Assembly: GCF_024347415.1 (NCBI RefSeq)
Contig: NZ_AP025476.1
Span: forward strand, 744,001 to 808,000
Source of the DNA: Vibrio crassostreae
GTDB taxonomy: Bacteria; Pseudomonadota; Gammaproteobacteria; Enterobacterales; Vibrionaceae
Length of the DNA: 64,000 bases
Direction of reading: 5' to 3'
Shown: positions 1 through 64,000 of the stretch, one piece after another
Layout of the letters: the number at the start of each line of letters is the position of its first letter
Position numbering within the stretch: position 1 is the stretch's first letter
The notes under the pieces: generated by a model
Databases searched by the model: none
What the model was told of the DNA's origin: nothing
The model's input: only the letters and a program-made list of their open reading frames with translations
Translations under genes and position numbers: made by a program

Positions 1-116
1 AAAGTTAGGAACACAATATCAAGGTTCCTACATTGGTTACTAAAAGTCAAAGATGTGGGTAGATGTCTGTAGATGTGAGTGTACTGTAACTTATTGATTT
101 TACGTTGTTGCAGGTA
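1..116. other. Flank downstream of ssrA, no gene recognised
   Basis: This is the segment just beyond the 3' end of the tmRNA gene, cut by the window edge. I see no open reading frame of note. The 8-mer GTAGATGT occurs twice within about 20 nt (near positions 58-77). The 3' ends of tmRNA genes are known integration sites for islands and phages, including in vibrios, but no integrase is visible in this fragment, so this is only a place to look. Confidence 0.4.
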
Positions 117-143
117 CAAAAAAAGACGCCCGTGGACGTCTTT
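117..143 (-). terminator. Rho-independent terminator of ssrA
   Basis: Read on the minus strand, AAAGACG and CGTCTTT form a stem around a short loop containing CCACGGG, followed by a run of T. It lies 12 nt beyond the CCA end of the tmRNA, where a terminator is expected. Confidence 0.75.
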
Positions 144-154
144 AGATGTTGAAT

Positions 155-521
155 TGGTGGAGCTGGCGGGAGTTGAACCCGCGTCCAAAAATCATTCATC
201 ATTGGTACTACATGCTTAGTCGATCTTTAATTTCACCAGCAACCTGCGAACCGACACGCTAGTTAAAGGCTAACCTGAATTATAATTCGCGCTTTTCCTC
301 TCAGGTGGGAGAAGCCACGCTAGCTAGTTTGGGTTTGATCTCTTATTGGTCCCCGTCTTACGAGCGGAAGCTAGGGTAAGAGAGCTCTGAGCAGGTTATT
401 AAGCTGCTAGTGCGTAGTTTTCGTCGTTTGCGACTATTTTTTTGCGGCTTTTAACGTGGCCAACCGCCCCACGGCATGCACCTCAGACTTCAAAATTCCT
501 GTCGAATCCTAAATCAGCCCC
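155..521 (-). ncRNA. ssrA: Transfer-messenger RNA (tmRNA, SsrA)
   Basis: The tmRNA rescues ribosomes stalled on broken mRNA: it acts first as an alanyl-tRNA, then as a template that adds a degradation tag. The 5' end reads GGGGCTGATTTAGGATTCGA on the minus strand and the 3' end is the T-arm and acceptor ending CCACCA at 155-160, giving about 367 nt. The tag reading frame runs from 431 down to 402 and encodes ANDENYALAA, followed by two TAA stops (401-396). The tag matches that of E. coli. The gene for its protein partner, smpB, lies immediately upstream on the same strand. Confidence 0.98.
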
Positions 522-534
522 AAGTGTTATTTGC

Positions 535-562
535 ATAGTACCAGAAAAGCTTACCCTGTCTA
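535..562 (-). promoter_or_regulatory. Likely sigma-70 promoter of ssrA
   Basis: On the minus strand TAGACA (-35, 562-557) and TACTAT (-10, 540-535) are separated by 16 nt. The implied start site lies within a few bases of the tmRNA 5' end at 521. The assignment rests on similarity to consensus only. Confidence 0.55.
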
Positions 563-587
563 GCACTGTGCGTTTAAGTGCTTAAAA

Positions 588-1073
588 TTAACGCAAATTA
601 CTCTTCATAATTCGTGCTTTATCTCTCGCCCAATCTTTTTCTTTCATATCAGTACGTTTATCGTGCAGCTTTTTACCTTTCGCAACGCCAACTTTAATCT
701 TCGCCCAAGAGCGAGACCAGTAAAGTGCGGTTGCGACAAGTGTCATGCCTTCACGGTTAATACGACCGATAAGGTTGTCGAGTTCTTTTCTCGACATAAG
801 GAGTTTACGAATACGTGTTGGGTTCGCCACGATATGAGTACTCGCTTGAGTTAGCGGAGTAATCGTCATACCACTGATGAATGCTTCGCCATCTCGGATG
901 TAAACGTAGCTTTCTGCGATATTGGTTTTGCCTTCACGTAGGGATTTTACTTCCCAGCCTTGTAGCTCAAGCCCCGCTTCTATCTCATCATCGATGAAAT
1001 ATTCGTGGCGAGCTTTCTTGTTAAGCGCAATGGTATTACTACCGGCTTTTGATTTTGATTTATTCTTTGCCAT
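588..1073 (-). CDS. smpB: SsrA-binding protein SmpB
   Basis: SmpB binds the tRNA-like domain of tmRNA and delivers it to stalled ribosomes. The 161-residue product has the usual family length. It contains the conserved N-terminal stretch [10 protein letters not shown], the OB-fold region [11 protein letters not shown], and a basic C-terminal tail rich in Lys and Arg that enters the empty mRNA channel. The open frame extends 23 codons further upstream, but the product beginning [11 protein letters not shown] at 1073 has the family N-terminus and is the start chosen. It lies next to ssrA on the same strand, as in many gamma-proteobacteria. Confidence 0.96.
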
Positions 1074-1192
1074 AATGGCCTCATTATACGGATTGCGCCC
1101 TAGTTGGGGAATCCTTTTTATTTGCGCTCTGGCCCAATACAATTAAAATTGCAGTTTGTGTTAATGTAACGCTGTCTTTAACAGGAGTCTAT

Positions 1193-1621
1193 ATGCCAAA
1201 GGTTACTCGTTCAGCATTAGTGTCGTTTAGTGCCGACCAGATGTTCAGCTTGGTCAATGATGTTGCTCGTTATCATGAGTTTTTGCCAGGGTGTTCTGGT
1301 TCACGTGTGATCGAATCTTCAGATTCAACTATGGTGGCTTCGGTTGATGTCTCTAAAGCTGGTATCAGCAAAACATTTACTACATCGAACCGTTTAGCGG
1401 ATGGTGCAGAGATTTTGATGGAGCTGGTGGACGGCCCGTTCAAGAAGCTGCAGGGTGGTTGGTACTTTACTCCACTCGACGAGCAAGCTTGTAAGGTTGA
1501 ACTTAAGCTAGAGTTTGAGTTCTCTAGCCGAATGATTGAAATGGCATTTGGTAAGATTTTCAATGAGCTGACGAGCAATATGGTCAGTGCTTTTACTCAA
1601 CGCGCGAAACAGGTTTACTAA
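1193..1621 (+). CDS. ratA: RatA-family protein (START/COQ10 domain)
   Basis: This 142-residue protein belongs to the polyketide cyclase/COQ10 family. Its E. coli homologue RatA (YfjG) was reported to block 70S ribosome association, while mitochondrial COQ10 proteins bind ubiquinone. The motifs RYHEFLPGC near residues 26-34 and GPFKKLQGGW near 82-91 are typical of the family. It is divergent from smpB and is followed after 3 nt by ratB, so the two are co-transcribed. Whether it acts as a toxin in this organism cannot be told from sequence. Confidence 0.9.
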   Translation: MPKVTRSALVSFSADQMFSLVNDVARYHEFLPGCSGSRVIESSDSTMVASVDVSKAGISKTFTTSNRLADGAEILMELVDGPFKKLQGGWYFTPLDEQACKVELKLEFEFSSRMIEMAFGKIFNELTSNMVSAFTQRAKQVY

Positions 1622-1624
1622 GCC

Positions 1625-1936
1625 ATGACTATTGAATCGGATATGATCCACGTAGAGGTTGTGTTTGCACTTCCGCATGAACAGCGTGTGTTTACTTTGG
1701 TAGTGAACAAGCACGCGACCGTTGAAGAGATCATTGCGCAGTCTGGTGTTTTGGAATTGTATCCAGAGATCGACTTAGCGAAAAATAAGGTTGGTGTATT
1801 CAGCCGTAACGTGAAGCTTGATGCGACGGTTCGTGATAAAGACCGTATCGAAATCTACCGTGCGCTATTGGCAGATCCAAAAGAGATTCGTCGCAAGCGT
1901 GCTGAACAAGCAAAAGCGGCCGCAGCTAAATCGTAA
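1625..1936 (+). CDS. ratB: RatB/RnfH-family ubiquitin-like protein
   Basis: A 103-residue protein of the RnfH family, with a small beta-grasp fold. The conserved features are [11 protein letters not shown] near residues 10-20 and [10 protein letters not shown] followed by [15 protein letters not shown]. The family is usually encoded after ratA, as here with a 3-nt gap. Its role is not firmly established: it was proposed as an antitoxin partner in E. coli, but later work questions this. The tail is Lys/Arg/Ala-rich. A second in-frame ATG occurs at codon 7. Confidence 0.85.
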
Positions 1937-1962
1937 TGCTAAACAAATTTAAGTTAGAAGAG

Positions 1963-1985
1963 AGCTCGCATCTGCGAGCTTTTTT
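1963..1985 (+). terminator. Terminator after ratB
   Basis: A perfect 8-bp stem (AGCTCGCA/TGCGAGCT) with a 2-nt apex is followed by TTTTT, 27 nt after the ratB stop codon. Confidence 0.85.
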
Positions 1986-2030
1986 GTGCCTGTTAGTTAG
2001 ACACAGCAGCTAATTTGTTAGCAGATATTA

Positions 2031-2058
2031 AAAAGCCTGCTCATATGAGCAGGCTTTT
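2031..2058. terminator. Bidirectional terminator between ratB and bamE
   Basis: A perfect 20-nt palindrome (GCCTGCTCAT/ATGAGCAGGC) is flanked by AAAA on the left and TTTT on the right, so it can act on both strands. It mainly serves bamE transcription coming from the right. Confidence 0.8.
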
Positions 2059-2117
2059 GCGATTCTTGCTTTGTCGACTGATAGCTTTATCGGCTGAGAG
2101 TTTTGTTGACTGGAAAG

Positions 2118-2477
2118 CTAGCGAAGGCTTTCGAAGAACTCATCACTGGCTTCAAAATCACCATTGATCGTTACTAGAGTGCCCGTAGCATCAAAGTTTA
2201 CGACAAGGTTTTTCTGAATAGGGTCGTTGTGACCTTTCTGATGGTGGTAAATGTAGTACCACGTATCTGGGTAGCCATTTTCGATAAGCATAGGTGAGCC
2301 CATAACGTAACGAACTTGTGTTTTTGTCATGCCAAACTTGAGCTGGTCGACAGCTTCTTGTTCAACATAGTTACCCTGATTGATGTCAATTCGATAAACC
2401 AACTTCTCTAATAGAGAGCAACCGGTCAACATTGTTAGTGCAAGTGGAACTGCAACTAACCACTTTTTAATTCGCAT
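2118..2477 (-). CDS. bamE: Outer membrane assembly lipoprotein BamE
   Basis: BamE is the small lipoprotein subunit of the BAM complex that inserts beta-barrel proteins into the outer membrane. The 119-residue product has a signal peptide ending in the lipobox LTGC with the lipidated Cys at residue 20. It carries the family stretch [11 protein letters not shown] followed by [15 protein letters not shown]. The frame is open for 42 codons further upstream, but the start at 2477 puts the signal peptide at the N-terminus. It lies downstream of recN on the same strand, a common arrangement. Confidence 0.93.
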
Positions 2478-2644
2478 AGTTTGAGATCTTTCTTCGCTAA
2501 AATACTGCCTGATAATAAACAAGCTCCAGCAAGAAGTAAAAAGCTCCTTGCGCTTTGAGCTTGTTATGACTGGCAATTTTGAATTAAGTTGCAAAATTGC
2601 CAAGAATTTTCGGTAAATTATCAGAAAGTTGCTGAATATGTAAC

Positions 2645-4309
2645 CTAAGCTGCGATTAATAGCTCTTTTGCGTTGGCAAGCGTCGATTCGGTAATTTGGC
2701 TGCCACCAAGCAGTCGAGCAAGCTCTGAAATGCGTTGTTGCTCATCCAAGGTATGCATTTGAGTTTCTGTTTTACCCGATTTGGTGTTTTTAGCCACGAA
2801 CAACTGTTGGTGTCCGCAACCTGCCACTTGAGGTAAGTGAGTCACACACATGACTTGAGTCGACTCACCGAGTGTACGTAGCATTTTCCCGACAACCGCG
2901 GCCGTTGGTCCACTGATACCCACATCGACTTCATCGAAAATCAGGCTTGGTGTATCCACTTTTTGAGCCGTGATCACCTGAATCGCTAATGAGATTCGTG
3001 ATAACTCACCACCAGAGGCCACTTTAGCAATTGGCTGCATTGGTTGGCCTGGGTTGGTCGAAACAATGAAGGTCACGTTATCCATACCCAATGGAGAAGG
3101 ATGTGTGTTGGTGTTGTTCACTTCAATGGCAAACTGCGCTTTTTCCATACTCAGTTCATGCATGCTTTGCGTGATCAGTTTGTTGAGCTCTTTTGCGTAA
3201 CGAGTTCGAGACTTATGAAGCTTCTCTGATTTAGCCACGAACGACTGGTATTGGTTTTCTACCTCGTTTGCTAACTCTTCTAACTTTTCATCAGAGCAAT
3301 CAAGCGCTTCAACTTGTTGTAATAAATCTTGGTGGTGCTTATATAGCTCTTCTGGCAACACGTGGTGTTTACGAGACATTGACATCACTTTTGAGAAGCG
3401 TTCTTCAACGTAAGCCATACGACCGGGATCAACATCAATGCTATCTAGGTATGTTCTTAACTCGTTGTTGGTTTCTTCAATCTGAATAATGGCTTCAGAA
3501 AGCAAGTTCGGTAACTCGGCCAATCTTTCATCGAGCTCAGCTAACTGAATTAAGGAGTTATTGGCCGATTGCAGAATACCAAGCGCATTAACTTCTTCGC
3601 CTTCATAAATAAGCTCGATAGCTTGCTGACAGGTTGTGGCCAGTTCTCCGCTATTGGAGAGGCGCTTATGCTCTTGTTCGAGGTCTTCATATTCTTCCTC
3701 CCCAATAGACAGCTCATTTAACTCTTTGATTTGGTATTCAAGAAGTTGTTTTTGAGCTTGGTTTTGCTGGCTATTTTCACGTAACTCTTTTAAGTGGTTA
3801 TCTGCTTGTCGCCACGCTTGGTAAGCATTACGTGTTGATTTCAATAGATTCAAGTGGCCTGCGTATTGATCAAGCATGGCCATTTGGTAATCGCTTTTCA
3901 TCAACTGGTGATGCGCGTGTTGACCATGAATGTTGATCAATAGTTGCCCTAGCGATTTCAATTGTGAAAGAGGGACAGGGCTACCGTTGATGAATGCACG
4001 AGAACGACCTTCTTTTGAGATGGTTCTGCGCAGGATGCACTCACTGCCATCAAGCAATTCGTTGTCTTCTAACCAGCGGGTAGCATGCAGATTGTTCTCA
4101 AGTAAAAAAGCGGCACTGACTTCGGTTTTTTCTTCACCTTGTCGAACCATTCCTGCATCGGATCTTCCTCCAAGGCACAAGCCTAAAGCATCGATAGCGA
4201 TAGATTTACCCGCACCAGTTTCACCGGTGATTGTTGTCATGCCTTTAGAGAGTTCTAGCTGTAAAGACTTAACAATAGCGAAATTATTAACACTTAAATG
4301 AGCCAGCAT
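2645..4309 (-). CDS. recN: DNA repair protein RecN
   Basis: RecN is an SMC-like ATPase that acts in double-strand break repair. The 554-residue length is standard. The Walker A motif GETGAGKS lies at residues 29-36. A long central coiled-coil region rich in Glu, Gln and Leu follows. Near the C-terminus come the ABC signature region [12 protein letters not shown] and the Walker B region [12 protein letters not shown]. Three LexA-like boxes lie directly upstream, matching the known strong SOS induction of recN. Confidence 0.97.
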
Positions 4310-4317
4310 TTTTATTT

Positions 4318-4377
4318 ACCTGTATAACTGAACAATACTGTATATAAGCTCAGTATATACTGTTTCTTTATACAGTA
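4318..4377 (-). promoter_or_regulatory. Cluster of LexA (SOS) boxes upstream of recN
   Basis: The best box is TACTGTTTCTTTATACAGTA at 4358-4377 (CTGT-N8-ACAG). A second at 4336-4355, TACTGTATATAAGCTCAGTA, has one good half-site and one with a single mismatch. A weaker third at 4318-4337 has CTGT-N8-ACAA. They fill the space immediately 5' of the recN start codon. Multiple LexA sites are also known at E. coli recN. Confidence 0.85.
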
Positions 4378-4451
4378 AAGTCGGCGGGTTAAAATTTTTT
4401 GCGACAGCTCTCAGAATTAAGCTTGTCTGTAGATCACTGAAACCGCTATAG

Positions 4452-4485
4452 ATTCCCAACTCGGTCGTTCCTTCCTCTTGGGAAT
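4452..4485. repeat. Small intergenic palindromic element
   Basis: Perfect inverted repeats ATTCCCAA (4452-4459) and TTGGGAAT (4478-4485) enclose an 18-nt spacer containing CGGTCGTTCC. From memory, sequences of this kind (GGAATGACG with CGACCGAG) recur between genes in some Vibrio genomes. I see only this copy in the window, so its repetitive nature is inferred. Confidence 0.4.
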
Positions 4486-4542
4486 GACGATGTGGTGGAT
4501 TGGCGTAAAGACAGAGATGGTGGGCTTTTAATCGGTAATAAA

Positions 4543-4569
4543 AAAGGCTGACGAATGTCGTCAGCCTTT
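4543..4569 (-). terminator. Terminator after nadK
   Basis: A 12-bp perfect stem (AAAGGCTGACGA/TCGTCAGCCTTT) with a 3-nt loop is followed on the minus strand by a T-rich tract. It lies about 30 nt past the nadK stop codon. Confidence 0.88.
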
Positions 4570-4600
4570 GAAATTTTCGGTTATTGCTAGAGCTGTTTAG

Positions 4601-5485
4601 TTAGAACAGCTTACTCGACCAACCTAGTTTGTTACGTAGAACGTGGTAGTAATTGTAGTCCTTAGGATGGATCAGTTTGAGTACATTTGGGCTTTGGTAA
4701 ATGTGGATCTCATCGCCAGGGGAAACAGGCAGCGAGATTTGACCATCACAGCTCACTTCCTGAGTTCCGCGGTTATCAGGCGATACGATCAGCTTGATAC
4801 GACGCTTGCCATCCACCACAAGTGGGCGACTTGAAAGGGTGTGTGGGAACATTGGTACTAGTGAGATCGCATTTAGGCTTGATGACAGGATAGGGCCGCC
4901 GCCAGAAAGCGAGTAAGCGGTAGAACCTGTTGGCGTAGAAACGATCAAGCCATCAGAACGCTGCGAGAAGGCAAAGCTGTCGTCGATATACACTTCAAAC
5001 TCGATCATGTGTGCAACTTGACCTGGGTGAAGTACCGCTTCGTTTAGTGCTGCATTATGGCTTTTTATTTGGCCGTGACGGTGAATTTCCGTTTCAAGCA
5101 GGAAGCGTTCCTCTTCCATGAACTCGCCTTTGAGAACATCAGTAAGCGCACTCTGGAAGTTTTCAGGGTTGAGATCGGTTAGGAAACCAAGGTTGCCTCG
5201 GTTAACACCAATCACTGAAATGTCGAAACGTGACAAGATTCGAGCGGCACCGAGCATATTTCCGTCGCCGCCGACCACAATGGCGAGATCGGCGCGTTTA
5301 CCTAATTCAATCAGGCTAGAAAAATGTTCTTTTGGGATGTCGTCTAAAATAGTGGCGAGTCTGTCATCAACAAACACTTGATAACCCTCAGCACTTAACC
5401 ACTGATAGAGCTCTCTATGAGTCTGAATTGCTTGCTGATCTCGAGGTTTACCAATAATGGCGATGACTTCAAATGGCTTTTTCAT
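4601..5485 (-). CDS. nadK: NAD+ kinase
   Basis: NadK phosphorylates NAD+ to NADP+, the only route to NADP in bacteria. The 294-residue protein has the diagnostic GGDGN motif at residues 72-76, the NLGFLTDL segment soon after, and the glycine-rich [15 protein letters not shown] motif of the catalytic site. It is divergent from grpE, the classical gamma-proteobacterial order recN-nadK/grpE. The ATG at 5485 gives an N-terminus ([14 protein letters not shown]) typical of the family. Confidence 0.96.
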
Positions 5486-5506
5486 AACGTTTCCAAACGA
5501 ATTAGG

Positions 5507-5535
5507 CTTGAATCAAAATTCTTCATCCCCATAAT
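5507..5535 (+). promoter_or_regulatory. Sigma-32 heat-shock promoter of grpE
   Basis: CTTGAA (5507-5512) and CCCCATAAT (5527-5535) are separated by 14 nt, an excellent match to the RpoH consensus CTTGAAA-N11-16-CCCCATNT. It lies about 95 nt upstream of the grpE start. Confidence 0.85.
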
Positions 5536-5628
5536 AAAGGCAAGTTGAACGTCTATGCGAGTGTTTTATATCAATTTGGGGCGCAAACACGCCTGTCACT
5601 TGCATTGAAAACGAATTCTGGAGATATC

Positions 5629-6210
5629 ATGAGCAACGAAGAAAACAAAGTAACCGAAGAAGAGCTAGATCAGATCATCGCTGAAGCTGAGAAAGTTGAA
5701 GAAGCTGAGCTGAATGAAGACGCTGCTGATGAGCAGGAAGCAAAAATCGCTCAACTGGAAGCTGCACTGCTTTCTAGCGAATCTAAAGTGAAAGAGCAAC
5801 AAGATTCTGTTCTTCGCGCGAAAGCTGAAGTTGAAAACATGCGTCGCCGTAGCGAACAAGAAATTGATAAAGCGCGTAAATTCGCTTTGAACAAGTTTGC
5901 TGAAGGTCTACTTCCTGTAATCGACAACCTAGAGCGTGCAATGCAAGCGGCAGACGCTGAAAACGAAGTGGTTAAGCCACTGTTTGAAGGTGTTGAGCTA
6001 ACGCACAAGACGTTCGTAGATACAGTTGCTAAGTTTGGTCTTAAAGAGATCAACCCTGAAGGTGAAGCGTTCAACCCTGAATTCCACCAAGCAATGTCTA
6101 TCCAAGAAAGCCCAGATCATGAATCAAACACGGTTATGTTTGTGATGCAAAAAGGCTACGAACTAAACGGTCGTGTGGTTCGCCCAGCGATGGTTATGGT
6201 TGCTAAGTAA
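5629..6210 (+). CDS. grpE: Nucleotide exchange factor GrpE
   Basis: GrpE releases ADP from DnaK during the chaperone cycle. The 193-residue product has an acidic N-terminus (about residues 1-45), a long coiled coil that includes [18 protein letters not shown], and a C-terminal beta domain ending [13 protein letters not shown]. The ATG at 5629 is chosen over an upstream in-frame ATG because CTGGAG precedes it by 5 nt and it gives the normal N-terminus. It has its own sigma-32 promoter. In many relatives it lies next to dnaK; here a transporter gene separates them. Confidence 0.96.
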
Positions 6211-6296
6211 TGACTTATTACGTTACCAACTGATTGACTGGCGCATTGACTGAATAAGTCGTGGCGGCAAAATAAATCACTGGTTTACGTGAAATG

Positions 6297-6325
6297 AAAA
6301 GAGAGGCATATGCCTCTCTTTTTTT
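6297..6325 (+). terminator. Terminator after grpE
   Basis: A 26-nt perfect palindrome (AAAAGAGAGGCAT/ATGCCTCTCTTTT) runs directly into a T tract, about 87 nt after the grpE stop codon. Confidence 0.9.
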
Positions 6326-6598
6326 ATGTCTATAGCCTGAGAGTCCACGTAAATAAGCATCAAAACCGCATTAAGAATGTCGTTCTTTTTATTTCATTCA
6401 GATCAGCGATTTAGAGTTTTGTGTTATGAAACTTGTTGTGATTGAGTGAATGTTTTGATGTCACATTTGTGATGTTTTTGTAAATAAATACTTTTAATTG
6501 TTATCTTTGTATGTAAAATCCACTGCCATATAGCGACTTTGGTCGCATATATAACTATAAAAGTACAAATTTTAAACACAACAAACTGGAGAAGAACG
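6326..6598. other. Promoter region of the symporter gene
   Basis: AT-rich intergenic DNA between the grpE terminator and the symporter start. It holds no gene that I can support. GAGAAG sits 5-8 nt before the ATG at 6599 as its ribosome binding site. No operator was identified with confidence. Confidence 0.5.
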
Positions 6599-7873
6599 AT
6601 GGATAAATCGCTCTCAAGTAAAATTTTTGTAGGCTTGTTCGCCGGTCTACTTATTGGTACTGCTATTCAGTACCTATTCAGCGGTATTGCTATTTTTGAT
6701 ACGTATCTACTTGGTGCTGCCGAAGGTGCTGGTGGTATGTTCGTATCACTTATCAAATTGCTTGTAGTTCCTCTTGTATACGTATCTATTGTTTGCGGTA
6801 TTGTTGAGCTAAAAGATATTCGTTCATTTGGTCGTCTTGGTGGTAAAACCTTTGGTCTTTACATTATTAACACCATCATCGCGATTTCAGCAGCGCTAAC
6901 GATTGGTCTTATTTTCCAACCAGGTGCAGGTGCGAATCTAGCCGGTACGGTTTCTGAGACAATTGCGCTTACAACAACTGAAACGCCAGACATCTTCTCT
7001 CTTGTTGTTAACATCGTTCCTAGCAACCCTGTAGAAGCTTTCGCAAGCGGCGACATGCTACAAATCATCTTCATGGCAATTTTGACAGGTCTTGCTATTC
7101 AAGCGCTTGATTCTCGTGGTGGCCCAGCTATCAAGACATTCAAGATGGCTAACGAAATCATGATGAAGCTTATCGGCCTAGTAATGAGCTTGGCGCCTTA
7201 CGGTGTATTTGCTCTGATGATTCAACTGGGCGCAACACTGGATGCAGACACGCTAATGTCAGTTGCTGGCTATGTGGCACTTGTGGTTGCAATGCTTGTG
7301 TTCTGGATTTTCTTCTTCTACCCAATGATGGTGGGTTCATTCACAGGTATTTCTCCAAAGCAGTTCCTACGTGCAACTCGTGAGCAAGTTCTATTCTCAC
7401 TATCTACAGCAAGTTCGAATGCAACAATCCCAGTAACAATGCGCACTCTAACTGACAAACTAAACGTATCTAAGTCAGTAGCGGGTTTCGGTGTACCACT
7501 AGGTGCAACAATGAACATGTCTGGTGTATCTATCTACATCGCGCTAGCAACTATGTTCGTAGCAAACGCGTTTGGTCAGCCAATCAACACTGCTGATATC
7601 TTCACTCTAGGTCTAACTATCCTGCTATTGTCTATCGGTGCTGGTGGTGTTCCTGGTGGCGGTGTTGTGATGGTAGGTGTTCTATTGCACCAACTAGGTT
7701 TACCACCAGAAGGTCTAGCAATCGTTGCTGCTGTTGACCGTATCTGTGACATGTTCTGTACTTCTTCAAACGTCGTGGGTGATACAGCGGTGAACACTAT
7801 CGTTGCTAAATCTGAAAACGAAATTGGCGTTGAAGCTAATGAAGAAGCTGAGTTACAAAAAGCAGAAGCTTAA
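6599..7873 (+). CDS. Dicarboxylate/amino acid:cation symporter (DAACS family)
   Basis: A 424-residue inner membrane protein of the GltP/DctA/SstT superfamily, which takes up C4-dicarboxylates or acidic amino acids with H+ or Na+. Evidence is the multi-helix hydrophobic profile, the serine-rich re-entrant loop with STASSNATIPVTM, and the LGATMNMSG segment followed by GAGGVPGGGV. The substrate cannot be assigned from motifs alone. The ATG at 6599 has GGAGAAG upstream; the 20 in-frame codons before it are judged non-coding. The gene has its own terminator and sits, unusually, between grpE and dnaK. Confidence 0.88.
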   Translation: MDKSLSSKIFVGLFAGLLIGTAIQYLFSGIAIFDTYLLGAAEGAGGMFVSLIKLLVVPLVYVSIVCGIVELKDIRSFGRLGGKTFGLYIINTIIAISAALTIGLIFQPGAGANLAGTVSETIALTTTETPDIFSLVVNIVPSNPVEAFASGDMLQIIFMAILTGLAIQALDSRGGPAIKTFKMANEIMMKLIGLVMSLAPYGVFALMIQLGATLDADTLMSVAGYVALVVAMLVFWIFFFYPMMVGSFTGISPKQFLRATREQVLFSLSTASSNATIPVTMRTLTDKLNVSKSVAGFGVPLGATMNMSGVSIYIALATMFVANAFGQPINTADIFTLGLTILLLSIGAGGVPGGGVVMVGVLLHQLGLPPEGLAIVAAVDRICDMFCTSSNVVGDTAVNTIVAKSENEIGVEANEEAELQKAEA

Positions 7874-7927
7874 TTCAGAGATTCTTTCCGCTATAGATTT
7901 AATCTGAGCTGAAACCCTGAGTAGATA

Positions 7928-7954
7928 AACGGAGCCCAAGTGGCTCCGTTTTTT
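7928..7954 (+). terminator. Terminator after the symporter gene
   Basis: A 9-bp stem (AACGGAGCC/GGCTCCGTT) with a 5-nt loop is followed by a T run, about 55 nt downstream of the stop codon. Confidence 0.88.
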
Positions 7955-8189
7955 ATTGAGTGAGAAGGTCACCTTATCTATTTTTACTCAACAAACGATA
8001 GTGCAGTCTGAATTGCTGTGTGAGGGGAGCCTCTTTGAGAGTCAGTTTACAGAAATAAGACTTTGCTACAAAAAAGGATAGTAGAGGCTGAATAAACCCA
8101 GTTATGGGGCTTATATAGGCGGTAATGATATGTATTCGTGCCTAATCATTCCTTTTATTAAAATAAATGTAAAAAAATCCCTTTTCACC
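7955..8189. other. Intergenic region upstream of the dnaK promoter
   Basis: About 235 nt without a supportable gene. It contains short GC-rich patches (such as GAGGGGAGCCTC near 8022) in otherwise AT-rich sequence. I see no known regulatory element before the heat-shock promoter that begins at 8190. Confidence 0.5.
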
Positions 8190-8217
8190 CTTGAAAAGGC
8201 TTCGTGAGCCCTTATCT
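8190..8217 (+). promoter_or_regulatory. Sigma-32 heat-shock promoter of dnaK
   Basis: CTTGAA (8190-8195) and CCCTTATCT (8209-8217) are separated by 13 nt. This resembles the RpoH consensus, with two departures in the -10 element. It fits the expected heat-shock control of dnaK. Confidence 0.75.
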
Positions 8218-8232
8218 ATGGTGCATACGAAA

Positions 8233-8304
8233 GCAAATTACATTTGCACTTAAATTTTGTGTATTAGGGTTGAATCCCTGATTACCGCCCCCCACATATG
8301 TGGG
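8233..8304 (+). other. Structured 5' leader of dnaK
   Basis: Three short hairpins follow one another in the untranslated leader: GCAAAT-TAC-ATTTGC (8233-8247), AGGG-N6-CCCT (8266-8279) and CCCAC-ATAT-GTGGG (8291-8304). They come before the ribosome binding site GGAGA near 8335. They could affect stability or translation of the heat-shock mRNA; this is inference. Confidence 0.4.
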
Positions 8305-8346
8305 TATAGCAAAAACTAATATAGATTATATTTCGGAGATAGCCTG

Positions 8347-10260
8347 ATGGGTCGAATCATTGGTATTGATTTAGGTACTACTAACTCTTGTGTTGCTGTT
8401 TTAGACGGCGACAAACCACGCGTACTAGAAAATGCTGAAGGCGAACGCACAACAGCATCGGTAATCGCATACACTGACGGCGAGACGCTAGTTGGTCAAC
8501 CTGCGAAACGTCAAGCAGTTACTAACCCTCAAAACACGCTATACGCAATTAAGCGTCTAATCGGTCGTCGTTTTGAAGATGAAGAAGTTCAACGCGATAT
8601 CGAAATCATGCCTTTTAACATTGTTAAAGCTGATAACGGTGATGCATGGGTTGAAGCGCAAGGCCAAAAAATGGCTGCTCCTCAAGTATCTGCTGAAGTT
8701 CTTAAGAAAATGAAGAAAACAGCTGAAGACTTCCTAGGCGAAGAAGTAACTGGCGCAGTTGTTACTGTTCCTGCTTACTTCAACGATGCTCAACGTCAAG
8801 CAACTAAAGATGCTGGCCGTATCGCAGGTCTAGATGTTAAACGTATCATCAACGAACCAACTGCTGCTGCTCTAGCTTACGGCCTAGATAAGCAAGGCGG
8901 TGATCGCACTATCGCTGTATACGACCTTGGTGGTGGTACATTCGATATCTCTATCATCGAAATCGATGAAGTAGAAGGCGAGAAGACTTTCGAAGTTCTT
9001 TCAACTAACGGTGACACTCACCTTGGTGGTGAAGATTTCGATAACCGCATGATCAACTACCTAGTAGATGAGTTCAAGAAAGAGCAAGGTATCGACCTTA
9101 AAGCTGATCCACTAGCAATGCAGCGTGTTAAAGAAGCAGCAGAAAAAGCGAAAATCGAGCTTTCTTCTACTACTCAAACTGACGTAAACCTACCTTACGT
9201 TACTGCTGATGCGACTGGTCCTAAGCACATGAACATCAAAGTGACTCGTGCGAAGCTTGAGTCTCTAGTTGAAGACCTAGTTCAACGTTCTCTTGAGCCA
9301 CTAAAAGTTGCTCTAGCAGATGCTGACCTATCTGTAGGCGAAATCACTGACGTTATCCTAGTTGGTGGTCAAACTCGTATGCCTATGGTTCAAGCTAAAG
9401 TAACTGAATTCTTCGGTAAAGAGCCACGTAAAGACGTGAACCCTGACGAAGCTGTTGCAATGGGTGCTGCTGTTCAAGGTGGTGTACTAGCTGGTGACGT
9501 TAAAGACGTTCTACTGCTAGACGTTACTCCTCTATCTTTCGGTATCGAAACGATGGGCGGCGTGATGACTAAGCTTATCGAGAAAAACACAACTATCCCT
9601 ACTAAAGCGGATCAAGTGTTCTCTACAGCTGAAGACAACCAAAACGCAGTAACTATCCACGTTCTTCAAGGTGAGCGTAAGCAAGCGACTTACAACAAGT
9701 CTCTTGGTCAGTTCAACCTAGAAGGCATCCAACCAGCACCACGTGGCATGCCACAAATCGAAGTAACATTCGACCTAGATGCTGATGGTATCCTGAACGT
9801 ATCTGCTAAAGATAAAGCGACGGGTAAAGAGCAGAAGATCACTATCCAAGCATCAGGCGGCCTGTCTGAGGAAGAGATCGAAGCAATGGTACAAGAAGCA
9901 GAAGCTAACAAAGAAGCGGACAAAAAGTTCGAAGAGCTAGTAACTGCACGTAACCAAGCTGACCAAATGATTCACGGCACTAAGAAGCAAGTAGAAGAAG
10001 CTGGTGAAGCTCTACCTGCAGACGAGAAAGCTAAAATCGAAGCGGCTATCACGGCACTAGAAGAAGTTAAGTCTGGTAACGACAAAGAAGCTATCGACGC
10101 TAAAGTTCAAGAACTTATGCAAGCAGCTCAAAAGCTAATGGAAATTGCTCAACAGAAAGCTCAAGCTGAACAAGCTGGTGCTGACGCTGGTGAACAACCT
10201 AAGCAAGACGACGATGTTGTTGATGCGGAGTTTGAAGAAGTTAAAGACGACAAAAAGTAA
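8347..10260 (+). CDS. dnaK: Chaperone protein DnaK (Hsp70)
   Basis: DnaK is the main Hsp70, an ATP-driven chaperone working with DnaJ and GrpE. The 637-residue product begins [18 protein letters not shown] with the phosphate-1 loop. It has [12 protein letters not shown] (phosphate 2), the linker [15 protein letters not shown], the peptide-binding domain and a lid region. The C-terminus is acidic, ending in an [12 protein letters not shown] tail. GGAGATAGCCTG precedes the ATG. Codon choice is strongly biased, as expected for a highly expressed gene. Confidence 0.98.
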
Positions 10261-10400
10261 TTTTTCGTCGCTATAACACGTGATTTCTACGTCGAAGGTA
10301 CTCACTTACATCCGCCTCTTTATTGGCTAAGAAAGTCCGTACCTTCTCCTTGAACTAACGTGTTTTAGCTTAGAAAAGTCGTTTTTCGATTTCTAAATAT

Positions 10401-10430
10401 ACGGGCGTCAGAGGTAACTCTCACGCCCGT
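10401..10430 (+). other. Strong hairpin between dnaK and dnaJ
   Basis: ACGGGCGT and ACGCCCGT form an 8-bp stem and, inside it, AGAG-GTAA-CTCT extends the helix. No long T run follows (AAATTTG), so a classical terminator is uncertain. It may be an mRNA-processing or attenuating structure that sets dnaJ below dnaK. The gap of about 305 nt between the two genes contains no other feature I can name. Confidence 0.55.
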
Positions 10431-10565
10431 AAATTTGTATTTAGACTTGTCGATCTAGATAATAGCTTTATTCGGCGTTTCAGCCGGCAGAACTTTTATC
10501 TAGATTGATACACAGACTACTGAAGTGATCATTCGGTAGTAGCAATTATTTTGGTGACCTAGAAC

Positions 10566-11714
10566 ATGTCAAAACGTGATTTTTACGAAGTATTAGGCGT
10601 AAGCCGCGATGCATCAGAGCGCGATATTAAAAAAGCGTACAAACGCTTAGCGATGAAATTCCACCCGGACCGTAACCAGGGTGACGAGACCGCAGCAGAT
10701 AAGTTTAAAGAAGTAAAAGTAGCGTATGAGATCCTGACCGATTCTCAAAAGAAAGCAGCTTACGACCAATACGGCCACGCAGCTTTTGAACAAGGCGGCA
10801 TGGGCGGCGGCGGCGGTTTCGGCGGCGGTGGCCAAGGTGACTTCGGCGATATCTTCGGTGACGTATTTGGTGACATCTTCGGCGGCGGTCGTCGTGGTGG
10901 CGGTCAACAGCGTGCACAACGTGGTTCAGATCTACGTTACAACATGGAACTTTCTTTAGAAGAAGCGGTTCGTGGTGTTTCTAAAGAAATTGAAGTACCA
11001 ACACTTGTAGAGTGTGATACTTGTGACGGCAGCGGCGCGAAAGCGGGTTCTTCTGCACAAACGTGTGGCACTTGTCATGGCCACGGCCAAGTACAAATGC
11101 GCCAAGGTTTCTTTGCGGTTCAACAGACTTGTCCTACGTGTAACGGTAAAGGCAAGATCATCAAAGACCCATGTAACTCATGTCATGGTCAAGGTCGCAA
11201 ACAGAAGACGAAAACACTTAACGTTAAGATCCCTGCTGGTGTTGATACTGGCGATCGTATTCGCCTATCTGGCGAAGGCGAAGCGGGAGAGCAAGGTGCT
11301 CCAGCTGGCGACCTGTACGTACAAGTACACGTAAAAGAGCACAACATCTTTGAGCGTGACGGCAACAACCTTTACTGTGAAGTTCCAGTGAGCTTCTCTA
11401 TGGCTGCTTTAGGCGGTGAAGTTGAAGTTCCAACACTGGATGGTCGTGTAAACCTTAAAGTGCCAGAAGAGACACAAACGGGCCGTATGTTCCGTATGCG
11501 TGGTAAAGGCGTGAAAGGCGTTCGTGGCGGCGGTGTGGGTGACTTAATCGTTAAGCTAGTGGTAGAAACGCCAGTTAAGCTAAGCTCTCGTCAGAAAGAA
11601 TTACTGCGTGAATTCGAAGAAACATGTTGTGGCGAAGCGGCAAGCAAGCACAAGCCAAAATCTGAAGGTTTCTTCAGCGGCGTTAAAAATTTCTTCGATG
11701 ACCTAACTAAGTAA
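10566..11714 (+). CDS. dnaJ: Chaperone protein DnaJ (Hsp40)
   Basis: DnaJ delivers substrates to DnaK and stimulates its ATPase. The 382-residue product has an N-terminal J domain with HPD in [10 protein letters not shown] and a Gly/Phe-rich linker (about residues 76-115). Four zinc-binding CxxCxGxG repeats follow ([32 protein letters not shown]), then the C-terminal substrate domains. The length fits type I DnaJ. It follows dnaK on the same strand and is probably co-transcribed through the intergenic hairpin. Confidence 0.97.
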
Positions 11715-11737
11715 TTAGATAGTGATTTGAAAATTTT

Positions 11738-11766
11738 AAAGCCTGCCAGTGTGCAGGCTTTTTTGT
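11738..11766 (+). terminator. Terminator after dnaJ
   Basis: GCCTGC and GCAGGC form the core of a stem with AAA/TTT flanks and a 6-nt loop, followed by TTTTTT, about 25 nt past the dnaJ stop codon. Confidence 0.87.
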
Positions 11767-11817
11767 GCCTGTAGAAAGGGTAAAAGGGTAACGCGTGAGA
11801 TTGATTGGCTTACCTCA

Positions 11818-12249
11818 TTATTTCCAACACGCTTCTGGCTCTGAGATACCTGAGTGGTGCAATTCCAAAATATCAGTCGTCGAATCTAAACAGTCATCAC
11901 TTGTCTGTGGTGCATGCGGCTCAGCCTGAATTGAATAGGTGCTGCTGCTTGCTGAGATAGCGAGCGTGTATCGGCTAGAATCGGTATCACAAAACAAGCA
12001 TGTTCCTCCAGAAATAATATTCACTGCTGCCGACGCATAGTTTCCCGTGTATAGGGTTTCTATCTCCAGTTGTATTTTGGTCATGTCGGCCATCGCTGTA
12101 ACTCGATGAGCCTTGGTAACATGGTTGGTATAACTTGGATAGGCAATGGCACCGAGTATCCCCACGATTACCACAGCCAGCAATAACTCGATCAATGTCA
12201 TCCCTCTCATGCTTATGTTGTTGCTGTTGCATATATTTCTTCGAATCAT
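11818..12249 (-). CDS. pilE: PilE-like type IV minor pilin
   Basis: A 143-residue type IV pilin-like protein. The class III signal is ISMRG|MTLIELLLAVVIVGILGAIAYPSY: cleavage after Gly, Glu at mature position 5, then one long hydrophobic helix. The rest forms the globular domain and contains four Cys, including a CxxC and one three residues from the end, so disulfides are likely. The start at 12249 is chosen because AAAGGA lies 10 nt upstream; it gives a 16-residue leader. A later ATG at 12210 is possible. It points away from the fimT-pilW-pilX-pilV cluster. Confidence 0.85.
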   Translation of the reverse strand: MIRRNICNSNNISMRGMTLIELLLAVVIVGILGAIAYPSYTNHVTKAHRVTAMADMTKIQLEIETLYTGNYASAAVNIISGGTCLFCDTDSSRYTLAISASSSTYSIQAEPHAPQTSDDCLDSTTDILELHHSGISEPEACWK

Positions 12250-12351
12250 CGCGAGTAGTTTCCTTTCATAACTCTGTCCATTCTTCTCTGGTGGTAGCAT
12301 CGCTGCAAGATTAAATACGGTTACGCACTGAATTACATAGGAATTTGGGAA

Positions 12352-12858
12352 ATGACTCGCGGGTTTACTTTATTAGAGCTGTTAGTAACGGTATCGGTGC
12401 TGTCGATACTGATAGCTGCGGCTGCCCCGAGTTTTAGTTCGGTTACTGAAACCGTCAAGATGCAGCGACTCGCCGGAGAGTTGAATGGCTTTCTTATTCA
12501 GGCCAAGTCTGAATCGGTTAAAAGGAATCAAGATCTTTGGGTGCATTTTTCTATGGATAAAAATGAGGAGCAATCAACAGGGGAATGGAGTCTGTTGTTG
12601 AAGCCGACCGAAGATCTCTCTGGCGAAACGCTGGTGATGTTATCGGGTCAACCGTTTCGAGATGTGTCGTTTTCTCACAACTATACGGGGGCGAGAATCA
12701 GCTTTGAGAGTGTCAGGGGGAGACCTGCAAGGGGCACGATCTATCTTTTTCCTAATGCATCTTCAACCGACCGTTTATTGATTAAGTTATCTAGTCCCCC
12801 AGGGCGAATTAAGGTTTGCGGCGAGTCGAGCGCTCTGTATGGCTATTATGCGTGTTAA
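12352..12858 (+). CDS. fimT: FimT/GspH-family minor pilin
   Basis: A 168-residue prepilin with a very short leader, MTRG|FTLLELLVTVSVLSILIAAAAPSF, and Glu at mature position 5. The remainder (QAKSESVKRNQDLWVHFS and a C-terminal GRIKVCG region) fits the GspH/FimT family, whose members include a DNA-binding minor pilin in other species. It starts a cluster of four overlapping pilin genes. In Vibrio, genes in this position after dnaJ are associated with the type IV pilus used for DNA uptake and chitin attachment (from memory). Confidence 0.82.
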   Translation: MTRGFTLLELLVTVSVLSILIAAAAPSFSSVTETVKMQRLAGELNGFLIQAKSESVKRNQDLWVHFSMDKNEEQSTGEWSLLLKPTEDLSGETLVMLSGQPFRDVSFSHNYTGARISFESVRGRPARGTIYLFPNASSTDRLLIKLSSPPGRIKVCGESSALYGYYAC

Positions 12859-13471
12859 GCCGATTGTGGCTGCGCCTAGCAAGCAACGAGGCACATCATT
12901 GATTGAGTTAATGGTGGCGTCTGTTATTGGTATCTTCGCGATCTCGATCATGGGCAGTGTTTTTATCACCGGTCAGAGAACAGCTAAAGACAAAGGTATC
13001 GAGTTACTGCTACTACAAAACCTAACCAGCACAATGCAAGTGATGAAAGAAGATATTCAACGAGCGGGCTACGATGGATCTAATGGTTATTCAATCAAGT
13101 TGTCTGGCGCGACGGATACCATTCAAGTGAGCGGTGGTGTTGCCGTTGGTTTTGTTTACTTCCGAGAGGGTTCGAGCGCAAGTAAAGATCATCGAAATAT
13201 CGTTTACAAAAAAAATGGAACCAAACTGCAAATATGTGAGAAGGGCACCACTGTATCGGAGGCAATTCCTACATTTCATGAGGTTACTGGATGTTACTCA
13301 CTTTTCGATGACAACCTCATTGATGTTGATGAGTTCAGCATTAATTCCCAAGTATTAGAGCAGAACTCTATCAAGAGCACATTTACTGACATCAGTATCA
13401 CAGCCTCAATTCCAACCGCAGGTGTTTCCAAATCGGTTTCGGTTTCCGTTAAACAAAGGAACTGGCAATGA
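12839..13471 (+). CDS. pilW: PilW-family minor pilin
   Basis: A 210-residue prepilin-like protein with the processing motif KQRG|TSLIELMVASVIGIFAISIMG, with Glu at mature position 5. The size and place between fimT and pilX match PilW, a minor pilin needed for pilus assembly. It overlaps fimT by 20 nt. A second in-frame ATG at 12848 could be the real start. Translation is likely coupled to fimT. Confidence 0.8.
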   Translation: MAIMRVKPIVAAPSKQRGTSLIELMVASVIGIFAISIMGSVFITGQRTAKDKGIELLLLQNLTSTMQVMKEDIQRAGYDGSNGYSIKLSGATDTIQVSGGVAVGFVYFREGSSASKDHRNIVYKKNGTKLQICEKGTTVSEAIPTFHEVTGCYSLFDDNLIDVDEFSINSQVLEQNSIKSTFTDISITASIPTAGVSKSVSVSVKQRNWQ

Positions 13472-14808
13472 TGATATATAGAAAGCAGCGCGGCGTGGTG
13501 ACCTTGCTGGTGACATCGGTTCTTTTAGTTGGAGCTTTAGTGGTGACGCTAGGCACGTATCGCAGTGTTTTTCATCAGATCAAAGTTGCTCAAAACGAGG
13601 TTCAAGGCAGGCAAGAACATTGGCGTTCGGAAGGGGGGTTAGAATGTACTTATTCTTACTTACTTGAATTAGACAAGACTATTGCTGATATCAAAGACGT
13701 GAGTGCTCGCCCGGCGGATTTTGCAGATTGGTGCTCTCCTTATCAAAATCAGCCAGAAATCGAGATCTCCGATAGTGCAATTTCTAGTGCTTACATCGTA
13801 ACGTCATCCTCAAACGCACAGTCACTTTTTAAGACAATAAAAGAAAGATCTCAGTTCGGCAGTGGGGCGATTCAGTCGACGGGGCCTATTGAGCTTATTG
13901 GTACCTTAAGCTTGAAGCCGACAGTAAAAGAAGACCCAATTAGCGGCAATGAATATGAGTGTGTCAGTGTCTCTTTTGCTGACCTGTTCACCTATCAATA
14001 TAACGAAACTCATAGTAATTCAGGACAGGCATTGGGGTTAGAGGTTCTCGATCCTAGTGCTGATGGTCCATTTTCTGGCTTTGATGGTATATGCCATAGT
14101 GATTATAAAACGGAGATCCCGAAAGGTGCTTCCGGTAGCACTCATTCAATCTATGCCCCTGATTACTATCAAGGTACTAATCCACCGCCTTTCCAAAAAG
14201 ACTTTAATCCAGATCCGAATATGAATCCGTTTTACACCTTTTTTGGTGTTGCTAAAACTGATCAAAACATTGTCGATTTATCACAAGATACGGATTTGTT
14301 TAAGCATGTTCAGCTATTGAATGCGACTGAGTGCGGCACTGAGATCATGGACCACTTCACTGCAGGGCAAACCAAGGGGCTGTGGATTGAAGGCAACTGC
14401 CATATCAACGCTGCGGTTGCGGCCACAATCAATCCGTCACAGCTGTTGGTTGTGCAAGATGGTGTGTTGGCCCTGAATGGAGCCATGGCTTACAACGGAG
14501 TGATTTATCATTTGGTCGATTATCAAAAGAGCCACGTGAAAAATCGAGTCGATGGTTTCTGGAATGCGCTCGCTGCTAATAACGTGTTTGCGCCTTTTAT
14601 CAAAGATATTGATGAGGCCAGTGTCGTCAAAAAAAGTGTCGGGATTCAGTTTGCCTCTGGTTTACCTTCTGGTGGTCTTATTTTTGATTCCCCCTCGGGA
14701 GTGACGACCATAGTGGGCGATATGGACATGGATTTTCGTGCGGATTCGAACCCAAGTGACCCACCTTCAACGTACCAATGGCAGCGAGGTTCGTGGAATG
14801 ATTTCTAA
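13468..14808 (+). CDS. pilX: PilX-like minor pilin component, large
   Basis: A 446-residue protein with a type IV prepilin-like N-terminus, KQRG|VVTLLVTSVLLVGALVV, but without Glu at mature position 5, as is typical of PilX/GspK-type subunits. The following helix ends in RQEHWRSEGGLECTYSYL. The large C-terminal region is not recognised; it is rich in Asp, Ser and Gly. AAGGAAC precedes the ATG, which overlaps the pilW stop codon by 4 nt. A role at the pilus tip is inferred from the missing Glu and from gene order. It is longer than typical PilX proteins of roughly 150-250 residues. Confidence 0.7.
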   Translation: MMIYRKQRGVVTLLVTSVLLVGALVVTLGTYRSVFHQIKVAQNEVQGRQEHWRSEGGLECTYSYLLELDKTIADIKDVSARPADFADWCSPYQNQPEIEISDSAISSAYIVTSSSNAQSLFKTIKERSQFGSGAIQSTGPIELIGTLSLKPTVKEDPISGNEYECVSVSFADLFTYQYNETHSNSGQALGLEVLDPSADGPFSGFDGICHSDYKTEIPKGASGSTHSIYAPDYYQGTNPPPFQKDFNPDPNMNPFYTFFGVAKTDQNIVDLSQDTDLFKHVQLLNATECGTEIMDHFTAGQTKGLWIEGNCHINAAVAATINPSQLLVVQDGVLALNGAMAYNGVIYHLVDYQKSHVKNRVDGFWNALAANNVFAPFIKDIDEASVVKKSVGIQFASGLPSGGLIFDSPSGVTTIVGDMDMDFRADSNPSDPPSTYQWQRGSWNDF

Positions 14809-15247
14809 GAGTTCTGGCTTCAGTTTACTAGAGGTACTTATCTCTTTTCTGCTGATTGGCGTTGCGTCGTTAGGGCTGGTTAAATTACAGGTGTATGCGG
14901 AACAAAAGTCGGATCATGCGCTCCAGAGTGTCGAAGCTTTGCATTTTGCAGAAAGGCAGATGGAGCATTATCGAACTCGCGCGCTCAATGTTAGTGGCGC
15001 GGTAGGGCTTATTCCTTTTGAGGAACTAAATCAGTCGAGTTACTGTCTCAACATGGCGAGTTCAGATCCCTTATCCGGTTTATCTGGTTCTGTATATTCG
15101 ATGACATGTGAAGTCACTAATGCGAGCGGAGCCTTATCTGGCGCCCTCAAAAACATTGTTGTCACAATTGCATGGCAAGATCGTATGAACCGCGCGCAAA
15201 GTATTTATCTCGAAACTATGCTCTCCAAATACAGTGAGTTTGACTGA
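14798..15247 (+). CDS. pilV: PilV-family minor pilin
   Basis: A 149-residue prepilin with leader MISKSSG|FSLLEVLISFLLIGVASLGLVKLQ, showing Glu at mature position 5 and a long hydrophobic helix. This pattern matches PilV. The start at 14798 overlaps the end of pilX by 11 nt and has GAGG about 7 nt upstream. A longer frame from 14738 would put 20 charged residues before the leader and is rejected. It is the last gene of the cluster. Confidence 0.82.
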   Translation: MISKSSGFSLLEVLISFLLIGVASLGLVKLQVYAEQKSDHALQSVEALHFAERQMEHYRTRALNVSGAVGLIPFEELNQSSYCLNMASSDPLSGLSGSVYSMTCEVTNASGALSGALKNIVVTIAWQDRMNRAQSIYLETMLSKYSEFD

Positions 15248-15252
15248 CCCCT

Positions 15253-15330
15253 AAGCAAACGTTTACTGCATGCCAAGGCTTACGCCACTCCTTTTACTGA
15301 TAATTTTCACTCCTCGGACATTGTTTGCGT
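15253..15330 (+). promoter_or_regulatory. Possible PurR operators upstream of the AbgT-family gene
   Basis: AAGCAAACGTTTACTG at 15253-15268 departs from the PurR consensus AnGCAAnCGnTTnCnT only at the last base. A second, weaker site lies at 15315-15330 in reverse orientation (ACGCAAACAATGTCCG, three mismatches). No promoter elements were identified with confidence. The gap of about 300 nt between pilV and the transporter holds no gene. Confidence 0.4.
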
Positions 15331-15545
15331 GCTAGTTAAAACTCTGTATATGGAATGGTGTTTTTTGTGTTTTTATATTGTTGTGGTTGTATGGTATTTT
15401 TGCAAAATATGTCTCCATTTATGGAAAATTAGATGGAATCTTGTGCTTTTTAATAACGACTTTAATAGAATATGTGCTGTACCAATAGGCCGTGGTCAAA
15501 ACTTATATTAGGCCTAAACAAAACAACATCACATATGGAGTTACA

Positions 15546-17108
15546 ATGAGTAACCAAGCCGTAAAAAAAGCACCATCGACTGAGAAAATCAGTGGAATGG
15601 ACCGCTTTCTAAACTTCATTGAACGCGCCGGCAACAAAATTCCAGATCCAGCAATCCTGTTCTTCTGGGCTCTAGTTATTGTATGGGTAGCATCTGCACT
15701 TTTGTCGAACCTTTCATTCGACCTAATCAACCCTCAAACGGGTGCTGCTCTTGAAGTTAACAACCTACTTACTGGTGAAGCGCTTGCTAGCTTCCTAGCG
15801 AATATGGTTACCACGTTCACAGGCTTCGCACCGTTAGGCATCGTACTTGTTGCTATGCTAGGTGTTGGCGTTGCAGATTCTTCAGGCTTCATCACTACTG
15901 GCCTTAAGAAGATGCTTAACTTCACGCCAGCTAAGCTACTAACGCCAATGCTAATCCTTGTTGCTATCGTGTCTCACACAGCAGCAGATGCAGGTTACGT
16001 TCTAGTAATCCCTCTTGGCGGTATCATCTTCCACGCTGCGGGTCGTCACCCTCTAGCGGGTATTGCAGCAGCGTTTGCTGGTGTATCAGGTGGTTTCTCA
16101 GCGAACTTCATTCCTTCAGGTATTGACCCGCTACTAGCTGGTTTCACTCAAACAGCTGCAAACGTTCTTGACCCTGAATACGTGATTAACCCTCTAGCGA
16201 ACATCTTCTTTACTGGCCTATCTTCAGTTCTTATTGTTGCTATCGGTTGGTACGTAACTGAGAAGATCATCGAGCCTCGCCTTGCTAACACGCCAGTTGA
16301 TGAAGATGCAGAAGCAGCACCAGATCTTGGTACGTTCACTGCAATTGAATCTAAAGCATTCAAGTTTGCGGGTTGGGCTATGGTTGCAGGTATTGGTCTG
16401 CTTATCGCGGCTCTTATTCCTGAAAACTCAGCGCTTCGTTCGCCTGAAGGTGAGCTAACAGCATTCTCTGCACCAGTAATGAAGTCTATCGTTCCTCTTA
16501 TCTTCATCCTGTTCATCATTCCAGGTATCGTCTACGGCCGTGTAGCGGGTACTTTCAAAAACAGCAATGACGTAATCAAAGCAATGTCTGAGACGATGGC
16601 AACGATGGGCGCATACATTGTAATGTCGTTCTTCTGTGCACAGTTCCTATCTGCATTCGGTCAATCAAACATCGGTACTATGCTGGCACTTTACGGTGCT
16701 GAAGGCCTGAAAGCGATGGACCTTCCTGGTGAAGCAACGGTTGTTGGTATGATTCTACTAACAGCTTCAGTTAACCTGCTTGTAGGTTCTGCTTCAGCTA
16801 AGTGGGCTCTTATCGGTCCAATCCTAGTTCCAATGCTAATGGTTGTGGGTATCTCTCCTGAGCTATCTCAAGCGGCTTACCGTGTAGGTGACTCAGTGTC
16901 TAACATCATCTCTCCACTAATGGTGTTCTTCCCACTGGTTGTTGTTTACTGTCAACGCTACGTTAAGTCCACAGGTATCGGTACTCTAGCTTCTCTAATG
17001 ATGCCATTCTCGATTGCTATGCTAATCGGTTGGTCTATCTTCTTGCTAGCTTACTGGGCTCTTGGTATCCCACTAGGTATCCAAGCACCTTACACTTACA
17101 CAATGTAA
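15546..17108 (+). CDS. AbgT-family transporter
   Basis: A 520-residue polytopic inner membrane protein. The family stretches AGNKIPDPAILFFWAL, VSHTAADAGYVLVIPLGG and FSANFIPSGIDPLLAGFTQ identify it as AbgT, whose founders import p-aminobenzoyl-glutamate in E. coli or export sulfonamides (MtrF). The start at 15546 has TGGAG 5 nt upstream and gives the usual cytoplasmic N-terminus. Gene density and codon bias suggest good expression. Possible PurR sites upstream would link it to folate or purine metabolism; that is inference. Confidence 0.88.
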   Translation: MSNQAVKKAPSTEKISGMDRFLNFIERAGNKIPDPAILFFWALVIVWVASALLSNLSFDLINPQTGAALEVNNLLTGEALASFLANMVTTFTGFAPLGIVLVAMLGVGVADSSGFITTGLKKMLNFTPAKLLTPMLILVAIVSHTAADAGYVLVIPLGGIIFHAAGRHPLAGIAAAFAGVSGGFSANFIPSGIDPLLAGFTQTAANVLDPEYVINPLANIFFTGLSSVLIVAIGWYVTEKIIEPRLANTPVDEDAEAAPDLGTFTAIESKAFKFAGWAMVAGIGLLIAALIPENSALRSPEGELTAFSAPVMKSIVPLIFILFIIPGIVYGRVAGTFKNSNDVIKAMSETMATMGAYIVMSFFCAQFLSAFGQSNIGTMLALYGAEGLKAMDLPGEATVVGMILLTASVNLLVGSASAKWALIGPILVPMLMVVGISPELSQAAYRVGDSVSNIISPLMVFFPLVVVYCQRYVKSTGIGTLASLMMPFSIAMLIGWSIFLLAYWALGIPLGIQAPYTYTM

Positions 17109-17144
17109 GATTGAACTAAGCAAAATTAAGCTTTATTCATTGCT

Positions 17145-17176
17145 AAGCCCGCACCGAAATGTGCGGGCTTTTTTTT
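17145..17176 (+). terminator. Terminator after the AbgT-family gene
   Basis: A 10-bp perfect stem (AAGCCCGCAC/GTGCGGGCTT) with a 6-nt loop is followed by a T tract, starting 36 nt after the stop codon. Confidence 0.92.
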
Positions 17177-17299
17177 CGCTATTTTTTATATCTGAGACTT
17201 TTTATATCCAAAACTTTTTATATCCAAAAGAAAGGCACTCAGCTTATACTCCGGATTACGGCTAATTGTTGGCCGGTAAATTTAGGAAATCCAAGCCAC

Positions 17300-18589
17300 A
17301 TGAAGATTCTGCTTTTAGTAGGGTTAATTGTTTTAAATGGTCTGTTTGCCATGTCAGAGATTGCATTGGTAGCAGCAAAGAATAGTCGGTTGAAACGCTT
17401 AGCCGAAAAACACCGTTCCGCTCAGGTTGCGCTTGAACTCAAAGAAAACCCAACCCGCTTCCTCTCAACCATTCAAATCGGTATCACGGTAATAGGCCTG
17501 CTCAGCGGTATTGTGGGTGAGGCGACGCTATCGGCTCCATTGGCCGTTCAACTTGAACTGTGGGGATTAGACCCAACACAAGCGAATATCTTGTCTACCG
17601 CGGTTGTGGTGGTGGGTATTACTTATTTCGCTATCGTTGTCGGTGAGTTGGTACCAAAGCGTTTTGCTCAGTCTCAAGCTGAAAACATTGCTGTGTTAGT
17701 CGCGCTGCCAATCTTCTGGCTATCTAAAATCGCGACGCCGTTTGTATTTGCGTTGTCGGCTTCAACGGAAGGTATTCTTAAGTTGATGGGGCGAGGCGGT
17801 GAAGAAGATAGCGTGACTGAAGATGATATCCATGCACTGGTGAAAGAGGGCTCGGAATCGGGTGTGATTGAACGCGGCGAACAAGAGATGATTCGCAATA
17901 TCTTGCAGCTTGATGATCGCCTTGTGAGCTCATTGATGACTCCGCGTCGAGACATCGATTTTCTGGATATCGATCAGCCTGTCGAGAATATCTTTAAGCA
18001 ATTGCGTTCATCAAAGCACAGTGTGTTTCCATTGTGCCAAGAGCACCTCAATAAAGTGGTCGGTACGGTGTCAGCCAAAGCCTTGCTGAATCAGGCGGGC
18101 AATCTAAGCATTCAAGTGATCATGGGGCTGTCTCGCTCGCCGATCTATGTTCCAGAATCGATGAAAGCTCTGCGTTTACTTGGCTACTTTAAAGAGTCGG
18201 GTACTGAGATGGCATTCATTGTCGACGAGTATGGCGATGTTCAAGGCCTTGTGACTCATTACGATATTCTTGAGGCGATTGCTGGCGAGCTATCGAATAA
18301 CCCGAACGATCTTTGGACTGAGCAAGTGGAAGATGGTTTGCTGGTGGATGGATTGATTCCTATCAGTGAACTGAAAAACCGTTTAGAGCTGTCGGATCTT
18401 GAGGGCGAAAGCGAGAGTTTCCAAACGTTGAATGGCCTTGTGACTTGGTTAATAGGACGCTTACCTGATGCCGGCGAAGTTGTTCAATACCAGCAGTGGC
18501 AGTTTGAAATTATCTCTGTTGAGAACAATCGCATTGTGAGCATCAAAGCGACGCAAATAGCCAATGATATAGAAGACGCCAACAGCTAG
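17300..18589 (+). CDS. CNNM/CorC-family membrane protein (DUF21 and CBS domains)
   Basis: A 429-residue protein of the family often annotated hemolysin or TlyC-like, now linked to magnesium and cobalt efflux. The N-terminal DUF21 membrane domain (about residues 1-180) starts with LIVLNGLFAMSEIALVAA. Next comes a CBS pair around PRRDIDFLDIDQPVENIF and MAFIVDEYGDVQGLVTHYDILEAIAG. The C-terminus is a CorC/HlyC domain (QTLNGLVTWLIGRLPDAGEVV). The ATG at 17300 is preceded by AGGAAA; 47 upstream in-frame codons overlap the terminator and are excluded. Confidence 0.88.
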   Translation: MKILLLVGLIVLNGLFAMSEIALVAAKNSRLKRLAEKHRSAQVALELKENPTRFLSTIQIGITVIGLLSGIVGEATLSAPLAVQLELWGLDPTQANILSTAVVVVGITYFAIVVGELVPKRFAQSQAENIAVLVALPIFWLSKIATPFVFALSASTEGILKLMGRGGEEDSVTEDDIHALVKEGSESGVIERGEQEMIRNILQLDDRLVSSLMTPRRDIDFLDIDQPVENIFKQLRSSKHSVFPLCQEHLNKVVGTVSAKALLNQAGNLSIQVIMGLSRSPIYVPESMKALRLLGYFKESGTEMAFIVDEYGDVQGLVTHYDILEAIAGELSNNPNDLWTEQVEDGLLVDGLIPISELKNRLELSDLEGESESFQTLNGLVTWLIGRLPDAGEVVQYQQWQFEIISVENNRIVSIKATQIANDIEDANS

Positions 18590-18728
18590 CGACTCAACCA
18601 ACTAGCAAGCGGCTATTGTTCATTGTCTGCTGTTGTCTATTATCTCTTTATTGTTCATTATCACGAAGATTAGGTATGCTTCACCGCATGCCTATTTTCG
18701 TTTTTGTCCTTTGTTTTTGGAGTTCCCT

Positions 18729-19280
18729 TTGTCAGACCATCAATTCACCCCTCAAGATGAAATCTTCATGCGACGCGCCATTGAGGTGGCCAAGCAAGCT
18801 GAGAGTGAGGGAGAAGTTCCCGTGGGTGCCGTGTTGGTCAAAGATGGTGAGATTATCTCTGAAGGGTGGAACCGTTCGATTGGTAGCCACGATGCCACGG
18901 CACACGCAGAAATCGAAACCTTGCGTAAAGCAGGTCAAGCTCTGGAAAACTACCGTCTACTCGATACCACTTTATACGTCACGCTCGAGCCTTGCCCAAT
19001 GTGTGCAGGGGCTTTGTTACATAGCCGAGTAAAGCGCATTGTGTTTGGTGCGCCTGATTTAAAAGCGGGTGCGGCGGGTACGGTGTTGAACTTGTTTGAA
19101 AGCCAAGCTTCTTATCACTATGCCGATGTTGAGCACGGGCTATTAGAGGAAGAGTGTCGTGAGCAGTTGCAGGCATTTTTTAAGCGTCGTCGTAAAGAGA
19201 TAAAAGAGAAGCGAAAGCAAGAACGTCTGTTGGAAGAGCAGCGTTTAGAAGCCGAGGTGAAGGCTGGGAACAAGAAATAG
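18729..19280 (+). CDS. tadA: tRNA-specific adenosine deaminase TadA
   Basis: TadA converts A34 to inosine in the tRNA-Arg anticodon. The 183-residue product has the zinc and catalytic motifs TAHAEIETL and PCPMCAGALLHSR of the cytidine deaminase fold. A TTG start at 18729 is proposed because GGAG (18719-18722) lies 6 nt upstream and the product then begins at the family N-terminus. The nearest in-frame ATG upstream lacks such a site. The C-terminus is a Lys/Arg/Glu-rich helix longer than the core fold needs. Confidence 0.93.
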   Translation: MSDHQFTPQDEIFMRRAIEVAKQAESEGEVPVGAVLVKDGEIISEGWNRSIGSHDATAHAEIETLRKAGQALENYRLLDTTLYVTLEPCPMCAGALLHSRVKRIVFGAPDLKAGAAGTVLNLFESQASYHYADVEHGLLEEECREQLQAFFKRRRKEIKEKRKQERLLEEQRLEAEVKAGNKK

Positions 19281-19342
19281 CAGCGAGCTTTCGGCACTCT
19301 CAATCGCAAGAGTGCCAGCGCCAACCGACTTGGTTACTATAT

Positions 19343-19474
19343 TTACTCAGCAATCATCTGCATGAAAGCGCGGTTGCGCCAAATGATCTTCTTCTTGTTG
19401 TTTGAAAGCATACGCTTACGACGGTTTGCAGCAACGGTCTTATCAAGGCGCTTCGATTTCAGTTTCTTCATCAT
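19343..19474 (-). CDS. Small basic protein of unknown function (43 aa)
   Basis: A 43-codon frame on the minus strand starts with two ATG codons and has AGGA 10 nt upstream of the first. The product begins MMKKLKSKRLDKTVAANRRK and ends MQMIAE. It is very rich in Lys and Arg, with a WRNR motif near the C-terminus, which suggests nucleic acid or ribosome contact. Codon use resembles its neighbours. A plus-strand frame over the same DNA looks like a shadow. I do not recognise the family. It sits alone between convergent tadA and its own promoter region. Confidence 0.65.
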   Translation of the reverse strand: MMKKLKSKRLDKTVAANRRKRMLSNNKKKIIWRNRAFMQMIAE

Positions 19475-19740
19475 TTCAATGATTTCCTATTTGTCGTCTG
19501 ACTTTGTAGTTTGGGCTAACGATTTAATTATAGTGTTATTCGTTTATTTGGCTTGTCGCGCGCTTGGCTTACCCAGAAGAGCAGCTCTAGCTAAACCCAG
19601 CACTGATGTGCAACAGAACGTAATTTTTGATTATGGTGTGCCGTTATAAAGTTCGATTGTTACTGCAATATGACACATCGAGTTTCATGGCCTTTTGTCG
19701 AGCGTGTTCTTTTTCGCGCAGTTATAAAAAGCACAATAAA
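19475..19740 (-). other. Upstream region of the 43-aa gene
   Basis: About 265 nt with no gene that I can support. On the minus strand a perfect TATAAT lies at 19532-19527, about 55 nt before the small gene, but no good -35 element is visible at the right distance. Confidence 0.4.
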
Positions 19741-19770
19741 AAAGAGCAATGCTTAATGGCATTGCTCTTT
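19741..19770 (-). terminator. Terminator after mltF
   Basis: A 12-bp perfect stem (AAAGAGCAATGC/GCATTGCTCTTT) with a 6-nt loop leads into a T-rich tract on the minus strand. It lies a few bases past the mltF stop codon. Confidence 0.9.
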
Positions 19771-19776
19771 TAGTAT

Positions 19777-21345
19777 CTACTGCGAAGGTTCCGAACTGCT
19801 TAATGTCGATTGAGCAGCACTAATGCTTGATTCAGCACCTGAGGTTTCTAAAGGCGGGATCACCACCAAACCTTCAAGGCTCGCTTCTTGCTCTTTATTG
19901 CGCTTATTCACATGGCCAATGATGCTCTGGTAATAACGGCGAATGTTCTCAACGTAATTCCTTGCTTCATCACCACGCGCATACCCATAACGAGTCTTAC
20001 TGTAGTACTTCTTCTGTCTCAATAGAGGCAATCGGTCTTTTACATCGCCCCAAGCATCAGGATCTCCGCCTTGTGCCTTCGTGAGACGACGCGCGTCCAT
20101 CATGTGCCCGTAACCGACATTGTATGAAGCAAGGGCGAACCAGATCTTTTCATGTTGTGTGATTGAATCTGGTACTCGGTTCACGATACGACGCAGGTAT
20201 TCAACACCGCCTTGTACTGACTGTTTCGGGTCAAGACGGTTGGTTACACCAACACTCTTCGCAGTAGGCAGTGTTAGCATCATCATGCCTCGCACTCCAG
20301 TTGGCGAGCGCGCAACAGGGTTCCAGTGTGACTCTTGGTATGCCAATGCAGCAATCAAACGCCAATCAAACTCTTGTGAGTACTTCTGAAACAACGGCGA
20401 CCATTTTGGTAGTTTGCTATCTAATGCGCGGATAAAGGCGCGAGTATCAACGTAGTCAAAAGTACCGATGTGGCCGATGTATTTCTCTTCCAGTGAAGCG
20501 AGTTCACCAGACTGTTTTAGGTTACCGAAGAACTCAATCAACAGAGCATAAAGGCTTTCATCTTCAGACTTCTGCAAATACCAAGAGATAGGTTGGTCTT
20601 CTGTCAGTTCAAAAGCCAAAGCTACGTCTGGGTATAAACGTTGTGCCAGTGACAGCTCAATTGAGTCAGCCACAGTGAATAAGCGCTCCCCAGTCGAGAC
20701 TTCTTTAAGCAGGTCGTTGATATCAGCATTGCCGACCGCATCATAGATAAAGTCATCGTGTGTTTTTTGCAGCTGCTTTAGTGTTGGCTCAAAGTGTGAG
20801 TCTTTCACTACAACCAAAGATGGCGTTAATGTGTCAGTAGACGCCGCCTCTTCTGATTCAGTTTGCGCTTTTACAAATTCAGCCTGACGCTCATTCTCGA
20901 AATTGATCAGTTGTTCAAGATTTCTTGGTCGCCACTGGCCTTTTTTGTATACGACCTGTTGGCTTACATAGTAATAAGCAGGTGCGGCGCGATAAGCGCG
21001 TGTCTGTTTGTTGTTTTGCGTTAAGCCGGTTGCGATAAGATCGATTTCGCCTTTCTGCAGGGCAGGGAACAGGCCAGACAAACGGTAAGCGGGTTTAACC
21101 TCAAGCTTTACACCAAGCTCCTGCGCAAATTCACGCGCTAATTCGTAATCCAAGCCAGCAGGGCCATCAGGACCGATGTAATAAGAGAGTTGGTTATTGA
21201 GGGTGCCGACACGAAGAACGCCACGATCTCGTATCTGCTCAAGGACACTTTTAGGTTCAGATTCAATCTGACATCCAGCCAACCCAAAGAGGGCGATGGC
21301 GAGCAGAAGGAACTTAGACGAAAAGATGAGCGTAAATTTAGGCAT
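19777..21345 (-). CDS. mltF: Membrane-bound lytic murein transglycosylase F
   Basis: MltF cleaves peptidoglycan glycan strands. The 522-residue protein has a lipoprotein-like signal with LAGC (Cys at residue 25). A solute-binding-protein-type domain follows (about residues 40-290), then an SLT lysozyme-like domain with catalytic Glu338 in AYQESHWNP and the YNVGYGH motif. Residues about 150-176 are an acidic, Ser/Thr-rich stretch that looks like an insertion in the binding domain. The ATG at 21345 is used; the preceding codon is TTG. The gene is divergent from purL. Confidence 0.93.
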   Translation of the reverse strand: MPKFTLIFSSKFLLLAIALFGLAGCQIESEPKSVLEQIRDRGVLRVGTLNNQLSYYIGPDGPAGLDYELAREFAQELGVKLEVKPAYRLSGLFPALQKGEIDLIATGLTQNNKQTRAYRAAPAYYYVSQQVVYKKGQWRPRNLEQLINFENERQAEFVKAQTESEEAASTDTLTPSLVVVKDSHFEPTLKQLQKTHDDFIYDAVGNADINDLLKEVSTGERLFTVADSIELSLAQRLYPDVALAFELTEDQPISWYLQKSEDESLYALLIEFFGNLKQSGELASLEEKYIGHIGTFDYVDTRAFIRALDSKLPKWSPLFQKYSQEFDWRLIAALAYQESHWNPVARSPTGVRGMMMLTLPTAKSVGVTNRLDPKQSVQGGVEYLRRIVNRVPDSITQHEKIWFALASYNVGYGHMMDARRLTKAQGGDPDAWGDVKDRLPLLRQKKYYSKTRYGYARGDEARNYVENIRRYYQSIIGHVNKRNKEQEASLEGLVVIPPLETSGAESSISAAQSTLSSSEPSQ

Positions 21346-21482
21346 CAAAATGAAATCTCGAAAAGTGGAAGCCCCTTTATACCAAACCCCGCAAGGCTGG
21401 CAAAGCAGGTTTAATTAAACAGTTGTAAAAGTGGTGATAAATGCAGCAAAAGTACCATTTACGCAGAAAGATAAAAAAAATC

Positions 21483-21533
21483 ACGCAAACGGTTGCTTTT
21501 GGTGTTACGTCACAAAAAGAAATGCTTTATAAT
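21483..21533 (+). promoter_or_regulatory. PurR operator and sigma-70 promoter of purL
   Basis: ACGCAAACGGTTGCTT at 21483-21498 fully matches the PurR consensus AnGCAAnCGnTTnCnT. Just downstream, TTACGT (21505-21510) and TATAAT (21528-21533) are spaced by 17 nt. The operator lies directly upstream of the -35 region, a layout that suits repression of purine genes. Confidence 0.85.
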
Positions 21534-21540
21534 GCGCTCG

Positions 21541-21674
21541 CATTGAAGAGGTGGAATCGGCATAGGTTTGGCAACCTTCGGGAATAGCTTCGAAGAAAAC
21601 AGTTAGGTTGTTCCTATAACCCACTGAATTTATTCCAATACTACCTTAATCAACTGCATAAGAGACGTAAGCAC
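21541..21674 (+). other. Long 5' leader of purL with possible alternative pairings
   Basis: About 135 nt lie between the predicted transcription start and the purL ATG. AGGTT-TGGC-AACCT can form a hairpin near 21565, and CAACCT can alternatively pair with AGGTTG near 21604. This could be a regulatory leader, but no known riboswitch class was recognised. Confidence 0.35.
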
Positions 21675-24600
21675 ATGAGAATTTTGCGTGGCTCCCCAGC
21701 TCTATCTGAGTTTCGTGTTAACAAGCTTTTAGAGCTTTGTCGTGAATTAAGCTTACCTGTAACAGGTATTTACGCTGAGTTTGCCCACTTTGCTGATCTA
21801 ACGGCAGACCTAGATGAGTCTGAAGTTGAGAAGCTAGAAAAGCTACTGACTTACGGTCCAACGATTGAAGAGCATGAACCTGAAGGTTTACTGCTGCTTG
21901 CAACGCCACGCCCGGGCACTATCTCGCCTTGGTCTTCAAAATCAACAGATATCGCACACAACTGCGGACTGGCTAAAGTGTCACGTTTAGAGCGCGGTAC
22001 TGCTTTCTACATTGAAACCTCTTCTGAACTTTCTGAGCTTCAACTTGTTGAGCTGAAAGCGATTCTGCACGACCGTATGATGGAAGTGGTTTTCACTGAC
22101 TTCGAATCAGCGGCGGCACTATTCACGGTTGCTGAGCCTGCTCCTTATGCGGAAGTTGACCTATTAGCTGGCGGACGTAAAGCGCTTGAAAAAGCAAACG
22201 TTACCCTAGGTCTTGCACTTGCAGAAGATGAGATCGATTACCTTCTTAAAAGCTTCACTGAGAAGCTAGGTCGTAATCCGACTGACATCGAGCTAATGAT
22301 GTTTGCACAAGCGAACTCAGAGCACTGTCGTCACAAGATCTTTAACGCTGACTGGACTATCGACGGCGTTAAGCAAGAAAAATCATTGTTCAAGATGATT
22401 AAGAACACCTTTGAAACGACACCAGAACACGTTCTGTCTGCTTATAAAGATAACGCAGCGGTAATGACAGGTTCTGAAGTAGGTCGTTTCTTCCCAGATC
22501 CAAAAACTCGCCAGTACAACTACCACCAAGAGAAAACACACATCTTGATGAAAGTTGAAACGCACAACCACCCAACGGCAATCTCTCCGTGGCCGGGCGC
22601 ATCGACAGGTTCAGGCGGTGAAATCCGTGATGAAGGCGCAACAGGTATTGGTGGTAAGCCAAAAGCAGGTCTTGTTGCTTTCTCTGTATCTAACCTTAAG
22701 ATCCCGAACTTCGTTCAACCTTGGGAAACTGACTTTGGCAAGCCAAGCCGTATCGTTACTGCATTGGATATCATGCTTGAAGGTCCTCTTGGTGGCGCGG
22801 CATTCAACAACGAATTTGGTCGTCCAAACCTACTTGGCTACTTCCGCACTTACGAAGAGAAAGTAAACTCTCACGCAGGTGAAGAAGTACGCGGTTATCA
22901 CAAGCCAATCATGCTAGCTGGTGGCCTAGGTAACATCCGTGACGAGCACGTTCAGAAGAAAGAGATCCCAGTAGGTGCAAGCCTTATCGTTCTAGGTGGT
23001 CCAGCGATGAACATCGGTCTTGGTGGCGGTGCGGCATCTTCAATGGATTCTGGTTCTTCTTCTGAAGATCTTGATTTCGCTTCGGTACAACGTGAAAACC
23101 CAGAGATGGAACGTCGTTGTCAGGAAGTTATCGACCGTTGTTGGCAGTTAGGCGATGCGAACCCAATCGCATTCATCCACGATGTGGGCGCAGGCGGTAT
23201 CTCAAATGCACTTCCTGAGTTAGTAGACGATGGCGAGCGTGGCGGTATCTTCAACCTACGTGACGTGCCAAACGATGAGCCGGGTATGAGCCCACTTGAG
23301 ATCTGGTGTAACGAATCTCAAGAGCGTTATGTTATGGCTGTTGCTGATAAAGATATGGCAACGTTCGACGCTATTTGTAAGCGTGAACGCGCACCTTACG
23401 CAGTGGTTGGTAAGGCAACTGAAGAGCGTGAACTTAAGCTTGAAGATTCACACTTCGACAACACGCCAATCGACATGCCAATGGACATTTTATTAGGTAA
23501 AACACCTAAGATGCACCGTGACGCGATAACACTAAAAGTGAACAACCCTGCGATTGATCGCTCTGGTATTGAAATGAACGAAGCGGTTGACCGTGTTCTT
23601 CGTCTACCAACTGTTGCAGAGAAAACATTCCTTATCACCATCGGTGACCGCTCGGTAACTGGCCTTGTTGCTCGTGACCAAATGGTTGGCCCATGGCAGG
23701 TTCCTGTTGCTAACTGTGCGGTAACGGCTGCAAGTTACGACTCTTACCACGGTGAAGCGATGTCTCTTGGTGAGCGTACGCCAGTGGCCCTACTAGACTT
23801 CGGCGCATCAGCTCGTCTAGCGGTTGGTGAAGCAATCACAAACATCGCAGCGACCAATATCGGCGATATCAAACACATTAAACTGTCGGCTAACTGGATG
23901 TCTCCAGCGGGTCACCCAGGTGAAGATGCAGGTCTTTACGAAGCGGTGAAAGCCGTCGGTGAAGAGCTGTGTCCAGCACTGGGTCTAACTATCCCTGTTG
24001 GTAAAGACTCAATGTCTATGAAGACTAAGTGGGAAGAGAACGGCGAGCAGAAAGAAGTAACGTCTCCGCTATCCCTTGTTATCACTGCATTTGCTCGTGT
24101 TGAAGATGTTCGTAAGACAATCACACCTCAGCTTCGCACCCCTGATAACCTTGAAGGACTAGGCGACACTTCACTAGTGCTTATCGACCTAGGTAATGGC
24201 AAAAACCGTTTAGGTGCAACGGCACTAGCGCAAGTTTACAAGCAACTTGGTGACAAGCCAGCTGACGTAGACAACGCAGCACAACTAAAAGGTTTCTACG
24301 AAGGCGTTCAAGCACTTGTAGCGAACGACCAAGTTGTCGCTTACCACGATAAAGGCGATGGTGGTCTATTCGTAACGCTAGCAGAAATGGCGTTCGCAGG
24401 TCACTGTGGTGTTAACGCTGATATTGCGGCGTTAGGCGAAGATACGCTTGCGGCACTTTTCAACGAAGAACTGGGTGCAGTAATCCAAGTTCGCAATGAT
24501 GACCTAGACGCAGTACTTGCTACTCTTGCAGCAAATGGCCTAGAAGCGTGTTCACATGTCATTGGTTCTGTTGAAGCTTCTGATGAGCTAGTGATTAAGT

Positions 24601-25586
24601 CTGGTGAGTCTGTAGTAATTGAACGTAACCGTACTGAACTACGTACTATCTGGGCTGAGACGACGCACAAGATGCAAGGTCTACGTGATAACCCAGTTTG
24701 TGCTGACCAAGAACATGAAGCGAAGAAAGACAACTCAGATCCAGGTCTGAACGTGAAACTGAGCTTCGACGTAAACGAAGATATCGCGGCGCCGTTCATC
24801 AACACAGGCGCTAAGCCTAAGATGGCGATTCTACGTGAGCAAGGCGTCAACTCTCACGTTGAAATGGCAGCAGCATTCGACCGTGCAGGTTTCGAAGCAA
24901 CTGATATTCACATGAGCGACATCCTAACGGGTCAAGCGGTACTAGAAGAGTACAACGGCCTTGTGGCTTGTGGTGGCTTCTCTTACGGTGACGTACTAGG
25001 TGCTGGTGAAGGTTGGGCTAAGTCGGTTCTGTTTAACGACTCGACTCGTGACCAGTTTGAAAACTTCTTTAAGCGTGAAGATACCTTCTCTCTAGGTGTG
25101 TGTAACGGTTGTCAGATGTTATCTAACTTACGTGAACTTATCCCGGGTGCTGAGTACTGGCCACGCTTCGTTCGCAACGAATCAGAGCGTTTCGAAGCTC
25201 GTTTCAGCCTAGTTGAAGTTCAGAAGTCTGATTCTGTATTCTTCAACGGCATGGAAGGTTCTCGTATGCCAATCGCGGTTTCTCACGGTGAAGGCCGCGT
25301 AGAAGTGCGTGACAACGACCACCTAAACGCGATTGAAAACTCAGGTACGGTTGCTCTACGTTACGTTGATAACAACGGTAACCAAACGCAGCAATACCCG
25401 AACAACCCGAACGGTTCGCCAAACGCTATCACTGGTTTAACGACTACAGACGGCCGCGTGACTATCATGATGCCGCACCCAGAGCGTGTATTCCGTACGG
25501 TTGCAAACTCTTGGTCTCCGGAAGGTTGGGGCGAGAATGGCGCTTGGATGCGTATGTTCCAAAACGCACGTAAGAATGTGGGTTAA
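21675..25586 (+). CDS. purL: Phosphoribosylformylglycinamidine synthase
   Basis: PurL converts FGAR to FGAM with ATP and glutamine, step four of purine synthesis. The single-chain 1303-residue form is typical of gamma-proteobacteria. The N-terminus begins [13 protein letters not shown]. The two ATP-binding halves include [17 protein letters not shown] and [14 protein letters not shown]. The C-terminal class I glutamine amidotransferase domain has the nucleophile Cys in GVCNGCQML and the His-Glu pair in [10 protein letters not shown] PurR operator controls it. Confidence 0.98.
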
Positions 25587-25634
25587 TCACTTTCTTACAG
25601 GTCGCATTAATCTAGGCTAGGTTAATCAAAAATG

Positions 25635-25666
25635 AAAAGCGCAGATCGAAAGGTTTGCGCTTTTTT
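25635..25666 (+). terminator. Terminator after purL
   Basis: AAAAGCGCA pairs with TGCGCTTTT around a 12-nt loop, with a T run completing the signal about 50 nt past the stop codon. Confidence 0.85.
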
Positions 25667-25850
25667 ATTTCCTAAGATTTAGGAACTAATGCGAAATAAT
25701 TGAGGTTTGCAGTTTGCTGTTCTAAAAATCTCCACTACGCTAAATGTTATGGAATCAATTTGTTAGGCGAATAGCTCTTGTATTCGAGCAAGGAAAGCTT
25801 CGTTCGGCTATGCAAAAACTGAATCAATCATCGTGGCATAAGAGGGATCT

Positions 25851-26384
25851 ATGAAAACAACAATTACAAAAGCCGTTGCAGTGGCAGCGATTGTCATGTC
25901 GTTAGCTGGGTGTGTAGGTAGTAACGCGGTTACTGGGAAACTAATGAAGTTCAACGTTGAGGTGGTGGATAACCGTTACGCTCGTGCGGGTGTCAACTTC
26001 TTGCTTGCTCCGGTTTACGCACTAACCACCGCAGCCGATTACATTGTCTTTAACTCAATCGAATTCTGGGCGGGTAAAAACCCACTCACAGGCGCGCCTC
26101 ACATCTTTGATAGCAAAGTCGACACCATGATTGATGTGAACGACAGCCTTGATGATTCACTAAAAGAAGCGCCACTTGGTTTCAATAATCGCCAGATTGA
26201 ATGGGGTGAGATGCAACAAATCGATGAGAACACCATTCGCATGGACATCACCTACAACGATGGCCAGAAAGCCGTTCTGACGGGTGTTCGTGATGGCGAT
26301 AAGGTCAGCTACTACATGGATGGTGCGCTAGTATCAGAAACATCTATCCAGGCTCTAGAGCAGTTAGCCGCAGAGAAGGTGTAA
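25851..26384 (+). CDS. DUF3332-type lipoprotein
   Basis: A 177-residue predicted lipoprotein with signal MKTTITKAVAVAAIVMSLAGC (Cys 21). The mature part has VTGKLMKFNVEVVDNRYARAGVNFLL and DYIVFNSIEFWAGKNPLTG, which I associate with the DUF3332 family; the function is unknown. The C-terminal half looks like a small beta-rich domain. AGAGGG lies 6 nt upstream of the ATG. It stands alone between purL and convergent dapD. Confidence 0.75.
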   Translation: MKTTITKAVAVAAIVMSLAGCVGSNAVTGKLMKFNVEVVDNRYARAGVNFLLAPVYALTTAADYIVFNSIEFWAGKNPLTGAPHIFDSKVDTMIDVNDSLDDSLKEAPLGFNNRQIEWGEMQQIDENTIRMDITYNDGQKAVLTGVRDGDKVSYYMDGALVSETSIQALEQLAAEKV

Positions 26385-26412
26385 CGACTTTCGTTATCTA
26401 CAGATAAAAGAA

Positions 26413-26440
26413 AAGCCGCTGGAGTTAACCCCAGCGGCTT
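26413..26440. terminator. Terminator between the DUF3332 gene and dapD
   Basis: A 10-bp perfect stem (AAGCCGCTGG/CCAGCGGCTT) with an 8-nt loop has A-rich DNA to its left and a T tract shortly to its right. It can therefore serve both convergent genes. Confidence 0.85.
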
Positions 26441-26482
26441 CGTATTTTTTAGTATCTAGTAATTTAGCATCTAGCGCTTAAA

Positions 26483-27514
26483 TTAGTTGTTGCTGTGTAG
26501 CTCGCTGTTCAGTTCAACAGCAGACTTGTTCGCTAGACATTCAATTTGACCAGTGATCGAGTTGCGACGGAACAGAAGATCAGAAACGCCAGCTAGATCG
26601 CGAGCTTTAATGATTTCTACTTCGTTGCCTTCTTTATCTAGCATGCGAACCTTAGTACCTGCAGTTACGTAAAGGCCAGACTCAACAGTACAACGGTCGC
26701 CCATTGGGAAGCCAAGACCCGCGTTTGCGCCTAGTAGGCAGTTTTCGCCGATAGAGATAACCATAGTACCGCCACCAGACAGAGTACCCATGATAGAAGC
26801 GCCGCCGCCGATGTCTGAACCGTTACCTACAACAACACCTGCTGATATACGACCTTCAACCATGCTTACGCCAGCTGTACCTGCATTGAAGTTGATGAAA
26901 CCTTCGTGCATAACCGTTGTGCCTTCACCCACATGTGCGCCAAGACGAACACGAGAAGTGTCAGCAATACGAATACCTGTTGGTACCACGTAATCCACCA
27001 TTTTAGGGAACTTGTCTACGCAATCTACAGATAGAGCGCGACCAGCTAGGCGTGCTTCGATTTGACGCTCAGCTAGCTCAGGAAGATCGATTGGACCTTC
27101 GTTAGTCCATGCGATGTTGTGCAGTAGACCGAAGATGCCGTCTAGTACTGTACCGTGTGGTTGAACTAGGCGGTTAGAGATAAGTTGCAGCTTAAGGAAG
27201 CCTTCAGCAACTGATGCTGGCTTTTCGTCAGTCGCAAGAACAACAAGAACAAGTGGCTGCTCAGATGCTGCTGCTTTTTCTGCGAAAGATGCGTTTGCTG
27301 CATCGTCGTTTGCTGCGAATGCTTTCGCTAGTTCTGCGCTTTGTGCTGCAGAGATTTCGATAGCTTGGTTGCCTTCAGTGTAACCTGCAACTTTACCAAC
27401 AGCCGCAACAAGAGCGTCGCTTGGGTTTAGAAGTGGGTTAGGGAAGAACGCTTCAATGATTTTATTGTCGCGGTTTTTGGTTGCCGTACCGAAGGCTAGT
27501 GAAAAGTAAGCCAT
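26483..27514 (-). CDS. dapD: Tetrahydrodipicolinate N-succinyltransferase, long form
   Basis: DapD succinylates tetrahydrodipicolinate in lysine and diaminopimelate synthesis. The 343-residue product is the long type found in Vibrio and Pseudomonas, not the 274-residue E. coli type. It has a left-handed hexapeptide-repeat region from RVRLGAHVGEGTTVMHEGF through SISGGGTMVISIG-like turns, and a C-terminal extension SVDLLFRR-like with NSITGQIE. An upstream GGAGA precedes the ATG at 27514. No lysine riboswitch was seen upstream. Confidence 0.92.
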   Translation of the reverse strand: MAYFSLAFGTATKNRDNKIIEAFFPNPLLNPSDALVAAVGKVAGYTEGNQAIEISAAQSAELAKAFAANDDAANASFAEKAAASEQPLVLVVLATDEKPASVAEGFLKLQLISNRLVQPHGTVLDGIFGLLHNIAWTNEGPIDLPELAERQIEARLAGRALSVDCVDKFPKMVDYVVPTGIRIADTSRVRLGAHVGEGTTVMHEGFINFNAGTAGVSMVEGRISAGVVVGNGSDIGGGASIMGTLSGGGTMVISIGENCLLGANAGLGFPMGDRCTVESGLYVTAGTKVRMLDKEGNEVEIIKARDLAGVSDLLFRRNSITGQIECLANKSAVELNSELHSNN

Positions 27515-28017
27515 GTTGAATCTCCATGTGTTGAGTCTTGATTTGCTATTTTATAACAGCGGCTCGAATAACCTGCGCTGTCGTTAGCAAAGTTAATTTA
27601 ATTGCGTTCATCATAAAGAGAGCGCCCTCGTTATGAAAGGGCGCATCGGGATAAAGTCTGTAAAATGATATTGCTTGTCTTTTGAGAGATGTTTTTCATT
27701 ATCCGGATATTACTCTCTGAGCTTATTGTATTGATCATTGCTTAAGCTGCTTTGCACCGCTCCATTCTCATCCCAAATCTGCACTTAGAAAGAAGTCTCT
27801 TGTTCGCTATATCAATAGAGCTAGTCACAAATTCTTTATAAATATCTGTTTAGTATCGGAATTAATCGAGTTCTGTTGATTAATCGCTTGTGCCTACAGT
27901 CCGAGTAAATACTCAAATCTTCAGCTGCGTAATTAAGATGAAGATCACTATAACCCTATATTAATTAAGTATATTTCCAGCCATAACGACATTAAAACGA
28001 TTAATAAAGGATCTTCT
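27515..28017. other. Divergent promoter region between dapD and the nucleotidase gene
   Basis: About 500 nt of mostly AT-rich DNA. The only clear structure is a 7-bp hairpin at 27622-27644 (GCGCCCT/AGGGCGC). It has no T run and lies about 110 nt upstream of dapD. No supportable gene or recognised operator was found. Just before 28018, AAAGGATC is the ribosome binding site of the nucleotidase. Confidence 0.5.
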
Positions 28018-29718
28018 ATGAATTTTACTAAGTCTTTACTGGTGCTCTCTATCGGCGTGGCGATGGTTGGTTGTGGCTCGGACAGCAATGATACAGCAGT
28101 GACATGTGACACTGCTGCTTCTTGTACCAAGTTTACTGTTTTACATACCAACGATAACCACGGTCGTTTTTGGGAGAACAGTAAGGGTGAGTACGGAATG
28201 GCTGCTCGCAAGACTTTGATCGATAGCATTCGAGCTGAAGTCACCCAAAACGGTGGTGAAACCATTCTATTGTCCGGTGGTGATATTAATACAGGAGTGC
28301 CTGAGTCTGACATGCAGGACGCAGTACCAGACTTTGTTGGTATGAACCTTCTTGGTTACGACGCAATGGCATTAGGTAATCATGAGTTCGACAACACCCT
28401 GGATGTGCTTGAGATGCAGTCTGAGCTAGCTGATTTCCCAATGCTAGCGGCGAATATTTATATCAAAGATGGAGACACAGTTACTGATGAACGCCTTTTC
28501 TCTCCATATAAAGTCTTCACTATTAATGGGTTAAAAGTGGCTGTTATTGGCCTAACAACCAAAGACACGGCGAAGTTGGTTAACCCTGACAACGTCGCGA
28601 CAATTCACTTTGCCGACCCACAAGTTGAAATCAAAAAAGCCATAAAAGAAATTGAGGCCAATGAAACTGTTGATCTGATTTTTGCTACCACGCATATGGG
28701 GCACTACGCCGATGGTCAACATGGTAGTGAAGCGCCTGGTGATGTGTTGCTTGCTCGTTCACTGGAGGAAGGGCAATTGGATGCCATTATTGGCGGCCAC
28801 TCTCAAAACCCTGTTTGTATGGAAGGTAATGAATACGCAGACTTTAATCCGGGAGATGATTGTAAGCCGGATCAGCAAAATGGTACCTATATCATGCAAG
28901 CTCATGAGTGGGGTAAGTATGTAGGTCGAGCTGACTTTGAATTCTATGACGGTAAATTACATTTAGCGAAATACGATCTGGTTCCGGTGAACTTAAAAGA
29001 GAAGGATGAAAATGGTGACTATCAGTTTATCCAAGCTGAAATTGAACCTGATTCAACTGTGATTGCGACGCTTTCTGCGTATCAACAGCAAGGACAAGAG
29101 TTGCTTGATGAGGTTATCTCGAACACAGATGCGAAGCTTGAAGGTGATCGTGATGTTGTTCGTTCAGAACAAACTAATCTTGGTCATTTGTTAGGAGAAG
29201 CATACCGCACTTATGAATTGGTGAATGCTGACTTTGGTGTAATGAATTCGGGTGGTGTTCGTGACTCAATTGCGGCGGGGGATATTGCTTATCGTGATGT
29301 ACTGACGGTTCAACCTTTCGGGAATTTCGTGACTAAAGCTACGATGACGGGAGCTGAAGTAAAAGCGTATTTGGACGTTGTTGCGACGAAGACAGCAGGA
29401 TCTGGTGCTTATGCCCAACTCGACAATATTAGCTTAACGGTTGATTGTGATTTGAGTGACGTGACTATTCGAGACATCAACGGAAAAGGCTTTGACTTGG
29501 CAGCTACCTACACTTTCTCCGTGATCAGCTTCAGTGCTGCTGGTGGTGATGACTACCCGGTAATTGACGTTGAATCGACACAGTTAACGGATGCTTCGGT
29601 ACTGCGCGAATTCTTTGTTAAGAACCCAAATGTCACTGCTGCGAATTACGCACCAGTGGATGGTGATCTAATCTATAGGAGTAATGGAGTAGACGTGAAA
29701 GGCTGTCCAGCTAACTAA
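28018..29718 (+). CDS. NutA/UshA-like 5'-nucleotidase lipoprotein
   Basis: A 566-residue surface or periplasmic 5'-nucleotidase/UDP-sugar hydrolase, which dephosphorylates extracellular nucleotides. The lipoprotein signal ends MVGC with Cys 19. The N-terminal metallophosphatase domain carries LHTNDNHGRF, GNHEFD, TTHMGHY and GGHSQNPVC metal-binding motifs. The C-terminal domain has NSGGVRDSI and VQPFGNFV of the substrate-binding half. It closely resembles V. parahaemolyticus NutA as I remember it (GMAARKTLID, SGGDINTGVPESD). It may be a paralogue, so no gene symbol is given. Confidence 0.9.
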   Translation: MNFTKSLLVLSIGVAMVGCGSDSNDTAVTCDTAASCTKFTVLHTNDNHGRFWENSKGEYGMAARKTLIDSIRAEVTQNGGETILLSGGDINTGVPESDMQDAVPDFVGMNLLGYDAMALGNHEFDNTLDVLEMQSELADFPMLAANIYIKDGDTVTDERLFSPYKVFTINGLKVAVIGLTTKDTAKLVNPDNVATIHFADPQVEIKKAIKEIEANETVDLIFATTHMGHYADGQHGSEAPGDVLLARSLEEGQLDAIIGGHSQNPVCMEGNEYADFNPGDDCKPDQQNGTYIMQAHEWGKYVGRADFEFYDGKLHLAKYDLVPVNLKEKDENGDYQFIQAEIEPDSTVIATLSAYQQQGQELLDEVISNTDAKLEGDRDVVRSEQTNLGHLLGEAYRTYELVNADFGVMNSGGVRDSIAAGDIAYRDVLTVQPFGNFVTKATMTGAEVKAYLDVVATKTAGSGAYAQLDNISLTVDCDLSDVTIRDINGKGFDLAATYTFSVISFSAAGGDDYPVIDVESTQLTDASVLREFFVKNPNVTAANYAPVDGDLIYRSNGVDVKGCPAN

Positions 29719-29748
29719 TTTATAATCCGTAAACAAAAGCGACAGAGA

Positions 29749-29775
29749 AAATAGCCAGCAAATTGCTGGCTATTT
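29749..29775 (+). terminator. Terminator after the nucleotidase gene
   Basis: An 11-bp stem (AAATAGCCAGC/GCTGGCTATTT) with a 5-nt loop is followed by TT. The A-rich left flank means it may also act for the convergent marC gene. Confidence 0.87.
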
Positions 29776-29802
29776 TTGTATAAAACTTAGTGGAATTAGA
29801 CG

Positions 29803-30444
29803 TTAGATAAACAGCGCTTTGTAAGCCTGCTCAATCCCTTCAATCAACATCTGCATACCGATTACCGCTAGTATCAAACCCATCATTCGAGTAATCACAT
29901 TCAGTGCACTTGGCCCAACGGCTTTCACGAAGCGTTCGCCGAATACAAACAACACGTAGGTTAAGGTACACAGTAGACCAAACGCGACGATGGTTATGAT
30001 GGTCTCGTAAATGCCTTCAGTGCTGGCGAAGTTCATCGCGGTGGCTATAGTGCCGGGGCCTGCCAGAATTGGCATGGCTAAAGGTGAAACTGCGATGCTT
30101 AGCGCCGCGTCTCGTTGGGCATCTGAGTTGACTTTCTCTTTCGCTTTGGCGTGTGTTGAGTCGCCTTGTAGCATGTGAAAGCCAATCAAAAAGACCAGAA
30201 TACCGCCCGTGATACGCAGTGCGTAAAGCGTGATACCAAAGAGGTCAAAGATCAGTTTGCCAGAGAGTGCAAACGTACTGACGATGACGAATGCGATAAA
30301 CACTGAACGGAAGGCGATGGACTTGACCGTTTCCCTGTCATTGTCACCGGTTAATCCAAGAAAGATTGGCGTATTGGCGATTGGGTTCATGATGGCAAAA
30401 AAGCCCATGAACACGGTAATGGTATGAATGATGAGCTCTTTCAT
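29803..30444 (-). CDS. MarC-family inner membrane protein (YhgN-like)
   Basis: A 213-residue hydrophobic protein with six likely membrane segments. It has the MarC-family features FFAIMNPIANTPIFLGLT near the N-terminus and ALSIAVSPLAMPILAGPGTIAT in the middle. The family's transport function is not established; the old link to multiple antibiotic resistance was withdrawn. AAAGGAAT precedes the ATG. It is transcribed convergently with the nucleotidase gene. Confidence 0.85.
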   Translation of the reverse strand: MKELIIHTITVFMGFFAIMNPIANTPIFLGLTGDNDRETVKSIAFRSVFIAFVIVSTFALSGKLIFDLFGITLYALRITGGILVFLIGFHMLQGDSTHAKAKEKVNSDAQRDAALSIAVSPLAMPILAGPGTIATAMNFASTEGIYETIITIVAFGLLCTLTYVLFVFGERFVKAVGPSALNVITRMMGLILAVIGMQMLIEGIEQAYKALFI

Positions 30445-30546
30445 ATTATTCCTTTGAAAAGATGCAGTTAAATACTAATGGCTAGTGTATTTAATCTTAG
30501 ATACAAATAATTATTAGAAATAGATAGTAGAGCAAGTGTGAATAAA

Positions 30547-30573
30547 AAACAGCCAGCATAAGGCTGGCTGTTT
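30547..30573. terminator. Terminator after the GGGtGRT gene
   Basis: AAACAGCCAGC pairs with GCTGGCTGTTT around a small loop. It has A-rich DNA on the left, which is a T tract on the minus strand. It lies about 115 nt past the GGGtGRT stop codon. Confidence 0.75.
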
Positions 30574-30686
30574 GATTTTAGTGATAGGTGTAGAGTTTTG
30601 GTCGCGCGTTATTGCGAGTTTCTCAATTATTAAGCTCGACACAACTGCCTCTATACAACAGGCCGACGGTGGAGCTCGTTTTGGCG

Positions 30687-31676
30687 CTATGCGTTTTGAG
30701 ATTCACTCACAGCGACAGCCAATGCAACTGTAGCACCGACCATTGGATTGTTACCCATGCCGATGAAGCCCATCATGGCGACGTGAGCTGGAACAGAAGA
30801 GCTACCTGCAAATTGAGCGTCAGCGTGCATTCTGCCCATGGTATCTGTCATGCCGTAAGACGCAGGGCCAGCGGCTACGTTGTCCGGGTGCAATGTACGA
30901 CCGGTACCGCCGCCTGAAGCGACTGAGAAGTAAGGTAAGCCTTGGCGAGTGCGTTCTGCTTTGTAGATACCAGCTACAGGGTGTTGGAAGCGTGTTGGGT
31001 TGGTTGAGTTACCCGTGATACTCACATCCACTTCTTCTCTGTGCATGATTGCAACACCTTCACGTACATCATCAGCACCGTAACATAAGATCTCGCCACG
31101 AGGGCCTTGTGAGAAGCGGCGACGTTCTGTTTCAACTAGCTCACCTGTTTGGTAATCAAACTGAGTGCGAACATAGGTAAAGCCATTGATGCGAGAGATC
31201 AAGTAAGCGGCATCTTTACCTAGACCGTTTAAAATAACTTTCAATGGTGTTTTGCGTGATTTATTGACGTTCAGTGCAATCTTGATTGCTCCCTCTGCAG
31301 CAGCAAAAGACTCATGGCCAGCAAGGAAAGCAAAGCAGTGGCTCTCTTCATTTAGTAGACGTGCAGCCAGTGCGCCATGGCCGATACCGACTTGACGTTG
31401 CTCCGCAACACTACCGGGTTTTGTGAATGCTTGAAGACCTTCACCAATAATATTCGCTGCTTGTTCAGCGTTGTTCGCTTTACGGAACAGAGCCAATGCT
31501 GCACCAAGAGTGTAGGCGTCAGCGGCGCTTTCAAAAGCGATAGGTTGAGTGTCCATCACCAGCGCTTTTGGATCGACATTGTGTGATAGACAGTATTGGT
31601 TTGCTTGCTCTAAAGAGTCGAAGTGCATTTCTGCCAATACGCGAGTTACTGATTCATTAAATTGAGTGTTCATCAT
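30687..31676 (-). CDS. GGGtGRT family protein, function unknown
   Basis: A 329-residue soluble protein named for its motif ASGGGTGRTLHPDN near residues 255-270. Other conserved-looking stretches are GIGHGALAARLLNEESHCFAFLAGHESFAAAEGA and GNSTNPTRFQHPVAGIYKAERTRQG. No enzyme activity is established for the family to my knowledge. It follows the NifU-like gene by 24 nt with GAGGAAAG upstream, so the two form an operon. The start may be either of two adjacent ATGs (31676 or 31673). The operon leader carries a fluoride riboswitch-like element. Confidence 0.85.
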   Translation of the reverse strand: MMNTQFNESVTRVLAEMHFDSLEQANQYCLSHNVDPKALVMDTQPIAFESAADAYTLGAALALFRKANNAEQAANIIGEGLQAFTKPGSVAEQRQVGIGHGALAARLLNEESHCFAFLAGHESFAAAEGAIKIALNVNKSRKTPLKVILNGLGKDAAYLISRINGFTYVRTQFDYQTGELVETERRRFSQGPRGEILCYGADDVREGVAIMHREEVDVSITGNSTNPTRFQHPVAGIYKAERTRQGLPYFSVASGGGTGRTLHPDNVAAGPASYGMTDTMGRMHADAQFAGSSSVPAHVAMMGFIGMGNNPMVGATVALAVAVSESQNA

Positions 31677-31700
31677 ATCTTTCCTCTAAATTGGCAAAAA

Positions 31701-32393
31701 TTATTGTTGGCGTGGGTTAATCGTGGTCACGGCTTCGTCGAAGCGACCATAAGTCCCAGTCGCAAGGTCGGCCGCTTCATTCGCTGGCACGCCTTGGTTA
31801 ATCGCCTTCATCATTTTGCCGAGGTTGAGATATTCGTAGCCAATCACTTCGCTGTGATCATCAAGTGCAAGCTTGGTCACGTAACCTTCTGCAAGCTCTA
31901 GGTAACGTACGCCTTTCGCTGAGGTTGAATAGCTGGTGCCGACTTGGCTGCGCTGTGTTTGACCTAAGTCTTCCAATGCTGCGCCGATTTCTAGGCCACC
32001 TTCAGAGAAAGCAGACTGAGTTCGACCGTAAACAAACTGCAGGAAGATTTCGCGCATCGCTACGTTGATAGCGTCACATACTAAGTCTGTATTAAGTGCT
32101 TCTAGGATAGTTTTTCCGGTGAGGATTTCAGCGGCCATCGCGGCTGATTGAGTCATGCCTGAACAACCAATCGTTTCGATTAGTGCTTCTTCGATGATGC
32201 CATTTTTTACGTTAAGAGTCAGTTTTGCAGCACCTTGTTGTGGTGCACAAGTGCCAACACCGTGGCTTAAGCCAGAAATAGCGATGACATCTTTTGGGCT
32301 AACCATTGCGCCTTCAACTGGAATTGGAGCTGAATTGTGAAGGTCACCCCTTTGAATAGGGCACATTGATTGAATTTCTGAAGAGTAGTGCAT
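31701..32393 (-). CDS. NifU-like iron-sulfur cluster assembly scaffold protein
   Basis: A 230-residue protein with similarity to the NifU/IscU scaffold fold. Candidate cluster ligands are Cys49 in VGTCAPQQG, Cys76 in ETIGCSGMTQS and Cys105 in DLVCDAI; Cys11 lies near the N-terminus. It differs from housekeeping IscU in length and in its C-terminal half (SAKGVRYLELAEGYV). It is the first gene of an operon with the GGGtGRT gene. Its start codon is preceded by a long structured leader; a 10-bp stem ends 2 nt before the ATG. Confidence 0.82.
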   Translation of the reverse strand: MHYSSEIQSMCPIQRGDLHNSAPIPVEGAMVSPKDVIAISGLSHGVGTCAPQQGAAKLTLNVKNGIIEEALIETIGCSGMTQSAAMAAEILTGKTILEALNTDLVCDAINVAMREIFLQFVYGRTQSAFSEGGLEIGAALEDLGQTQRSQVGTSYSTSAKGVRYLELAEGYVTKLALDDHSEVIGYEYLNLGKMMKAINQGVPANEAADLATGTYGRFDEAVTTINPRQQ

Positions 32394-32395
32394 AA

Positions 32396-32572
32396 TGTTT
32401 TCTCACTTGTAGAGCCATTTAAGACCTAGGGCGTTGAGAAAACAGGACGTGTTGGAAGAGGTGCGGCTAATTCACTACAGATCTTGAGTATCGATAATCC
32501 AAAGGTGTCATGGGTCTTGGTCTCAATAGACTAAGTCCATTTCAAAATGGAGGAATAGCGATACATCCAACA
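32396..32572 (-). ncRNA. Candidate structured RNA domain in the NifU-like operon leader
   Basis: On the minus strand TGTTGGA (32572-32566) pairs with TCCAACA (32456-32450). Inside, GTATCG (32564-32559) pairs with CGATAC (32493-32488), continued by TA and TCC/GGA across single mismatches. Two hairpins lie within: TCCATT-TTGA-AATGGA and a CTT/AAG plus GTCT/AGAC stem. Further on, TGTTTTCTCA (32444-32435) pairs with TGAGAAAACA (32405-32396), covering the region of the ribosome binding site. All pairings were found by eye; no known RNA class was recognised. Confidence 0.55.
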
Positions 32573-32589
32573 GTATTACCTGTTTTCGA

Positions 32590-32668
32590 TTCTGTAGGAG
32601 TCATTAGCACTGTTCGAAAAGAACGGGCGGTTGAAGCAAAAGCTTAGGTGGAACCCCATCACCTGATG
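32590..32668 (-). promoter_or_regulatory. Fluoride (crcB-type) riboswitch aptamer
   Basis: On the minus strand AGGTGATGGGGTTCCACCT forms the first stem (AGGT/ACCT) and its loop. Downstream come AACCGCC and GCTAATGACTCCTAC. These blocks closely match the crcB motif pattern (GGcGATGGaGTTCGCC, AAC-GC, GCTgATGaCTCCTAC). The expected pseudoknot can form between GGGGTT in the loop and GACTCC at the 3' end, with two G-U pairs. A small hairpin AAGC-TTTT-GCTT is inserted after the first stem. The element starts right after a plausible promoter. Confidence 0.83.
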
Positions 32669-32675
32669 GCTATAG

Positions 32676-32703
32676 ATTAGATCTTTATCACACTTTTGTG
32701 CAA
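32676..32703 (-). promoter_or_regulatory. Likely promoter of the riboswitch-controlled operon
   Basis: On the minus strand TTGCAC (32703-32698) and TCTAAT (32681-32676) are spaced by 16 nt. The implied transcription start falls at the 5' edge of the riboswitch aptamer, which supports the assignment. Confidence 0.5.
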
Positions 32704-32761
32704 GCGAATGTTTAGAGCGATTTCGACTATAAACAAGCTTCATTATATTTCGAAAAGTATA

Positions 32762-32810
32762 AAAAAACGCCAATAACGAACTCTGATTAGAGGCGTCATT
32801 GACGTTTTTT
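32762..32810 (-). terminator. Compound terminator after yebG
   Basis: A long imperfect hairpin: AAAAAACG/CGTTTTTT, then CAAT/ATTG, ACG/CGT and an apical CTCT-GATT-AGAG, with single mismatches between the segments. The minus strand ends in a T tract just past the yebG stop codon. The T run on the right also allows action on the plus strand. Confidence 0.8.
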
Positions 32811-32827
32811 AGAAAGGTATCAGCTAG

Positions 32828-33121
32828 TTAAGCTGCATCTTCTTCTGCGTCTTCAACAGCTTCAAGCTTCTTAGCTTTTTTCGGAGCTGGCTTACGCTTA
32901 GCACCTAATGCGTAAAGAACTTCTTCTTTGTTCTTCGCTAGGTACATTGCAAGTTCTTCTTGCTTGCCTTCATCTTCAACTAAATCGCTTTTGCCTAACA
33001 GTTCAAAAAGCTCATCAGCCATATCCAGCATTTTGTCGTATGCGTCAGCTTCGGCTTTAGAGGTAAAAGTCATTTTCTCTTCTCCGTTGCGTTCCACCAC
33101 GTACTTGACGATAACAGCCAT
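32828..33121 (-). CDS. yebG: YebG family SOS protein
   Basis: A 97-residue protein matching YebG: MAVIVKYVVERNGEEKMTFTSKAEADAYDKMLDMADEL at the N-terminus. YebG is LexA-controlled in E. coli and its role is unknown; a link to abasic-site DNA binding has been reported (from memory). The C-terminus has a basic segment KRKPAPKKAKK followed by an acidic tail. GAGG lies 7 nt upstream of the ATG. A LexA box directly upstream supports the assignment. Confidence 0.88.
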   Translation of the reverse strand: MAVIVKYVVERNGEEKMTFTSKAEADAYDKMLDMADELFELLGKSDLVEDEGKQEELAMYLAKNKEEVLYALGAKRKPAPKKAKKLEAVEDAEEDAA

Positions 33122-33148
33122 GGTTAATCCTCTAAGTTTGATAAATTT

Positions 33149-33168
33149 TACTGGCTTTTTATACAGTT
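33149..33168 (-). promoter_or_regulatory. LexA (SOS) box upstream of yebG
   Basis: On the minus strand AACTGTATAAAAAGCCAGTA has CTGT and CCAG spaced by 8 nt, one mismatch from the core CTGT-N8-ACAG, with the flanks ATA and TA conserved. It lies 28 nt before the yebG start. Confidence 0.78.
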
Positions 33169-33209
33169 TCTGATGTTAAAAGTCCAGTTGGAGCCCCAAC
33201 TATGCGGCC

Positions 33210-34106
33210 TCAATCTTGATGTGTAGCCCAGTCTTCACAATAACTCATGAAAGATTTCAGCAGCGGGCTCTGGTATTTGTCTTTATGTACCAGCATCCAG
33301 AAACGTCGTTTCATGTCGAGTGGCACATCGAGCGCTTTCACCCGGCCTGAATCAATCGCTCGTTGCGCCGCCAATCGTGATAAACACGCGAATCCAAGAT
33401 TGGCAGAAACCGAATTGATGATCGCCTCTGTCGTGTTGAGTTCAAAAGATTCATACCAGTGTTCGATACGTGGTGCGACGGCACGAAGGAAAAACTCGCG
33501 AGTCCCTGAGCCTGATTCACGTAGAATCCAATGGCTGCCTTCTAAATCGCTTAAAGTTACTTTTTCTTTTGAAACGAGAGGATGTTGATTACTAACAATA
33601 ATACACATTTCATCGCTGCTAAACTGACTCGAAATGAGTTCAGGGTGTAATGTTTTTCCTTCAATTAGCGCGATATCAAGTTCATAATCCACCAACTTTT
33701 GACAGATCAGTGCACTGTTTGAAATGAACAAGCTTTGATCCTGGTGCTGAGTTCGTTCACGAAAACCTGACAAAATAAACGGTGCGACCTGATTACCAAT
33801 CGTGTCACTCGCGCCGACCTTTAAATTGCCACTTAAAGGCTGGTCGTCACGGAACAAAACATCAATACCCGCAGCTCGGTGAAGTATTTCATCAGCCAAA
33901 GGAAGTAACTTATGTCCCTCTTGGTTGAGAATTAATCGGTTGTTGACCCGGTCAAATAGAGAGTGGCCGAGTTGTTTCTCCATTTCGCCTAGTGCCATGC
34001 TGACCGCAGCTTTAGACAAAAACAGCGCTTCTGATGCTGCGGTAAGCGTCGAATGCTGGGTAATGGTGACAAACACTTTGAGTTGTTTAATTGAAATATT
34101 AGCCAT
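33210..34106 (-). CDS. LysR-family transcriptional regulator
   Basis: A 298-residue LysR-type regulator. The N-terminal winged helix is ISIKQLKVFVTITQHSTLTAASEALFLSKAAVSMALGEMEKQLGH (about residues 4-48). A C-terminal periplasmic-binding-like effector domain follows. The LRESGSGTREFF stretch recalls the YeiE/CysB-like subgroup. The start at 34106 has AGGAATTTG upstream; a frame 32 codons longer is rejected. It is divergent from the TDT-family transporter and is a likely regulator of it. Confidence 0.88.
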   Translation of the reverse strand: MANISIKQLKVFVTITQHSTLTAASEALFLSKAAVSMALGEMEKQLGHSLFDRVNNRLILNQEGHKLLPLADEILHRAAGIDVLFRDDQPLSGNLKVGASDTIGNQVAPFILSGFRERTQHQDQSLFISNSALICQKLVDYELDIALIEGKTLHPELISSQFSSDEMCIIVSNQHPLVSKEKVTLSDLEGSHWILRESGSGTREFFLRAVAPRIEHWYESFELNTTEAIINSVSANLGFACLSRLAAQRAIDSGRVKALDVPLDMKRRFWMLVHKDKYQSPLLKSFMSYCEDWATHQD

Positions 34107-34269
34107 CAAATTCCTAGTTTTGCTCTGCTGGTGAAAACGGGTTCTGTTCAGTATTGATGAACACTTGTTATATATAATTGGATATTGTTTAACGAAGCGC
34201 AAGCGTATTATGGCTTCAACAAGCTGATGAGTTCACAAGTTTAGTGAATTAAGTTTAAGAGAGGCTGAC

Positions 34270-35265
34270 ATGATTCAACGTATTAAATATAGATTAACAG
34301 GAGCTCCAACACCCATGGCAGGGTTAGCGCTAGCAATCGCAAGCTTAGGCTGGTGCTGGGATGGCGTTTTAGTCGCACAAGGTATTTTGCACACCCCAGG
34401 CTTAGTGCAGTGGATCAGTGCAGCTATTGCAGCGGTATTGCTTCTTGTTTTAGCTGTGAAATTTTTGACTCATGGTCATCTATTGCGTGAAGATCTTGCT
34501 CATCCTGTTGTCGGCAGTGTGGTACCAACATTTGCAATGGGGTGCATGGTGGTGTCAGCGTCTTTGGCGCCAATCTCTCAATTCTTACAAGAAGCTATGT
34601 GGTTGGCTTCTGTGGCTTTGCACGTTGTGTTTCTAATGAGCTTTTTGTACCACAGAGCTAAAAACTTTGAGATTCACCACATGGTGCCAAGCTGGTTTGT
34701 GCCACCGATCGGTATTATCGTCGCTGACGTCTCTTTCTCTGGTAATCCAGTTTTAGAGCCAGTAGCTAACGCGACTTTGGTATTCGGCTTATTGGTTTAC
34801 GCAGTAATGCTACCAATCATGGTTTACCGTTTGATCTTCTCTCACGAAGTGCCAGATGCTGCAAAACCAACGATTGCGATTATGGCAGCACCGGCAAGCC
34901 TATCTTTGGCGGGTTACTTAACCGTTACTGCTAGCCCTTCACCTGTGATCATTGGTTTACTATTTGGTATTGCAGTGTTGATGACGTTCATTATCTATAT
35001 GGCGTTTTTCAAACTACTTCGTCTTCCATTTAGCCCTGGTTATGCAGCGTTTACCTTCCCAATCGTGATTGGTGCAACAGCCTTGTTTAAACTGGCTGCG
35101 TGGATGCAAGCACAAGGTATTGAAGCGCATTACATCAATCAAGTGTTTGGCCTAGCGTATCTTGAATTGATTGTGGCTACGTTGGTTGTGGGTTATGTCG
35201 CTGTTCGTTACTACATGAACTACAAACCTCATCGTGTTTTAGGCGCGGTAGCGGGTAGATTGTAA
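34270..35265 (+). CDS. TDT-family transporter (TehA-like)
   Basis: A 331-residue polytopic membrane protein of the tellurite-resistance/dicarboxylate transporter family, related to TehA and SLAC1-type anion channels. It has about ten hydrophobic segments and the family-like opening GAPTPMAGLALAIASLGWCW. The midsection MVPSWFVPPIGIIVAD is also typical. The substrate is not known; tellurite resistance should not be assumed. AGAGAGG lies upstream of the ATG. Divergence from a LysR gene suggests inducer-controlled expression. Confidence 0.85.
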   Translation: MIQRIKYRLTGAPTPMAGLALAIASLGWCWDGVLVAQGILHTPGLVQWISAAIAAVLLLVLAVKFLTHGHLLREDLAHPVVGSVVPTFAMGCMVVSASLAPISQFLQEAMWLASVALHVVFLMSFLYHRAKNFEIHHMVPSWFVPPIGIIVADVSFSGNPVLEPVANATLVFGLLVYAVMLPIMVYRLIFSHEVPDAAKPTIAIMAAPASLSLAGYLTVTASPSPVIIGLLFGIAVLMTFIIYMAFFKLLRLPFSPGYAAFTFPIVIGATALFKLAAWMQAQGIEAHYINQVFGLAYLELIVATLVVGYVAVRYYMNYKPHRVLGAVAGRL

Positions 35266-35392
35266 GAGGCAATAGTTCAAAAGATAAACGAAGCTTAAGC
35301 TTTCGGTATTTCATAAGCTTATATTCCTCATCCAAACTCAGCACTTATGCTAATCTGGCAGTATATTGTGGCAAGATTAGCGTGAGTGCACT

Positions 35393-38300
35393 TTGTTTAC
35401 TGTTTATCATTCCAATAAAGTTGATACTTTAAAAATCCTTCTCGTTCACTTAATCAAAAGTGACCCTTTAGCCAATCCTTTCGAAAAAGAGCAGATCTTG
35501 GTTCAGAGCCCGGGTATGTCTCAATGGCTTAAGATGGAACTCGCCAAAGAGTTTGGTGTAGCAGCAAATATCGATTTTCCTCTCCCAGCAACCTTCATTT
35601 GGGATATGTTTACCCAAGTGCTTCCTGATGTACCGAAACGCAGTGCTTTTAATAAAGAAGCGATGACGTGGAAGCTGATGAGTTTGCTACCCGCGAAGCT
35701 TGACCATCCTGACTTCTTACCCCTACAGCGCTATCTTGAAAACGACGAAGATGACTCTAAGCTGTATCAATTGGCAGAGAAAGTTGCCGATATCTTCGAT
35801 GGTTACTTGGTGTATCGACCTGAGTGGATGGCGATGTGGGAAGCGGGAGAGCCCGTTACAGAACTTGTAGATAGTGAGGGGCAGCAAGAACACCCTTGGC
35901 AGCCTATTTTGTGGAAAGCGCTTTATGATCAGACCCTCTCTCAAGGTCAATCAAAGTATCACCGTGGCAACTTGTATCACGACTTCATTGAAGCGCTAGC
36001 CAACCAACAAGGTCAGCTACAGCGCTTACCTAAGCGTCTGTTTGTGTTTGGTATTTCGTCGCTGCCTCCTCGTTACATGGATGCTTTGAAAGCACTGGGT
36101 GAGCAGATTGATGTGCACCTGATGTTTACCAACCCTTGCCAACATTACTGGGGCGATATTCGTGACCGTAAATACTTGGCTAGAGTGGAAGCGCAGCGTC
36201 GTAAGCAGTTTGCTTTGGTTGATGGTTTACCTCTACTTGAAGGCGAAGCCTCACCATTGAAAGATGGCATTGAAGCCAATATTGAAGACGAACTGCATAC
36301 CAGCCAAGCGGTCGGTAATAGCTTACTTGCGTCTATGGGTAAACTGGGCAGAGATAACCTGTTCTTGCTGTCTCAATCAGACAGTGAAGAGCATGAGTTC
36401 TTTATTGATGTTGAGAGAGACAGTCTGCTGCATCAACTGCAAGCCGATATTCTTGAGTTAGAAGAACACCAAGACGATCACATCTTAGACTCCAGCAACC
36501 ACAAACAAGTGGTTGAACTGGGCGATCGCTCGTTGACTGTACATGCTTGCCACAGCCCAATGCGCGAGGTTGAAGTTCTCCATGACCAACTGTTAGCAAT
36601 GTTTGACTCTGACCCGACATTAAAGCCACGCGACATCATCGTGATGGTGGCAGATATCAATGCTTACAGCCCTGCGATTCAGGCGGTATTTGGTAATGCT
36701 CCGGGTGAGCGTTATATCCCTTACTCGATCTCGGATAGAACGGCAGACCAAGAGAGCCCAATTCTGACCGCGTTCATGCAGTTGGTCGCGCTACCGAACA
36801 CGCGTTGTTTAGCTTCTGAGTTGTTGGAGCTACTAGAAATCCCAGCGATGATGGCACGCTTTGGTATTGATGAATTTCAATTTGAGCAAGCCAAGCAGTG
36901 GGTTGAAGAAGCGGGTATCCGTTGGGGCGTCGATTCTTCTACGGCAACCGAGTTTGATTTGCCTGCCACGGAGCAAAATACTTGGCTGTTTGGTATCCAG
37001 CGAATGCTACTGGGCTATGCGATGTCGGATTCTGCAGGTTTGTTTGAAACTGAACACTCTCCAATTGCCGCTTATAACGAAGTTCAGGGCATTAACGCCG
37101 AACTTGCAGGTAAGTTAGCGCATTTTATTGACCGCATTGCTCATTACCGTCAACGCCTTGCTGAGACGCAATCTATCGACATGTGGCGTGAAACCTTGCT
37201 GCAAATGATTGATGATTTCTTTGCGGTTGAGTTAGAAGGTGAGGTGGTGCTTAAGTCGATTCGCGATGCACTTTCTCAACTGAATGAACAGCTTGATGAT
37301 GCCTTGTACGAACAAGAGCTATCGCCAAGCATTATCTATCAGTACTTGAATAATAAACTGTCGGGCGCGCGTATTAGTCAGCGTTTCTTAGCGGGACAAG
37401 TTAACTTCTGTACGCTGATGCCGATGCGTTCTATTCCGTTCAAAACCGTTTGTCTATTAGGCATGAATGATGGTGTTTACCCGCGCTCAATGCCACCGGA
37501 AGGTTTTGATTTGATGAGCGCCCAAACTCGCTCGCCGAATGGCGTAGGCAAAAAGAGTCTAGCTCGTCCCGGAGACCGTTCTCGTCGTGATGATGACCGC
37601 TACCTATTCTTAGAGGCGATGTTGTCAGCGCAAGAATGTTTGTACATAAGCTATGTCGGCCGTTCGATTCAAGATAATACTGAGCGAGTGCCGTCGGTAT
37701 TGGTTTCAGAGTTGATTGAGTACTGCCAGCAGAACTACTGCCTAAGTGAAGACCAAGCGCTACCAAGTGATGATTCTGGTATCAAGCTGACTCAAGCGAT
37801 CAGTTTTGAACACACCATGACACCATTTAGCCCGGCTGCCTTTACTCAAGGTGATTCAAGCCATGTGCTGAGTTACGCCAAAGAATGGCTTCCTGCGGCT
37901 AACCGTTCCGGTGAACGCAGTGGTGAATTCAATCGTGCCTTGGATGACTATTTGCTTGGTGCGACCTATCCATTGGAATTGGATTTGGTTGAGCTGCAGC
38001 GTTTCTGGCGCTTGCCAGTGCAATACTTCTTTAATCGCCGCCTAAAAGTGGTGTTTGAGCCCCCGCTTCCGGTAATGGAAGACGATGAACCGTTCGTGCT
38101 TAATGGTTTAGAAAGTTTCCAACTAAAAGACGCTTTGCTTCAAGTATTACTCGATCATCCTGAAGGGGCGGATGAAGCGGTTCGCTTGTTTGTCTCTGAG
38201 CAAAAAGCTCAAGGTCGATTACCGGTTGGCGCTTTTGGTGATATCGAATTTGAAACCAACCGCGTTCAAGCAGAAGACTTAGCCAAAGAGATTCGATTTG

Positions 38301-38905
38301 TAAGTGGGCAGCCACAACAAGATCTCGAGGTAAATATTGAATTTGACGTACTAGGTGAGGGCAAACCGGTTCGTTTGATGGGTTGGCTGACTCAAAACTA
38401 TCAATCGGGTTTAGTGCGTTTCCGTAGTGGCAAAATTCGCTCGCAAGATTACTTGGCTGCGTGGGTCGATCACTTGTGTTGTGCGGTGATGGGGCACGGC
38501 AAAACGACTCATATTATTGGCTATGACAGAAAAGAAGGCGTGGTTCACCAAACGCTACAACCTATCGGCGATGCGCAGCAGGCGAAGAGTTTATTAGCTG
38601 AGTTAGTGCGACTGTTCTATCAAGGTATGACTGCACCACTGCCGTATTTCCCGAAAACCGCCTTGGCCGGCGTTGAAGCGGGCTTTAGCCGTGGTAAATG
38701 GGTCGATGATGAAGAGAAGTCGCTCAAGAAAATGGTCGATACTTTTAATGATAGCTTCGCTTTCACGGGCGAGGGTCGAGATACCTACATCTCGCGTATT
38801 TGGCCTAAGTGGGACGAGGAGCTGGCGGCTGAGTCGCGTATGTATTCAACGCTTGTGTTACAGGCGGCAAGGTTGGCTGCTGCCGATCTGGAAGATCAGA
38901 AGTAA
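35393..38905 (+). CDS. recC: Exodeoxyribonuclease V subunit RecC
   Basis: RecC is the scanning subunit of RecBCD that recognises Chi during double-strand break repair. The 1170-residue product begins with a TTG codon; the first residues (FTVYHSNKVDTLKILL) align with the RecC N-terminus RVYHSN, supporting this start, with GTGAG about 8 nt upstream. Helicase-like but inactive domains follow, then a nuclease-like C-terminal region. It is somewhat longer than E. coli RecC (1122). The order recC-recB-recD is kept here without the ptrA gene found between them in E. coli. Confidence 0.95.
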   Translation: MFTVYHSNKVDTLKILLVHLIKSDPLANPFEKEQILVQSPGMSQWLKMELAKEFGVAANIDFPLPATFIWDMFTQVLPDVPKRSAFNKEAMTWKLMSLLPAKLDHPDFLPLQRYLENDEDDSKLYQLAEKVADIFDGYLVYRPEWMAMWEAGEPVTELVDSEGQQEHPWQPILWKALYDQTLSQGQSKYHRGNLYHDFIEALANQQGQLQRLPKRLFVFGISSLPPRYMDALKALGEQIDVHLMFTNPCQHYWGDIRDRKYLARVEAQRRKQFALVDGLPLLEGEASPLKDGIEANIEDELHTSQAVGNSLLASMGKLGRDNLFLLSQSDSEEHEFFIDVERDSLLHQLQADILELEEHQDDHILDSSNHKQVVELGDRSLTVHACHSPMREVEVLHDQLLAMFDSDPTLKPRDIIVMVADINAYSPAIQAVFGNAPGERYIPYSISDRTADQESPILTAFMQLVALPNTRCLASELLELLEIPAMMARFGIDEFQFEQAKQWVEEAGIRWGVDSSTATEFDLPATEQNTWLFGIQRMLLGYAMSDSAGLFETEHSPIAAYNEVQGINAELAGKLAHFIDRIAHYRQRLAETQSIDMWRETLLQMIDDFFAVELEGEVVLKSIRDALSQLNEQLDDALYEQELSPSIIYQYLNNKLSGARISQRFLAGQVNFCTLMPMRSIPFKTVCLLGMNDGVYPRSMPPEGFDLMSAQTRSPNGVGKKSLARPGDRSRRDDDRYLFLEAMLSAQECLYISYVGRSIQDNTERVPSVLVSELIEYCQQNYCLSEDQALPSDDSGIKLTQAISFEHTMTPFSPAAFTQGDSSHVLSYAKEWLPAANRSGERSGEFNRALDDYLLGATYPLELDLVELQRFWRLPVQYFFNRRLKVVFEPPLPVMEDDEPFVLNGLESFQLKDALLQVLLDHPEGADEAVRLFVSEQKAQGRLPVGAFGDIEFETNRVQAEDLAKEIRFVSGQPQQDLEVNIEFDVLGEGKPVRLMGWLTQNYQSGLVRFRSGKIRSQDYLAAWVDHLCCAVMGHGKTTHIIGYDRKEGVVHQTLQPIGDAQQAKSLLAELVRLFYQGMTAPLPYFPKTALAGVEAGFSRGKWVDDEEKSLKKMVDTFNDSFAFTGEGRDTYISRIWPKWDEELAAESRMYSTLVLQAARLAAADLEDQK

Positions 38906-39073
38906 GTGGCTGTGATCGACAAGATCAGTAGCGTGTGCGCTGAATTAATGAAAAACGAAAGAGAGTCGCTGGTAAGCATTTGGGGTGCTTACTTTCCAGG
39001 TGAAGGGAATCAAGGTGAACAGAAGCAAGGTACAGGAAATAAAGTGGCCGCCAGTAAATCATTATTAGTGTAG
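38906..39073 (+). CDS. Possible 55-aa small protein between recC and recB
   Basis: An open frame starting GTG directly after the recC stop codon encodes 55 residues (VAVIDKISSVCAELMKNERE at the start, ending KSLLV). The middle is Gly/Glu/Gln-rich with near-repeats (GEGNQGEQKQGTG). GGAAG lies 14 nt upstream. The codons look reasonable, but no homologue is recognised. It could be noise in a degraded spacer. Confidence 0.3.
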   Translation: MAVIDKISSVCAELMKNERESLVSIWGAYFPGEGNQGEQKQGTGNKVAASKSLLV

Positions 39074-39314
39074 GGCGTTCGCTGTACGGCCACAGGTCAG
39101 AGGGACCATTATTCTGTGGTTCAAAGTAACGCCGTAAAGTACAAAACTCGTACGCGCTCCTGAACTCGTGGGCGCATAGTAGCGAGGCGATCTGAATTGA
39201 TCCGTGAGAGAGATCGCACTAACTATTAACAAATCAGCGTAGGACGTAAATTGAATGACGTTTTCCACGCTAGGTCACATTTGTAACAACATATTTATCA
39301 GAAGGCAGTAAGGC
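39074..39314. other. Intergenic spacer before recB
   Basis: About 240 nt with no supportable gene, breaking what is usually a compact recCBD unit. It has several short inverted repeats (for example GATCTGAATTGATC-like near 39188 and GCGC pairs near 39150). A separate promoter for recB is likely but was not identified. AGAAGGCAGTAAGGC before 39315 includes the ribosome binding site. Confidence 0.4.
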
Positions 39315-42300
39315 ATGACGACCACAAGCAGTGTTCAGGTAATTGCTCCACAGACACTCAATACCATGACGTTTCCACTTCATGGCGCGCGTTTAATTGA
39401 AGCATCGGCGGGCACGGGTAAAACATTTACCATCGCCGGCCTGTACTTACGCCTACTGCTCGGGCACGGCACGGCAGCACCACAAGGTGAGCTTACAGAA
39501 GCTACCCGACACCATGAGCCACTGACCGTAGATCAAATCCTGGTAGTGACCTTTACCGAAGCGGCAACCGCAGAGCTGCGGGATCGTATTCGTGCCCGAA
39601 TCCATGATGCACGCATAGCGTTTGCTCGCGGGCAAAGTGATGACCCAGTGATTGCTCCTTTGTTGCAAGAGATCGAAGACCACGCTGGCGCTGCGAAAAC
39701 ACTGCTTAATGCGGAAAGGCAAATGGATGAAGCGGCTGTCTACACCATTCACGGCTTCTGTCAGCGAATGTTGACTCAAAATGCCTTTGAGTCTGGAAGC
39801 CGTTTTGATAATGAATTTGTGACCGATGAAAGTCACCTGAAAGCGCAAGTGGTTGCTGACTATTGGCGTAAGCAGTTTTACCCGCTGCCTATTCAACTGG
39901 CTGGTGAGGTTCGTAATATTTGGGGCTCACCGGCTGCGTTATTAGCAGACGTCAATCGTTATCTGACGGGTTCTCCATTGAAGCTAACCGTAGAAGCGAT
40001 GTCGGGTGACTTACAAACTCTGCACAAGCAGAACCTAGACAAAGTGAAGCAACTCAAAGCGCTGTGGTGTGAGTCTGAAGCGGACTTTTTGGCTTTGATC
40101 TCAAGTTCAGATGTGAACAAGCGCAGTTACACCAAGAAGTCTCTGCCAACATGGTTAGAAGCGGTCACAGCATGGGCGCAGAGCGACACCCATGATTACC
40201 AGTTCCCAGATAAACTAGAGAAGTTCTCTCAAGCTACTCTACTTGAAAAAACACCGAAAGGCACTGTACCTCAGCACGCAGTTTTCGAAGCGATTGAGGA
40301 CTTCTTAAATTCTCCTGCAAACCTGAAAGCCCCGTTATTGGCGCATGCGATTACTCACTGTCGAACTATGCTAGCCAAGGCAAAACAGCAGAAGCAGTGG
40401 TTATCATTTGATGACTTGCTGACTCAGTTATCTGCGTCGATTGATGTCGATGAGCAATCATTGCTAGTGGAAAGAATTCGCACACTCTACCCGGTTGCGA
40501 TGATCGATGAATTCCAAGATACCGATCCGCTGCAATACAGTATTTTTAGCCGAATCTATCTCGATAACCCGCAATGTGGCTTGTTTATGATCGGTGACCC
40601 GAAGCAGGCTATTTATGGCTTCCGTGGCGCAGATATCTTTACCTATATCAAGGCGAGAAACCAAGTTAGTGCTCACTACACTTTGGGTACTAACTGGCGT
40701 TCAAGTGCCGATATGGTCAGTGCAGTAAACCAAGTGTTTATGAATTCGGACAGTCCGTTTATCTACGATCAAGATATTCCATTCCTGCCTGTTGCTGCCA
40801 GTCCATCGGCTGATAAGCGCCAATGGGTGATGAAGGGAGAAACTCAGCGCGCACTCACATTTTGGCTGCAAGAGGCTGAAGACAAGCCACTACCAAAAGG
40901 CGAATATCACAAGGCGATGGCTGAGGCGACGGCGAGTCAGATTCAAACCATTCTGACCGCTTCTCAAAACCAGCAAGCCTATTTTGATAACGGCAAAAAA
41001 CAACATGCCGTGAATGCGGGGGATATTGCTGTCTTGGTTAGAACCGGTAGTGAGGGTCGCTTGATTAAGAACGCGTTGTCGGAACAAGGCATTGCGAGCG
41101 TGTATTTGTCGAACCGAGACAGTGTGTTTACCAGCCTAGTCGCGCAAGATATTCAACGCTTACTGCAAGCGGTGCTGACGCCAGAAAATGATCGTGCATT
41201 ACGCGCGAGCTTGGCCTCTGAGTTGTTTGCTTTGGATGCCGCATCATTGGATGAACTCAACAACGATGAAGTGGTGTGGGAGAACGTCGTTAACGAATTT
41301 CGAGAATATCGTAAGTTGTGGCTACAGCGCGGCGTGCTACCAATGCTGCGTAGCGTTATCAGCAAGCGACATCTCGCGGAACGCTTACTGGAAGAAGAAA
41401 ATGGTGAGCGCTCACTTACCGATTTGATGCACATTGGCGAATTGCTACAAAAAGCAAGGCAGGAGCTCGATAGCGATTATGGCTTGCTACGTTGGCTAGC
41501 AGAAGCGATTTCCGATGCTCAAAATGGTTTAGGCGGGAGTGAGGATGACATTCAGCGTCTTGAGTCAGAGAGAAACTTGGTTCAAATCGTTACTATTCAC
41601 AAATCGAAAGGTTTGGAATATGACTTAGTATTCCTCCCATTTGTCGCGAGTTACCGAGAAGCGAGCGAAGGCAAGTTCTACGACCATGACTCAGATACCA
41701 CGGTACTAGATATTACCGGTAGCGACAGTGCCTTAGCCCAAGCCGATAAAGAGCGATTGGCGGAAGATTTACGTTTGATTTATGTAGCGTTGACTCGTGC
41801 GGTTTATGGCTGTTTCATTGGTATGGCGCCACTGCGTAAAGGGCGTTCAACCAAAGAGCCGACCGGCGTGCATTTGAGTGCGATGGGCTATTTGGTTCAA
41901 AACGGACAAGAGCAAGGTATTGCCGAATTGCACCAAGCTCTAGCGGCCATTGAAGGAAAAAATTCAAGTGTGCTGTTAGCCGAAACGCCAACCGCTCATG
42001 AGCAAGTGTTTGTACAAACAGAGCAAGTGAGTGAAGACTTACATGCTAATGAACTCAAGGCTTCAATTGACCGAGCCTGGCGAATCACCAGTTATTCGGG
42101 GCTTGTAAAACAAGGCAGTCACAGCGCGAGCCATGACGCGACCATTGAGGTGTCTGGCTTCGATATTGATTCGGCTGATGAGCAGGGTGAGTCTGAGTTA
42201 ATTGAACCTGAACGCTCTATCTTTACGTTCCCTCGTGGTGCTCGTCCGGGTACTTTCTTACACACCTTGTTTGAGGACGTTGAATTTACCGAGCCAGCAA

Positions 42301-42989
42301 CCAGTGAACATAACACGCAAGTAATCACTCACTTATTAGAATCAGAGCAATATGAATTAGAGTGGCTACCTGTGCTTCAGCAACTGGTCGATACAGTGCT
42401 GAACACCGCATTAGACGGCAAGAACTTAAAACTAAGCGAGAAAGACTCAACACAACGCTTAGTTGAGATGGAGTTCTTACTGCCAATTGAAGTATTGGCC
42501 TCATCAGAGTTGAATCAAACCATTCAATATCATGATCCATTGTCAGCCAAAGCGGGCGACCTAGGTTTTCAAACCGTGCAAGGTATGCTGAAAGGCTTCA
42601 TCGATTTGGTGTTCGAGCATCAAGGTAAATACTATGTTCTTGACTGGAAATCGAATCATTTAGGTGATGATGTTGCCGTCTACCATGGCGAGGCATTGAA
42701 ATCGGCGATGGCCGACCATCGCTATGATCTGCAATATCAAATTTATGCATTGGCGTTGCACCGTTTCTTACGCAGCCGCGTTGCCAATTACAGCTACGAA
42801 CAACATTTTGGCGGCGTGTACTACTTGTTCTTACGAGGAATAGACGGCCAATCTCAGCAAGGTATTTTCTCGGCGAAACCAACACTGGCGTTACTTGATG
42901 AAATGGATCAATTGATTGACGGTAAAGTGATAGACAGACGTTCAGCACAATTGAATGACGATGAAACTGGTCAGATGGGGCTTTTATAA
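39315..42989 (+). CDS. recB: Exodeoxyribonuclease V subunit RecB
   Basis: RecB is the 3'-5' helicase and nuclease of RecBCD. The 1224-residue protein has Walker A SAGTGKT at residues 31-37, the TFTEAATAELRDRIR motif, and Walker B MIDEFQDTDPLQY. The helicase motifs IHKSKGLEYDLVFLPF and LRLIYVALTRA come later. The C-terminal nuclease domain has the metal site in YVLDWKSNHLG followed by YQIYALALHRFL. The recD start overlaps its stop codon, so the two are translationally coupled. Confidence 0.97.
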   Translation: MTTTSSVQVIAPQTLNTMTFPLHGARLIEASAGTGKTFTIAGLYLRLLLGHGTAAPQGELTEATRHHEPLTVDQILVVTFTEAATAELRDRIRARIHDARIAFARGQSDDPVIAPLLQEIEDHAGAAKTLLNAERQMDEAAVYTIHGFCQRMLTQNAFESGSRFDNEFVTDESHLKAQVVADYWRKQFYPLPIQLAGEVRNIWGSPAALLADVNRYLTGSPLKLTVEAMSGDLQTLHKQNLDKVKQLKALWCESEADFLALISSSDVNKRSYTKKSLPTWLEAVTAWAQSDTHDYQFPDKLEKFSQATLLEKTPKGTVPQHAVFEAIEDFLNSPANLKAPLLAHAITHCRTMLAKAKQQKQWLSFDDLLTQLSASIDVDEQSLLVERIRTLYPVAMIDEFQDTDPLQYSIFSRIYLDNPQCGLFMIGDPKQAIYGFRGADIFTYIKARNQVSAHYTLGTNWRSSADMVSAVNQVFMNSDSPFIYDQDIPFLPVAASPSADKRQWVMKGETQRALTFWLQEAEDKPLPKGEYHKAMAEATASQIQTILTASQNQQAYFDNGKKQHAVNAGDIAVLVRTGSEGRLIKNALSEQGIASVYLSNRDSVFTSLVAQDIQRLLQAVLTPENDRALRASLASELFALDAASLDELNNDEVVWENVVNEFREYRKLWLQRGVLPMLRSVISKRHLAERLLEEENGERSLTDLMHIGELLQKARQELDSDYGLLRWLAEAISDAQNGLGGSEDDIQRLESERNLVQIVTIHKSKGLEYDLVFLPFVASYREASEGKFYDHDSDTTVLDITGSDSALAQADKERLAEDLRLIYVALTRAVYGCFIGMAPLRKGRSTKEPTGVHLSAMGYLVQNGQEQGIAELHQALAAIEGKNSSVLLAETPTAHEQVFVQTEQVSEDLHANELKASIDRAWRITSYSGLVKQGSHSASHDATIEVSGFDIDSADEQGESELIEPERSIFTFPRGARPGTFLHTLFEDVEFTEPATSEHNTQVITHLLESEQYELEWLPVLQQLVDTVLNTALDGKNLKLSEKDSTQRLVEMEFLLPIEVLASSELNQTIQYHDPLSAKAGDLGFQTVQGMLKGFIDLVFEHQGKYYVLDWKSNHLGDDVAVYHGEALKSAMADHRYDLQYQIYALALHRFLRSRVANYSYEQHFGGVYYLFLRGIDGQSQQGIFSAKPTLALLDEMDQLIDGKVIDRRSAQLNDDETGQMGLL

Positions 42990-45199
42990 TGACAACAACG
43001 ACCACTAATACCAGCATAGAAACAGCGAACACAACGAAGCCAGTTTCACTTATTCCTGAGCAACTCATGGATGTACTCAAGTTTCTTGCAGATAAGGGTT
43101 CGATTCGTCAGTTGGATTATCAGTTTGCCCGTTTTATTGCTCAGCAAGCCACGAGTTACTCTCAAGAAATCGGCTTTCTCGCGGGGGTAGTGAGTCATGA
43201 ATTAGGCAAAGGGCACATTTGTACTCAGCTTATACAGCAGCATACGACAGGCCCTGCACAAACGGCAGATCTAGCCCAGTTACTTGGTTTGTACGGTGAA
43301 ACGGCCCTGCAATTGAATCAAAAGTTGTTAGGTATTGATTGGTTGGCGGTACTTCAATCGTCCAATTTAGTTGGAGCAACCAATGACTGTGTTAAGCCGC
43401 TGATGTTTGATGGACAGCGTGTCTACTTACAGCGTTACTGGAACTACGAGGTTGTACTGGCTGACACGTTAAACCGTTTAAGTAAGCCAGTAGAGTTCAA
43501 TATTGAACAGAAAAAGGCGCTGACGGAAACACTCAATCAGCTCTTTGCACGCAGCTATCACTTCCTGTTTAACGCCTTAGCCAAGGCTGAAGCAAGCCAA
43601 CAAACGTCTCAGGTGTTACGCCAACAATTGGTGTGTGATCATCTTGATATTGTGAATGAGCAGGCTCTAGATTGGGGAGCAATCGACCAAGCGATTATCC
43701 AAGCCAAGCAGGTAACAGACTTAGATGTGCTAGACAGCTTGGTACCGTTATCGGCATGTTTGAACTGGCAAAAAGTGGCGGCAGCGGTGGCGCTGAGTCG
43801 TCGCTTTGCGGTGATTTCCGGTGGGCCGGGTACCGGTAAAACGACCACGGTAACCAAATTACTGTCGGCGATGGTCGAGCAATCATTAAGCCAAGGTAAA
43901 ACACCAACGATTAAGCTAGTGGCACCAACGGGTAAAGCGGCGGCGCGTTTAACTGAGTCGATTGGTAAAGCGATTGAACAGTTGCCATTAGCGCCTGAAG
44001 TGAAAGTCAACATACCAACTGAATCGAGTACCTTACACAGATTACTCGGCGCGATTCCTAACCGTGCTGAATTTAGACATAACCGACGCAATCCACTCCA
44101 CCTTGATATCTTGGTGGTGGATGAGGCCTCTATGGTTGATTTATCGATGATGTATAAGCTGGTGGATGCACTTCCTGAACACGCAAGGCTTATCTTGTTG
44201 GGTGATAAAGACCAACTCGCTTCTGTTGAGGCGGGCGCGGTGTTAGGTGATATCTGCTCATTTAATTCAACAGGCTATAGCACGGTGCAAGGCAACTTGA
44301 TTGCGGAGATGACAGGCTTTGATGCGATAGCCAATACACAACAAGCAAAAGCGGGAGCCGTTAATCCTCCGGAGATTGCAGATAGCTTGTGTATGCTGCA
44401 GAAGAGTTATCGTTTCGATGCACGTTCAGGTATCGGGCAGTTAGCAAAAGCAATCAATAACGGCTCTGCGAATCAAGTAGACCAAGTGTTTGCCAAAGGG
44501 TTTGGCGATATTGAAAATCATCCTCTATCGAGTGACAGCTACAACTTGATGCTACGTACTTTGGTTCATGAGTATGGTGCGTACCTCAATAGAATGAACG
44601 TGCCGTTGGAAGAGTTAGAAACTCAAGAAGCGAGAGCCAAATCGGTACTCGATTTGTTTAGCCAATGCCGACTGTTGTGCTCTATTCGTGAAGGTGATTT
44701 TGGTGTTAAAGGTCTCAACCATCGTATTGAAAGAGCGCTTGCCGCAAGACGTTTAGTGAATCCACACAACGATGAATTGTGGTATCACGGGCGACCTGTG
44801 ATGGTAACGCGTAACGATCATGGCTTGGGTTTATACAATGGTGATATTGGTATCTGCATGCTTGAATCGGATTCAAACCAACCTGAATCAACTCCTCGTT
44901 TGAAGGTCTATTTTGAACTGCCTGATGGCAGCGTGAAAGCTGTACTACCAAGCCGAGTGCCTGAGCATGAAACGGCTTATGCGATGACAATTCATAAATC
45001 TCAAGGTAGTGAATTTGATTTGACCTTAATGATTCTGCCACCAGATTTCAGTCCAATTTTGACGCGAGAGCTTATCTACACAGGTATTACACGTGCTAAA
45101 AAACAACTGATGATGTTCAGTGATACTAATGTATTGAAGCGTGGGATTAAGGTGAAAACAGAGCGAGTGAGTGGTTTAGGCAGTCGCTTAACTAGCTAA
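42989..45199 (+). CDS. recD: Exodeoxyribonuclease V subunit RecD
   Basis: RecD is the fast 5'-3' helicase of RecBCD. The 736-residue product has Walker A in SGGPGTGKTTTVTKLL, VVDEASMVDLSMM (Walker B), LLGDKDQLASVEAG, and the UvrD-like C-terminal motif AMTIHKSQGSEFD with ELIYTGITRAK. It is clearly longer than the 608-residue E. coli RecD. Extra sequence lies in the N-terminal region and between helicase motifs (around NTQQAKAGAVNPPEIAD). It shares the base A42989 with the recB stop codon. Confidence 0.96.
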   Translation: MTTTTTNTSIETANTTKPVSLIPEQLMDVLKFLADKGSIRQLDYQFARFIAQQATSYSQEIGFLAGVVSHELGKGHICTQLIQQHTTGPAQTADLAQLLGLYGETALQLNQKLLGIDWLAVLQSSNLVGATNDCVKPLMFDGQRVYLQRYWNYEVVLADTLNRLSKPVEFNIEQKKALTETLNQLFARSYHFLFNALAKAEASQQTSQVLRQQLVCDHLDIVNEQALDWGAIDQAIIQAKQVTDLDVLDSLVPLSACLNWQKVAAAVALSRRFAVISGGPGTGKTTTVTKLLSAMVEQSLSQGKTPTIKLVAPTGKAAARLTESIGKAIEQLPLAPEVKVNIPTESSTLHRLLGAIPNRAEFRHNRRNPLHLDILVVDEASMVDLSMMYKLVDALPEHARLILLGDKDQLASVEAGAVLGDICSFNSTGYSTVQGNLIAEMTGFDAIANTQQAKAGAVNPPEIADSLCMLQKSYRFDARSGIGQLAKAINNGSANQVDQVFAKGFGDIENHPLSSDSYNLMLRTLVHEYGAYLNRMNVPLEELETQEARAKSVLDLFSQCRLLCSIREGDFGVKGLNHRIERALAARRLVNPHNDELWYHGRPVMVTRNDHGLGLYNGDIGICMLESDSNQPESTPRLKVYFELPDGSVKAVLPSRVPEHETAYAMTIHKSQGSEFDLTLMILPPDFSPILTRELIYTGITRAKKQLMMFSDTNVLKRGIKVKTERVSGLGSRLTS

Positions 45200-45220
45200 A
45201 GGTGATTGAGGTACATGTAC

Positions 45221-45244
45221 AAAGCAACCATCCCTGGTTGCTTT
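45221..45244 (+). terminator. Hairpin after recD, possible terminator
   Basis: A 10-bp perfect stem (AAAGCAACCA/TGGTTGCTTT) with a 4-nt loop begins 21 nt after the recD stop. No T run follows beyond the stem, so terminator strength is uncertain. Confidence 0.6.
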
Positions 45245-45251
45245 GAGCGTG

Positions 45252-45443
45252 CTAGGAATCAGTCCCTAAAAACGCTCGAGTAAACGATATGTGGTTTATC
45301 TTGTATTTTGCTTGGCAATTCAAAATAAACTCTTTTAGATTCTCGCTCACAGGGAACACGCAGTGTACGTCTAGCCCTTCTAAGAATTGGTTATCAGCCA
45401 TATCCCAAAAACTTTGCAGCGAGTTACAAACAATGGTTCTCAT
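45252..45443 (-). CDS. Hypothetical protein, 63 aa
   Basis: A minus-strand frame encodes 63 residues from the ATG at 45443: MRTIVCNSLQSFWDMADNQF, then GLDVHCVFPVSENLKEFILN and a C-terminus ending LGTDS. The composition looks like a folded small protein, and codon use resembles coding DNA more than the overlapping plus-strand frame does. The frame could extend 33 codons upstream through a hydrophobic stretch. No family is recognised. GAG lies about 13 nt upstream of the chosen start, so initiation is weakly supported. Confidence 0.5.
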   Translation of the reverse strand: MRTIVCNSLQSFWDMADNQFLEGLDVHCVFPVSENLKEFILNCQAKYKINHISFTRAFLGTDS

Positions 45444-45726
45444 ATCAATGTTGCTCTTTTTGCTGTTTATATTAACGAGCAGAGCTAATGTTAGCGTGCT
45501 GACCGTCAACGGGTATAGCAATCCGTGCAGTGACCACCTCAATGCATTTGATATGACAACCGAGATGGTAATTCCAATAAAAACATTTGTTATTTTGTTA
45601 AAGCGACTAAATTCTATACAATTTTGCGTGTGAGTTAAAGTGCATAGTTAATAAATCTCATATAGAAAACGATTACGTTTGCAATTATTTTTATTTTGAA
45701 GTGAGATTCCGCTCCAAAAACTTTAT

Positions 45727-47064
45727 TTATACGTTGAGCGCCAGGATCTTTGAGTTTCTCTGATAGTTGTATAGCCCTTGTTTTTCCATCGGTAACTCAT
45801 CAACTGCTATCTCGTAAAAACCTTGTTCACGGAACCAATGAAGGCTGTGTGTCGTTAGAACAAATATTTGGTCGATATCGCGAGATTTTGATTGGTGGCG
45901 CATGTAATCCAGCAGTAATTGCCCACGATTTCCATCACGATAATCAGGGTGGATTGCAACACACGCCATCTCTGCCATGTGATCTTCCGGGTAGGCGTAT
46001 AGCGCCGCGCAACCAATGATCAGTCCGTCTTTTTCGATAATGGTAAAGCGGTGGATCTCCTGCTCTAATTGCTCTCTTGAACGACGAACCAAGATGCCTT
46101 GTTCTTCTAAAGGACGAATGAGATCAAATATGCCACCAATATCGTCAATCTGAGCTTGTCTTACTTGCTCTGCACTCGCCATGACCACTTGGGTGCCAAT
46201 ACCATCAAAAGAGAACAGCTCTTGGATTAATGCGCCGTCGACTTTGTAGCTGATTAGATGGCAACGAGGTACGCCTGCACGACACGCTGAGATCGCACCT
46301 TTCAAGAAGCGCAGCGTTCCTGTGCTCATGTCTTCGGCAGGTTTTTGAGATTCTGTTAAGCGTTCTAGAATTTGTTTGGCGTCTTTAGGGAAGAGTTCGG
46401 CGAGTACATTGCCGCTTTCATCTGTTACCCCTTGTTCGGAGCAGAATCCAATCAGCTTGTCGGCTTTTAAACGAATGGCTACTTGAGTCGCGACTTCTTC
46501 AGAAAGCAGATTAAAGCTTTCGCCAGTCACGGAGCTAGCTATAGGCCCAAGAAGGACGATGGAACCTTGGTCAAGTGTGCGATTAATCCCTTCTATATCG
46601 ATTCGACGAATACGCCCACTGTGGCAATAATCTGTACCATCATCGACACCTAGCGGTTGCGCGGTAATGAAGTTACCACTCATCACATTGAGTTGAGTGC
46701 CTGCCATAGGGGTGTTGTTCAAGCTCATTGAAAGGCGAGCAGTTATGGCTAGTTGTAGCTGGCCAGCTGCCTGCATAGCAACACCCAGAGAGTATTCATC
46801 GGTGACTCTAATATTCTTGTGATAAGGCGTATGGCAATCTTGTTTTTCTAGCAGTTGGTTGATCTGTGGCCTTGCCCCGTGAACGAGAACAATCTTCACG
46901 CCAAGGCTATGGAGTAGGGCAATGTCGCTAATAATGTTACCAAAGTTTCTATCGGCAACAGCTTCGCCTCCCAGCATAATGACCATGGTTTTGCCACGGT
47001 GAGCATTCACGTAAGGGGTTGATTGTCTGAAACCTTTTACTAGCGCTGTACTTCTTAATTTCAC
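45727..47064 (-). CDS. argA: Amino-acid N-acetyltransferase (N-acetylglutamate synthase)
   Basis: ArgA makes N-acetylglutamate, the first step of arginine synthesis. The 445-residue protein has an N-terminal amino acid kinase-like domain ([41 protein letters not shown]) that mediates arginine feedback. A C-terminal GNAT acetyltransferase domain has [26 protein letters not shown] and the acetyl-CoA loop. The length is standard. Tandem ArgR-like boxes lie directly upstream. Confidence 0.95.
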
Positions 47065-47078
47065 AGAACAAGTCCATT

Positions 47079-47117
47079 TGTGTTTATTTATTCGTTAATT
47101 TAGCATTTAAATTCAAA
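47079..47117 (-). promoter_or_regulatory. Tandem ArgR boxes upstream of argA
   Basis: Two 18-bp ARG-box-like sites (47079-47096 and 47100-47117) are separated by 3 bp, the exact tandem spacing used by ArgR hexamers. Their cores read TGTTT-N4-ATTCG and AGCAT-N4-ATTCA against TGAAT-N4-ATTCA. Individual matches are moderate; the spacing and position support the call. Confidence 0.55.
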
Positions 47118-47211
47118 TGTAAACAACACCTTTTTGGAATAAAGCGCAAACTATTCTTATCTAGACTTCAATATATAAACTGTCTCAGTGTAGAATGCGC
47201 ATAGCATCCTT

Positions 47212-47700
47212 ATGAGTCGTAAACGAATGCAGCAAGTTCCAGCTACAAAGAACAAAATCGATGAGATAACCAAAGGCCTCTACAGTGAAGCAGATCAGCG
47301 CAATCAATCTAAGTTGAAGCGTAAGATCATTGAGCGCTGCTTAATGGTTTTAGCCTTGGTGGGTTCATTTGCTGTGGTTTCTTTATTCGGTGATGTGCTT
47401 TCCCGAGTGCAAGATGCGGCGACGCCTGATCATCTAATATATGGTACTTGGATAGAGCAGGATGTTGCACATTATGCGACAGATGAGTTTGTACTGAATG
47501 CTAATGGTGTGTCAGTTCGTGGGTCTGTTATCTCGACGAACTTTGACTTTGATGGCCACTACTTCGAATATAAGGCCGGTGAAAAGACCTATCGCTACCG
47601 CATGACTAATTCTGACAATACAGAAATGGTGCTCGATTCTGACAGCCACTATAACCCTATCTTCCGCCTTAAAGGTCACATCGATAACTCCGTCCGGTAG
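47212..47700 (+). CDS. DUF2850-type membrane-anchored protein
   Basis: A 162-residue protein with a basic cytoplasmic N-terminus (residues 1-41), one membrane segment (CLMVLALVGSFAVVSLFG, about residues 43-60) and an extracytoplasmic beta-rich domain containing LIYGTWIEQDVAHYATDEFVL. This matches my memory of the Vibrio DUF2850 family, whose function is unknown. A second in-frame ATG occurs at 47227. It is divergent from argA. Confidence 0.65.
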   Translation: MSRKRMQQVPATKNKIDEITKGLYSEADQRNQSKLKRKIIERCLMVLALVGSFAVVSLFGDVLSRVQDAATPDHLIYGTWIEQDVAHYATDEFVLNANGVSVRGSVISTNFDFDGHYFEYKAGEKTYRYRMTNSDNTEMVLDSDSHYNPIFRLKGHIDNSVR

Positions 47701-47790
47701 GTTATCTTATTGTAAACTCTTACAATCTAAGATTGTGTTATCTGACTGTTTTTGTCATCCTCGATGCATAGAATTTTTAGGATGACTCTT

Positions 47791-48894
47791 GTGATTAAAA
47801 AATGGCTTCCCCTTGTCGCTGCCTCTTTGTTATTTGGCTGTGCTCAACCCACTGATCTCGCTCAACAACACCTTGATGATGAATTTCCCCGCACCTTAAA
47901 TAAGGTCGATCAGGTTGAATCCAATAAACCAAGAGACTATACCGCATTTTCAGAGCAAGCTGAGATGGTGGTTTCTAAATCCCCTTCGATGGCTAAAATC
48001 TATGAGCCGCTTTATCAGCAACTCAATGAGTGGGCAATGCTGAGTGGTGACCCGAGTGAGTTAGCAAACTTTGGCGTTCAAACTGCGCAGCTTGGTGGTG
48101 GTGATAAACAAGGCAATGTTTTGTTCACGGGTTACTTTTCTCCTGTAATGGAGTTGCGCCACGAAGCGAATGAAGAATATCGTTACCCAGTTTATGGGCT
48201 TCCTGAATGTGGTAAAGAGTGTCCAACACGCGAAGAGATTTACAACGGCGCATTAGAAGGTCAAGGCCTTGAGTTAGGTTACTCAGCAAACCGCATCGAC
48301 CCATTTATGATGGAAGTGCAGGGCAGTGGGTTCGTGCACTTCGGTGATGATGATACGCTGCAGTATTTCGCATACGCAGGTAAGAACAATAAAGCTTATG
48401 TGAGCATTGGCCGTGTTTTGATTGAGCGAGGCTTAGTTCCACGCGAAAAAATGTCACTAAAAGCAATCAAAGAGTGGGTATTGGCAAACGACCCTGAAGT
48501 GGTCAAAGAGTTGCTTGAGCAAAATCCATCTTTCGTGTTTTTTGAAGCGAGAGACGACTTGTCAGTAATGGGTAGTGCTGGGATTCCTCTATTACCAATG
48601 GCTGCAGTAGCTGGCGATCGCTCTATCTTGCCTATGGGAACTCCAATTCTGGCTGAGGTTCCTTTATTGAATGCGGATGGTACTTGGAGCGGTGCACACC
48701 AATTAAGACTGTTACTGGTTTTGGATACGGGCGGCGCGGTTAAGCAAAACCATTTGGACCTTTACCACGGCATGGGCCCTCGAGCGGGTACTGAAGCGGG
48801 TCATTACAAGCATTTTGGTCGTGTGTGGAAGCTCGGCTTAGATGGTAGCGCAACTGAAGCGCCTTGGGCTTTGCCTCCTGAAAAGGTAGAGTAA
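47791..48894 (+). CDS. mltA: Membrane-bound lytic murein transglycosylase A
   Basis: MltA is an outer membrane lipoprotein that cleaves peptidoglycan. A GTG start at 47791 is proposed because AGGA lies 8 nt upstream and the product (367 residues) then begins VIKKWLPLVAASLLFGC, a clean lipoprotein signal. Later come the MltA domain (GNVLFTGYFSPVMELR, RIDPFMMEVQGSGFV) and a 3D domain with catalytic Asp in LVLDTGGAVKQNHLDLYHGMG. Upstream ATGs at 47764 and 47782 are alternatives without a good ribosome binding site. Confidence 0.92.
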   Translation: MIKKWLPLVAASLLFGCAQPTDLAQQHLDDEFPRTLNKVDQVESNKPRDYTAFSEQAEMVVSKSPSMAKIYEPLYQQLNEWAMLSGDPSELANFGVQTAQLGGGDKQGNVLFTGYFSPVMELRHEANEEYRYPVYGLPECGKECPTREEIYNGALEGQGLELGYSANRIDPFMMEVQGSGFVHFGDDDTLQYFAYAGKNNKAYVSIGRVLIERGLVPREKMSLKAIKEWVLANDPEVVKELLEQNPSFVFFEARDDLSVMGSAGIPLLPMAAVAGDRSILPMGTPILAEVPLLNADGTWSGAHQLRLLLVLDTGGAVKQNHLDLYHGMGPRAGTEAGHYKHFGRVWKLGLDGSATEAPWALPPEKVE

Positions 48895-48950
48895 GCGACA
48901 ATAAAATGGGGCATTGAAAGCGAATCGCTAATCCCCTAGACTTTTTATTC

Positions 48951-48977
48951 AAGAGTGCGTATAAAACGCACTCTTTT
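48951..48977 (+). terminator. Terminator after mltA
   Basis: A 10-bp perfect stem (AAGAGTGCGT/ACGCACTCTT) with a 5-nt loop is followed by a T-rich tract, about 55 nt after the mltA stop codon. Confidence 0.85.
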
Positions 48978-49007
48978 CTTTTTCTCAGAAATAAATTGGC
49001 GGCAACA

Positions 49008-49817
49008 ATGCGTGAATTGACCACTCCAGCTTCAGAAAACTATGACCAACGATTTGGTGGCACTCGTCGCCTGTATGGCAATAGTGAAGTCGACATACTT
49101 AGAGGAGCACATGTGTGTGTGATCGGTATTGGTGGTGTAGGTTCATGGGCGGTTGAAGCGCTTGCTCGTACTGGTTTAGGTGAGCTGACGTTGATCGATA
49201 TGGATGACGTGTGTGTAACTAACATTAACCGCCAGATTCATGCTATGTCGGGTACCGTTGGTAAGAGCAAAATCGAAGTGATGGCAGAGCGCGTCAAGCT
49301 GATTAATCCTGAGTGTAAGGTTAACCTGATTGATGACTTTATCGGCCCAGACAATCAGGCTGAATACCTATCGAAAGAATTCGACTTTGTGTTAGATGCG
49401 ATTGATAGCATGAAAGCGAAGGCTTCACTGCTGGCGTACTGTCGTAGCAACAAAATCAAGGTGATCACTACCGGTGGCGCTGGTGGTCAAATCGATCCGA
49501 CTCAAATCAAAGTGGCCGATTTGACCAAGACGATTCAAGATCCGCTAGCGAAGAAGCTAAAAGATACCCTTCGTCGTCATCATAATTTCCCTAAGAATCC
49601 AGCGCGTAAGTTTGGTATCGATTGTGTGTTCTCAACTGAACAGCTGAAATACCCTCAAGCTGACGGCAGTGTATGCGCTGCGAAAGCGACCGCAGAAGGT
49701 CCAAAGCGCATGGATTGTGCGACGGGTTTTGGTGCGGCAACGGTGGTAACTGCTACGTTTGGTTTTGTGGCTGTTTCACGTATTGTAGAAAAGCTGATTC
49801 AAAAGCACGCTAAGTAA
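49008..49817 (+). CDS. tcdA: tRNA threonylcarbamoyladenosine dehydratase TcdA
   Basis: TcdA (CsdL) cyclises t6A to ct6A in tRNAs. The 269-residue product has the E1/ThiF-like nucleotide site VCVIGIGGVGSWAVEALARTG, DVCVTNINRQIHA, and the conserved TGGAGGQIDPT and DGSVCAAKATAEGPKRMDCATGFGAA segments. The start at 49008 has GGCGG 6 nt upstream; a TTG four codons earlier is possible. It is followed by csdE, its sulfur-relay partner in E. coli, and csdA lies convergent beyond, so the trio is kept together. Confidence 0.93.
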   Translation: MRELTTPASENYDQRFGGTRRLYGNSEVDILRGAHVCVIGIGGVGSWAVEALARTGLGELTLIDMDDVCVTNINRQIHAMSGTVGKSKIEVMAERVKLINPECKVNLIDDFIGPDNQAEYLSKEFDFVLDAIDSMKAKASLLAYCRSNKIKVITTGGAGGQIDPTQIKVADLTKTIQDPLAKKLKDTLRRHHNFPKNPARKFGIDCVFSTEQLKYPQADGSVCAAKATAEGPKRMDCATGFGAATVVTATFGFVAVSRIVEKLIQKHAK

Positions 49818-49848
49818 CGTCTTCTACTCAATTAACAATCGACTGGAT

Positions 49849-50283
49849 ATGAAAATGACCACCTTCCCAAGCTCTCCTTTCGGCACTGAAATTACCAGTG
49901 ATGATATTGTCGCGAAAATGCAGACATTCAGCGGCTGGGAAGACCGTTATCGCCAAGTGATTCAATGGGGAAAAAAACTACCTAACATGCCTGATGAACT
50001 GAAAAGTGAGCAGGTTGTAGTGTCTGGTTGTGAAAGCCGAGTGTGGTTAGTTTCTCAGAATATCGATGGTGTTTGGCACTTTTGTGCTGATTCTGATGCT
50101 CGTATCGTTCGCGGGCTAATCGCATTAGTGATGGCTGCGTATGATGGAAAAACATCAGAGCAGGTACAAGCATTCGATATTGATGGCTACTTCGAAAAAA
50201 TCGGTCTAATCACCCATCTAAGCCCATCTCGCGGTAATGGATTAAAAGCGATTGTTGCTCAAATCCAAGAGCTCAGTGCTTAA
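49849..50283 (+). CDS. csdE: Cysteine desulfuration protein CsdE (SufE family)
   Basis: CsdE accepts sulfur from the cysteine desulfurase CsdA. The 144-residue protein carries the acceptor Cys61 in VVVSGCESRVW and the SufE-like core FSGWEDRYRQVIQWGKKLP and SDARIVRGLIALVMAAYDG. The ATG at 49849 is used; a second ATG is two codons later. It lies 31 nt after tcdA and probably shares its transcript. Confidence 0.9.
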   Translation: MKMTTFPSSPFGTEITSDDIVAKMQTFSGWEDRYRQVIQWGKKLPNMPDELKSEQVVVSGCESRVWLVSQNIDGVWHFCADSDARIVRGLIALVMAAYDGKTSEQVQAFDIDGYFEKIGLITHLSPSRGNGLKAIVAQIQELSA

Positions 50284-50309
50284 CATCTCTTAGATACACA
50301 GAAACAAAA

Positions 50310-50334
50310 AGGGTTGACGCTAAACGCCAACCCT
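50310..50334. terminator. Terminator between csdE and csdA
   Basis: AGGGTTG pairs with CAACCCT, extended by CG/CG past one mismatch. It has an A run to the left (a T tract for the minus strand), between the two convergent genes. Confidence 0.75.
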
Positions 50335-50357
50335 AAATAATTTCGCTCGTGACTCGG

Positions 50358-51569
50358 CTAAAGCATATCAACGGCTTTTTCTATCGCCGCTACGAGCCTT
50401 TCAACATCATCCATGTTGTTGTAAATGCCAAATGAAATACGAACCGTTCCTTTCACATTAAGAGCATCCATCAATGGGTGAGCACAATGATGCCCTGCAC
50501 GTACTGCGATACCTTGCTGATCCAGTAGAGTCGCTATATCTTGATGGTGAACGCCATCCATTACAAACGTAATCACACTGGCGTTGGGTTGATAGCCCAA
50601 AATCTGAATGTCATCCAGTTTACTGAGCGCAAGGTAAGTCTCGTGCTGTAGCTGGTGGATATGATTTTCGACATCTTGCTGTGTAAAACCACTTAACCAT
50701 TCTATTGCAGTACTTAATGCTATCGCTCCGGCAACATTTGGCGTGCCTGCTTCAAACTTGCCCGGTAATTCTGAAAAAGTGGTACCAGAAAATGATACTC
50801 GCTCAACCATTTTACCTCCACCGTGCCATGGTGGCATCGCTTCGAGCAATTCAAGCTTGCCGTAAAGTACACCAATGCCGGCGGGAGCATAGAGCTTGTG
50901 CCCAGAGAATACGTAGAAATCAGCGCCTAAAGCTGCAACATCAATTGATTCATGAACGATACCTTGTGCGCCATCAACCACCACAACCGCATTCATCTTG
51001 TGAGCTTTTTCGATGACTTGTTCAATTGGCTGACGAGAACCTGTGACATTGGTGATCTGAGCTAAGGCAACAATCTTGGTCTTATCATTAAGAAGATGAT
51101 CAAAAGCTTGTAGATCAAATTCGCAATCAGATGTCATTGGTACTTTAACTACTTTAGCGCCGTTTTGTTCTGCCACAATTTGCCAAGGCACTATGTTGGC
51201 GTGATGTTCCATCTCACTCACTAAGATCTCATCACCAGGTTGAAGCGTGCTTCTAGCGTAGGTTTGAGCGATAAGGTTGAGTGCTTCGGTGGCACCGCGA
51301 GTCCAGATAATCTCTTTCGATGAGGTTGCGCCAATAAACTGAGCGACCTTGTCTCTAGCGCCTTCAAATTGGCTGGTAGCGTGCGCGGTTAAACTATGAC
51401 TGCCACGATGAACATTGGCATTCTGCTTGGAGTAATATTGGCTAATGGCATCAATAACTACCTGAGGTTTTTGTGTCGTTGCCGCGCTGTCTAAGTAAAT
51501 CAATGGTTGTTGATTGATGGTTTGGGATAGCGCAGGAAACTGCTCTCGGATGTGATTGATATCAAACAT
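50358..51569 (-). CDS. csdA: Cysteine desulfurase CsdA/SufS type
   Basis: A PLP-dependent cysteine desulfurase of 403 residues. The PLP lysine is in VFSGHKLYAP, and the catalytic Cys is in AVRAGHHCAHPLMD. N-terminal PLIYLDSAATTQKP and NVHRGSHSLTAHAT are typical of group II enzymes. The convergent csdE and tcdA genes indicate the CsdA system rather than SUF. GGTAAG precedes the start at 51569. Confidence 0.93.
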   Translation of the reverse strand: MFDINHIREQFPALSQTINQQPLIYLDSAATTQKPQVVIDAISQYYSKQNANVHRGSHSLTAHATSQFEGARDKVAQFIGATSSKEIIWTRGATEALNLIAQTYARSTLQPGDEILVSEMEHHANIVPWQIVAEQNGAKVVKVPMTSDCEFDLQAFDHLLNDKTKIVALAQITNVTGSRQPIEQVIEKAHKMNAVVVVDGAQGIVHESIDVAALGADFYVFSGHKLYAPAGIGVLYGKLELLEAMPPWHGGGKMVERVSFSGTTFSELPGKFEAGTPNVAGAIALSTAIEWLSGFTQQDVENHIHQLQHETYLALSKLDDIQILGYQPNASVITFVMDGVHHQDIATLLDQQGIAVRAGHHCAHPLMDALNVKGTVRISFGIYNNMDDVERLVAAIEKAVDML

Positions 51570-51655
51570 CTATTCTTACCTAAATCTTGGGAATTGGTGC
51601 CAGCGTAATGCTAAGCGGTATCATTATTTTATCGCGACTTGTTAACCGTTGCTGA

Positions 51656-52549
51656 CTAATCTTGATGATTCCAGCTATTTTCTTGCTCTTTGACCTGATC
51701 GAACAGCTTTTGGTTAACGGGAACTTCTATCTGATGCTTATTTGCTGTTTTTATCAGGTGTCCAGTGATGAAGTCGATCTCTGTCTTGCGTTGGTAAAAC
51801 ATATCCTGCTTCATGGATGAGTTGTTCTGGGCTGTGGCTTGGATTACCTGTTTGACGCTCGCTTCTAACTCTTCGATCGAACAATCAATACCTTCTGCCT
51901 GAATAACTTTTGTGAGCTCTTCAACGATAGAGCTTAAAGTATCTCCAAACTTTTGCTCTGCAAGTTCGCCATTTTTGACTTGCTCTAACCCAGTCAGTGG
52001 GTTGATAGCACAGTTGATGGCGAGTTTAGTCCAGAGTGCGGTTTTTATTTCTGGATTCCAACTCACAGTAGGTAAGGCATGCTCCAACACATCAACTAAA
52101 AAAGTGCACTGTTGACCCTTGAGGTTAAAAGCACCCAATTGAGTTTGGCCGGTTCCTGTATGGGATACATTGTTACGATCGGGTTTAAAGGCTGCTTGGG
52201 TGGTGGTCGCTAATACTACCGGATGAATATCAATTTGAGTGGCTATCTCGTCTACTGCTCCCATTCCGTTGTGCATGAACACAAGAATGGTGTCAGGGTC
52301 GAGATATTGAAGTAACGGAGTGGTGGCTTCTTCTACTTGCCAAGCTTTGACTGTGAAGATCACTAAGTCACTCGCTGATAGCTTTTCGATATTGTTGTTA
52401 CTGAAGGAAAGTGAAGCTTGTCCATCAAGTGATAAGTCAATTGAGTTATCAGTGGAGCGACTCCACAAAGAGACATTATGACCAGCTTGAAGTAGTTTTA
52501 TCGCCCATAAAGAGCCAATTGCTCCAGGTCCAACAATAGTGATGTTCAC
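51656..52549 (-). CDS. panE: 2-dehydropantoate 2-reductase (PanE-like)
   Basis: A 297-residue ketopantoate reductase-like protein, for NADPH-dependent synthesis of pantoate on the route to coenzyme A. It has the Rossmann motif ITIVGPGAIGSLWAIKL at the N-terminus, FTVKAWQVEEA, and the conserved catalytic region ALWTKLAINCAINPLTGLEQVKNGEL. Paralogues of this family with other substrates exist, so pantothenate function is likely but not certain. It is separate from csdA by about 85 nt on the same strand. Confidence 0.85.
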   Translation of the reverse strand: MNITIVGPGAIGSLWAIKLLQAGHNVSLWSRSTDNSIDLSLDGQASLSFSNNNIEKLSASDLVIFTVKAWQVEEATTPLLQYLDPDTILVFMHNGMGAVDEIATQIDIHPVVLATTTQAAFKPDRNNVSHTGTGQTQLGAFNLKGQQCTFLVDVLEHALPTVSWNPEIKTALWTKLAINCAINPLTGLEQVKNGELAEQKFGDTLSSIVEELTKVIQAEGIDCSIEELEASVKQVIQATAQNNSSMKQDMFYQRKTEIDFITGHLIKTANKHQIEVPVNQKLFDQVKEQENSWNHQD

Positions 52550-52611
52550 AGCAATACCGAGATAAGAAAGTGATGCTGCAAGGATAGCGAGGCATTAAAT
52601 GAAAGCAATAA

Positions 52612-52637
52612 AAAATGGCACCCGAGGGTGCCATTTT
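52612..52637 (-). terminator. Terminator after ompK
   Basis: An 11-bp perfect stem (AAAATGGCACC/GGTGCCATTTT) with a 4-nt loop has an A-rich left flank, giving a T tract on the minus strand. It ends 22 nt before the ompK stop codon position. Confidence 0.88.
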
Positions 52638-52659
52638 GGAAACTTTCTTAGAAGTTCGA

Positions 52660-53469
52660 TTAGAACTTGTAAGTTACTGCTACGTAGTGACCTACGCCAG
52701 AAGATTCAGCTTGTGTAGATGCATCCCATGGAAGGTTTGCGCCATCTTTAAAGCCGTATACATCGCTGTATAGTTTCAAGCCGTAACCAACTGCAAAGCG
52801 ATCTGAGTGCCAGTAAAGACCATTAAACATCGCGCCGCCGTTGCTTACTTGAGAGTACTCATCTTGCATACCGAATTGGTAATCGATGTAACCTTGGTAA
52901 GAGATGAATGAACCGTTTTCGAAGAAGTAGAATGGCTTGAACCAGTTAGTCGAGATTTGGAAACCGTTCCAGTCTTTGTTGTTTGAGTCGTATGTACCGT
53001 AAAGGTTTAGGCCCATTTTGCCAAACCATGGAACCATTACATCAGAACCAAGACCAACTTTTTGAGTGTTAACGCCAGAGTTACCACCCCATTCCATAAG
53101 CGTAGATACGTAAAGCTCTTGAACTGGACCGAAAGAAAGATCTTTACCTGTTAGCCCGTCAAGAGACATACGAGGAGCAAACTTCATGAAGATTTTTTCT
53201 TGGCCATTTTTATCACTACCTGGATCAGAAGTTAGGTTGAATACGTCAACGTAACCGTAAAGATCAAAGATTCCAGAGCGACCACCAAATTCCATCTCTA
53301 GGTAATCATGAGTAGACTCAGTAACGCCTTTCTCATTGAATGCACCCATAAGGTTGAACTGCATCCATTTGTAATCGTTCTTATGGATGTCGCCGTCAGA
53401 ATAATCAGCCGCCATTACTGGAGCAGATGCTGCTGCAAGTAGGCCAAGAGTTAAAAGTGATTTACGCAT
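52660..53469 (-). CDS. ompK: Outer membrane protein OmpK (Tsx-like channel)
   Basis: A 269-residue outer membrane beta-barrel related to the nucleoside channel Tsx and known in vibrios as the receptor of phage KVP40. The signal peptide MRKSLLTLGLLAAASAPVMA is followed by the mature ADYSDGDIHKNDYKWMQF. The barrel stretches HDYLEMEFGGRSGIFDLYGY and FYFFENGSFISYQGY are diagnostic, and the C-terminus ends in the barrel signature VAVTYKF. The start at 53469 has AGAGAG upstream. A CRP site further upstream fits regulation of Tsx-like genes. Confidence 0.93.
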   Translation of the reverse strand: MRKSLLTLGLLAAASAPVMAADYSDGDIHKNDYKWMQFNLMGAFNEKGVTESTHDYLEMEFGGRSGIFDLYGYVDVFNLTSDPGSDKNGQEKIFMKFAPRMSLDGLTGKDLSFGPVQELYVSTLMEWGGNSGVNTQKVGLGSDVMVPWFGKMGLNLYGTYDSNNKDWNGFQISTNWFKPFYFFENGSFISYQGYIDYQFGMQDEYSQVSNGGAMFNGLYWHSDRFAVGYGLKLYSDVYGFKDGANLPWDASTQAESSGVGHYVAVTYKF

Positions 53470-53540
53470 AATGGAACTCTCTATGTTAAAAATGAATAAC
53501 CCGCTAATCCGTGCGTGTTTATGATGTCCGAATGCCGAGC

Positions 53541-53617
53541 ATAATAGCGATTTTGTTCTCAAATAAAAGTGAGACAGAGTGAAAACTACAATTATTAAAG
53601 TGAGACTGATCACACTA
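53541..53617 (-). promoter_or_regulatory. Likely CRP site and promoter of ompK
   Basis: On the minus strand TGTGA-TCAGTC-TCACT (53614-53599) matches the CRP consensus TGTGA-N6-TCACA with one mismatch. TATTAT at 53546-53541 is a plausible -10 element. The CRP centre would be near -72 relative to the implied start, a standard class I position. AAAGTGAGAC occurs twice in the plus strand (near 53566 and 53598). Confidence 0.6.
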
Positions 53618-54058
53618 ATGATCTAAATGATGGAACTTTAAGGTGGCAATGCATCCTGATGCACCCTTAATTCTATTGATTTTGTGAAATTCGATTATTT
53701 TGTGGATAAATAGGTTAAATGCTGCGCTAAGCAAACGATTCTACTAATTAGAGTGACATTCATATCAAAATCAACAGTATTCTTTTCTATGTAATTTATC
53801 CCCAGAAAACGACTAAATCTCTCCTCAGTTAGATCCACTCTTTGATCTATTTTTAACCAGCTCCGTAGTGGTGGGGGAATCAATTGATGAACAATTCATG
53901 TGATGAGTAATTTGGAATGTCAGCCTTATTACTTTTCCCATCACAGATATTATTGAGACAGTTCACTGCACTAAATACTGAGAGAGAGTATTTGAAGATT
54001 TTTTACTGAGCTTATCTTTTGTGTGACGAACTGGTCTAACTTTTTGGAGAGAAGACCG
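53618..54058. other. Intergenic region between ompK and the DUF4397 gene
   Basis: About 440 nt of AT-rich DNA. A 62-codon frame on the minus strand (53695-53883) has no ribosome binding site and no recognisable product and is not accepted. GGAGAG about 8 nt before 54059 is the ribosome binding site of the next gene. No other element is recognised. Confidence 0.45.
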
Positions 54059-55399
54059 ATGAAATATTCACCATTACTAGCGGTAGCAATATCAGCGCTG
54101 TTCATTGTTGGGTGTGACGATGACGATGAACCTACTACACAACTTCAAGCCGTTCACGCATCACCTGATGCACCTTTGGCTAATGTTATCGTCAACAGTC
54201 AAGCTCGTTGGACTGGCGTCGATTATGCTCAAGCGTCTGGGTACGCGTCAGTGTCAGAAGGGCAGACTTCAGTGCAAGTTGACGTTCAGCTTCCTGGGGA
54301 GGCCGTCGCAACCGTCATACCTCAAAGCCAATTTAACCTGAGCAAAGACCTAGATTACACCGTGATGGTGGTCGGCGATGCTGATGGTTCTAATAACCCG
54401 GTTGAGGCTTTAGTTGTTACTCGTCCTGCTGCGGGCACGGCAACAAGTTCAAGTTTAGATGTGCAAGTAGTCCATGCGGCGACAGGTGTCGGCGATGTAA
54501 ACTTGTATGTCACAGGTCCTAGCGATCCATTGGGTGCACCGTTGGGGACGTTGGCTTATAAAGATTTTACCGATGTGCTCAATATTCCTGCTGGTCAATA
54601 TCGCGTGAGACTTGAAACAGTAACTGGTAGTGCTATCGCGTTTGATTCAGGAGAGATCACTTTGTCTGGCGGTAGCGAGCTAACGATTGCAGCTGTGCCA
54701 AGAGCTGACTCAAACAGTGCATCTCCAGTTAAGTTGATGGTGATGGATGGTAGCGGTTCCTCTTTAATATACGACATGTCAGAAACTGCCGAAGTGAGAG
54801 TCGGGCATTTGGTCGATGGCGCACCAACAGTAGACGTGTTCGTAAACTCAGCAGCATCAGCTGATTTTGCTGACCTTGTGTTTAAAGACATAACCATGTT
54901 TAAAGATTTAGCCGTAGGTACTTATGATTTAGATATCTTTGCTGATGGCACTACAACCAATGCACTGATTGATGCAGATGGTGTCGCGGTATTTGCTGGT
55001 ATGGATTACAGCATCTATGCAGTAGGGACAGTAAGTCCGCTTAACTTGGAACCTTTGGTTGTTCCTGAAAACCGTCGCCCGGTTGCGACCAGTGCAGTGT
55101 TAAACATTACGCACGCGGCGGCTAATCCAATTGCGGCTTCGGTTGATATCTACTTAACAGAAAACGTGGGCATTGCTGGCAGTACCCCAGCATTGAGTGA
55201 TGTGAAATTCAAAGATTACGCGAACGGTATTTATGTTGCAGCCGGGTCTTACTTTGTGACCATTACTGTAGCGGGCCAACCGTCAGTTGTGGCGATTGAT
55301 TCAGCTCCTGCTACGCTAGCTAGTGGTGTGGTGTATCAAGTCGTGGCAATTGATGACGGAGCGGGTTTTAATCTTATAGTGAGTGATACAACAGATTAG
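54059..55399 (+). CDS. DUF4397 repeat lipoprotein
   Basis: A 446-residue predicted lipoprotein with signal MKYSPLLAVAISALFIVGC (Cys 19) followed by Asp/Glu-rich DDDDEP. The mature part contains several copies of a DUF4397-like beta domain: QAVHASPDAPLANVIVN, QVVHAATGVGDVNLYV, RVGHLVDGAPTVDVFVN and ITHAAANPIAASVDIYL begin four related units. Function is unknown; cell-surface adhesion or matrix roles are possible. The start at 54059 is chosen because it begins the signal peptide and has GGAGAG upstream. Confidence 0.85.
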   Translation: MKYSPLLAVAISALFIVGCDDDDEPTTQLQAVHASPDAPLANVIVNSQARWTGVDYAQASGYASVSEGQTSVQVDVQLPGEAVATVIPQSQFNLSKDLDYTVMVVGDADGSNNPVEALVVTRPAAGTATSSSLDVQVVHAATGVGDVNLYVTGPSDPLGAPLGTLAYKDFTDVLNIPAGQYRVRLETVTGSAIAFDSGEITLSGGSELTIAAVPRADSNSASPVKLMVMDGSGSSLIYDMSETAEVRVGHLVDGAPTVDVFVNSAASADFADLVFKDITMFKDLAVGTYDLDIFADGTTTNALIDADGVAVFAGMDYSIYAVGTVSPLNLEPLVVPENRRPVATSAVLNITHAAANPIAASVDIYLTENVGIAGSTPALSDVKFKDYANGIYVAAGSYFVTITVAGQPSVVAIDSAPATLASGVVYQVVAIDDGAGFNLIVSDTTD

Positions 55400-55420
55400 C
55401 GCTTACCAAATCATTAGCGA

Positions 55421-55465
55421 CAGAATAGAAAGAGGGTAGCGTGAAGCTACCCTCTTTCTATTCTG
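55421..55465. terminator. Exceptionally long terminator between the DUF4397 gene and ampG
   Basis: A perfect 20-bp stem (5' arm 55421-55440 starting CAGAATAGAA, 3' arm 55446-55465 ending CTATTCTG) encloses a 5-nt loop. It separates two convergent genes and probably ends both transcripts, though no long T run flanks it. Confidence 0.75.
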
Positions 55466-55478
55466 TCTTCTTTTTCTC

Positions 55479-56837
55479 TTATTCGTGGTTGGTTTTCGCT
55501 TTTTCTAGTAAATCTGTGAAAAAGTGGCGTAACGAATAGAGCATGATCAAACTTGGTATCACCATAAGCGCAGTAAGTATAAAGAAGGTTGACCAGTCAT
55601 TGAGGTAATCAACCAACTCACCGCTGAAGGAAGCCAGTGTGGTGCGACCGAAGTTACCCAAGGATGCGAGTAATGCATATTGGGTTGCAGAGAAGGCCTG
55701 CCCAGTTAATAACGTTAAGAAAGAGACAAAGGCTACTGTCGAAAAGGCGGTCGTGAAGTTGTCGACAATGATCGTTGCCAAGAACAAGGTTTCACTCGGG
55801 CCTGTCTGAGCGATCCACGCAAACATTAGATTACTGGCCGCCATTGCCACACCACCGATCATCAGTCCGCGTACAATGCCAAATTTCACATTGAAGACAC
55901 TGCCTACCAAAGTGAAGAATATGGTTGCTCCCCAACCAATTAATTTGGAGTAATGACCGATCTGTTCGTTACTGAAACCTATCTCTTTATAGAAGGTGAT
56001 CGACATGCGACCTAGGAAGGCTTCACCAATCTTAAATAGGAACACAAACAGCAATAGAGTAATGGCAACTTGAACGCCGTTTCTTTTGAAGAAATCATAA
56101 AACGGTTCAATTACCGTTACACTGAACCAAGCGACAAGCTTTGAGCCGACCACTTTATTGTGGCGCTGCTGTGCTTGCTCTTGTAGGGCTTCACGCTGTG
56201 TGTTTGGCTCTCCGACAAAAAGAGTAAACAGCATTAGTACAACAACGACACCTGCCATGCCGTAATACACGCCATTCCAACCGATTGAGTCTGCATTAAT
56301 AAAGGCAAGGTAGCCTGGTAGAGAATACCCTGTCCACCAACCAATGACGGCCATTGCAGAAGCTTGCGGCAGTTTTGATGCTTCGGATTTTGGGAAGGTA
56401 TCAATACGAAATGCATCAATCGCGATATCTTGCGTGGCTGAGGCAATAGCAATAGCGAGCGCCAACATTGAGGTAAACGCCAAATTCTCTGCGGGATTGA
56501 CGCCTGCGATGAATAAGGTGCCGATCAAAACAATGGTTTGGCAGAAAAAGATCCAACTGCGGCGCTGGCCGAGTATTGCGTGAAGCACAGGCAGTTTTAC
56601 TCGGTCTACCAAGGGTGCCCATAGAAAGTTAATCGCATAGACGGCAAACACACTACCAAAGTAGCCAATGGCTGCTCGTGTTAAACCTGCATCTTTTAAC
56701 CAACCAGACATGTTGGATCCAATAAGAACCCATGGGAAGCCGCTCGAACAGCCGAGCATAAACACCCAAAGTAGACGTTTATCTAGGTAGCTGCGAAAAG
56801 TCTGCATCCAAGAAAGAGAGGGAGTGCCTGATGACAT
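55479..56837 (-). CDS. ampG: AmpG-family muropeptide permease
   Basis: AmpG imports anhydro-muropeptides for cell wall recycling and links to beta-lactamase induction. The 452-residue protein is a major facilitator with about 12 membrane segments. The family features are MLGCSSGFPWVLIGSNMSGWLKDAGLTRAAIGYFG near the N-terminus, NFLWAPLVDRVKLP, and ATQDIAIDAFRID. It is shorter than the 491-residue E. coli protein. The yajG homologue two genes upstream is also its neighbour in E. coli. Confidence 0.9.
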   Translation of the reverse strand: MSSGTPSLSWMQTFRSYLDKRLLWVFMLGCSSGFPWVLIGSNMSGWLKDAGLTRAAIGYFGSVFAVYAINFLWAPLVDRVKLPVLHAILGQRRSWIFFCQTIVLIGTLFIAGVNPAENLAFTSMLALAIAIASATQDIAIDAFRIDTFPKSEASKLPQASAMAVIGWWTGYSLPGYLAFINADSIGWNGVYYGMAGVVVVLMLFTLFVGEPNTQREALQEQAQQRHNKVVGSKLVAWFSVTVIEPFYDFFKRNGVQVAITLLLFVFLFKIGEAFLGRMSITFYKEIGFSNEQIGHYSKLIGWGATIFFTLVGSVFNVKFGIVRGLMIGGVAMAASNLMFAWIAQTGPSETLFLATIIVDNFTTAFSTVAFVSFLTLLTGQAFSATQYALLASLGNFGRTTLASFSGELVDYLNDWSTFFILTALMVIPSLIMLYSLRHFFTDLLEKAKTNHE

Positions 56838-56857
56838 AGGGCGTCCTTGTATAGAAA

Positions 56858-56882
56858 AACGCCCTTAAGAAATAAGGGCGTT
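56858..56882 (-). terminator. Terminator after ppiA
   Basis: A 10-bp perfect stem (AACGCCCTTA/TAAGGGCGTT) with a 5-nt loop continues into GTTTTTC on the minus strand, just past the ppiA stop codon. Confidence 0.88.
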
Positions 56883-56890
56883 GCATTGGA

Positions 56891-57439
56891 TTACTTAAGA
56901 AGGGTCACTTTAGTGATGACGATTGGGTCGACTGGAATGTCTGACATGCGGCCCATTCGTTTAGTTGGAATTGTTGCCATCTTTTGTACAACATCAAAAC
57001 CTTCAGTTACTTTGCCGAATACAGCGTAACCTGGGTTACCACCTTTTGCGTTCAAAAAATCATTATCAGAGAAGTTAATGAAGAACTGGCGAGTTGCAGA
57101 ATCTGGCGCATTAGTGCGAGCCATAGCGATCGTTGCTGTATCATTCTTTAGGCCGTTGCTGCCTTCATTTTTGATAGGAGCATAAGTCGCTTGTTGATTC
57201 ATCTCTTGATCGAAGCCGCCACCTTGCGCCATAAAGCCAGGAATAACACGGTGGAAGATAGTACCTTCGTAGCTGCCGTCAGCAACGTACTTTAAAAAGT
57301 TCTCAGCACTAACTGGTGCTTGCTCTTGGTTAAGCTCGATAGTGAAGTCGCCTAATGTTGTTTCTACGTTCACTTTAGGACCAGCCCAAACGCTCACGTT
57401 CACTAGCATTAATGCAATAAAAGATAGAATGCGACCCAT
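56891..57439 (-). CDS. ppiA: Periplasmic peptidyl-prolyl cis-trans isomerase A
   Basis: A cyclophilin of 182 residues that catalyses proline isomerisation in the periplasm. A signal peptide (MGRILSFIALMLVNVSVWA) precedes the mature GPKVNVETTLGDFTIEL. The catalytic FHRVIPGFMAQGG and FFINFSDNDFLN segments are typical of bacterial cyclophilins. Its ATG overlaps the yajG stop codon by one base, indicating coupling. PpiB-type cytosolic enzymes lack the signal peptide. Confidence 0.92.
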   Translation of the reverse strand: MGRILSFIALMLVNVSVWAGPKVNVETTLGDFTIELNQEQAPVSAENFLKYVADGSYEGTIFHRVIPGFMAQGGGFDQEMNQQATYAPIKNEGSNGLKNDTATIAMARTNAPDSATRQFFINFSDNDFLNAKGGNPGYAVFGKVTEGFDVVQKMATIPTKRMGRMSDIPVDPIVITKVTLLK

Positions 57440-58008
57440 TAGAAACGTTCCTTCATGTAAGTTTGTAGCTCTTGGTCATTGGCAATCTCTTTCAATACCA
57501 AGTTGATTACATCGTTAAGCACCATCGCGATATCATCGTTTGAAGCGCTTAATGCACCTGTGCGAGTAGCAGTACCGTTGAATGTTTTAACGAGCTTACC
57601 TTCCGGTGTTTCAGCGGTAACTTCAAGCGTTACTTTACCGTCCATTTTGTTTTCCATAATGGTGTGTTCTACGGTAACGAGTGCTTCTTGAATTTCTAAA
57701 ACAATTGAGTTTTCACTGTTTACGCTTGCACGAAAACCTTGAGACTCTAGCTGTTGAGCCACAGCGTTTTCTAGAGAAATACGCATGTTTTGCTTAGCAT
57801 GAATTGGCTGAATGTTTGAACGGCCACTATCAACCAATGCAACATATTGAGCGGCACGAACATCTTTACTGGTTAGTGTGTATGTTTTACCTTGTACAAG
57901 GTTGCTTGAGCTTAGTGAAGCTTCTGGCATTACATTGATCTGTTCTTGCTGAGGGGCTGAACATGCTGTCAAAGCCATAATAGAAGCAGCCAAAATCAGT
58001 TTTTTCAT
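57439..58008 (-). CDS. yajG: YajG-family lipoprotein
   Basis: A 189-residue predicted lipoprotein with lipobox LTAC (Cys 16). The mature domain has LENAVAQQLESQGF and IVLEIQEALVTVEHTIM, matching YajG, a lipoprotein of unknown function encoded beside ampG in E. coli and possibly involved in envelope maintenance. It is followed directly by ppiA. AAAGGA lies upstream of the ATG. Confidence 0.85.
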   Translation of the reverse strand: MKKLILAASIMALTACSAPQQEQINVMPEASLSSSNLVQGKTYTLTSKDVRAAQYVALVDSGRSNIQPIHAKQNMRISLENAVAQQLESQGFRASVNSENSIVLEIQEALVTVEHTIMENKMDGKVTLEVTAETPEGKLVKTFNGTATRTGALSASNDDIAMVLNDVINLVLKEIANDQELQTYMKERF

Positions 58009-58074
58009 TCCTTTATCCTTTCTAAATTCACACCAGAAGCTCGGTATCTTAAATTCTTGTGAAGTCGTTTCTGC

Positions 58075-59226
58075 TTATTTATTAAAATTCGCAGGTTCTC
58101 TTGTTGCTTGTAATATCTCAAATTTTTGGTTTAGTTCAAGCGTTTCAACGTTAGCTTCACCAAATAGTCTTGCTAGTTTGACATCGTATCCGAGGTGTCG
58201 GTTGCCAATAACAATTAATTTGCCTCCATTGCTTAGAACATGCTTTGCATCACAGAACATTTGCCACGCAATGTGATCCGTAATCGCTTGTTGCTGATGG
58301 AATGGAGGATTACACATCACTAAGTAGGTGCTGTTTTTCTTGAAGCCATCTAAACAGTTGTTGGCGATGAACTGGAAGTTACCTTCTTCACCAAGGTTAT
58401 CCTTGACGTTTTGGCGTGCTGATTCCACTGCCATAAAGCTTTCATCCACACAAGTGATACGAGCTTGTGGGTTCAATTGCCCAGCTTTTACACTCAATAC
58501 ACCGTTGCCACAGCCTAGGTCGATGATATGACGCAGCTCAGGATCTTGAGGGATGTGCTCTAGCATATAGCGAGCGCCTTGATCGAGTGCTTCCCCTGAG
58601 TAAACATTTGGTAAATTTTTCAGGCGGATATCTTCACCGTCCACATCCCATTCAACAAAAGGCTCTACCGTTTGAATTGGCTGGCAGTTTGGAGACGAGA
58701 ATACTAAGCGGTGTTTTTTCTTCGCTAGTGATGTTTTGGTTTCGCCTAGGTACTTCTCGAACAGGTTAAGCGTAGAAGTGTGAATCTCTTTTACCTTGTT
58801 GACACCGATCACTTGGCAGCCTTCAGGCAAAGCTTGGCGTAGCTGACTCAATTGCCAGATTAGGTGACGATTTGTTTTCGGCAGCTGCATGATCACAAGA
58901 TCGATACCGTGTGGGATATCATCCATTGTGTTCAAGAAGTTCACTCGGTTACTTTGATTACGCTGCAAGTTTTTCAGAGCACCACGGTGAGAGATAAATG
59001 AGTCGCTCATCATAGTGACATCATGATCTTTCGAGAACCAAGTCGATAGAGCACCGAAGCTGTCGTTCATGATCAGGATGTGTTTACCAGGTTCAAGGTT
59101 CATCTCTTCAACATGACTGATCAGGTATTCGTCGCCCGCATCCCAAGCTTGAAGGGTTTCATTTGAACGTTTAGGGAAACGATGTAAGGTCAAAGTTCTG
59201 TCGTGAAGGGTAAGTTCGGTTTTCAT
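58075..59226 (-). CDS. rlmG: 23S rRNA (guanine-1835-N2)-methyltransferase RlmG
   Basis: RlmG methylates G1835 of 23S rRNA. The 383-residue protein has two related halves like RsmC; only the C-terminal one has the full SAM site IIDLGCGNGVLSVKAGQ and the catalytic motif VMCNPPFHQQQ. The N-terminal half has LHRFPKRSNETLQAWDAGDEYL, characteristic of RlmG. The start at 59226 lacks a strong ribosome binding site. It is divergent from bolA. Confidence 0.92.
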   Translation of the reverse strand: MKTELTLHDRTLTLHRFPKRSNETLQAWDAGDEYLISHVEEMNLEPGKHILIMNDSFGALSTWFSKDHDVTMMSDSFISHRGALKNLQRNQSNRVNFLNTMDDIPHGIDLVIMQLPKTNRHLIWQLSQLRQALPEGCQVIGVNKVKEIHTSTLNLFEKYLGETKTSLAKKKHRLVFSSPNCQPIQTVEPFVEWDVDGEDIRLKNLPNVYSGEALDQGARYMLEHIPQDPELRHIIDLGCGNGVLSVKAGQLNPQARITCVDESFMAVESARQNVKDNLGEEGNFQFIANNCLDGFKKNSTYLVMCNPPFHQQQAITDHIAWQMFCDAKHVLSNGGKLIVIGNRHLGYDVKLARLFGEANVETLELNQKFEILQATREPANFNK

Positions 59227-59400
59227 TGCTTGAGATACTTATGTAAGAAATAACAAAGATATTGTCTCAAATGCAGCCTGAACAAGATAGAAAAAACTCA
59301 ACCAAACCTATGCCATTTGCTATGAAATACTCAGACACTCGACCTGTTAGGGTTTATACTCACCCCACGGATAATGCCAATACGTTATTAAGGAATCACA

Positions 59401-59709
59401 ATGATCCAAGAAGTTATCGAAACAAAATTGCACAATGAGTTTTCACCAAGTCATTTAAACGTGGTCAATGAGAGCTATATGCACAATGTTCCGGCTGGTT
59501 CTGAGAGTCATTTCAAAGTGATTGTTGTCAGCGATGTGTTTGAAGGTTTGCGTCTTATTGCTCGTCATCGAGCGGTAAATAAAGCCCTTTCAGAAGAGCT
59601 GGCGAACAATATTCATGCATTGTCCATTCACACTTATACAAAAGATGAATGGATGAAGCAGCTAGATAACGTGCCAGATAGCCCTATGTGTATGGGTGGT
59701 GGCAAGTAA
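59401..59709 (+). CDS. bolA: BolA family protein
   Basis: A 102-residue BolA homologue, a protein that partners monothiol glutaredoxins in Fe-S handling and affects cell shape under stress. It contains the class II KH-like fold features [41 protein letters not shown] and the conserved His-rich [19 protein letters not shown] lies upstream of the ATG. Confidence 0.93.
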
Positions 59710-59728
59710 CACAACTAGCATATTGAGA

Positions 59729-59752
59729 AAAGGCGGCGATGCCGCCTTTTTT
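59729..59752 (+). terminator. Terminator after bolA
   Basis: A 9-bp perfect stem (AAAGGCGGC/GCCGCCTTT) with a 3-nt loop is followed by a T run, about 20 nt after the bolA stop codon. Confidence 0.92.
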
Positions 59753-60230
59753 GTCGCCAAACCTATGTGTTTTTCGTTGTTACATCACTCAAACTGATGG
59801 CAATTTGAACGACTAAAAATACCTACAATGAGTAATGTTTTTATTAACAGTGTTTCAACATAACTCGTAAAATATTAGTTTGTGACAGAGTATTAATCTC
59901 TTGTTTAAAACACGTTTCAAAAGCCATTTTATCTGTGCGGCTCGTCAAATTTATACATATTTGAGAGTCCATATGCTTCAAATCTCACCAAATAAAGGCG
60001 GTATTCAAGTTATTGGTCATGGCATCAAGTTGTCAAAAAATGCTAGAATACGGCACCTGATAAATCTCACATGTTTTGTGTGATGAGTTTATTAAGATAA
60101 TGTTGCGATTTTGGTATCTCAAATTTACCAAAACCGGACACTGTAATGTCGTGTCTAAGGGCGATTTTAAAACGTCCCGAATTTACGCAATTAAAAGAAT
60201 CTTTTTCCCGATAAAGTAGTGCAAGTGCGT
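59753..60230 (+). other. Promoter and long structured leader of the nqr operon
   Basis: About 480 nt. An extended -10 element (TGC-TAGAAT) lies near 60042-60050. Downstream are GACAC-N9-GTGTC and GGGCG-ATTTTAAAA-CGTCC pairings and a larger imperfect hairpin around CTCACATGTTTTGTGTGATGAG. A 36-codon frame at 59973-60083 starts ATG with GAGAG 5 nt upstream (MLQISPNKGG) but has no known homologue. The nqrA start at 60231 has no strong ribosome binding site, so the leader may matter for its translation. Confidence 0.45.
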
Positions 60231-61571
60231 ATGATTACAATAAAGAAGGGTTTGGATCTTCCTATCGCAGGAACTCCATCCCAGGTGATTAATGATGGTA
60301 AGTCCATCACTAAAGTCGCCTTGCTTGGCGAAGAGTACGTTGGTATGCGTCCTACGATGCATGCTCGCGTTGGTGATGAAGTGAAGAAAGGCCAAGTTCT
60401 TTTTGCAGATAAAAAGAACCCAGGTGTTGTATTTACTTCTCCAGCAAGCGGTAAAGTTATTGAAGTGAACCGTGGTGCTAAGCGTGTTCTTCAATCAGTA
60501 GTGATTGAAGTAGCAGGTAATGAGCAAATCACGTTCAATAGCTATGAAGCTAACCAACTAACAAGTCTTGACCGTGAAACGGTTAAAGCTCAGTTAGTTG
60601 AGTCTGGCGCATGGACCGCTTTGCGAACTCGTCCGTTCAGCAAGGTTCCAGCAGTTGATTCTGAAACTCAGGCTATTTTCGTTACTGCTATGGATACTAA
60701 TCCACTAGCAGCTGAGCCAGAATTAATCATTAACGAGCAGTCTGATGCTTTCGTTGCTGGTTTAGATCTTCTTTCAACTCTGACTAACGGTAAAGTGTAC
60801 GTTTGTAAAAAAGGTACTAGCTTACCTCGTTCAGCTCAGTCTAACGTTGAAGAACATGTTTTTGATGGCCCACACCCTGCAGGTCTTGCAGGCACGCATA
60901 TGCATTACCTATATCCGGTAAATGCACAAAATGTAGCGTGGAGCATTAACTACCAAGATGTTATCGCATTCGGTAAGCTTTTCCTTACTGGTGAGATTTA
61001 CTCTGAGCGTGTTGTTTCTCTGGCTGGTCCAGTGGTTAACAACCCACGTCTAGTTCGTACTCAAATTGGTGCTAGCCTTGAAGAGTTGACTGACAGCGAG
61101 TTAATGCCAGGCGAAGTTCGTGTGATTTCTGGTTCTGTACTTACGGGTACTGAAGCAACAGGTCCACATGCTTTCCTTGGTCGTTACCATCAGCAAGTTT
61201 CTGTTCTACGTGAAGGTCGTGATAAAGAGCTATTCGGCTGGGCTATGCCTGGTAAGAACAAGTTCTCTGTTACTCGTTCATTCCTTGGTCACCTGTTTAA
61301 AGGTCAGTTGTTCAACATGACAACGACGACAAACGGTAGTGACCGCTCAATGGTTCCAATTGGTAACTACGAGCGCGTAATGCCTCTAGATATGGAACCT
61401 ACATTGCTGCTTCGTGATCTATGTGCAGGCGACATTGATAGTGCTCAAGCACTTGGTGCGCTAGAGCTAGACGAAGAAGATGTAGCATTGTGTACCTTTG
61501 TATGTCCAGGTAAGTACGAGTACGGTCAACTACTTCGTGAATGCCTAGATACGATTGAGAAGGAAGGGTAA
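60231..61571 (+). CDS. nqrA: Na+-translocating NADH:quinone reductase subunit A
   Basis: NqrA is the cytoplasmic quinone-associated subunit of Na+-NQR, the sodium-pumping respiratory entry complex. The 446-residue product from the ATG at 60231 begins [19 protein letters not shown] like other Vibrio NqrA proteins. It has [25 protein letters not shown] and [20 protein letters not shown] four codons earlier opens the frame but gives a non-standard N-terminus. It is the first gene of nqrABCDEF, of which this window shows the first four. Confidence 0.97.
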
Positions 61572-61576
61572 TTTTC

Positions 61577-62821
61577 ATGGGCCTTAAAAAGTTTCTTGAA
61601 GACATCGAGCATCATTTTGAGCCAGGTGGTAAACACGAGAAGTGGTTTGCGCTTTACGAAGCAGCAGCGACAGTGTTCTACACGCCAGGTCTTATTACAA
61701 AGAAAAGCTCGCACGTTCGTGATAGCGTTGATTTAAAACGTATCATGATCATGGTTTGGTTCGCGGTATTCCCAGCAATGTTCTGGGGTATGTACAACGC
61801 GGGTGGCCAAGCTATCGCAGCACTTAACCATATGTACGCAGGCGCTGAACTAGCATCTGTTATCAGTGGTAACTGGCACTACTGGCTAACCGAAATGCTT
61901 GGCGCCTCCCTAGGAGCCGATGCAGGTGTTGGCAGCAAGATGCTACTTGGTGCGACATACTTCCTACCTATCTACGCAACGGTATTCATCGTTGGTGGTT
62001 TCTGGGAAGTTCTGTTCTGTATGGTGCGTAAGCACGAAGTCAACGAAGGCTTCTTTGTTACTTCTATCTTATTTGCGCTTATCGTTCCGCCAACACTTCC
62101 TCTATGGCAAGCAGCACTAGGTATTACCTTCGGTGTTGTAGTCGCTAAAGAGATCTTCGGTGGTACGGGTCGTAACTTCCTGAACCCTGCACTTGCTGGC
62201 CGTGCGTTCCTATTCTTTGCATACCCTGCACAGATTTCAGGTGACGTAGTTTGGACTGCTGCAGACGGTTTCTCTGGTGCAACTGCTCTTAGCCAATGGG
62301 CTCAAGGCGGCGGTAGCGCACTAATGAACGTAACATCTGGTGAAGCAATCACTTGGATGGACGCATTCATTGGTAACATCCCAGGTTCTATCGGTGAAGT
62401 ATCGACTCTTGCACTTATGATTGGTGCAGCGATGATCGTTTACATGCGTATCGCTTCATGGCGTATCATTGCTGGTGTAATGATCGGTATGATTGCGGTG
62501 TCTACGCTGTTCAATGTGATCGGTTCTGATACTAACGCAATGTTCAGCATGCCTTGGCACTGGCACCTAGTTCTAGGTGGCTTCGCATTCGGTATGTTCT
62601 TCATGGCGACAGACCCAGTATCAGCTTCATTTACCAATAAAGGTAAGTGGTGGTACGGCATCCTAATCGGCGCAATGTGTGTAATGATCCGTGTAGTTAA
62701 CCCTGCATACCCAGAAGGCATGATGCTTGCGATTCTATTCGCAAACCTATTTGCTCCTCTGTTTGACCACGTTGTAATCGAGAAGAACATTAAGCGGAGA
62801 CTAGCGCGCTATGGCAAGTAA
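61577..62821 (+). CDS. nqrB: Na+-translocating NADH:quinone reductase subunit B
   Basis: NqrB is the integral membrane subunit carrying covalent FMN and riboflavin, central to sodium transport. The 414-residue protein has the flavinylation motif [10 protein letters not shown] with Thr236, the same position as in V. cholerae. It has about ten membrane segments, and the conserved [20 protein letters not shown] lies just before the motif. AAGGAAGGG gives a strong ribosome binding site 6 nt after the nqrA stop codon. Confidence 0.97.
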
Positions 62822-63578
62822 TAACGATAGCATTAAAAAGACGCTGTTTGTTGTTATCGCATTGAGCTTAGTGTGCTCAATCATCGTTTCAACAGCTGCA
62901 GTTGTTCTTAAACCTAAGCAACAAGCTAACGCGGTTCTGGATCAGCAAACTAAGATCCTTGAAGTTGCGGGCATTGAACTTGCGGGTAACATTCCAGCAC
63001 TGTACGCAGAGAACATTGAACCTCGTCTAGTTGATTTCGCTACTGGTGATTTCGTTGACGGCGATGCTGCTGCATACGACCAACGTAAAGCGGCAAAAGA
63101 TCCAGCTCAGTCAATTAAGCTTTCAGCTGAAGATGACATCGCTAAGATCATTCGTCGTGCTAACACAGGTACTGTATACCTTGTGAAAGATGGCGCTGAA
63201 ACTTCTAAAGTTATCATCCCTGTTCACGGTAACGGTCTATGGTCAATGATGTACGCATTCGTTGCGGTAGAAACTGATGGCAACACAGTTTCTGGTATCA
63301 CTTACTACGAGCAAGGTGAAACTCCTGGACTTGGTGGTGAAGTTGAGAACCCAACTTGGCGCGCTCAATTCGTTGGTAAGAAATTATTCGACGAAAACCA
63401 CAAACCTGCTATTCAGGTTGTTAAAGGTGGCGCTCCTCAAGGTTCTGAGCACGGTGTAGATGGCCTTTCTGGTGCAACACTGACTAGCGTTGGTGTTCAA
63501 CATACATTTGACTTCTGGTTAGGTGATATGGGCTTTGGTCCGTTCCTAGCAAAAGTTCGTGACGGAGGTCTGAACTAA
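62811..63578 (+). CDS. nqrC: Na+-translocating NADH:quinone reductase subunit C
   Basis: NqrC is a membrane-anchored periplasmic flavoprotein. The 255-residue product has one N-terminal membrane segment ([22 protein letters not shown]) and the flavin attachment motif [12 protein letters not shown]. The flavinylated Thr is residue 223 here, equivalent to Thr225 of V. cholerae because of a 2-residue gap near residue 58. It overlaps nqrB by 11 nt, with GGAGA as its ribosome binding site. Confidence 0.97.
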
Positions 63579-64000
63579 TGTCTAGTGCAAAAGAAATTAA
63601 AAAGAGCATCTTAGCGCCGGTGTTGGACAACAACCCAATCGCGCTACAGGTTCTTGGTGTGTGTTCTGCTCTTGCGGTAACCACTAAGCTAGAAACAGCA
63701 TTTGTTATGACTATCGCGGTAATGTTCGTTACTGCTCTGTCTAACTTCTTCGTTTCTTTGATCCGTAACCACATTCCTAACAGTGTGCGTATCATCGTTC
63801 AGATGGCAATCATCGCATCATTAGTAATCGTGGTAGACCAAGTGCTTAAAGCATACCTATACGATATCTCTAAGCAGCTATCTGTATTCGTAGGCCTAAT
63901 CATTACTAACTGTATTGTAATGGGTCGTGCTGAAGCATTCGCAATGAAGTCTGCGCCAATCCCATCTCTAATCGATGGTCTTGGTAACGGTCTTGGTTAC
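63578..64000 (+). CDS. nqrD: Na+-translocating NADH:quinone reductase subunit D (5' part)
   Basis: NqrD is a hydrophobic membrane subunit homologous to RnfE. The window ends after 141 codons. The visible product begins [20 protein letters not shown] and contains [16 protein letters not shown], a conserved NqrD/RnfE segment, with several membrane helices. Its ATG shares one base with the nqrC stop codon, and GGAGGT lies 8 nt upstream. Confidence 0.95.

Follow-up and report, generated by a model that had tools for sequence, protein, structure and literature searches.

Fluoride riboswitches of the crcB RNA motif (RF01734) that act on translation are already known from Pseudomonas syringae and another species (reported in PMC13273304). 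In Enterobacter cloacae FRM, the available text of PMC5533749 describes a six-gene fluoride operon, consisting of ppaC, uspA, eno, gpmA, crcB and orf5249. A separate body of work concerns the GGGtGRT protein and its NifU-like partner, for which the published iron-response data come from anaerobes and not from Vibrio. For Bacteroides thetaiotaomicron, PMC10434189 lists a decrease of 11- to 12.8-fold for BT0173-74, the GGGtGRT and NifU genes, when cells are depleted of iron. In the early phase of Clostridium pasteurianum cultures with iron excess, GGGtGRT was reported to be 7.1-fold higher (columns assigned from the printed order) and a NifU-related protein 2.4- and 3.7-fold up, in two spots (PMC5395762). 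Both proteins have also been reported in studies of rumen and chicken gut (PMC7035244, PMC11204068), with GGGtGRT highly expressed in gut anaerobes (PMC11204068). The available text of these four papers gives no function for GGGtGRT.

In a search of main texts, we found no literature joining GGGtGRT or NifU with the fluoride/crcB riboswitch, and none that combines the fluoride riboswitch, Vibrio and iron-sulfur. NifU is absent from the main texts of PMC2864571 (Weinberg 2010), PMC11139923 (a 2024 review), PMC9495176 and PMC13273304 (a 2026 profiling study), and iron and Fe-S are absent from the available text of PMC5533749 (Liu 2017). An earlier listing of the gene context described below is possible, in supplementary tables or in Baker 2012.

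In the window, by which we mean the whole 64-kb stretch of DNA that was analysed, a fluoride riboswitch aptamer and this pair of genes stand together in a single operon:

32762..32810, minus strand: intrinsic terminator after yebG (hairpin and T tract; -23.1 kcal/mol for 32755-32812)
32726..32731, minus strand: candidate -10 element TATAGT, 53 nt before the aptamer (consensus scan; a TATAGT-like box recurs in relatives, by eye)
32676..32703, minus strand: alternative promoter (-35 TTGCAC at 32698-32703, -10 TCTAAT at 32676-32681, spacer 16; by eye)
32588..32672, minus strand: fluoride riboswitch aptamer (RF01734; 48 bits; covariation in P1, pseudoknot and second stem)
31701..32393, minus strand: NifU/IscU-like protein, 230 aa (PF01592 NifU_N, 23.9 bits; invariant C49, C77 and C106)
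30687..31676, minus strand: GGGtGRT protein, 329 aa (PF14057, 561 bits)
30547..30573, minus strand: intrinsic terminator at the operon end (11-pair stem and T tract; -17.7 kcal/mol for 30535-30580)

A sequence-only reading of this DNA had proposed a crcB (fluoride) aptamer here and named a covariance search with the Rfam model as one of its checks. That search returned a significant match on the minus strand at window 32588-32672, scoring 48 bits where the gathering cut-off is 34 (E-value over the 64-kb window 3.2e-10; cmscan, curated thresholds). The minus-strand blocks on which the proposal rested are present in the order claimed, namely AGGTGATGGGGTTCCACCT at 32646-32664, AACCGCC at 32626-32632 and TGACTCCTAC at 32594-32603, the last being the ten-letter end part of a third block that had been drawn as beginning further upstream. 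The proposed GGGGTT/GACTCC pseudoknot is that of the RF01734 family. In an alignment of 28 aptamers linked to the operon, 99.3% of the cells for its five pairs are paired, and both sides change at two of these pairs (G-C replaced by A-U, and G-U by U-G, each in nine sequences). Compensatory changes on both sides also occur in P1, and the second stem is 89.9% paired. Taking all three helices together, 96.3% of cells hold standard pairs, a value reached by none of 500 shuffles, and the covariation score is 0.287 against 0.084, again reached by 0/500 shuffles and collapsing when the partner strand is slid; because the aptamer sequences are related, the shuffles overstate significance. Two weaker measures, the six pairs with a change on both sides and the further pair types, were matched by 31 and 202 of the 500 shuffles, respectively.

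The aptamer is the only one found in the source genome, as an RF01734 search of all four contigs (5.8 Mb) gave no second copy. It lies in the 5′ UTR, in a leader of 279 nt and with a gap of 194 nt to the first gene, and the terminator behind yebG sets the operon apart from the upstream gene. The claim of a promoter just upstream stands in part: a promoter-like element is present, but it can be placed in more than one way, and the consensus scan yields no more sites than chance would (three between 30300 and 33300, against 4.0 expected). The alternative promoter block is kept in 10/20 Vibrio-type upstream regions, and its -35 element matches three of six consensus positions. Within window 32676-32735 (minus strand), a TTGCnnnAAAGTGTGATnnAGATCTA-like sequence after the TATAGT-like box, together with a TCTAA block, was seen by eye in 10 of the 20 Vibrio-type regions. 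Its AAAGTGTGATnnAGATC part is conserved above what is usual for a promoter spacer and resembles a CRP half-site, so a second regulator may act at the promoter region, upstream of the aptamer. Elsewhere in the window, a SLAC1-type anion channel gene (34270-35265, plus strand) and a LysR regulator (33210-34202, minus strand) are divergently arranged 1.6 kb from the aptamer and show no sign of belonging to the fluoride operon; a tmRNA gene lies near the window edge at 155-521 (minus strand; RF00023, 256 bits).

The pairing of aptamer and operon is not peculiar to this genome. A survey of other Vibrio genomes for the same gene context had been suggested by the sequence-only reading, and 150 Vibrionaceae genomes, drawn evenly from a larger group, were searched with RF01734 and PF14057. 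The aptamer occurs in 93 of them (90 above cut-off) and GGGtGRT in 69. Of these 69, all except G011, hence 68, carry an aptamer on the strand of the GGGtGRT match and 812-1026 bp upstream of it; the G013 gene is split in two. The linked aptamer is the sole aptamer of its genome in 55/68 cases. At the level of sequence, both the identity of the aptamer and the conservation of its linkage are clear.

The observation that no exporter is encoded nearby also stands. Genome-wide searches for CrcB and CLC-F placed neither in the operon under the source aptamer. The sole CrcB match has no aptamer and is separated from the operon by 2.6 Mb in contig coordinates, or by 0.8 Mb in the opposite direction should the contig be circular. 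There is no close CLC-F homologue in the source genome, the best match being 27% identical and on another contig. Among the 150 Vibrionaceae, CLC-F occurs in 33 genomes and CrcB in 113 (112 above cut-off), never together, and exporter type in this family thus divides neatly between CrcB and CLC-F genomes; each of the 69 genomes with GGGtGRT has one type, CrcB in 56 and CLC-F in 13. Among 14 Vibrionaceae aptamer loci that are unlinked to GGGtGRT and whose DNA was read, thirteen precede a CLC protein of 456-466 aa, which in the PDB best matches the CLC fluoride/proton antiporter 6d0j (E 2e-64), and one precedes CrcB. An aptamer lies within 600 bp upstream of 32/33 CLC-F genes. The 33rd, in G104, has the same orientation as GGGtGRT and is found 281 nt behind it; the gap contains a terminator-like hairpin and no detectable aptamer. 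At this locus (L211, 1518-5229), aptamer, IscU-like gene, GGGtGRT and CLC-F follow one another in a row on the same strand, and a TPP riboswitch (1518-1616) comes after them. Separate aptamers belong to CLC-F and to the GGGtGRT operon in 12 genomes.

CrcB itself is seldom an aptamer target in Vibrionaceae. It lies directly behind the aptamer in only one of the 150 genomes (G001, locus L020), and 55 of the 59 CrcB genomes with an aptamer have it at the GGGtGRT operon. Only seven of 107 aptamer matches serve neither GGGtGRT nor CLC-F: the CrcB aptamer of G001, one above cut-off without an assigned target (G005) and five below cut-off. These data bear on the suggestion that the source aptamer is degenerate or serves another ligand, leaving the operon without fluoride control. 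The one mismatch in its second stem would fit such decay, but the conserved core blocks are present, P1 and pseudoknot change in a compensatory manner across relatives, the linkage persists over the clade and sister aptamers precede fluoride exporters; we consider loss of fluoride sensing highly improbable. Fluoride control of the operon is very likely on these sequence comparisons.

Between aptamer and first gene, the leader contains strands that can form three further helices, termed A, B and D:

32591..32597, minus strand: helix A 5′ strand, CTACAGA, overlapping the aptamer 3′ end (duplex energy, strand comparison, folding)
32475..32481, minus strand: helix A 3′ strand, TCTGTAG, anti-aptamer (p 0.04 for the duplex energy relative to shuffles)
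32579..32587, minus strand: helix B 5′ strand, GAAAACAGG, anti-anti-SD, immediately 3′ of the aptamer (duplex energy, strand comparison, folding)
32438..32446, minus strand: helix B 3′ strand, CCTGTTTTC (p 0.01; compensatory changes at positions 8 and 9)
32435..32443, minus strand: helix D 5′ strand, GTTTTCTCA, anti-SD, with bases common to the B 3′ strand (duplex energy, strand comparison, folding)
32397..32405, minus strand: helix D 3′ strand, TGAGAAAAC, over the ribosome-binding region of the first gene (p 0.01)

When duplex energies were compared with those of dinucleotide shuffles, p ≤ 0.05 was obtained in Vibrio-type leaders for A in 22/28, B in 25/28 and D in 22/28, and in the other leaders (26 Photobacterium-type, L060 and L196) for A in 12/28, B in 5/28 and D in 4/28; the helices were first spotted by eye and the Vibrio-type grouping was made after the leaders were read, so the tests are not blind, and the counts are not independent events since several leaders are near-copies. 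Detection by longest perfect match misassigned many leaders and was replaced by this comparison. The anchoring motifs of helix B fix its positions 1-7, so that only positions 8-13 are informative; positions 8 and 9 are paired in all 17 distinct Vibrio-type versions, with changes on both sides, and positions 10, 11, 12 and 13 in 10, 7, 11 and 12 of the 17. Matching changes distinguish helix A of one group from that of another (CTACAGA/TCTGTAG as opposed to CTATTA/TAATAG, for instance), where the strands are the best match in each leader. The competing expression platform A/B/D can thus be read in the source leader and in most Vibrio-type relatives.

Because helices A and B cross, only one of them fits into a simple nested fold. 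By folding energies, which omit pseudoknot and ligand, the free minimum of the source leader contains A and D (-73.6 kcal/mol), whereas the minimum obtained when P1 is formed and the pseudoknot bases are kept from pairing contains B (-66.0 kcal/mol), with a cost of 2.5 for forcing D. Holding out the aptamer bases raises predicted ribosome-site accessibility in the source leader from 0.27 to 0.56, against a mean of 0.33 and a maximum of 0.64 in 21 slid controls, and produces a gain above 0.1 in 17/55 leaders, where the slid-control mean is 3.

From these predicted folds we infer the direction of switching. Without fluoride, the 3′ end of the aptamer would pair with the downstream strand to form helix A, and the anti-SD strand, thus unoccupied, would mask the ribosome-binding region as helix D. 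With fluoride, the folded aptamer would keep its own 3′ end and block helix A, the strand right after the aptamer would capture the anti-SD in helix B, and both proteins would be made. In Vibrio-type leaders, the helices probably represent such a translational ON switch, and we hold it to be highly probable that fluoride turns the operon on. The opposite sense, with fluoride as an OFF signal, or control by transcription termination would agree with equilibrium folding that is only partly decisive, and with the low counts for B and D in the Photobacterium-type group (5/28 and 4/28, including L060 and L196). However, a scan of the minus strand of the source leader found no intrinsic terminator, D covers the ribosome-binding region in the predicted folds only when B is absent, and the available text of PMC11139923 and PMC9495176 describes fluoride riboswitches as activators of expression. 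We therefore regard either of these schemes as improbable. Photobacterium-type leaders (e.g. L038, L045 and L051) are about 290 nt long including the aptamer, and have a conserved aptamer tail and, by eye, a GAGGAC/GTCCTC pair with no clear helix D; they seem to use an expression platform unlike that of Vibrio-type leaders.

Of 295 genomes of the wider order, 45 have GGGtGRT. In 22 of these it is linked to the aptamer: 13 belong to the source genus and six to another single family, and the remaining three stand alone, two of them matching records of Shewanella gelidimarina and Motilimonas pumila by coordinates. The 23 unlinked ones comprise 15 from family f3, placed with Succinivibrio-like anaerobes, six from f10, one from f21 and a gene fragment in G438. 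The nearest named matches of the source GGGtGRT protein are from Vibrio, and a record name places GGGtGRT in Aliivibrio fischeri as well. Among the best 80 of 585 named GGGtGRT loci, the genomes of 50 were tested for linkage, judged from coordinates: six gammaproteobacteria were linked and the other 44 were not. These 44 are mostly Bacteroidota and Bacillota and, judging by their titles, mostly gut anaerobes, include two gammaproteobacterial MAGs, and in seven cases have an aptamer-like match elsewhere (three above cut-off). Fluoride is hence not the general inducer of the pair, given 0/44 linked in these other lineages and 23/45 unlinked in the order. In a midpoint-rooted tree of 55 GGGtGRT proteins, from which six further rows were left out, all 19 linked rows fall inside one group of 24 (SH-aLRT 98), and on this sequence-based phylogeny the linked operons form part of one gammaproteobacterial clade. 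The linkage label needs three changes on the tree, which may be one gain and two losses.

The nature of the two proteins is less sharply defined than that of the aptamer. The sequence-only reading had named them a NifU-like scaffold and a GGGtGRT protein; both families do match, but the scaffold label is weak. The first protein reaches 23.9 bits with PF01592 NifU_N, barely above the cut-off of 22, and only 15.7-28.7 bits with the NCBIfam IscU, NifU and SufU equivalogs, whose cut-offs of 92.5-273.3 are in no case reached. The predicted model gives residues 39-125 an IscU fold (pLDDT 67), and C49, C77 and C106 are invariant in 30/30 aligned rows. The canonical IscU ligand set consists of three Cys and one Asp; here, C49 is offset from the IscU cysteine, C106 is unmatched to the third IscU cysteine, and no Asp is found at the usual place. 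An extra cysteine at residue 56 (in CAPQQGAC or similar) occurs in 77% of the 30 rows, and this residue is alanine in the source and in six other rows (L059, L063-L066 and L088). The second protein covers positions 9-326 of the 327 of the PF14057 profile. It is very conserved, His, Asp and Cys residues being among its invariant positions, and is predicted to consist of a helical N-terminal part and a Rossmann-like domain; its T85 is cysteine in 91% of 33 rows. Neither structure comparison of the model nor sequence search found a specific or significant solved relative. Among neighbouring genes, only the two operon genes recur together; no other family, and hence no additional gene of iron-sulphur assembly, is widely repeated nearby.

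On the basis of the fold, the invariant residues and the iron responses in the literature, we infer that the pair plausibly constitutes one iron-dependent unit, in which the IscU-like protein would load or carry an iron-sulphur or other metal centre for GGGtGRT, and which may help the cell to sustain a metal-dependent function while fluoride ties up metals. Our main reading, to which we assign a probability of about 0.72, is that a fluoride-responsive translational ON riboswitch controls the operon and that this iron-dependent pair keeps a metal-dependent function going. The notion of a fluoride-response module, as first proposed, is well supported at the sequence level by the conserved linkage, by CLC-F behind the same aptamer class within Vibrionaceae and by a coherent ON switch. 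For what the module does, two or three readings may be considered, one of them being that it protects or rebuilds metal centres under fluoride; this putative role is favoured by the IscU-like fold with three invariant cysteines and by expression that tracks iron supply in anaerobes. The marine habitat may be relevant, as seawater contains fluoride at tens of micromolar.

Alternatively, the pair could be a fluoride-insensitive stand-in for, or extra copy of, a fluoride-inhibited enzyme, with the IscU-like protein as maturation partner or small subunit. There is precedent in the spare copies of inhibited enzymes reported for the E. cloacae FRM operon (PMC5533749) and in enolase and pyrophosphatase as the inhibited enzymes of other fluoride operons, and GGGtGRT is enzyme-like in its conservation, invariant residues and Rossmann-like domain, as well as highly expressed where reported (PMC11204068). 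However, we found no substrate or paralogous enzyme, and no pathway neighbour recurs beside the two genes, which makes this alternative rather unlikely. A still less likely one is that the operon serves mainly iron homeostasis or iron-sulphur storage and that fluoride is a proxy for disturbed free iron or magnesium. Expression does track iron supply in Bacteroides and Clostridium (as reported in PMC10434189 and PMC5395762), but the same aptamer class serves CLC-F in Vibrionaceae, and the signal read there is thus fluoride stress.

The pair and its origin can be pictured tentatively, at somewhat under even odds, as a new non-exporter fluoride-defence unit: an iron-dependent protein pair, used by anaerobes in their ordinary iron-rich metabolism and captured once under a fluoride riboswitch by one gammaproteobacterial clade, with the exporter left without one. 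If so, the pair would be the only target of the fluoride riboswitch in many Vibrionaceae. A ligand-specific riboswitch in front of GGGtGRT makes the function of this very conserved family directly testable. It also suggests an iron-linked target of fluoride toxicity and a bacterial answer to fluoride that consists of more than pumps.

Among known systems, the locus shares with the RF01734 family the aptamer sequence, helices, pseudoknot and 5′ UTR position, and its relatives in the same bacterial family precede CLC-F or, once, CrcB. It differs from known cases in that the controlled operon encodes the IscU-like and GGGtGRT pair and not an exporter, and from transcriptional examples in that its leader has the A/B/D helices in place of their overlapping terminator. 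As in E. cloacae FRM, a fluoride riboswitch would drive genes besides exporters; there, glycolytic enzymes and a pyrophosphatase accompany CrcB (reported in PMC5533749), whereas here the operon contains no exporter and the functions of its two genes are at best weakly assigned. With the IscU/NifU N-terminal scaffold (PF01592), the first protein has in common the IscU fold of residues 39-125 and the GC-motif cysteine (C77). It departs from it in the first ligand region (CAPQQG, against NPVCGD and APACGA in two aligned IscU-type chains), in the approximately 105 residues that follow the IscU domain and in scores far under the NCBIfam scaffold cut-offs. The second protein is a near full-length match to the GGGtGRT family (PF14057), and its gene follows the IscU-like gene as in anaerobes. 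Whereas none of the 44 tested genomes of other lineages has a fluoride aptamer in front of GGGtGRT, one gammaproteobacterial clade, to which this locus belongs, does.
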